Of a stretch of DNA of 25,427 bases, positions 1-25,427 are shown piece after piece; positions within the stretch are counted from its first letter, which is position 1; every line of letters starts with the position of its first letter. The stretch is from positions 1 through 25,427 of IMG/VR virus record IMGVR_UViG_3300008050_002961. One strand, 5' to 3'. The stretch comes from a virus. A model generated the notes under the pieces. The model was not told the origin of the DNA. It saw nothing but the letters and a program-made list of their open reading frames with translations, and searched no databases. The translations under genes and the position numbers were made by a program.

Positions 1-938
1 CTCCCCGGACCAACCATCCAGCCGTTACTACGGCAGAAGTTGAGAATATCCCAAACGATAAGGAAGTAACCTGAGAGATTAGCATTCTCTATAACCTTGA
101 GTTCTCTGTCGTAGCGTGCCCTGTATTCTACACAGTTATCAGATGTAATAGTGCCGTCTTTCTCTAGCTCCAACCAGCCCTCTTTACACAATTCTACCAG
201 ATACTCACCTTCGCTGTAACCAACAGGACAGGGGAATTTAGGAAGCATTGGCTTACTGAGGATATTGTAGTTCTCACACTTGTCAAAGATCTCATCGAAG
301 ATATCCATCTTAGGATCATCCACTAGAATCTGTGCGGCCTCCATCCTGTCTTTTATGTAGAATTCGCTACACTCGAAGAACATCTGGTAGTCAGTAATGT
401 CAGTGTTGTTTCGGATCAGTTGGAGACCGGGGATGACGTATATCCGCTTTACTTGTGACATAGTCTTCTTTAGGTGACCACATATCAAAACCCTGTGCAG
501 TTCAGCTTGATCTCTCTCTACGTAATACGTATTTGGGAAAGCAGAACTCTTCTGATAGAAGTCTTCACCTGAGATTGGTGAGACAGAGGGATCTCTAGCC
601 AGACAGATTAGGTTACCCTGATTAGCCAGCTTGACCAATAGCCCAGTGTCAACATTTCCCCTGTCGTCGAGGGTGGACACGATGCGGATTAGTTCCAACC
701 AACCTTCTTTGTTCTTAGCAAAGAGGGTGAAACCATCAAACGTACAACCAATGATTGGCTTGATATCGTTCGCTATGCAGGCTTGGTAAAAAGAAACGGC
801 TCCGGAGATTGACTTGTAATCAGCTATCCCGCAGGCCCGATAAGAATTCTCTGAGCATTTTTTAGCTAGTTGTTTGGGCTTTGAGAAGGCTCGCTGTAGA
901 GAATAGTGCGTGTAATTGCACAACGGAAACCACTTCAT
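1..938 (-). CDS. dnaE: DNA polymerase III alpha-like (DnaE, family C), partial
   Basis: N-terminal 312 codons of a bacterial-type replicative polymerase; the C-terminal part, including the catalytic palm aspartates, lies beyond the left edge. Translated by hand on the minus strand: the start is ATG at 938 with an AAGGA site about 7 bases upstream. The first 75 residues follow the PHP-domain pattern of DnaE (HYSLQ..., then a GAVSFYQAC segment and IKPIIGC). The distal part has the DnaE signature YDRELKVIENANLSGYFLIV followed by WDILNFCRSNGWMVGPGR, where bacterial enzymes read ELxVIxxMGFxGYFLIVxDF and VGPGRGSAAG. The usual PHP metal-binding HxH motif is replaced (residues around PLCNY) and the TDHGN motif reads ADYKS, so the PHP site is probably inactive, as in E. 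coli DnaE. It would synthesise phage DNA together with the helicase, primase and SSB encoded further along. Confidence 0.93.
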   Translation of the reverse strand, partial: MKWFPLCNYTHYSLQRAFSKPKQLAKKCSENSYRACGIADYKSISGAVSFYQACIANDIKPIIGCTFDGFTLFAKNKEGWLELIRIVSTLDDRGNVDTGLLVKLANQGNLICLARDPSVSPISGEDFYQKSSAFPNTYYVERDQAELHRVLICGHLKKTMSQVKRIYVIPGLQLIRNNTDITDYQMFFECSEFYIKDRMEAAQILVDDPKMDIFDEIFDKCENYNILSKPMLPKFPCPVGYSEGEYLVELCKEGWLELEKDGTITSDNCVEYRARYDRELKVIENANLSGYFLIVWDILNFCRSNGWMVGPG

Positions 939-979
939 ATCTTGTCCTTGTTAGTGTCCTAATTCCTGTCTTCTCCTTT

Positions 980-1007
980 ATTATAGTCCAGAATCTCTGA
1001 ATGTAAA
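980..1007 (-). promoter_or_regulatory. sigma70-type promoter for the polymerase gene
   Basis: On the minus strand TTTACA (1007-1002), a 16-base spacer and a perfect TATAAT (985-980). It lies between the sulfotransferase stop at 1074 and the polymerase start at 938, giving a leader of about 35 bases with the AAGGA ribosome site near its end. Confidence 0.7.
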
Positions 1008-1073
1008 GGGTTACTTTGAGCGATTCTTGATTTTTCTGATAATTTCTGGCCGTACGATACAACGGAGACAAAA

Positions 1074-1685
1074 TCAAGCATGTTCAAAAAAATACCCAAA
1101 CCTGTCTATGTCTACAGAGTGTGTGTTTTCGACTAGTTTGATCGTCTCGTTATCATAGTAATGAGAATAATGAAGGTGGGTACTTTGATTCATTGGCGAC
1201 AATTTAATATCCAGGTAACTTTCTATCTTATCAAGTTGTTCATATTTGAACCACACTACCCCTCCGGGGTGACGCTCGTTAACCCAATACATACATGGTT
1301 CAGTGGAAGTATCTTTGTAATCCTTTAAAAATTTATGAAACCCCTTGGTTATTACCTCTATGTTTAAATCGTTAGCCCATTTGCGGATCCCATCTTTATT
1401 ACTTAGTTCTTCCACAGACGACGGGCTGTCTATAATCTTCCACGTCCTTTGTATATAAAAACAAAACAGGGATAACATTCTTTCCCAAGGATTTCTTGAC
1501 ACAGCAATCAATTCATAATCATTAAATTCGTCAGGTAGTGATCTACTGTTCTGATGCCAAGATTCGTCTGGTTTTCTTATACTATCCCACCCCTGATTAG
1601 ATTCCATCAAAGCCCAATGAATTGACGTACACGCAGTTTTTGGAATGCGTATAAAAATCATCTTTTTGTCTCTATTTACTAACAT
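1074..1685 (-). CDS. PAPS-dependent sulfotransferase-like protein
   Basis: About 203 residues of the P-loop sulfotransferase superfamily (Sulfotransfer_2-like). The 5'-phosphosulfate loop is IPKTACTS (residues 14-21), matching the IPKTGGTS pattern. The 3'-phosphate-binding segment is SRNPWERM (63-70), matching RDPxxRLxS. Such enzymes move sulfate from PAPS to a sugar hydroxyl. I chose ATG 1685 because a GGAG site lies 4-5 bases upstream and the protein then begins with MLVNRDKK directly before the P-loop strand. The open frame extends to 1814, inside the preceding gene. The start overlaps the GT2 gene end by 14 bases, so the two are translationally coupled. With three glycosyltransferases nearby, the likely substrate is a glycan or a glycosylated product, but this is inference. 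Confidence 0.8.
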   Translation of the reverse strand: MLVNRDKKMIFIRIPKTACTSIHWALMESNQGWDSIRKPDESWHQNSRSLPDEFNDYELIAVSRNPWERMLSLFCFYIQRTWKIIDSPSSVEELSNKDGIRKWANDLNIEVITKGFHKFLKDYKDTSTEPCMYWVNERHPGGVVWFKYEQLDKIESYLDIKLSPMNQSTHLHYSHYYDNETIKLVENTHSVDIDRFGYFFEHA

Positions 1686-2433
1686 AGTACTCCAACATTT
1701 TTTTTCGTAATTGCTTGTGTTTTTCTTGGTCTCCATACCAAACTTTTCCCGAAAGGTTATGTTCACTGACACGATAAAAGACAATGATATCTGATAAATT
1801 CCTAATCTGAACACCTCTCATTGCGTTGATACTGTAGAAAATTAAATCGCCGTACACATTCCTATCGAGACCTGACTCGTCTTGAATTTTTCTTATCAAA
1901 CCGGCGTCAAACTCATCTACGACAGAGCGTCTCATGGCCGTTGAGGGGTTGTTTATAACCCACGATTTGGATAAAATGTACTGGTTTACATTGTAGGGAT
2001 GTGAAGTAACCCCTTCACAATCCGGAGCGTTCATATCAATGAATGGTGATGTTCGATCAACAAACCTTTGTATTTGACCTCCTACTATTCCTATGTCTTT
2101 ATTTGTGTCTAAGAAAGCAATCTGTTTCTCTATTCTGTTGGGCGTCATTATATCGTCGCCATCCATAAACACCAGAAACTCACAATCTTTGTCTAAAAAT
2201 TTTTTCGCAAAAAGTCTAGCTGAGTCACACCCAAGGTTTTGCTCCGTCCTGACCAGTTGAATATTTTGACTAACAATTGATTCAAGAAATTTAATTGTCT
2301 CTAAGTTGATACTGCAATCATCTACAATAATAAGTTTCCAATGTTTATAAGTTTGGCTTTGAATACTCTGGATCGCCTCTTTTAACCAAAGAACATTCGT
2401 ATTGTGTACTGGCATAGCAATATTCACAATCAT
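1672..2433 (-). CDS. Family 2 glycosyltransferase
   Basis: 253 residues with a GT-A fold pattern. It begins MIVNIAMPVHN, has VDD at residues 37-39 for nucleotide binding and a DxD-type metal site DGDD at 91-94. It should transfer a sugar from a nucleotide-sugar donor, making a glycosidic bond with inversion. ATG 2433 is preferred: it overlaps the previous stop as ATGA (2430-2433). A GTG five codons upstream (2448) is the alternative. It lies between a two-domain glycosyltransferase and a sulfotransferase in one co-directional run, so these three probably act on the same glycan. The acceptor (virion, host envelope or modified base) is unknown. Confidence 0.88.
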   Translation of the reverse strand: MIVNIAMPVHNTNVLWLKEAIQSIQSQTYKHWKLIIVDDCSINLETIKFLESIVSQNIQLVRTEQNLGCDSARLFAKKFLDKDCEFLVFMDGDDIMTPNRIEKQIAFLDTNKDIGIVGGQIQRFVDRTSPFIDMNAPDCEGVTSHPYNVNQYILSKSWVINNPSTAMRRSVVDEFDAGLIRKIQDESGLDRNVYGDLIFYSINAMRGVQIRNLSDIIVFYRVSEHNLSGKVWYGDQEKHKQLRKKMLEYYVSK

Positions 2434-4400
2434 AATATCTTGTTCCACTCTACTTTGAAATTTTCAATAGAAAAATTTTCTCGAATGTAGTCTCTATTTT
2501 TTGCTTCTTTTGTTGTCTCCTCGCACGACCTTATCGCTTTGGCCCACTCTGTTGCGTGAGATTTATATCTTACAATGGAGTCAGAAAACATACCTACGCC
2601 AACGGGGTGAGAAACTGTTGGTATACCATGTGCAATACCTTCCGCTACGGATAAACCGAAAGATTCGTCATAAGATGTAGATAAAGATAAAGAGCACGTT
2701 TTGAATAATTGTGAAACATCTTCTACGTGCCCGTAATAGAACACATTTTGTATACTGTCACTTAAAATCCTATGGTTGACCAAATCTCTTGCTTCTTGAT
2801 CGAAGTATTGCTCTAACCAACTACCAGCTATATGGAAATTAAAATCTGGTAAACAGTTAATAATATCGGCAAGGACTTGGACACCCTTATATTTCTCTAT
2901 CCTATGATGCCACAGGATATTTTTTGGGACCGGCCTTCTTTTTAATTCTTTATCGAAGAATACTGGTGGAGGTATACATATACCGTTATAATGTTTTGCA
3001 ACAGTCTTGTCCACAAACACACTAACGTCTGGTTTGAGAATATCAATTAATATATCGTGCAGTCGGTTATGTCTAAATCCAGAGTGAGATACGTATATTA
3101 TCTTCTTATTGAGTGGATTATCTCTCATGAACATTGGCAATGATTCATTTAAATAGTATGCCCAATAGATGATAATATCAGATTTTACATAAACTTCTTC
3201 CATTTCTTCTTCAGAATAACCAGTCGTCATACCCGTTTCAAGGTTATGGAACTGGGGAGGGTTCGCCAGTGGTACTATACCAGTAATATCATCACTAAAA
3301 CATTGTGCAAAAAGTTTCATCCACGTAAGGGCACCTCCGGGGGCTATTTCACCTTGAATTAGACCTATTTTGTTTGATTTAAAAGTGTTCGACTTTAGAT
3401 TATTTAAATCGCTTGGTTGCCAGATCGGCTCTATATTTTGGTAAGAGTTTTCATACCTTTGAGGCTCTATTGGACAAAAATCCCCTAAAGATATTTGTGA
3501 CAGAACGGCCTCTCTAGTTTCTTGGTCCCTCAAAGAATTTACATGTATAAAATAAGCCTCTGAGGAATTGTACCAGAAACCATCTTCACAAGTGAATAGA
3601 CAGTTCCACTTGAAGTCAAGTGGGTTAAAAACATCTTCGCCATAAACTAAAAGGGTCAAATAATTCTGGTCAAAGCACCACTGCTTAGGATATGTATCTG
3701 TGGGCTGTTGGTAGTATTTTGCACAAGACTTTGGTATAACCAAAACGCCCCCATTAATCATTACCTTGGGGTAAATTGTTCTACCATTATCTAAAAATTT
3801 TTCTGCCTGCTTGTCTGTTAGAGTCTTTCTTATTATTATGTCCTGCTCTCGTTCAATCCAACTGTAATCTTTTTGCGACCAGATGCGATATTCATCAAAG
3901 CCAGATATTTTATCATCTGGTGTTATCTCAAAGATATTTGGTGCTTTATCAGATACAAGTATATCACAATCTAAATACAATGTTTTTTCGTATATAGAAG
4001 TTACTTGTCTTACTCTATACTTGTTAGCCATAGGCCAATCTGGATGTTGATCTCCAGTTAGCTCTATGTAATCTGCACCGCATTCTTGTGCGTATTCTTT
4101 GATTCTCTGACGTGTTACTCTGAGTAGTTTCCTGGCTGCCTCGTTAGCTGGAATGACGCATATAGCTAATGTACTTTTGGGTTCTGGAATATCATCATAA
4201 AAATCAATAGTGCTAACTCTATGTTCCGACGTACTCAAACTAAGCACACCCCTACTCTTAGATGGTCGTAGATATTTTTCCCTCTCTGCTTGAGATGTAT
4301 CTTGGCACCACTTCCAGTTAGGCGGTATTACACCCATCTCTTTTTTAAAGACCTTACACCAACCCGGACTAGAGCATTGACACTTGGACAAATCATTCAT
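2430..4400 (-). CDS. Two-domain glycosyltransferase (GT8-like plus GT4)
   Basis: 656 residues in three parts. Residues 1-35 carry Cys7, Cys9, Cys15 and Cys32 with CSSPGWC spacing, a possible small zinc-binding module. Residues about 75-330 resemble a GT-A, GT8-like enzyme: TLAICVIPANEAARKLL, then YLDCDILVS with a DxD at 144-146. From about residue 335 the pattern is GT-B, GT4: an IGLIQGEIAPGGA start, the strand ILWHHRIEKYKGV, and near the end SYDESFGLSVAEG with the acidic pair that binds the donor nucleotide. The fused enzymes could add two sugars in sequence. ATG 4400 has AAGGTGA upstream; 72 bases separate it from the nuclease gene. Domain limits are approximate. Confidence 0.85.
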   Translation of the reverse strand: MNDLSKCQCSSPGWCKVFKKEMGVIPPNWKWCQDTSQAEREKYLRPSKSRGVLSLSTSEHRVSTIDFYDDIPEPKSTLAICVIPANEAARKLLRVTRQRIKEYAQECGADYIELTGDQHPDWPMANKYRVRQVTSIYEKTLYLDCDILVSDKAPNIFEITPDDKISGFDEYRIWSQKDYSWIEREQDIIIRKTLTDKQAEKFLDNGRTIYPKVMINGGVLVIPKSCAKYYQQPTDTYPKQWCFDQNYLTLLVYGEDVFNPLDFKWNCLFTCEDGFWYNSSEAYFIHVNSLRDQETREAVLSQISLGDFCPIEPQRYENSYQNIEPIWQPSDLNNLKSNTFKSNKIGLIQGEIAPGGALTWMKLFAQCFSDDITGIVPLANPPQFHNLETGMTTGYSEEEMEEVYVKSDIIIYWAYYLNESLPMFMRDNPLNKKIIYVSHSGFRHNRLHDILIDILKPDVSVFVDKTVAKHYNGICIPPPVFFDKELKRRPVPKNILWHHRIEKYKGVQVLADIINCLPDFNFHIAGSWLEQYFDQEARDLVNHRILSDSIQNVFYYGHVEDVSQLFKTCSLSLSTSYDESFGLSVAEGIAHGIPTVSHPVGVGMFSDSIVRYKSHATEWAKAIRSCEETTKEAKNRDYIRENFSIENFKVEWNKIL

Positions 4401-4472
4401 TAATAATCACCTTATAGGAATTGGTGTCCGACCGTTCTTTTTGTAGAAAGTCCGTCTTACACTTATTAGATT

Positions 4473-5513
4473 CTATCCGGGACTTTCGTAAAAACCTATG
4501 TCAAATCCGGGTCTGGTACATTTCTTGACGGTCTCTTCCATTCCGTGTTCTTTTATGTGTTTCTCTATAAATAGACACATATTTTCATCAGTTCCCTCCC
4601 AATTAGTCTTACAATAGTGGCACATTCTCGTACATTTGAAAGACCTACGACTGGGGTCCATTAGCTTAGGACTAGTGTTTTTCTTGATTTCCTCGAATCT
4701 CTTCTTGAGCATCCCCAGAAATCGCTCCTCATCGCTCTTATCGAAGCACATACTGAAGGGTTTTGGGTCCATTTCTCCCTCGGTATCCTTGCAGAAGAAG
4801 ATGCTCATGATCCGATTCAGATAGTCTGGGTACAACTTGGAGATAGCATAGAAGTAGAGCAACAACTGAGGGTCACTACTTAACTTTTTGAAGTCTTTTT
4901 CTTCCCCAGTAGCCCAGTTCATACGTCGCCCGGTCTTCCAGTCAATAACCTCGATGGTTTCGTCATTAACCAGAGTCACAAGGTCAATGGTGCCCTTGAT
5001 AGCAAGCTGACCCTTCACCATTTTACCATCAATCTCATACTCAAACTTTGCCCAGTCTTCTTCAATAGGAATATCAAAGTGAGGCTCAGGATGATGGATG
5101 TTGCGGAGGCGTGGGTCGAACTGACCGCCGTTCTGCCTAATGAACATGTAGACGGAACGCTTTACTTCTTTCAGGTCTCTCGGGTACCACTTATGATCCG
5201 TCATCTTTAACTTATAACACTCAAAACTTAACTCACACAACTCATCCAAAAGATCGTCGGTGAGCAATCTGTTCTTATCAATTTTTACTTTACCGCAGGC
5301 ATCATCTTCAACTACCAGAAACTTGTTCTTGGGTTTGTCCTGTTGGAATTTCTTCAGCCCAGAAAGGATCTCCATAACCTTGTGGGCCATCGTCCCCATG
5401 TCGGCACGCTTATTACTCTTAGACGGCCAGCCTAGGTTGTAAGTGATGAAATACTGCATTTGGCAGTAGTCAAAGTTGGTATAGCTGCTCGACCTGATGT
5501 ACGTAACGATCAA
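4473..5513 (-). CDS. PD-(D/E)XK nuclease, Cas4/RecB-like
   Basis: 346 residues. The N-terminal SSSYTNFDYCQMQYFITY segment matches the start of RecB/Cas4/AddB nuclease domains. GTMAH (40-44) carries the conserved His. The core reads GTIDLVTLVNDETIEVIDWK, the D...(D/E)xK metal site, followed by the QLLLYFYA motif helix. Cys17 and a C-terminal CTRMCHYC plus one more Cys suggest an Fe-S cluster as in Cas4 and AddB. In replication modules such enzymes act as 5'-3' single-strand exonucleases in recombination. The start is TTG 5513, with AGGAG 6-7 bases upstream inside the end of the kinase gene; no better ATG exists. There is no CRISPR array in the window, so a role in spacer capture is not indicated. 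Confidence 0.85.
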   Translation of the reverse strand: MIVTYIRSSSYTNFDYCQMQYFITYNLGWPSKSNKRADMGTMAHKVMEILSGLKKFQQDKPKNKFLVVEDDACGKVKIDKNRLLTDDLLDELCELSFECYKLKMTDHKWYPRDLKEVKRSVYMFIRQNGGQFDPRLRNIHHPEPHFDIPIEEDWAKFEYEIDGKMVKGQLAIKGTIDLVTLVNDETIEVIDWKTGRRMNWATGEEKDFKKLSSDPQLLLYFYAISKLYPDYLNRIMSIFFCKDTEGEMDPKPFSMCFDKSDEERFLGMLKKRFEEIKKNTSPKLMDPSRRSFKCTRMCHYCKTNWEGTDENMCLFIEKHIKEHGMEETVKKCTRPGFDIGFYESPG

Positions 5514-5515
5514 GA

Positions 5516-6385
5516 TTATCTCCTAAATAATTGCTTGACTGACTCAACAAGGTGATCAACACTCTTGTCAGCGTTGTCAATAACGGTCTTGAATGGGTAA
5601 TCATCTAACGCCGTTTCGCTTGAGTGCTTGTCGTCGCTAAAGGGGACTCGGTTCAACCTCCACAGGTCTCCACCGATTTTTGTTATTGCTTCTGCCTCAT
5701 TGGGGAAACGGATATCCGCAATGATGGCAAGTTCTGATTGTTCTTGTTGAATTCTCTTAATACAGGAGTTGATCCAAATAGGACCGTACATCTTACGCAT
5801 CACGTCAGTTCCGAGGAACTGCATGAATTCTCTGGCGGTCATTGGGCCGGGTTTGTGAATTAAAAATAACCCATCGTCAAACGATAGTATACCTTCGAAC
5901 TTACGCTTGATAAACTCCTCATCAGTAACACTAGGAGTTAACATGTCAACGCAGTTGTAACCACCAGACGTTTCATTAAACAGAAAATTAGCCTCCTGAG
6001 GCACGATAACCCCCAGCATATTCTCCCAAAGAAGATGCTCCTGAAGAGTATTCTTCTGGTCGTCAGTTCCCCAAACGCATCCATGAGGAATCTCAAATAG
6101 CTCAACACACATGTGCTTGAGACTATCAGCGAAACTGTACAGCTTCACATAGGGCCACAGATTCAACTCTGCGTACTCTACGAATTCCCTGTCCTTGCGG
6201 GTAATGTCAAAACCGCCCCACCCCAAATTTCCGAAGGTGTCGTGGGTTAGAACGTTAAGGTCTCCCTCAGCCCCAATATTCCAATCTTCTGCCAACCCAT
6301 ATTTCTGGAGAACCAGACCATTGAGGATATTAGCAGTTGTGTTCTTACCAGCCTGCTTCCTACCTGAGATACCAATAACCTTCAT
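5516..6385 (-). CDS. Deoxynucleoside monophosphate kinase
   Basis: 289 residues. The Walker A loop is GRKQAGKNTT (8-17), the GKxT type seen in phage dNMP kinases (T4 gene 1 family). Near residues 200-260 it has FMQFLGTDVMRK, then a P-W pair and ADIRFPNEA ending in a WRLNR segment, the diagnostic second half of this family. It phosphorylates dNMPs to dNDPs, feeding the phage dNTP pool. ATG 6385 overlaps the primase stop by one base (TAATG). The nuclease starts 2 bases after its stop. A roughly 50-residue insertion (about 100-160) separates the P-loop and lid regions; its role is unclear. Confidence 0.87.
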   Translation of the reverse strand: MKVIGISGRKQAGKNTTANILNGLVLQKYGLAEDWNIGAEGDLNVLTHDTFGNLGWGGFDITRKDREFVEYAELNLWPYVKLYSFADSLKHMCVELFEIPHGCVWGTDDQKNTLQEHLLWENMLGVIVPQEANFLFNETSGGYNCVDMLTPSVTDEEFIKRKFEGILSFDDGLFLIHKPGPMTAREFMQFLGTDVMRKMYGPIWINSCIKRIQQEQSELAIIADIRFPNEAEAITKIGGDLWRLNRVPFSDDKHSSETALDDYPFKTVIDNADKSVDHLVESVKQLFRR

Positions 6386-7404
6386 TAATACAATCCCCTT
6401 AGTCCTGATAGAATGTTGTCTTGAATGTTCTCCACAAATAAGTTCCCCAAGTCTTTGGAGTGCATCTGCGGAAAGGTGAGTGTGAATAAACGACCGAAAT
6501 CTCTCTTGATCTTGATCTTACCTTCTCTGCCCGCTGAGTCGTTATCTGTGAGGATTACGAGATTGGTAATCCCGCTGGTCAGCAACAGTCTCTTCTGCTG
6601 CTCTGATACCGACTTGCCAAACAGCCCGACGCAATTTACAACGCCAGCCTCAAACATTTTCCATACGTCACCCTGACCCTCTACAATGAAAAGGGTTCGG
6701 GTTTCCAACGCACGCTCAATAGCACGGTCCCAGTTATAGCAATAGTCAGTCTTCCTAAGACCACTTGAAAACAAGTACTTAGGCTGTAACCACTGCTCTG
6801 TGGATCTGGCGATGTATCCCATCTGTTTTCTCTTGAAATAGATAGGGATTATGGAGCGAAACTTCATGGGCGAACGTTTGTCGTCACAGTCTTCCACTCC
6901 AAACACCTTGAGGGTCTCTGACTTGAACCCACGAGCCTCGAAATAGGGTGAGCGACCGCAAGTGCTAACTTTATCGAACGTGCTCTCTGTGAGGGTCTGA
7001 GAGGGCTTATTGAAGATCTTGTTCAAATTGGTAAGGTGGTGGAACCTAACCTGCTTAGACTCAAAACCCTGAGCATCATTTATGTTATAGATCTGAGAAA
7101 TAACCCTCAGAACATCACCAAAAGAGTCTGTGTCCAGAAGACCCTTAATAAAGCCAAAGATATCACTACCATAATGATCGTGACACCCACGAGTCCAACA
7201 CTTCCAAACCTTGAACTTGGGAGAGATTGAGCATCCGTTACGGTTGTCGCTGCCATCGTGGATAGGGCAGCACATGAAGATGTTGTCGCCATCCTGATCA
7301 TACTTTAAGTTGAAGTTATCTAACAACTTGTAAACATCGTCGAAGATAATATCCTTGACCTTCTCTAGGTTTAATCTCTTATCCGACGTGTTTGTTGTAT
7401 TCAT
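6385..7404 (-). CDS. DNA primase, CHC2 zinc finger plus Toprim
   Basis: 339 residues. The N-terminal zinc site has Cys46, His49, Cys69 and Cys74 in the DnaG/CHC2 order. The Toprim core has VEGQGDV (Glu242) and the DNDSAG metal site (Asp287, Asp289). It lacks a DnaB-like helicase domain; the helicase is a separate gene just upstream in the operon, as in bacterial DnaG/DnaB systems. It makes RNA primers for lagging-strand synthesis. It is shorter than bacterial DnaG (about 580 residues) because the C-terminal helicase-binding domain is absent. ATG 7404 lacks a strong ribosome site; GGTTG is the best nearby. Confidence 0.9.
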   Translation of the reverse strand: MNTTNTSDKRLNLEKVKDIIFDDVYKLLDNFNLKYDQDGDNIFMCCPIHDGSDNRNGCSISPKFKVWKCWTRGCHDHYGSDIFGFIKGLLDTDSFGDVLRVISQIYNINDAQGFESKQVRFHHLTNLNKIFNKPSQTLTESTFDKVSTCGRSPYFEARGFKSETLKVFGVEDCDDKRSPMKFRSIIPIYFKRKQMGYIARSTEQWLQPKYLFSSGLRKTDYCYNWDRAIERALETRTLFIVEGQGDVWKMFEAGVVNCVGLFGKSVSEQQKRLLLTSGITNLVILTDNDSAGREGKIKIKRDFGRLFTLTFPQMHSKDLGNLFVENIQDNILSGLRGLY

Positions 7405-7517
7405 ACCAGAGCAACCCTGTATTTGCTAGTGCGTAGGAAAACCACGTTAAAGCGTGTGGATAATCACCATGTCGGAAGTTATCTCAGCACAAATCAGGCA
7501 TAGGAATGAGGCAGCGG

Positions 7518-7718
7518 CTATTGCGTAGATTGACATTCATCTCTCCAACTATTTGCCGCTTCTTGTACTTTGTTTATTACGTCGTTGAAAAAGTCGGCAA
7601 ACTCATCCTGAGCCATATATTGTACTAGACCATCAGCCACATACCTCCATCTCTTAGTGCCTTTGTGGTCTACGTTAATCGCACCCCCAAGTACGCCATC
7701 TATTAATGTTTCGTTCAT
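7518..7718 (-). CDS. Small protein of unknown function
   Basis: 66 residues, not recognised. ATG 7718 is chosen because a GAGGGGGAAAG run sits directly upstream; the frame is open to 7775. The sequence is mixed and soluble, with a tryptophan-containing segment (KRWRYVADGL) and an acidic helix near the C-terminus. It overlaps the end of the preceding membrane-protein gene by 44 bases. The 113 bases between its stop and the primase start hold no gene; I see only weak inverted repeats there. Confidence 0.6.
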   Translation of the reverse strand: MNETLIDGVLGGAINVDHKGTKRWRYVADGLVQYMAQDEFADFFNDVINKVQEAANSWRDECQSTQ

Positions 7719-7923
7719 CTTTCCCCCTCGTCTGTGGTGGCATGTAGCCAAAAATATGTCCGCAAATAAACCCAACAGTAAAGGTTACAAAAGGTGCCTC
7801 AAAAGCCGAATTCTGCATAAACCGACTGACACTCAACTCTACCCCACCTATGGCGACCGCGTACAGGTCATATAACCCAAGGGTGATTACAAGTGTCGTG
7901 ACAACCAGTGCTGTTCTAGTCAT
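7675..7923 (-). CDS. Small two-span membrane protein, unknown
   Basis: 82 residues with two hydrophobic stretches: residues about 5-25 (ALVVTTLVITLGLY) and about 45-62 (PFVTFTVGFICGHIFGY). The tail is charged and probably cytoplasmic. ATG 7923 has GGAGGGAG 5-8 bases upstream; a TTG one codon earlier is possible. It lies between helicase and primase genes, where a membrane protein is not expected, and could be a membrane tether or an inhibitor of a host process. No family recognised. Confidence 0.6.
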   Translation of the reverse strand: MTRTALVVTTLVITLGLYDLYAVAIGGVELSVSRFMQNSAFEAPFVTFTVGFICGHIFGYMPPQTRGKDERNINRWRTWGCD

Positions 7924-7976
7924 CAATTCTCCCTCCTTTTTATCTCTCAGGAAACGTACTTGATCTTCCTAGTCCA

Positions 7977-9416
7977 TTATTCATCGTCTTCCTCAATAGG
8001 TTGATTGGCACCCTCTAGAGCACCATTGGGGTTAGTTCTAGCCTCATCTCTAGTACTGATTTCTGTGATTCTAGCGTGAGCACCGTCCATGCTGAAGTTG
8101 ATGTAGTTGCCGTCCACCAATCCACCACCGTGTCTAGCTTTCTTAACGACAGCCTTGTGGGTTCCGCCCTGAGGACCATCTTCGGCTATTTCCTCTTGGG
8201 CCTTTGGCTTAAAGATAGCAAATGAGGTGCAAAGCCAGATGATGCGATCTGACCCAGCCGCCACCGACGTGTCTTCCCTAGTGATGCCGTCACGGTTCAA
8301 CTGAATAAATGATAGACAGGCGAAATCATACTTAACAGAGAGGTTGTGTAGAGTAGTAATCTGAAACCCTAGTGCCTGATATTCTTGCATATTATTGGAA
8401 ATACCAGAGGAAGACATGAGTTTGAGATAATCGTATACCACCAAGCAGTCGTTAGTACGACCCTCCTCATCCTGTCCAACCTCTCGTAGAATCCAGCGTT
8501 TGATAGTATTCACAATGGTCTCAAATGGAGCACCAGCAACACCAACGTAGGTGTACGGCAAAGACTTGATTTCTTCGAATGCCGCTTTGACGGCGAGGTA
8601 CTTTTCCTCATTTACTGAGAACTGCCCAGTCGCAATCTCGTTAATAGGTACACCACTAATATGAGCGGCCAGCCTGTTCATATGATCTTCTTTACTCATC
8701 TCAGTATCCAACATTAGCACTGGAATACCGTTACGAGCATTGTGGAGAGACACATTGTCAGCAAATACAGACTTACCAACACCGGGACGTGCGGAGACGA
8801 TATCGATACACTTGCGTCTTAGTCCACCTCCGATAACCGCGTCATACCTAGGATATCCAGAGGTCAGACCAATTTGGTCACACTTATTCTCTATCAAGAA
8901 TTGTAGGTAGTCATCGGCACCATCGCCAAGCTGTTCTGGCTTTTGACCGTTCTCATCGTCACGTAAGAATTCCATAAGAGGATTCTCAACCAGACCAATG
9001 ATATCATCAATGGATTCGTCCCCATTGATATCGTCAATACCCCTCTCAATCTTCTTGGCAATACGTTTGGCACTTCGGGCAAACTCAAACTTCTTAATCT
9101 GTGCCGCGAAGAAAAGAACATTGTCCTGCTTAACGGGAAACTCCATCAAGGAACCAATGTATTCTAACTCCTGATCTGTGTTGATAACATCAGATAGGTT
9201 GAGTTGTTGTGCGGCAGACAGGATGGCTGGCACGTCTACTACGGCCTCGTTCTGCAAGACCTTCTCAATACACTTGTAGATAACCTGATTGTTCTGATGA
9301 GCAAAGCTACCGTGATCAATAACATCGTTGATTTCTACATATGCGTCCAGTCCATAGCTAAACAGTCCTGCCAAGACGGCTCGTTCAGCACCAATGTCTG
9401 AGAGTTTCTGATCCAT
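7977..9416 (-). CDS. dnaB: Replicative DNA helicase, DnaB type
   Basis: 479 residues, the full DnaB layout. The N-terminal helical domain starts ERAVLAGLFSYGLDAY; a linker follows, then the RecA-like motor with Walker A ARPGVGKS (209-216). The motor also has a TEMSKEDHMNRLAA segment and a Walker B-like strand LVVYDYLKLM. The H4-region equivalent includes QLNRDG. A basic segment VVKKARHGGG near residue 430 stands where DnaB has KNRxGPTG. It unwinds the fork 5'-3' as a hexamer and should work with the primase encoded after it. The last 25 residues are acidic and probably disordered. ATG 9416 follows the previous stop by 6 bases. Confidence 0.93.
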   Translation of the reverse strand: MDQKLSDIGAERAVLAGLFSYGLDAYVEINDVIDHGSFAHQNNQVIYKCIEKVLQNEAVVDVPAILSAAQQLNLSDVINTDQELEYIGSLMEFPVKQDNVLFFAAQIKKFEFARSAKRIAKKIERGIDDINGDESIDDIIGLVENPLMEFLRDDENGQKPEQLGDGADDYLQFLIENKCDQIGLTSGYPRYDAVIGGGLRRKCIDIVSARPGVGKSVFADNVSLHNARNGIPVLMLDTEMSKEDHMNRLAAHISGVPINEIATGQFSVNEEKYLAVKAAFEEIKSLPYTYVGVAGAPFETIVNTIKRWILREVGQDEEGRTNDCLVVYDYLKLMSSSGISNNMQEYQALGFQITTLHNLSVKYDFACLSFIQLNRDGITREDTSVAAGSDRIIWLCTSFAIFKPKAQEEIAEDGPQGGTHKAVVKKARHGGGLVDGNYINFSMDGAHARITEISTRDEARTNPNGALEGANQPIEEDDE

Positions 9417-9422
9417 GCTAAA

Positions 9423-9839
9423 CTAACTTCCTATGCAACGACCGCAGCGGGGGAATGAACCAAACAGCGTACTACCGTGTGCGATGAACGATTTCTTACA
9501 CACATGACACTCAACCTCTACCACGTCAGGTGCTGGCCGTGAGCGTGCCACCTTTTCATACTTAGTGGGGTCAAAGTTCTCGTCTCGATTCTCTCCCTCG
9601 TCAGTCCACTGGTTACTCTTAGCCTTCACGGGTGTTCTATGACCCCTCTGATCACCGGGTGGAGTAACAGAGAAGTCTTCATTAACGGCTGACCCTCGCG
9701 TCTTAGGCTTGTCTATGACGGCCTTGGGGTGTGCGGGTATATCTTCTAAGGGGTTTTTATCCAGTAGTTGCGACAAGATCTCTTGTTTTTCTTCTGGGGA
9801 CAACGACTCAAACAACGCTTTGAGAATATCTACACTCAT
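9423..9839 (-). CDS. Zinc-ribbon protein, unknown
   Basis: 138 residues. A short N-terminal helical region (LFESLSPEEKQEILSQLL) is followed by a polar, proline-containing linker and a C-terminal zinc ribbon with Cys111, Cys114, Cys132 and Cys135. ATG overlaps the previous stop as ATGA, with AGGAAG upstream. Its place beside dnaB suggests a replication accessory or helicase-loader-type role. That is inference from position only; I do not recognise a loader motif. Confidence 0.75.
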   Translation of the reverse strand: MSVDILKALFESLSPEEKQEILSQLLDKNPLEDIPAHPKAVIDKPKTRGSAVNEDFSVTPPGDQRGHRTPVKAKSNQWTDEGENRDENFDPTKYEKVARSRPAPDVVEVECHVCKKSFIAHGSTLFGSFPRCGRCIGS

Positions 9840-10294
9840 TTTCGTCTTCCTTTTTCAATCAGGATATCAGCTTTCCTGCGTATGTTGTGCTCACGGTTTT
9901 CTAACTTCGCTAGTCTGGAGTCCGTGACTTCCTTCCAGTCATAGATTTTTTTAGCCAATTCGTTCTCTCTGAGTACCCTGCCAACCTTAATCTCATGCTT
10001 TGCAATAGTTTGACTATCAAATTCTTGAGAGTATATGCTATTTAACGTTGAGGCACACCATCTGGCGACATTTTGCTGACCAGCACGCTCACCAGCAATA
10101 TGGTCGGCGTATTGGTAGAGCATAAAAGCGTAGTTGAAACATTCGTCTTGAGTTAACGTGTCTAGGGTCGCTAAGTCAAAAGTTTCCGCCATAGCAAAAT
10201 CAGCTTTGAATACTGTTGGTGCGGCATTCTTCAGCGTGATATACTCATCAATTCTCCTGATGAACTCTTTAAGTCTGTCAGCAGCAGCACTCAA
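9836..10294 (-). CDS. Helical protein of unknown function
   Basis: About 152 residues, mostly alpha-helical by composition, with a very basic C-terminus (NIRRKADILIEKGRRK). Not recognised. Two starts are possible. TTG 10294 has GGAG 8 bases upstream and overlaps the nuclease gene end by 17 bases. GTG 10324 adds ten residues but has no ribosome site. I prefer the first. It is coupled to the zinc-ribbon gene by a 4-base overlap, so the two may work together near the helicase. Confidence 0.68.
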   Translation of the reverse strand: MSAAADRLKEFIRRIDEYITLKNAAPTVFKADFAMAETFDLATLDTLTQDECFNYAFMLYQYADHIAGERAGQQNVARWCASTLNSIYSQEFDSQTIAKHEIKVGRVLRENELAKKIYDWKEVTDSRLAKLENREHNIRRKADILIEKGRRK

Positions 10295-10694
10295 TTTGCT
10301 TTCTCCAATATTCTTCGGGGTCACTGTAGTTGAAAACGATTAGTTCAATCTCGTTTATCTCACACCAATCAGCCTTGTTACGATCCCTCATTTGAGAGAA
10401 AAGAAAGCCAGCCTTCGTTTTGTGAAAGAACGGGGTGAATTCAAAGTGCTGTTGACCATGAACCTCTACGCCTATTTTAGCGTTCGGAATGTAGAAGTCA
10501 AGGTATAAAACAGATTTTAAGGCGGGATTGACCGTTCCCGGCAACTTTACCTCTTCGTAGACTGAATAACCCTTAAACTTTTCTCCAAGTATTTCCCTAG
10601 CGGCTCGATGATACTTAGAACACTTAGCTCTCTGCTTGGAATATTCCTTGAGATCCAGATTGTATTCCAGACCATTCAGTCCGGTTACTTTCAT
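10278..10694 (-). CDS. Vsr/PD-(D/E)XK-fold nuclease-like protein
   Basis: 138 residues. The core reads LYLDFYIP (Asp66), then IGVEVHGQQHFEF (Glu77, His79, QQH 81-83), then an RDRNKADWCEINEIELIVF segment. This is the D...ExxxxQH pattern of Vsr-like and related small endonucleases, in which the acidic residues bind metal. In phages these act in recombination, mismatch repair or homing. It follows the RecA-like gene with an ATGA overlap (10691-10694), favouring a recombination or repair role. The acidic residue after Glu77 that many relatives have is His here, so activity is not certain. Confidence 0.7.
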   Translation of the reverse strand: MKVTGLNGLEYNLDLKEYSKQRAKCSKYHRAAREILGEKFKGYSVYEEVKLPGTVNPALKSVLYLDFYIPNAKIGVEVHGQQHFEFTPFFHKTKAGFLFSQMRDRNKADWCEINEIELIVFNYSDPEEYWRKQIECCC

Positions 10695-11812
10695 ATTAGG
10701 ATATCTCTCACTTGTTGAATAAGGAAGTCTTGTAGATCTTGATTTTCAGCAATGAAATCTGAAACATTGCTAATACCCTGAAACTTGAACGCCTTCGTTA
10801 CCGCATCAGCATCCTCTGGGTTCACCTCGTTGACCTTGAGATACTTCTGGATGATTGGGTCGTCTTTGTTGTCAATGAAGCACCCAGCGGTGTACCAAGC
10901 ACCCTTGACGGATATAAGAGCGAACTGCGTAGCTATGTGACAGATCTCCTGTGCCTCATCAACCCCGACCCCATACTTGATCCAACTCTCTGCGAGGCTG
11001 TTTGGGATGCCTCCAGCGGCAGACGTAAGGATCTTCCAGTTGGCTACTTGGCCGACGTGATTGCCAGAATCTTTTGGTACTTCCCACTTGCCACGATGAG
11101 TAATCACCATATTTGTACCAACTTGATACTGTAACATATTACCAGAGTCAGCCATTTTCTTTGGGGCAAAACGGCTACTACCAGTGTTAGCAATGTTATG
11201 GGTGATAAAAATCACGATAGACTTCATACGAGATACATCGCCGCTTACACGCTTAAAGAACATGGACAGCAGTCTCGGTAAAGCGTTTCGTACACATGTG
11301 CGAATCTCACCGTTTAACTCATCCTGAGGAACCATGTTTGAAGCTGAATCAATGATACACACCAAACCCGGCTCTTGCTTAATCAGGGTTTCCAGTGCGT
11401 TCAGGTACGTCTCAGCGGACACCTTGGGTTCTTTGTCTGTAGCCTGTACGATGCTAATAGCGTCAACATCCAGATCTTTGATACCTGTGAAGTTCTCTTT
11501 GGTCATCCGACCCTCAGTGTTTAGGTAGAACACCTTCTTACCTAGTTTTTGTGCTTTAGCCGCGAAGTACAGGGCTGTTGTCGTTTTCCCGGTCTTGGGA
11601 TCTCCCGTGATATTGACACACTGTCCTTCTCTCAAGCCTCCTCCAAGAGCAAGATCTAGTGCGGGAGACACGCTGATAACATCAAATTTCTCCAGTGTTT
11701 CCAGAACCTCAGTTCCAGATTCAATAATATCACCATATTTCTTAGTAATACTGTCGACCAGTACGTCACCAGTTTCCTTAATCTTGCCCTTCTTCGCTGT
11801 TTTTTTTGCCAT
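10691..11812 (-). CDS. recA: RecA-like recombinase (RecA/UvsX)
   Basis: 373 residues. Its motor core has SPALDLALGGGLREG as in RecA, Walker A GDPKTGKTT (70-78), the catalytic-type Glu100 in YLNTEG, and Walker B CIIDSAS (Asp155). A loop-2 region after ITHNIANTG with MADSGNMLQYQVG corresponds to the RecA DNA-binding loop. It forms filaments on single-stranded DNA for strand exchange and recombination-dependent replication. The extended lysine-rich N-terminus and a C-terminal helical tail differ from bacterial RecA, as is usual for phage versions. ATG 11812 lies inside the end of the previous gene (35-base overlap), with AAGGA about 10 bases upstream. Confidence 0.92.
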   Translation of the reverse strand: MAKKTAKKGKIKETGDVLVDSITKKYGDIIESGTEVLETLEKFDVISVSPALDLALGGGLREGQCVNITGDPKTGKTTTALYFAAKAQKLGKKVFYLNTEGRMTKENFTGIKDLDVDAISIVQATDKEPKVSAETYLNALETLIKQEPGLVCIIDSASNMVPQDELNGEIRTCVRNALPRLLSMFFKRVSGDVSRMKSIVIFITHNIANTGSSRFAPKKMADSGNMLQYQVGTNMVITHRGKWEVPKDSGNHVGQVANWKILTSAAGGIPNSLAESWIKYGVGVDEAQEICHIATQFALISVKGAWYTAGCFIDNKDDPIIQKYLKVNEVNPEDADAVTKAFKFQGISNVSDFIAENQDLQDFLIQQVRDILI

Positions 11813-12248
11813 TCTCGATATTCCTTAACTTTTGTAGGATGTTTTTCTTGCCGTATGTCTTCTTGCGTACTGTTGGATTTTCTTTGTACACAACTTCTTG
11901 TTTTTCTGCCTCACTCTGTTCCTTCGCTATCAGGTGATACTTGCCAATTATCCTCTCCGCACTAGGATGGTTAAGAGAGAATATCTTTCGGAATTCATTG
12001 GAAGTAATAGCTTTGACAATACCGGCTTCGCTAAACTTCTTGATTAGCTGGTTAGCCCTGAACAATTGACGTTTGAAAGTCCAGTCCCACGGTTTTCTAT
12101 TCCAAAACTTATGTGGCAGTGAACCCTCATTCTTGTTCTCCGCGTTTTTCTTACACATAATCTCAGCCACGTAGGCCGCACAGGTACAGTGGCCACCTGT
12201 TGATTCATGTTTATACCTGCTCTTGTCTGTTCTTTTTCGTTTTTTCAT
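11778..12248 (-). CDS. Basic protein of unknown function
   Basis: 156 residues, very lysine-rich at both ends. The middle has GGHCTCAAYVAEIMC, with three cysteines and a His that could bind metal, and an LPHKFWNRKPWDWTFKRQ segment rich in aromatic and basic residues. That is compatible with nucleic-acid binding. No family recognised. The start overlaps the preceding gene by 38 bases and has only a distant GAGG. Position next to recA suggests a replication or recombination accessory. Confidence 0.7.
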   Translation of the reverse strand: MKKRKRTDKSRYKHESTGGHCTCAAYVAEIMCKKNAENKNEGSLPHKFWNRKPWDWTFKRQLFRANQLIKKFSEAGIVKAITSNEFRKIFSLNHPSAERIIGKYHLIAKEQSEAEKQEVVYKENPTVRKKTYGKKNILQKLRNIENGKKNSEEGQD

Positions 12249-12651
12249 TGTAGATCAAAGCCTCGTCGAAACAGTTGTCTAATGTGTCTTCGTACTCTTT
12301 TTCCTTGATCAACTCTGGTACAATATACATACGCTTCATCATCTTACCGTCAGACAGTACGCCAATAGTAAGATAGTGTTTCGTTTTCTGACCCATAGTA
12401 CCCAAAACCGACCTCACAACATAAATAGCGTCAGCTTCTGCCACATCTATTATAGTTCGGTTAGAGCGAAATTGCAAGTGTAAATCCTGAATAAAGACGG
12501 AATTCTTTTCACAGTATTCCTTTACGTCAAACCACTCGTCGTAGTCTTGGCAGAAAAAGTGTTCACCATTAGTAGTCATCACCTTAATGAAAACATACTT
12601 AGTGTTACTCTTCTTACTGCGATAAAATTGTGCCCATCTTTGATTATCCAT
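12211..12651 (-). CDS. Unknown protein in replication operon
   Basis: 146 residues, mixed alpha/beta composition, no motif recognised. The N-terminal WAQFYRSKKSNTKYVFIKVM begins like a small beta-rich domain, and the C-terminus is acidic then basic. ATG 12651 has AGGG about 6 bases upstream and follows the previous stop by 8 bases. It overlaps the next gene by 38 bases. Confidence 0.7.
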   Translation of the reverse strand: MDNQRWAQFYRSKKSNTKYVFIKVMTTNGEHFFCQDYDEWFDVKEYCEKNSVFIQDLHLQFRSNRTIIDVAEADAIYVVRSVLGTMGQKTKHYLTIGVLSDGKMMKRMYIVPELIKEKEYEDTLDNCFDEALIYNEKTKKNRQEQV

Positions 12652-12659
12652 GATTTCCC

Positions 12660-12974
12660 TTATCTAACAGTGGTGGTACATTTGCTGGACCGAGGTGTTT
12701 GAACCGGATCCTTCCTCATGCCATCAGCCATTTCCGCCGCATTCGGCGTCATGACCGTAGCCCCACCCGCATCGTTTCTGGCGAACTGATCGAACACTCT
12801 ACCTTTACCCTCAACCTTTGTGGGAACGGTATTATTCTTAGGTAGTGTACTGATAAACTTTTTGATTGCAATTTGTGATCGGTCTAAATCCTTACACAGT
12901 TCCTTTACTCCTAAATCTACATGATTCTCAATGTAGAATTTTTCTGCCTTACTGAGCGGTCCCTTCTTAGTCAT
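12660..12974 (-). CDS. Small protein with helix-turn-helix-like start
   Basis: 104 residues. Residues 8-45 (LSKAEKFYIENHVDLG then VKELCKDLDRSQIAIKKFI) have the spacing of a helix-turn-helix, as in phage small terminase or regulator N-termini. The rest is polar and probably disordered. It could bind DNA as a regulator; the evidence is the pattern alone. ATG has AAGGGGA upstream and overlaps the previous stop by 8 bases. Confidence 0.68.
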   Translation of the reverse strand: MTKKGPLSKAEKFYIENHVDLGVKELCKDLDRSQIAIKKFISTLPKNNTVPTKVEGKGRVFDQFARNDAGGATVMTPNAAEMADGMRKDPVQTPRSSKCTTTVR

Positions 12975-13323
12975 TCAAAAATCCCCTTTGTGCCTTTGTC
13001 AGGTAAATAGAATTGTTAGTCTTGAGGTAAGTCAAGTACAAATCGAACGTATTCTTGGAAACTCTCTTCATTTTGGTATCAAGATTACGTTGTCTCTTAC
13101 TGTACGGCCCCATGGGGTCGAGCAGTGTTCCCGTGTGTGTCAGGACGTAGTAAACCATAGCACCCCCCGCCTCAGTGTTAGAAATCGTCTTAGCATAGTG
13201 CGGTACCTTATGCTTGTTTTCTTCACCTACTAGAGATCCAGTTCTGTCGAACAGTTCTTCTTTTCGCGTATCTGAAATAGCGAATGGCTTGTTTACATAA
13301 CGCATCTGTGGTTTTTCTGTCAT
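12967..13323 (-). CDS. Unknown protein
   Basis: 118 residues, basic, with no motif I recognise. It has a GGAMVYYVLTHTG hydrophobic segment in the middle that looks like a core strand-helix rather than a membrane span. ATG overlaps the FmdB-like gene stop as ATGA, with GGAAGG upstream. Confidence 0.68.
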   Translation of the reverse strand: MTEKPQMRYVNKPFAISDTRKEELFDRTGSLVGEENKHKVPHYAKTISNTEAGGAMVYYVLTHTGTLLDPMGPYSKRQRNLDTKMKRVSKNTFDLYLTYLKTNNSIYLTKAQRGFLND

Positions 13324-13679
13324 TTCTTACCTTCCATAACGTAGCGTAGTTTTTGATTAGGAGACATCTTATTAATCTCCTTACTGGTGGCGTCACCGCC
13401 ATGTTTGTCCACCCAAGTCTTGGGTTCTTCCGGAGTTTCCTCACGCTTCTTGGCAGCCGCTTCAGCTATTCTGGTTTTGTTAGCCTTAGTATTCTTAGCG
13501 GCTAACTGACCAACGGTCTCCACTTTCTTTACCTGAAATCCCAATCCACCGGAAATAACTCTAGACAACGCTGGTTCCCCACACGCTGGACATATCTCTA
13601 GTGGTAGATCGGTCATCCCCTGTGTAACATCCTCAAGGAAATGCTCACACCCTGAGCACTCATAGTCGTAGTCTGGCAT
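13320..13679 (-). CDS. FmdB-type zinc-ribbon protein
   Basis: 119 residues. The first 45 follow the FmdB/CxxC_CxxC_SSSS family closely: MPDYDYECSGCEHF, then CPACG and a final ISGGLGF. The two CxxC pairs (residues 8/11 and 31/34) should hold one zinc. The remaining 75 residues are a charged tail ending in a basic segment. Such ribbons occur in bacteria as putative regulators and are common as small phage proteins; the partner is unknown. The start directly follows the PhoH stop, with GGAGAG upstream. Confidence 0.82.
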   Translation of the reverse strand: MPDYDYECSGCEHFLEDVTQGMTDLPLEICPACGEPALSRVISGGLGFQVKKVETVGQLAAKNTKANKTRIAEAAAKKREETPEEPKTWVDKHGGDATSKEINKMSPNQKLRYVMEGKK

Positions 13680-14333
13680 TCAACTCTCCAACGCTTGAAT
13701 CACTTCACCTAAGATACCATTACGCTGAATATCTCTATATGTTAATTCACAAATAGCACATCTATCAATACCGCCTATCTTATCAATAACGGACTGTAGA
13801 CCGCTTCTACCACATAAGTCATCCTGATGGGTGTCACCGTTAATGAGTACTTTAGAATTCTGTCCCATACGAGTGATAAACATTTTGATTTGCTCAAGTG
13901 TACAGTTCTGAGCCTCGTCCAGAATCATATATGTGTCATGGAAAGTTGCTCCACGCATGAGTTCCAGGGGGCGATATTGAATAGCACCATCGTTTGAGTA
14001 GTGACCGTAGAATGCCTGACCAAGAAAATGCTTCAGATTCTCTTCCATTGGCAGTAGATACGGTGCGATCTTTTCATTCATCTCTCCCGGCAAAGAACCA
14101 ATTTCCTTGCCGGTACTAACAAGGGGTCTCGTAACAATGACCTGTGCGGTTTCGCCCTTATGCAGTTGGTGTGCCGCTATACCGGCGGCTATAAAAGACT
14201 TCCCAGACCCAGATGGTCCGGAACAGATGATTATGTCATGCTCAATGATAGCTCGGATGTAATCTTTCTGATTAAATGTTTTAGCTTCAAGGGCAACAAG
14301 TTTAGGTTGCTTCCCCTTTTTAGATTTTCTCAT
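13680..14333 (-). CDS. phoH: PhoH-like ATPase
   Basis: 217 residues, the PhoH family length. Walker A GPSGSGKS (39-46), a TRPLVSTGKEIGSLPG segment typical of PhoH, Walker B LDEAQNCT (Asp139-Gln142) and a final INGDTHQDDL sensor region. PhoH is an RNA-helicase-like ATPase domain, common in marine phages, whose role in infection is unsettled. ATG 14333 has AAGGGG 6 bases upstream and lies 8 bases after the MazG-like gene. Confidence 0.93.
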   Translation of the reverse strand: MRKSKKGKQPKLVALEAKTFNQKDYIRAIIEHDIIICSGPSGSGKSFIAAGIAAHQLHKGETAQVIVTRPLVSTGKEIGSLPGEMNEKIAPYLLPMEENLKHFLGQAFYGHYSNDGAIQYRPLELMRGATFHDTYMILDEAQNCTLEQIKMFITRMGQNSKVLINGDTHQDDLCGRSGLQSVIDKIGGIDRCAICELTYRDIQRNGILGEVIQALES

Positions 14334-14341
14334 GTGACCCC

Positions 14342-14872
14342 TTATAGATCAGATTCTTTGACGAAGATTCCGTCGATCATTTTGCCTTTACGGTCTTTAA
14401 TGTCTTCCCATGCTTTTGCAAGACAGTCTTCGAGAGAGATATTGTTTCTCTCAGTAATATTCAGCATAACGACTAACATATCCCCAATATCATCCCTGAT
14501 ATCCTTACCCTTACACACGCTGTCGGATAGCTCACCTAACTCTTGAGCGAGTTTTAGGGTTTGGTCCTTATCTGTGCTACCGTCTATTAGGTTTCGGTCA
14601 TGGTGCCACCCAATGACATCATCAATCAACGCCGCGAGGCGGTACTTGTTAGTAGTATATTGAATAGGTAACTCATAGTTATCCATTAATCGTGCCTTCG
14701 CCCCGCGAAATAGACCATCCCTATTTGCGATAACACTGGTAACGTAGAAATTATTACCATGTTCATCTACTCCCGCCTCACATACACCAGACATAGGTAT
14801 ATCAAAGGTTCCTGCTTGCCATCCAGTCAACTGGGCCATTCTCGCCGTCTGATCCGCGTGCTGCTCTGTCAT
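14342..14872 (-). CDS. MazG-like nucleotide pyrophosphohydrolase
   Basis: 176 residues. The C-terminal half has the all-alpha NTP-pyrophosphatase pattern: ELGEL with Glu111 and Glu114, then RDDIGDML with Asp127/128 and Asp131, forming the magnesium site, and a final WEDIKDRKG helix. The first 85 residues form an extra beta-rich segment that I cannot assign. It probably removes pyrophosphate from nucleoside triphosphates, cleaning the pool or lowering ppGpp-type signals as proposed for phage MazG. The start overlaps the previous stop as ATGA, with GGAGA upstream. Confidence 0.82.
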   Translation of the reverse strand: MTEQHADQTARMAQLTGWQAGTFDIPMSGVCEAGVDEHGNNFYVTSVIANRDGLFRGAKARLMDNYELPIQYTTNKYRLAALIDDVIGWHHDRNLIDGSTDKDQTLKLAQELGELSDSVCKGKDIRDDIGDMLVVMLNITERNNISLEDCLAKAWEDIKDRKGKMIDGIFVKESDL

Positions 14873-15177
14873 AGTTTCATATCTCCAAAGTCCATGTCTT
14901 CCAAATCGTTCTTACTAGCACCAATTTTGTAACTGGTGATCTCATGTTCCTGAGGGGCGACCTGTACAGATTCGCTACTCATCCAAGGCTCAGTCCAACC
15001 AGCAATAGGGTTTTTGCCAACGTTGTCGTATGGCAGGCCAATATTCTTACGGCGTGACATACACAACCAATCAATATACTGGTGAAGAACATCGTAACGC
15101 TGAACACCAAGGTCTTTCCCTAGGAATAAGGGTTGACTCATAGGGTCCACATGTTTAAGATTGAAAATTGTTTTCAT
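14869..15177 (-). CDS. Miniature NrdB: both ends of the subunit, core missing
   Basis: 102 residues. Residues 13-29 (MSQPLFLGKDLGVQRYD) match the N-terminal arm of class I ribonucleotide reductase small subunits (KEPMFFGQPVNVARYD in E. coli NrdB). Residues 33-102 match the NrdB C-terminus: QYIDWLCMSRRKNIGLPYD against the [20 protein letters not shown] helix, KNPI with a nearby W, then SVQVAPQEHEITSYKIG and an acidic end FGDMKL like SNFQL. Equivalents of E. coli Glu350 (Glu77) and Tyr356 (Tyr83) are kept. All di-iron ligands and the radical Tyr122 are absent, because about 270 residues between the ends are missing. It should still be able to bind NrdA through its tail but cannot make a radical. 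ATG 15177 is preferred; GTG 15183 is also possible. Confidence 0.8.
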   Translation of the reverse strand: MKTIFNLKHVDPMSQPLFLGKDLGVQRYDVLHQYIDWLCMSRRKNIGLPYDNVGKNPIAGWTEPWMSSESVQVAPQEHEITSYKIGASKNDLEDMDFGDMKL

Positions 15178-15186
15178 TGTCACTCA

Positions 15187-15807
15187 TTACCAAAGTAATA
15201 CTGGTACTATTACTATGTCTTTGATTGAGGCGTCCCGCATGGTTACGCTGACCGTTTCACTGTCCGTTGAAAATTTAAGGACAATATCATACCGCTTACC
15301 CTTTTGGATATCCGTAAGGTTAACTTGATCACCGTCGTTTGGGAGGAACACTTCTACGGATTTCATCTCATAGTACACTCTCTGTACGTAAAGTATGAAA
15401 ACGCCAGATGGAGAATGAGAATTGTCTTCTATTACACGTCCCTGCTGACCCTCGCCCTCTAAGACATTGGTCTGATCGTTAGGTTCCGGTTTTGGGTCAG
15501 CGACCACATCCCATTTCTTACTCTTACCCTCGAAGAAAACCGTCTTTTCTTCTGTCCTCTCTTCATCTGTATAAAAAGCAAACTCACCCTCTATTATGGG
15601 TTCTTCATCTATATCTATGAAAGGTTCTAACTTTCCATTCCCCATTATAGGGTCTAACGTAAAGCTGGTAGTCAGCCCAAAATGAGTAAGCCCAAAGTGA
15701 CTTGGAGCAGCCGTCCCCACTACGGTAGCTACCAGAGGCTCACTAATAGGAAGTAAAGCCCCAGCAAATAACCCGCTCAACGCTTTGTTAAATGTTCTTC
15801 TATCCAC
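15187..15807 (-). CDS. Tat-signal exported protein, unknown
   Basis: 206 residues. The N-terminus MDRRTFNKALSGLFAGALLP is a twin-arginine signal (RRxFxK followed by a moderately hydrophobic stretch) and should direct a folded protein across the host inner membrane; a cleavage site near residues 32-35 is possible. The mature part is acidic and beta-rich, with no known domain. GTG 15807 has GGGAG 8-9 bases upstream. It is the first clear gene after the strong promoter at 15944-15972, so it is probably made early and in quantity. Confidence 0.75.
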   Translation of the reverse strand: MDRRTFNKALSGLFAGALLPISEPLVATVVGTAAPSHFGLTHFGLTTSFTLDPIMGNGKLEPFIDIDEEPIIEGEFAFYTDEERTEEKTVFFEGKSKKWDVVADPKPEPNDQTNVLEGEGQQGRVIEDNSHSPSGVFILYVQRVYYEMKSVEVFLPNDGDQVNLTDIQKGKRYDIVLKFSTDSETVSVTMRDASIKDIVIVPVLLW

Positions 15808-15821
15808 GGTATTTTCTCCCG

Positions 15822-15941
15822 TTAGTTGTTTTCGTCTGCAAAATCATTGATACCCTTCCTGATTTGTTCCCCTTGATCTATTTGTTCTTCGGTTATTTCT
15901 TTCTCTCCATAGCTCTGTGCGGACCATCCGGGAGGATCACT
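15822..15941 (-). other. Promoter-proximal leader with an open frame lacking a start
   Basis: The leader between the promoter and the Tat-signal gene. One frame is open from just after a TAG at 15944-15942 to TAA 15824-15822. It reads like a real protein (PGWSAQSYGEKEITEEQ then IDQGEQIRKGINDFADENN) but has no ATG, GTG or TTG. A GTG at 15940, very near the expected transcription start, lies one frame away and stops after 15 codons; a -1 shift would join the two. This may be a leader peptide, a decayed gene or chance. Confidence 0.25.
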
Positions 15942-15943
15942 CT

Positions 15944-15972
15944 ATTATATCCCTCAGACCCCGTATTGTCAA
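15944..15972 (-). promoter_or_regulatory. Consensus sigma70 promoter of the replication operon
   Basis: Minus strand TTGACA (15972-15967), 17-base spacer, TATAAT (15949-15944): an exact match to the bacterial housekeeping consensus. It sits directly downstream of a terminator and upstream of the long operon that runs to at least 4473. The host polymerase could read it without phage factors, which suggests early expression. Confidence 0.88.
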
Positions 15973-15983
15973 TAGAAAAGTAC

Positions 15984-16022
15984 AAAAAAAGTCCCCTCGC
16001 AGCATAAAAGCCGCAAGAGGAC
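15984..16022 (-). terminator. Rho-independent terminator
   Basis: On the minus strand a 13-pair stem (16022-16010 with 16003-15991, including several G-U pairs), loop TTTTAT, then seven T (15990-15984). It ends transcripts coming from the 20515-16043 block and separates them from the replication operon. Confidence 0.9.
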
Positions 16023-16042
16023 TATGAAATTGAATCTACTTC

Positions 16043-16234
16043 TTAGTCGAGAGGTTTGTCAGGCTGAACAATTGTCACTTCGATTCCCTCTCCAAGCTGT
16101 ATGGTGGCAATCTTCTTGCCGTCTTCCACTTTGAACTCAACCATGTCAATGATGGTTTTAACCCTTTCGACTTGTTCTTTTGTCACACCTAGATGTTCAA
16201 GTACTGTGTCAACAAGGCGACCTGTTATTGTCAT
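16043..16234 (-). CDS. Small protein of unknown function
   Basis: 63 residues from ATG 16234, which overlaps the previous stop as ATGA. The pattern is a helix (VDTVLEHLGVTKEQVERVKTI) followed by short strands, with an acidic end. It is soluble, with no membrane segment and no recognised family. A GTG five codons upstream (16249) is an alternative start. It is the last gene before the terminator at 15984-16022. Confidence 0.65.
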   Translation of the reverse strand: MTITGRLVDTVLEHLGVTKEQVERVKTIIDMVEFKVEDGKKIATIQLGEGIEVTIVQPDKPLD

Positions 16235-16707
16235 TGACTTGTACCCCACGAAATAGCGGTTAGGATCTTCACAAGTCGTTCACGGCGGTCACCATCTAAT
16301 GGTATATTTTCTTTACCGATAGCAGAAATCACTGCTTTATCGATAGCTTCACCTAGATCTGGGTAGATGCCCTTGATATCTTGACCAGCAAAGTTCATCG
16401 CACCAGCCATGATATTGAATTCACGGAACTGACCGGTGCTCTTTAAGAAGCCGGGGTCAGTCTCGATAACGCTTGCCATCTCAACGAAGAAGGGTCTGAG
16501 TACAGATGAATGCTCTTTGCTAATATCAATGTCTACAACGTTTTTAACCATCTTCTGGTATAAATCGGACGGTTCGTCTACGACAACTACGTCTGGCGTG
16601 TTTGGGGTAAAGTCTACGTTATCCTTTGCCCACTGAACTAATTGTTCCCCAAAGAGACCTGTAAGTACTAAAATGAAGGCGGCGATAAGTCTTGTTTTTT
16701 TGTTCAT
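16231..16707 (-). CDS. Single-span membrane-anchored protein, unknown
   Basis: 158 residues. Residues 6-20 (RLIAAFILVLTGLFG) follow a KK pair and form an N-terminal signal anchor. The rest is soluble, mostly helical, and would face the periplasm. No catalytic motif recognised. It lies between two other small membrane or helical genes in the probable lysis block, with 4-base overlaps on both sides. A spanin-like role is conceivable, but the protein lacks the lipobox and the small outer partner that would support it. Confidence 0.65.
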   Translation of the reverse strand: MNKKTRLIAAFILVLTGLFGEQLVQWAKDNVDFTPNTPDVVVVDEPSDLYQKMVKNVVDIDISKEHSSVLRPFFVEMASVIETDPGFLKSTGQFREFNIMAGAMNFAGQDIKGIYPDLGEAIDKAVISAIGKENIPLDGDRRERLVKILTAISWGTSQ

Positions 16708-17081
16708 AGTTCCACATTTCCTTGAACATCTTTACTGCTCGTGTCTGTAATACTGCCACGAAGGCCCCCAACGTCAGTATGCCCAGCCCCATCCTTGACA
16801 ACAAATAGTGGGAAGATCTTGTCCAACTCAGAGATAGCTTCCGTCAACCCGCGATTAACAAGTTGGTTTCTGAGATCCTCCCAGCGTGACACTACAGTGC
16901 ATAATGAATCTTCAGGGCATACCTCTGGATGGTCATTCTTTTCCGACGTAGGAACATCTTCTTTTTTCTCGTCCTTGACCCGCTTTAAGATTTTAGGCGA
17001 GATACCCTTAATCTGCCCCCAAAATGTGCTACCTCCAAGTAGTACTCCTAGACCAACTATGATCATCTGAAATGCCGTCAC
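16704..17081 (-). CDS. Small membrane-anchored protein, unknown
   Basis: 125 residues. Residues about 5-22 (QMIIVGLGVLLGGSTFWG) form one membrane span; a lysine-rich segment follows at once, so the long C-terminal part is probably cytoplasmic by the positive-inside rule. Two cysteines (VCPEDSLC) and a helix near residue 70 are the only other marks. GTG 17081 is chosen because AGGGGGA lies about 8 bases upstream; ATG 17066 is the alternative. No family recognised. Confidence 0.62.
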   Translation of the reverse strand: MTAFQMIIVGLGVLLGGSTFWGQIKGISPKILKRVKDEKKEDVPTSEKNDHPEVCPEDSLCTVVSRWEDLRNQLVNRGLTEAISELDKIFPLFVVKDGAGHTDVGGLRGSITDTSSKDVQGNVEL

Positions 17082-17093
17082 TACACTGTCCCC

Positions 17094-17444
17094 CTATAGG
17101 TTTTTCTTAAATGAGTGGTAAGAACTAATCGCTTCGGTTAGTTCTTTTTCGGAAAGTTTTTCTGAAACATTGAGTAACGCGTTGAAGGCGGCTTTTCTTT
17201 CTCTGAAAGGTAATCTTTTAGCAATAACTCTTTTCATGACAAATCTAGCTATGAATCCCGGACGCTCGATAGAACTCTTGATGGATTCCTCGTTGCTCCC
17301 ACATCGATATAGAAGTCTTATTAACGTAAATATGATCTTGAATATTGTGATCAGTATCATAGGATCTACGCCAAAGTTTTTATCCTCTGACTTAGCGTAA
17401 ACTAACACACGTGCTGCCAATTCTGTCAGCTTGTCGTCATTCAT
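17094..17444 (-). CDS. Small helical protein, unknown
   Basis: 116 residues. One hydrophobic segment (residues about 29-46, ILITIFKIIFTLIRLLY) carries basic residues and could be a membrane-associated amphipathic helix or a span. The C-terminal half is strongly basic then helical. Not recognised. ATG 17444 overlaps the end of the thioredoxin gene by 8 bases and has AAGG about 9 bases upstream. Confidence 0.6.
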   Translation of the reverse strand: MNDDKLTELAARVLVYAKSEDKNFGVDPMILITIFKIIFTLIRLLYRCGSNEESIKSSIERPGFIARFVMKRVIAKRLPFRERKAAFNALLNVSEKLSEKELTEAISSYHSFKKNL

Positions 17445-18093
17445 CAATTTCAGCCTTTAAAATGGAAAGTACTTCTTGGTGCGTCTGAAAACCCTCAACT
17501 CTTTTCACTGGGCTATTCAAATCGTCTCTCGCCACGACCAACATGGTTGGGTAGGCACCAATCTTATAGTACTTGAAGAATTTCGAATAGTCCTTTTCTT
17601 CGTCGTCTTCATCCATTATATAAAGTGTTATCCGATTGTCAAGCAAAAACTTCTCTAATTCTGGATTTGCCCATGTTTTTTTCTGCATATCTATACACGG
17701 ATGGCACCAACTGGCACCCATATGGTAAACCATAATGTTATTTCGGTCAGCCTCGTCTAGTAGGGCAACTCCTCCGAACCGTCCGTTTGTTTGGGCGTTT
17801 TGACCCTTGACGCAGTTGCAATTTGACTTCTTGCAACCGCACTGGCACTTTTTTGCGATGGGTTCCGGGGCTTTATTCTTACAAGCTGGACAACCGGGGC
17901 ACTCCGTCTTGTGACCGTCACCATGAGTGATCCATCCAGTTCCATCACAAAGGTCGTTTACTGGGGCTTCTGGAGAATCTCCTGAGGTCATAATAGCTTT
18001 AGCTAAGTTTACTACCACGTATGGTCTATAAGCCCATGATCCTGATGAGGATGAAGTAAATACTAATAATGTAGCAAAAAGTAAGTTTTTCAT
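17437..18093 (-). CDS. Exported thioredoxin-like protein with Cys-rich linker
   Basis: 218 residues. A Sec-type signal peptide occupies about residues 1-21. Residues 49-94 hold nine cysteines: a CDGTGW start and CPGCPAC recall DnaJ-type CxxCxGxG zinc modules, and KKCQCGCKK follows. The C-terminal domain is a thioredoxin fold with active site WCHPC (Cys130, Cys133) and a YPTM cis-proline loop. It should act on disulphides in the periplasm, as a thioredoxin or disulphide reductase or isomerase. The Cys-rich linker is unusual for phage thioredoxins, which are normally cytoplasmic and short. It follows the papain-like gene by 8 bases, so one substrate could be that cysteine peptidase; this is inference. 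Confidence 0.82.
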   Translation of the reverse strand: MKNLLFATLLVFTSSSSGSWAYRPYVVVNLAKAIMTSGDSPEAPVNDLCDGTGWITHGDGHKTECPGCPACKNKAPEPIAKKCQCGCKKSNCNCVKGQNAQTNGRFGGVALLDEADRNNIMVYHMGASWCHPCIDMQKKTWANPELEKFLLDNRITLYIMDEDDEEKDYSKFFKYYKIGAYPTMLVVARDDLNSPVKRVEGFQTHQEVLSILKAEIDE

Positions 18094-18101
18094 TTTATAC
18101 C

Positions 18102-19028
18102 CTACAAATATGTTGAAGTACCGTAGTCTAGTAAATCCCTGGCAGGGAAATCGTCTACGTTACTAAAGACCCAAGACCCCTGACTAGCCAGCATTCCTCT
18201 TGCGTCCTTTTCGCGAATCCAGAAGCTACCATCAGGCTGTCCATGCACCTTAGGACCGGAATTCCATCTACCCCAACTGTTTTGTACAAGGAATAGTGTT
18301 TCATTGAACCTGTCGTTCGTGTCATCACAAGCAATCCACGCCATAGCGTGTGACCAGCCACTAGATCTCTTTGCTATGCCCTTGGCGTCTCTCCTAGAAG
18401 AAAAACCGTAACCAGAGCATACAGAGAGGGCATACCCGTTAGAGAGGGCGTCTCGTGCCTCCTGAACGGTCGTAACCATACTGATCGTCTTGACTTGGTG
18501 CTTCTTTGCCTCAGTCGTATAGATAGACGCTGGGATGCGTTTTCTTGCACCTAGACTGGAATTGTAGGTTGATAGGTCTACTTTACCGTAGTTCTTACGG
18601 AGTAGAATACCTCCCTTACTGTTCACGTATCTGGCCGCACCGGAACAGGTCATCCCCTGGCCGCTATGACTTCGTGATTGATAGATACCCTCTGTAGCAC
18701 CTCGTGCCTCAAAAGACTCTGATTCTCCCTTTACGTGGATTTCAACAGCACGACTGATATCCAAAGCGTTTCGTGTAGCGTGGCTAACACAGTCGCCGGT
18801 CGTTTGTTTTTCGGCGGGTCCAAAACCCGGATCAAATTTGAGTAATGACTTAAAGGGAAGGGAGAGTTTCCCCTCCCCCGAGCCACACAACCCGAAAGCT
18901 GCTGGACCAAATAAGGGAGTCTTTAACTTACCAAGTAGCTCTGCAGTCTCTTTAGGGTCACATATGCTCCCCTCAAAACCATCACGATAAGCGTTTAAGA
19001 GAGAACGTGGTGTATCAAACTCCCTCAT
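18102..19028 (-). CDS. Papain-like (C1-type) cysteine peptidase
   Basis: 308 residues. The catalytic set is in papain order: Gln75 and Cys80 in QTTGDCVSHA, His227 in GWSHAMAW, and Asn250 in VQNSWGRWN, the hallmark NSWG motif. There is no signal peptide, and the N-terminal 70 residues look like a short prodomain or virion-binding arm. It could process virion proteins, attack a proteinaceous host envelope or act in lysis once the membrane is opened; the sequence does not decide. The gene lies 2 bases from the holin candidate and 8 bases from the exported thioredoxin. Confidence 0.85.
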   Translation of the reverse strand: MREFDTPRSLLNAYRDGFEGSICDPKETAELLGKLKTPLFGPAAFGLCGSGEGKLSLPFKSLLKFDPGFGPAEKQTTGDCVSHATRNALDISRAVEIHVKGESESFEARGATEGIYQSRSHSGQGMTCSGAARYVNSKGGILLRKNYGKVDLSTYNSSLGARKRIPASIYTTEAKKHQVKTISMVTTVQEARDALSNGYALSVCSGYGFSSRRDAKGIAKRSSGWSHAMAWIACDDTNDRFNETLFLVQNSWGRWNSGPKVHGQPDGSFWIREKDARGMLASQGSWVFSNVDDFPARDLLDYGTSTYL

Positions 19029-19030
19029 AA

Positions 19031-19246
19031 CTACTCCTTGTCGTCAGTGTTATTTTTCATCCACTTAATAACAGTGTCAAGAGCTAGAGCAATGACAGGT
19101 ACTACAAGAGCACCCATATTGCCCAAGTCTAGTTCGCCAAGGTTTTGCATTACGTAAGTTACAGCGGCAGCACCGCCAACAAGTAGTGCGTTTTTACCCA
19201 AATTACTTAGGTCGGAAATATCAAGTTTGAACTTTTTAGATCCCAT
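19031..19246 (-). CDS. Holin candidate
   Basis: 71 residues. A basic N-terminus (KKFKLD) is followed by two hydrophobic segments (about 20-36 and 43-62) separated by a short acidic turn, and a charged hydrophilic tail (KWMKNNTDDKE). This is the layout of class II holins. Holins open the inner membrane at the time of lysis. Size, topology and place beside a peptidase support the call, but holins have no shared sequence and other small membrane proteins look alike. AGGAG lies 7 bases before ATG 19246. Confidence 0.55.
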   Translation of the reverse strand: MGSKKFKLDISDLSNLGKNALLVGGAAAVTYVMQNLGELDLGNMGALVVPVIALALDTVIKWMKNNTDDKE

Positions 19247-19249
19247 TTG

Positions 19250-19828
19250 TTACTCCTGTATCTTGATGTGAATTAGAAATCCTTCATGTTGACCATCATC
19301 TAATCGATAAGGGTGTCCAATGAAGCGAAGTTTCCTTTTATCTACAGATACGGTTTCGATATCAATTCTTCTGCTCATCATTAAGCAGGAACTAAGTTCG
19401 TCTAAGAAATTCCCTCTTTCTTCGTCGTCTACAACCGTAACCCAGTCTAATCCACCGCTAATGTCGCCCTGACCAACAGTCTGTTGGTAGAAATTTTCAT
19501 TAGCCCAGATTAGATTTCCTTCCCTGTCAGTCTCAAAGAGACATCTATCCTGATAATGCAACGCTATCTTCGAACGTTGATCAATAACTGTTTGGCGTAC
19601 TTCCATGCGATCACAGGTGTTAGAAAGTTTCAATACCATATCTTTAATAGAACCACCTCCGTTGTAACTGACTTCGGATTTGATTTCTAAGATACTATTC
19701 TTGATTTCTTTCTGGTCTTTAAACCAAACACGAGTAACTTTGAAGAAACGCCACAGAAAAATGATAGCAGAGCCAATCGCACCCACCAGAGATGCGATGG
19801 CTACAATTTCGTCTATGGTGATGTTCAT
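19250..19828 (-). CDS. Membrane-anchored PAS-domain protein
   Basis: 192 residues. Residues about 8-28 form one membrane span (IASLVGAIGSAIIFLWRFF). A coiled linker follows (about 36-85) with a NGGGSIKDMVLKLSN segment, a pattern I associate with phage membrane proteins. Residues about 88-192 are a PAS fold: LFETDREGNLIWANENFYQQ, then LDWVTVVDDEERGNFLDEL and a final strand pair ending FLIHIKIQE. No kinase, cyclase or other output domain is attached. PAS domains sense small ligands, redox state or light and often dimerise. The gene lies 3 bases before the holin candidate; AGGAG precedes ATG 19828. Confidence 0.75.
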   Translation of the reverse strand: MNITIDEIVAIASLVGAIGSAIIFLWRFFKVTRVWFKDQKEIKNSILEIKSEVSYNGGGSIKDMVLKLSNTCDRMEVRQTVIDQRSKIALHYQDRCLFETDREGNLIWANENFYQQTVGQGDISGGLDWVTVVDDEERGNFLDELSSCLMMSRRIDIETVSVDKRKLRFIGHPYRLDDGQHEGFLIHIKIQE

Positions 19829-19852
19829 AATGACTCCTACGAACGAGCCATC

Positions 19853-20515
19853 TTAGGATTCGTAAGAGTCTTGTGCCTTGTAGTCGTCACTCTGAGGATT
19901 TTTGCCACCAAACATATACGTCAACTCACCCGGAATAGCACGGGTTGTGTTTGCGGCAGCGTCGGCAGAAGCCTCATTTCCAGCACCGCTTGGGCGGACA
20001 AAGTCAGAAGCAACACCGGTATTACCGCTCTTAGTTACAAACGAGTTGTAACCAGACGCTGGTGCAGCTAAAACGTCTATATCTACAGTGCCATACAGGT
20101 GTGTACCTGAAGCCTGCATAGTAGATCCTCTGGAAGGATCAGCACCGTGTACATCAGCAGCACCACCAATCAGCAGTGTGTTAGCTACACCACCCAAGGT
20201 AGTTGTTACATTACCACCTTGAACAACCCACTCAGTGGCACCAGCCTGATAACCAAGCTGAGTAGTACCTTCTGTTATAGCACCGGGAACAGCACCAGAA
20301 ATACCAACTTTGTCAGTATATTGAGATCCTGTACCATCTTGTGCAATTACCTTAGAACCATAGCTTTGACCTACGTCGTCAGCTAGTACGGAAAGAACAA
20401 GGTTGTTGTTAACAGGACTGTCTGAGGCGGGAGTTCCGCCGTGTACAACAGTTCCACCATCACGATTTTCAACGGCTGGCTGGTCGCCAGCACCACTTGG
20501 AGCTACAGTAGCCAC
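19853..20515 (-). CDS. Gly/Ala/Ser/Thr-rich protein, possible virion protein
   Basis: 220 residues, very rich in Gly, Ala, Ser and Thr with few charges and no cysteine. It has short strand-like stretches (NLVLSVLADDVG, NTLLIGGAADVHG, GTVDIDVLAAP), consistent with a beta-rich capsid decoration, head-tail or fibre protein. No family recognised. GTG 20515 has AGGAG 8 bases upstream, a strong site suggesting high expression. Stop at 19853 is followed by 24 bases before the PAS gene. It follows the sigma-like gene with its own candidate -10 element, which fits a late gene. Confidence 0.6.
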   Translation of the reverse strand: MATVAPSGAGDQPAVENRDGGTVVHGGTPASDSPVNNNLVLSVLADDVGQSYGSKVIAQDGTGSQYTDKVGISGAVPGAITEGTTQLGYQAGATEWVVQGGNVTTTLGGVANTLLIGGAADVHGADPSRGSTMQASGTHLYGTVDIDVLAAPASGYNSFVTKSGNTGVASDFVRPSGAGNEASADAAANTTRAIPGELTYMFGGKNPQSDDYKAQDSYES

Positions 20516-20589
20516 ATTAAATCTCCTGTAAGTAAAAATGAAAAGTTTTAGATTTGTCCGTGTCCGACTGTAATTCCAATTCCTGTGAT

Positions 20590-20595
20590 ATTATA
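20590..20595 (-). promoter_or_regulatory. TATAAT -10 element without a clear -35
   Basis: Minus strand TATAAT (20595-20590) within GTGTATAATATC, overlapping the stop of the sigma-like gene and 75 bases before the GTG at 20515. No TTGACA-like box stands 15-19 bases upstream. It may be a late promoter using the phage sigma factor, or chance. Confidence 0.35.
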
Positions 20596-21064
20596 CACTT
20601 TTTAAAAGCGAAACTTTCAGTTTTTCCAGATTTTTCTGAAGTCTAACACGAATAGTCTCGCCACAAACTTGCCTATCTTCCGCCAATTCCTTGATCGTCA
20701 TGTTGTTATAGAACCTATCCATTATAAGTGACGGATCTTCACATGTTGCCGAAATGGTGTCCAACATGTCAATTTGAGCGACCGGATCGTGCTTATCTTC
20801 AATGTTTTCATGAAGAACAGCGGCTTTTTTGGATTTATTGAACTTTCTTTGGCTGAGACACTCGTACACCACACCCGTATGTAGGTAGGAAGTGAATTTG
20901 GTCCCATTACGCTTATTGTACCGTTCTGACGCCCTCCACAGTGCGTTTAAAATACAACTTTGGATCTCATCCTGTGACAAAACCGTAGCAAAAGATGACG
21001 CCGCACTGTATGCGATGTTCATTACGTCTTCGTCATTCAGGTACTTCTGGATTTTCTTGTTCAT
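20591..21064 (-). CDS. Phage sigma70-family factor
   Basis: 157 residues from ATG 21064, chosen for the AAGGA site 8 bases upstream; the frame is open to 21145 inside the previous gene. Residues about 25-90 follow sigma region 2: SQDEIQSCILNALWRASERY, then GTKFTSYLHTGVVYECLSQ, compared with the DLxQxAxxGLxxAxxRYD and FxTYAxxxIRG pattern. Region 4 near the C-terminus has MTIKELAEDRQVCGETIRVR, a helix-turn-helix that binds -35 DNA. Region 1 and a long region 3 are absent, as in small phage or group 3-4 sigma factors. It probably redirects host RNA polymerase to late phage promoters; the adjacent late-type block at 20515-16043 is the obvious target. Confidence 0.8.
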   Translation of the reverse strand: MNKKIQKYLNDEDVMNIAYSAASSFATVLSQDEIQSCILNALWRASERYNKRNGTKFTSYLHTGVVYECLSQRKFNKSKKAAVLHENIEDKHDPVAQIDMLDTISATCEDPSLIMDRFYNNMTIKELAEDRQVCGETIRVRLQKNLEKLKVSLLKSV

Positions 21065-21476
21065 GTGTTTTTCCTTTACTTGTAATAGTTTGTTCAATCT
21101 CTGCTCTGACTTCGCCGAAGTCGAACATTCTTCCAATCCCAACAAAAAACCTATATCTACTACAGATTTTTAAAACTTCCACGCCGCTAGTTTCGCTCAG
21201 TGTGTCCCTTATCTCCTCCGTTATGCTGAAGTTGGTGTGTCCCATCCAGCAGTTAAAATTTGATGCTATAGAGATATTCTCCATTAGCCGCTCGTTAATA
21301 GGAATGAGCAGTTGGTCCTCTTTCCTATCTTGTTCATCCTGATAAGGCACGCCTTCTTCTTCAGAGTCTTCTACCGCTCCCTCTTGTCTGTGTAACATGT
21401 CTAACAGTGGAGACTCAAGCTGACTTTGTAGTAAATCTTCGTATTTTTGCCAACCCACTTTGTTATTTGTTTTCAT
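21033..21476 (-). CDS. Unknown protein upstream of sigma factor
   Basis: 147 residues. The N-terminal 55 are acidic and probably disordered; the C-terminal half (SNFNCWMGHTNFSITEEI, then VEVLKICSRYRFFVGIGRMF) looks like a compact folded domain. No family recognised. AAGGG precedes ATG 21476. The 3' end overlaps the sigma gene start by 32 bases, so translation is probably coupled; a role as partner or anti-sigma is possible but unsupported beyond position. Confidence 0.68.
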   Translation of the reverse strand: MKTNNKVGWQKYEDLLQSQLESPLLDMLHRQEGAVEDSEEEGVPYQDEQDRKEDQLLIPINERLMENISIASNFNCWMGHTNFSITEEIRDTLSETSGVEVLKICSRYRFFVGIGRMFDFGEVRAEIEQTITSKGKTHEQENPEVPE

Positions 21477-21486
21477 GGTAGTGCCC

Positions 21487-21975
21487 TTAAAAAAGGTCTG
21501 TAGGTTTAATTACTGGAGTATCTCCAGATTTCCTTTTTGTTAAGCCTTCCTCTTCTCCCTGTATGTATTGACCGCCATCCTCAAGGATAGTCGATTTAAG
21601 TATGACTGATTTGACAAATGTACTGAATTCATCCAATTTTGAGTCTCTTTCGAAATTCGTTTGCAGGATCTGCATAGACTGTACCTGAAAAGCCGTCGTT
21701 GGAATAGAGGCGATTAGTAGGGCGAACTTCTCCATAGTTTCTGGAGAGTAGTCATCCATCCCGACGTCTATGACTATCTCACCATCCTCATCCACGCTGT
21801 AGCAGACGCACGCAGGACGACCCTTATTCCCAAAGGACTCCTTCGACGATTTTGTCTGCGGTGTTTCTCCAAGTGAATTCGCTGGCGGTGGAGATCCCGG
21901 CTTCTGAGATTTCCCCCTTGTAATTAGCTGCAAAGGCCAGCATAGCGTCCGAAAGATCTCGTATAGTATTTTCAT
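21487..21975 (-). CDS. Unknown protein with unresolved start
   Basis: Up to 162 residues. The part from about residue 52 (GRPACVCYSVDEDGEI, then VIDVGMDDYSPETMEKFALL) looks like a genuine conserved domain. The frame upstream of it overlaps the GT4 gene by about 150 bases and looks less protein-like. Starts in this frame are ATG 21975, TTG 22002 and GTG 21795. The GTG would cut into the apparent domain. An AAGGAG sits near 21840, yet no ATG, GTG or TTG follows it at the right distance. I give ATG 21975 as the least bad choice. Function unknown. Confidence 0.55.
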   Translation of the reverse strand: MKILYEIFRTLCWPLQLITRGKSQKPGSPPPANSLGETPQTKSSKESFGNKGRPACVCYSVDEDGEIVIDVGMDDYSPETMEKFALLIASIPTTAFQVQSMQILQTNFERDSKLDEFSTFVKSVILKSTILEDGGQYIQGEEEGLTKRKSGDTPVIKPTDLF

Positions 21976-22903
21976 CAATTTTTGCCCATTTTCCTTGTCC
22001 AAAGAACCACTTGTTGTCGTAAGCCGGTTCGGTGTTCTCGATGTTTATAGCTGTACAGTTATCAGCATTGCAAAACTCTGTATGAGCAGAATAGTCGGTG
22101 GCAATTACGTGTCTACCTACTGACATCATCTCCAGTAGCTCCAGATTCCAACCTTCTCCACGAGAAGGAAAGACTCCACAGTCCGCTTCCGCCATCATAT
22201 TATACACACCTCCCTGTGTCTCAGCCCTCGGAATAAGTTTTACTCCGGGGTGAGAGTACAGAGATTCCCACCTCTCATCCTCCCCAGTAGTGTTGAATGG
22301 GTTGTGGCACATCATTCTTAGCTCGATATTGGGATTCTGCTCGTAGGCCAACCTGAAGGCTCGAATCAGGATATCGTGCCCTTTACGCACCTCCCATTTC
22401 CCACAGTTAAAGAAAACCGTCTTATTTTTAGGGTGTTGCTGAGTCATTGACGGGTTAGTGGGTAAAAAGATAGATGTGTCTACACCCAGAGGTACTACGT
22501 GAATGTTATTACCCAGTCCATGATACTGAATAACACCCTTGGCCCACTCTGAGCATACCATCAGTTCATCGCAGGACCGCATTTGATGTAATTCCTGCTT
22601 CGTGAAGGTGTCTAGCTCGAAGATAGGGAACCCTATGTGTTTTCCGCGACCAACGTGTTGGGCTAGGTCAAACTGGTGCCACAGACGCACTGAGGCGGCT
22701 TCTGGGTTGTACCCGTTTTTGGCTAGGTCAAGAGATCTCTGTACTATCGTATGGTCTTCTTGACAGGAAACGCTAATGCTCTCAGGGCCAGAGATAGGAT
22801 ACAGGGATACTTCAACACCACGATTCCAAAGTGCCTTGAGGATATTGAGACAAGTAATCCCATATCCCAATTGATTAATCGGTCCCGTTAAATTTAATTG
22901 CAT
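21824..22903 (-). CDS. Family 4 (GT-B) glycosyltransferase
   Basis: 359 residues. It begins with the GT-B strand and glycine loop NLTGPINQLGYGI, has HVVPLGVDTSIF in the linker, the second Rossmann start FFNCGKWEVRKGHD and the donor-site helix SRGEGWNLELLEMMSVG, where the acidic residues hold the nucleotide ribose. It should transfer a sugar with retention from a nucleotide-sugar donor. It stands alone, far from the 1074-4400 glycan cluster, behind its own promoter at 22930-22959. GAGGA lies about 9 bases before ATG 22903. Acceptor unknown; virion or host surface are both possible. Confidence 0.88.
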   Translation of the reverse strand: MQLNLTGPINQLGYGITCLNILKALWNRGVEVSLYPISGPESISVSCQEDHTIVQRSLDLAKNGYNPEAASVRLWHQFDLAQHVGRGKHIGFPIFELDTFTKQELHQMRSCDELMVCSEWAKGVIQYHGLGNNIHVVPLGVDTSIFLPTNPSMTQQHPKNKTVFFNCGKWEVRKGHDILIRAFRLAYEQNPNIELRMMCHNPFNTTGEDERWESLYSHPGVKLIPRAETQGGVYNMMAEADCGVFPSRGEGWNLELLEMMSVGRHVIATDYSAHTEFCNADNCTAINIENTEPAYDNKWFFGQGKWAKIDENTIRDLSDAMLAFAANYKGEISEAGISTASEFTWRNTADKIVEGVLWE

Positions 22904-22929
22904 TTAGATACGTCCTCACAGAGTAGTAT

Positions 22930-22959
22930 AAAATAATCCTGATCATATGTCTGTGTCAA
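22930..22959 (-). promoter_or_regulatory. Probable sigma70 promoter for the GT4 gene
   Basis: Minus strand TTGACA (22959-22954), 18-base spacer, TATTTT (22935-22930). The -35 is perfect and the -10 is weaker. It lies in the 65-base gap before ATG 22903. Confidence 0.5.
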
Positions 22960-22968
22960 TCACAATTT

Positions 22969-23394
22969 TCATTTAAACACCTCTCTTACAAATTCCTCTA
23001 CAGTTTTTGTCTGTGGCTTTTCGGTCAGAAACTTATTTACGGTGCGTTTCGCTGTTCTGCGTCTTTCTCCGAGTCCCACTAGGGCATCCACACAGTCATT
23101 ATAAGCTGGATGCTTCTGACGCTCAGGAAGTGGGATGGGTTTAGCCTTAGGTGAGGCGTTCTTGCCCTTCTTCTTTTTCTTCTTCTTCTTCTTCTTGACT
23201 TTGGGTAGCTCAACAGCAACTACAGGTGGTGCTTCAGGAGGGTCGTCTATGTACCCTAGATCAAAACGCTCTGGGATCTTTAGGGGTTTGACAGATTTGT
23301 TAGTAAGACCGTTGACAAAACAGATAAACCAGAAGGTTCCAACGAGGGAGCTACACAGTTTAACCAATAGGTCTATATGTCTAGGGTCGTCCAT
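22969..23394 (-). CDS. Membrane-anchored protein with RuvA-C-like domain
   Basis: 141 residues in three parts. Residues about 10-27 (LVKLCSSLVGTFWFICFV) are one hydrophobic segment, probably a membrane span. A proline-rich linker then leads into a run of ten to eleven lysines (about 65-76). The last 45 residues (YNDCVDALVGLGERRRTAKR, then VEEFVREVFK) match the three-helix RuvA domain III/UBA-like pattern with its ALxxLG core. The full RuvA DNA-binding part is missing. It may tether a protein or DNA at the membrane. The promoter at 23575-23602 serves it. I am confident in the layout but not in the role. Confidence 0.7.
   Translation of the reverse strand: MDDPRHIDLLVKLCSSLVGTFWFICFVNGLTNKSVKPLKIPERFDLGYIDDPPEAPPVVAVELPKVKKKKKKKKKKGKNASPKAKPIPLPERQKHPAYNDCVDALVGLGERRRTAKRTVNKFLTEKPQTKTVEEFVREVFK
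23167..23196 (-). repeat. AAG triplet run coding polylysine
   Basis: Near-perfect CTT repeat on the plus strand (one CTT replaced by TTT), read as AAG/AAA lysine codons in the membrane-anchored RuvA-like protein. Such a purine run can slip in replication or translation, so length may vary between relatives. Confidence 0.85.
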
Positions 23395-23395
23395 T

Positions 23396-23571
23396 TTAGA
23401 ATTCCGCTTTCAGAATACATCTACTGTCTATAATCCCAACACCATACTCTTGATATGCGTAGAACCCGGCTGTTTCGGGCTTATGGACAGGGTCGTCGTC
23501 GGGTAGTAGCCCTCATACAGTTGGAGCACTTCGGCTGCGGTGATTGCCCCTGTCGAGCACTTGCACATCAT
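23396..23571 (-). pseudogene. Small ORF split by one frame shift
   Basis: On the minus strand ATGATG at 23571-23566 opens a frame starting MMCKCSTGAITAAEVL and then QLYEGYYP. In the -1 frame the text continues naturally as DDDPVHKPETAG then FYAYQEYGVGIIDSRC and ILKAEF, ending TAA at 23398-23396, one base before the next ATG. The second frame has no start of its own. Either a base was lost here (mutation or sequencing), or the frames are joined by programmed slippage; I see no canonical slippery heptamer. The ATGATG coincides with the expected transcription start of the promoter at 23575-23602, so translation would be leaderless. Confidence 0.35.
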
Positions 23572-23574
23572 CTT

Positions 23575-23602
23575 ATGATAGTCTATATCGGCTGTATGTC
23601 AA
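23575..23602 (-). promoter_or_regulatory. sigma70-type promoter
   Basis: Minus strand TTGACA (23602-23597), 16-base spacer, TATCAT (23580-23575). It lies just after the terminator at 23624-23654, so it restarts transcription for the RuvA-like gene. Confidence 0.72.
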
Positions 23603-23623
23603 GGGTTTCTTTAGAGTATTTAC

Positions 23624-23654
23624 AAAAAAGGCCTCGATAGTTTCCCATCGAGGC
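23624..23654 (-). terminator. Rho-independent terminator
   Basis: Minus strand 8-pair stem GCCTCGAT/ATCGAGGC (23654-23647 with 23638-23631), 8-base loop, then C and six T (23629-23624). It ends transcripts from the ssb region. Confidence 0.88.
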
Positions 23655-23732
23655 TGAAATAGCAGCGTTTATTCCCGTGAACATCTTCGAAAGAAGGCTG
23701 CTATCGTGTAAAATGGAAGGGCGGGATTTACT

Positions 23733-23873
23733 TTATTTACCCGCAACTTTCAGGGCCAGTTGTGTCAATGTCCCTACTCGAACCGCTATCCACTGCCTCA
23801 GTCAGTTGACCCTTGGCCTTCATAGATTCGCGTGCTGTTACCGTCACTGGCTTGCTCCGGTGTTTTCAGCCAC
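23733..23873 (-). pseudogene. Remnant or twice-shifted small ORF after ssb
   Basis: The minus strand reads protein-like in two alternating frames. Frame one: VAENTGAS from GTG 23873, open upstream as APVWRK. Frame two (-1): KPVTVTARESMKAKGQLT. Back in frame one: QWIAVRVGTLTQLALKVAGK to TAA 23735-23733. One missing base near 23850 and one extra base about 80 bases on would give a continuous protein of about 50 residues. No intact start with a ribosome site is seen. The rest of 23655-23890 shows only a weak G/C inverted repeat near 23720-23745. Confidence 0.35.
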
Positions 23874-23890
23874 CTTCCGCCAGACAGGAG

Positions 23891-24235
23891 CTACCCGTCT
23901 GAATTCTTATTCCTCGGCGTAATCTGTGATGGATCAGGACCAAGGGAGATATCGTCTGCCATAATACAGACGGAACTTTTCTTGTTCTTTTCTTCATCCT
24001 CGTAGTTGTCAATCTTTAGCTTACCAGTAATAGCTACGCAACGGCCCCTAAGAAGCATAGGATTGAGGTTTTCTGCCATCTTACCAAAACATAAAACATT
24101 GATAAACAACGTGTCATCGTTACGATGATCATTGACGGCTAACCTAAACTTAGACATGGACGTTCCCTTTCTCGTCGCTCCAAATTCCGCATCGCTAGTT
24201 AGCCGACCTGCTCCGTTCCAACAATTCTGATTCAT
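23891..24235 (-). CDS. ssb: Single-stranded DNA-binding protein
   Basis: 114 residues with the bacterial SSB OB-fold pattern: NGAGRLTSDAEFG, SKFRLAVND, FINVLCFGKMAENL, and LRGRCVAITGKLKIDNYEDE followed by ICMADDI-type final strand (VCIMADDISLG). It coats single-stranded DNA at the fork. ATG 24235 is chosen since GGAG lies 6 bases upstream; the frame starts four codons earlier with TTG. The C-terminus ends NKNSDG and lacks the acidic DDIPF tip that recruits host proteins, so it may rely on phage partners. Confidence 0.85.
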   Translation of the reverse strand: MNQNCWNGAGRLTSDAEFGATRKGTSMSKFRLAVNDHRNDDTLFINVLCFGKMAENLNPMLLRGRCVAITGKLKIDNYEDEEKNKKSSVCIMADDISLGPDPSQITPRNKNSDG

Positions 24236-24273
24236 CTGATACTCCAAGATTTACAAATTCGGACTGATAATTG

Positions 24274-24468
24274 TTACGCACTCTCAGGTGTTGTGACCGG
24301 TTCACCGACACCCAATGTAGAACGTCCTTGCTTCAAGTAAAGCGATAGTCGTTCAACCTCTGCTACAATGGCTACTCGCTTTTCCTCAAGACCAACGATT
24401 TCTCGTTCGACATTCATGAGATGAACTCTTGCCATTTCCTCTACTGACGCCACCTGTTCTTCTGCCAC
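24274..24468 (-). CDS. Small coiled-coil protein, unknown
   Basis: About 64 residues: a long helix with heptad spacing (VEEMARVHLMNVEREIVGLE, then KRVAIVAEVERLSLYLKQ) and a short polar tail. The frame is open from GTG 24528, but a promoter -10 at 24516-24511 lies inside it, so translation should begin further in: GTG 24468 or ATG 24435. Not recognised. It precedes ssb by 38 bases and probably shares its transcript. Confidence 0.58.
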   Translation of the reverse strand: MAEEQVASVEEMARVHLMNVEREIVGLEEKRVAIVAEVERLSLYLKQGRSTLGVGEPVTTPESA

Positions 24469-24510
24469 TTCTCTGTTTCTCCGGTTTAAAGGATTGTGTT
24501 TAGTCGTTAT

Positions 24511-24539
24511 ATTATAGTCTACAACCACCTAAAAGACAA
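24511..24539 (-). promoter_or_regulatory. sigma70-type promoter for the ssb transcript
   Basis: Minus strand TTGTCT (24539-24534), 17-base spacer, TATAAT (24516-24511), placed directly after the terminator at 24571-24597. Confidence 0.65.
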
Positions 24540-24570
24540 ATCGTTTTTGGAATTTTTAGACTATATCGAG

Positions 24571-24597
24571 AAAAAAGACCGGCCCAAAAGCCGGTCT
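24571..24597 (-). terminator. Rho-independent terminator
   Basis: Minus strand stem GACCGGC/GCCGGTC (24596-24590 with 24583-24577), short T-rich loop, then six T (24576-24571). It ends the transcript carrying tmRNA and the small exported protein. Confidence 0.92.
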
Positions 24598-24613
24598 CGG
24601 GTGTTTAAGCATT

Positions 24614-24994
24614 CTATCTTGAGTAATGCTTCAAAGTACGGTATTGGAAGGGTACAATAGCGACCCCTGCTACGGACCTACGCCGTTCCAACTCCCGTTG
24701 CTGTGCCTCAATTTCTTCTTTCTGACGCTGAATGATAGCGTTTTTACAGCGAACCCTCTTAACCGCACAGAGTTCCTCAGACGTGATAAACGCTGGAACC
24801 CTACGTGTCGTCAGTGACGACTTCAGACGAGACTTCATCAGGCAAAACCGCTCCTTCAGTTTCACACAGATAGACGGACGCTCAACGACGTACATCGCTG
24901 GCACTACCACTTGAACCTCAGTAACACAGGGATCATCCGCCCGTGCTGAACTCACTGAAGCTACCAGAGTAGCAAACAAAATAAGACCTCTCAT
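24614..24994 (-). CDS. Small exported helical protein, unknown
   Basis: 126 residues. A Sec signal peptide (MRGLILFATLVASVSSARA) has a likely cleavage after ARA. The mature protein has five cysteines and a basic middle, then a coiled-coil segment (IQRQKEEIEAQQRELERR). It would act in the periplasm. The coiled coil and size recall inner-membrane spanins, but a cleavable signal argues against that. AAAGGA precedes ATG 24994. It is the only gene between tmRNA and the next terminator. Confidence 0.65.
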   Translation of the reverse strand: MRGLILFATLVASVSSARADDPCVTEVQVVVPAMYVVERPSICVKLKERFCLMKSRLKSSLTTRRVPAFITSEELCAVKRVRCKNAIIQRQKEEIEAQQRELERRRSVAGVAIVPFQYRTLKHYSR

Positions 24995-25047
24995 ACTTAA
25001 TTCCTTTCTAAAAGATCAAAAACCGATGGAGACCGTGGTAAAAGAAT

Positions 25048-25321
25048 TGGAGGCGGCGGAAGTCGAATCCGCGTGTTGTATAGGTTTCAAAATCAACAGT
25101 TTTTACATGTTTAGTGCCTAAGGCACGGTTCTTGCTGTTAGCGATAGTTCCCGAAGGATCTCTCTATGGTTGGGTGATGAGGCCCATAGAAGCCTCACAG
25201 CCTACGCTGCAAGTGCAAAAGAGTTTACAGTTATCGTTTGGTGTGGTTTTTAGCTAGCCCCCACGCCACCTAGCACATGTTGTTGAAGTCTCCGTCTACC
25301 AATCAATTCCAGTACGCCCCC
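25048..25321 (-). ncRNA. ssrA: Transfer-messenger RNA (tmRNA)
   Basis: 274 bases, one piece, rescuing stalled ribosomes and tagging proteins for degradation. The 5' end GGGGGCG (25321-25315) pairs with CGCCTCC (25055-25049), including the G3-U70 wobble and discriminator A73 that alanyl-tRNA synthetase needs. The T arm is GCGGATTCGACTTCCGC. The 5' side has the D-analogue TACTGGAATTGATTGG and a segment (TTCAACAACATG) that pairs with TGTTGA/TTGAA on the 3' side as helix P2. The tag frame (25249-25202) reads KPHQTITVNSFALAA and TAG, with the usual ALAA end. H-type pseudoknots follow (GAGGC/GCCTC interlocked with TCTATGG/CCATAGA). CCA is not encoded. The resume codon is AAA or CCA, not the common GCN. 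Confidence 0.9.
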
Positions 25322-25331
25322 GTACTACTTA

Positions 25332-25345
25332 GTCCGCAAGCGGAC
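25332..25345. other. Hairpin between tRNA-like gene and tmRNA
   Basis: Perfect 6-pair inverted repeat GTCCGC-AA-GCGGAC in the 26-base spacer. There is no T run, so it is probably a processing signal in a joint precursor rather than a terminator. Confidence 0.5.
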
Positions 25346-25347
25346 AG

Positions 25348-25427
25348 TGTGATTGACAGGAGTCGAACCTGCATAAACCGACCTGACACCCAATTTATGG
25401 GAAATAATACGAGAGTCAGGGTGAGTC
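25348..25427 (-). tRNA. 3' part of a tRNA-like gene, identity unknown
   Basis: Minus strand T arm GCAGGTTCGACTCCTGT (25372-25356) is followed by a 3' acceptor strand CAATCAC (25355-25349) and discriminator A; no CCA. The matching 5' acceptor GTGATTG is not in the window, so the gene runs past the right edge and exceeds 80 bases, longer than a class I tRNA. I could not fold a convincing anticodon arm: CCCATAAATTGGG and CCTGA/TCAGG are competing inverted repeats. It could be a class II tRNA, an intron-bearing tRNA or a decayed one. Confidence 0.45.

Follow-up and report, generated by a model that had tools for sequence, protein, structure and literature searches.

Whether the end of a virus contig carries a genuine tmRNA gene, and at which codon translation would resume on its RNA, is the question raised by positions 25048–25321 of the window, the whole analysed stretch (a linear virus record, 25,427 nt long). 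The minus strand of the window carries phage genes coding for an exonuclease, dNMP kinase, primase, DnaB-like helicase, UvsX-like recombinase, PhoH, and SSB, while a sulfotransferase gene and several glycosyltransferase genes are found at 1074–4400 and 21824–22903. Among sequenced phages the only nucleotide match is a chance one of 24 nt, and sequenced plasmids gave no match. The covariance model of the standard bacterial tmRNA, RF00023, matches the minus strand from 25321 to 25048 over its entire length (model positions 1–374) with a score of 50.4 bits (E 2.7e-17), only just above the gathering cut-off of 47 bits, and ARAGORN run on the window did not call the gene. A sequence-only reading of this DNA, silent on the strand, had proposed a tmRNA here and an Infernal search as its check, and the match above the gathering score bears the proposal out. 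The virus contig carries a real, mostly ordinary tmRNA gene, in one piece and about 274–277 nt long (274 nt to the discriminator base), supported by the whole-model match and by covariation in relatives. Its layout is the standard 5'-to-3' one, not that of RF04321, the permuted tmRNA model, in which the 3' half comes first; a search of two records carrying near-copies of the gene (G001 and G002) with RF04321 gave no match.

All parts of the gene are encoded on the minus strand of the window. The acceptor stem is formed by GGGGGCG (25315–25321) paired with CGCCUCC (25049–25055) and is followed by the discriminator A (25048) and AUU, CCA not being encoded. Its third pair, G3–U70, is G–U in all five aligned sequences, and pairs 4 to 6 are changed on both sides. 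The T arm, GCGGA-UUCGACU-UCCGC (25056–25072), is defined by the RF00023 alignment and by the five-row alignment described below. Helix 2, situated in the place of the anticodon arm, comprises six pairs in which 100% of the cells are paired in the five sequences and two are changed on both sides; the two strands of helix 2a, both ACAUGU, lie at 25275–25280 and 25105–25110. Pseudoknot 1 (25240–25274) consists of the stems GCUAG/CUAGC and GGCGUGG/CCACACC, the latter formed by RNA positions 55–61 and 76–82, with one C–A mismatch and four pairs changed on both sides among relatives. The stop codon of the tag frame, UAG (25202–25204), lies in the loop GUAG of helix 5, CUUGCAGC/GCUGUGAG (25194–25213), which is predicted by the minimum free energy fold and shares bases of its outer pairs with the first stem of pseudoknot 2. 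Pseudoknot 2 (25163–25196) comprises GAGGC/GCCUC and UCUAUGG/CCAUAGA; its second stem is 100% paired in the five sequences, and both sides have changed in five of its seven pairs. Where the distal pseudoknots would be, the fold gives a hairpin, GUGCC-UUA-GGCAC (25114–25126), and a hairpin of a different sequence occupies this place in a distant relative (L083). Only pseudoknots 1 and 2 are supported, against the usual four, a number that is variable and not obligatory, and beyond them only hairpins are recognised. The acceptor with G3–U70, T arm, pseudoknot 1, and the tag frame ending in FALAA-UAG, all listed in the sequence-only reading, are seen in the sequence.

The proposed structure, 46 pairs in total, was followed in an alignment of five sequences: the window, G001 (L086), G002 (L085), and G039/G040 (L083/L084). 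In these, 95.6% of the pair cells hold, compared with at most 46.4% when the structure is slid by one to three columns, and 17 pairs are changed on both sides, although, since G001 and G002 carry near-copies of the window gene, the test rests mainly on two lineages. The G001 tmRNA differs from that of the window by a single base in the linker of pseudoknot 2, and in G002 the second stem of this pseudoknot, UCUAUGG/CCAUAGA, is replaced by UCUGUGA/UCACAGA through paired changes. The tmRNAs of G039 and G040 are far more distant, with the acceptor GGGCCGG/CCGGUCC, in which G3–U70 is retained. Covariation is found in the second stems of pseudoknots 2 and 1, in helix 2, in the T stem, and in the acceptor. 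Chance is excluded for this structure, and the tmRNA structure is under selection.

Pseudoknot 1 is followed by AAACGAUAACU and then by GUA AAC UCU UUU GCA CUU GCA GCG UAG. The G of GUA, at RNA position 94, is the twelfth base past pseudoknot 1, which ends at position 82, and the A at position 90, belonging to the putative pre-resume element UAACU (RNA 89–93; 25229–25233), is located four bases before it. The same A at −4 (A86 to G90) and the same distance of 12 nt between pseudoknot 1 and the resume codon are found in E. coli tmRNA (PMC2481249). UAACU is overlapped by AUAA (25231–25234), one of the two preferred tetramers (PMC4236655). In the same alignment columns L083 has UAACU-GCA-AAA-UCU-UUU-GCU-GUA-GCU-GCA-UAA. 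The spacing, the AUAA tetramer, and the alignments to RF00023 and L083 place the predicted resume point at the usual position, assigned by homology, on GUA coding for Val (25226–25228), and define the tag frame VNSFALAA (25205–25228), so that the earlier claim of a phage-encoded tmRNA with a tag ending in FALAA is supported. The window shares the predicted resume codon GUA (Val) with G001 and G002, and G039 and G040 have GCA (Ala) instead. The usual Ala or Gly codon is therefore absent from the window tmRNA; it is not, however, a defining trait, as other residues are on record, a 2005 survey listing Ala, Gly, Asp, Arg, Ser, and Glu, with no Val (PMC1168896). In the loci analysed here, Val opens 3 of the 61 distinct tags read by ARAGORN, whose choice of the tag start is heuristic; one of the three is VEENFALAA of a permuted relative from the same phage group. 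Val is thus uncommon but not unique here, and another phage of the group also appears to use a Val resume codon.

The locus is very probably a phage-borne one-piece tmRNA gene serving the rescue of stalled ribosomes with the Val-resumed tag VNSFALAA. By analogy with tmRNA biology, its transcript would be processed by host enzymes, with addition of CCA, and charged with alanine by the host AlaRS owing to the G3–U70 pair of the acceptor. Together with the host SmpB it would enter ribosomes stalled on broken mRNAs; translation would resume at GUA, and the stalled protein would gain Ala followed by VNSFALAA, an LAA-type degron, and would be degraded by host proteases. A profile search for SmpB in 15 related virus records, which are fragments, gave no match, and since CCA is not encoded either, the host would have to supply both. 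The benefit is probably the maintenance of ribosome cycling in the course of infection, a time of heavy mRNA degradation; the phage may gain from ribosome recycling or from degradation of host proteins, and the sequence does not choose between the two.

Three other explanations of the locus were weighed. The sequence-only reading had placed the resume point at Lys or Pro, directly after the in-frame TAA preceding AAA-CCA, and had taken UAGCU for a pre-resume element one to two bases out of register. The TAA is indeed present (RNA 70–72; 25250–25252), and the frame behind it is open to the UAG, which would give a longer tag of ca. 15 residues. Nevertheless, AAACCA is part of the covarying stem of pseudoknot 1, while UAGCU (RNA 66–70) consists of one extra base and the 3' strand of this pseudoknot's first stem. 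The alignments to RF00023 and to L083, which has GCA at the homologous position, put the resume codon at least 18 nt later, behind UAACU in its canonical spacing. The ribosome does not restart within pseudoknot 1, which holds both the TAA and AAACCA and precedes the resume point; the claim of an unusual Lys or Pro resume codon therefore fails, and such a start is highly improbable. Even less credible, to the point of being negligible, is a misassembly joining host sequence to a phage contig, a worry voiced in the same reading and fed by the location of the gene near the contig end in the window. The same tmRNA gene is found in the interior of two other contigs, at 57263–57539 of 63,943 nt and at 21318–21594 of 26,037 nt, next to the same phage neighbours, SSB, w24274, and w24614. 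From w24614 through w24274, SSB, w22969, and on, the neighbouring genes are syntenic and nearby 84–100% identical. The interior copies refute an assembly join.

A decaying tmRNA or a decoy that would bind the host SmpB or AlaRS but do no tagging, a role suggested for the form of phage DS6A reduced to the tRNA-like domain, deserves somewhat more attention, since a decoy-like phage form is on record (PMC4131195) and several traits of the window gene speak against a working tmRNA: the weak score barely above the cut-off, the lack of an ARAGORN call, the C–A mismatch in pseudoknot 1, and only two clear pseudoknots, the distal ones being reduced. It is still unlikely, because the tag frame, the pre-resume A, the stop codon in the helix 5 loop, and pseudoknot 2 have been kept under compensatory change, and a decoy would not need them.

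The window tmRNA shares with the standard bacterial tmRNA (RF00023, e.g., E. coli ssrA) the tRNA-like domain with G3–U70, the T arm, helix 2, pseudoknot 1, the A at −4, the LAA-ending tag, the stop codon in the helix 5 loop, and pseudoknot 2. It differs in the predicted Val (GUA) resume codon in place of Ala or Gly, in CCA not being encoded, in being phage-borne, and in that pseudoknots 3 and 4 are not recognisable. Phage tmRNAs have been published for mycobacteriophages Bxz1, Wildcat, and others, and for Bacillus phage G (PMC4131195); they have been found in 402 of 18,146 phage genomes (PMC9004378), and 79 phage sequences are present in the 2025 tmRNA database (PMC11915505). As in the published cases, the gene resides in a phage genome, here beside several tRNA genes; unlike them, the window tmRNA belongs to an uncultured group and has no recognisable nucleotide similarity to those of the phage collection. 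Permuted phage tmRNAs, that of Melnitz among them, are also known (PMC9004378), and in comparison with these (RF04321/RF01849) the sister phages of the window have permuted genes with similar halves, whereas the window gene is in one piece. As phage tmRNAs of both forms have already been published, the window gene joins a known kind, to which it adds a divergent tmRNA with a predicted valine resume codon, missed by standard software.

A search with the DnaB helicase gave 80 viral contigs at 66–100% identity. A tmRNA of either form was found in 17 of the 50 related records searched: the one-piece form scored above the cut-off in five and the permuted form in 11, the twelfth permuted record, G012, scoring 39.3 bits in the 50-record search and 52.2 bits, above the cut-off, in a smaller one. 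The permuted gene is located ca. 0.5–1 kb upstream of w24274 and SSB in G003, G004, G005, and G013, and the same slot is taken by the one-piece gene in the window and in G001 and G002; in G039, G048, G020, and G032 the tmRNA gene is located elsewhere. The permuted genes of the sister phages, several of them in the slot of the window gene, are those at L122 (1070–1311), L121, L112, L113, L114, and others. In G004 the permuted gene follows immediately on the stop of an upstream frame ending in KDSFTKLF(K/E); in G001 this frame stops 310 nt short of the one-piece gene. A pattern for permuted tmRNA matched 83 viral stretches (L135–L214), many of which read as permuted genes with short intervening segments, while some are other tRNAs or chance matches.

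The DnaB tree places the window together with L002 and L003, all with the one-piece form, as sister (support 100/100) to a clade in which L004 is the only member with a tmRNA found, a permuted one. At least three changes of form are needed on this tree if the tmRNA gene was inherited vertically; the same pattern would result from exchange between phages. The halves of the one-piece and permuted RNAs of the group are more like each other than like the tmRNAs of E. coli, SAR202, or other phages, and in a tree of 186 RNA columns both forms group together apart from these (99.4/89). An alternative with a single clade per form falls short by only 0.57 log units, and given this difference and the shortness of the RNA the tree neither counts nor orients the changes of form. 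It is tentatively proposed, as a possibility rather than the favoured course of events, that a permuted two-piece phage gene gave rise in situ to the one-piece gene now found in the window lineage, i.e., by reversal, with repeated and recent switches of layout. Tandem duplication followed by loss of the outer halves is one conceivable route. Permuted tmRNAs have come to light chiefly in three bacterial clades, with a re-permuted gene noted in the mitochondrion of a jakobid (PMC11915505). If a layout switch within the group holds, it would offer close pairs of one-piece and two-piece genes for direct study of permutation or its reversal.

As regards the host, the bin of the SAR202 MAG VFHP01 holds two phage contigs of the group, L127/L258 (C7) and L257/L259 (C13), one with a permuted and the other with a one-piece tmRNA, and the MAG has an SmpB gene beside its own tmRNA. 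This hints at a Chloroflexota host for the phage group, the binning of virus contigs being weak evidence.

Upstream of the tmRNA gene, on the same strand, lies the 3' part of a tRNA-like cloverleaf (25348–25427) cut by the contig end, a neighbour and not a part of the tmRNA. It is complete in L086, where the tmRNA is preceded by 310 nt (minus strand 2087–1778) whose end is represented by 25322–25427 of the window. Between G001 and G002, about 286 of these 310 nt show 96% conservation, and the DNA just outside is not conserved. In L086 the element forms a 109-nt cloverleaf with the acceptor GUGAUUG/CAAUCAC, a T arm, and a long extended arm replacing the anticodon arm; ARAGORN did not call it, and it has no match in Rfam. 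A putative promoter, perfectly sigma-70-like (TTGACA-17-TATAAT), is found on the minus strand of L086 at about 2207–2178, ca. 400 nt upstream of the tmRNA, and similar TATAAT boxes precede other genes of the phage group.
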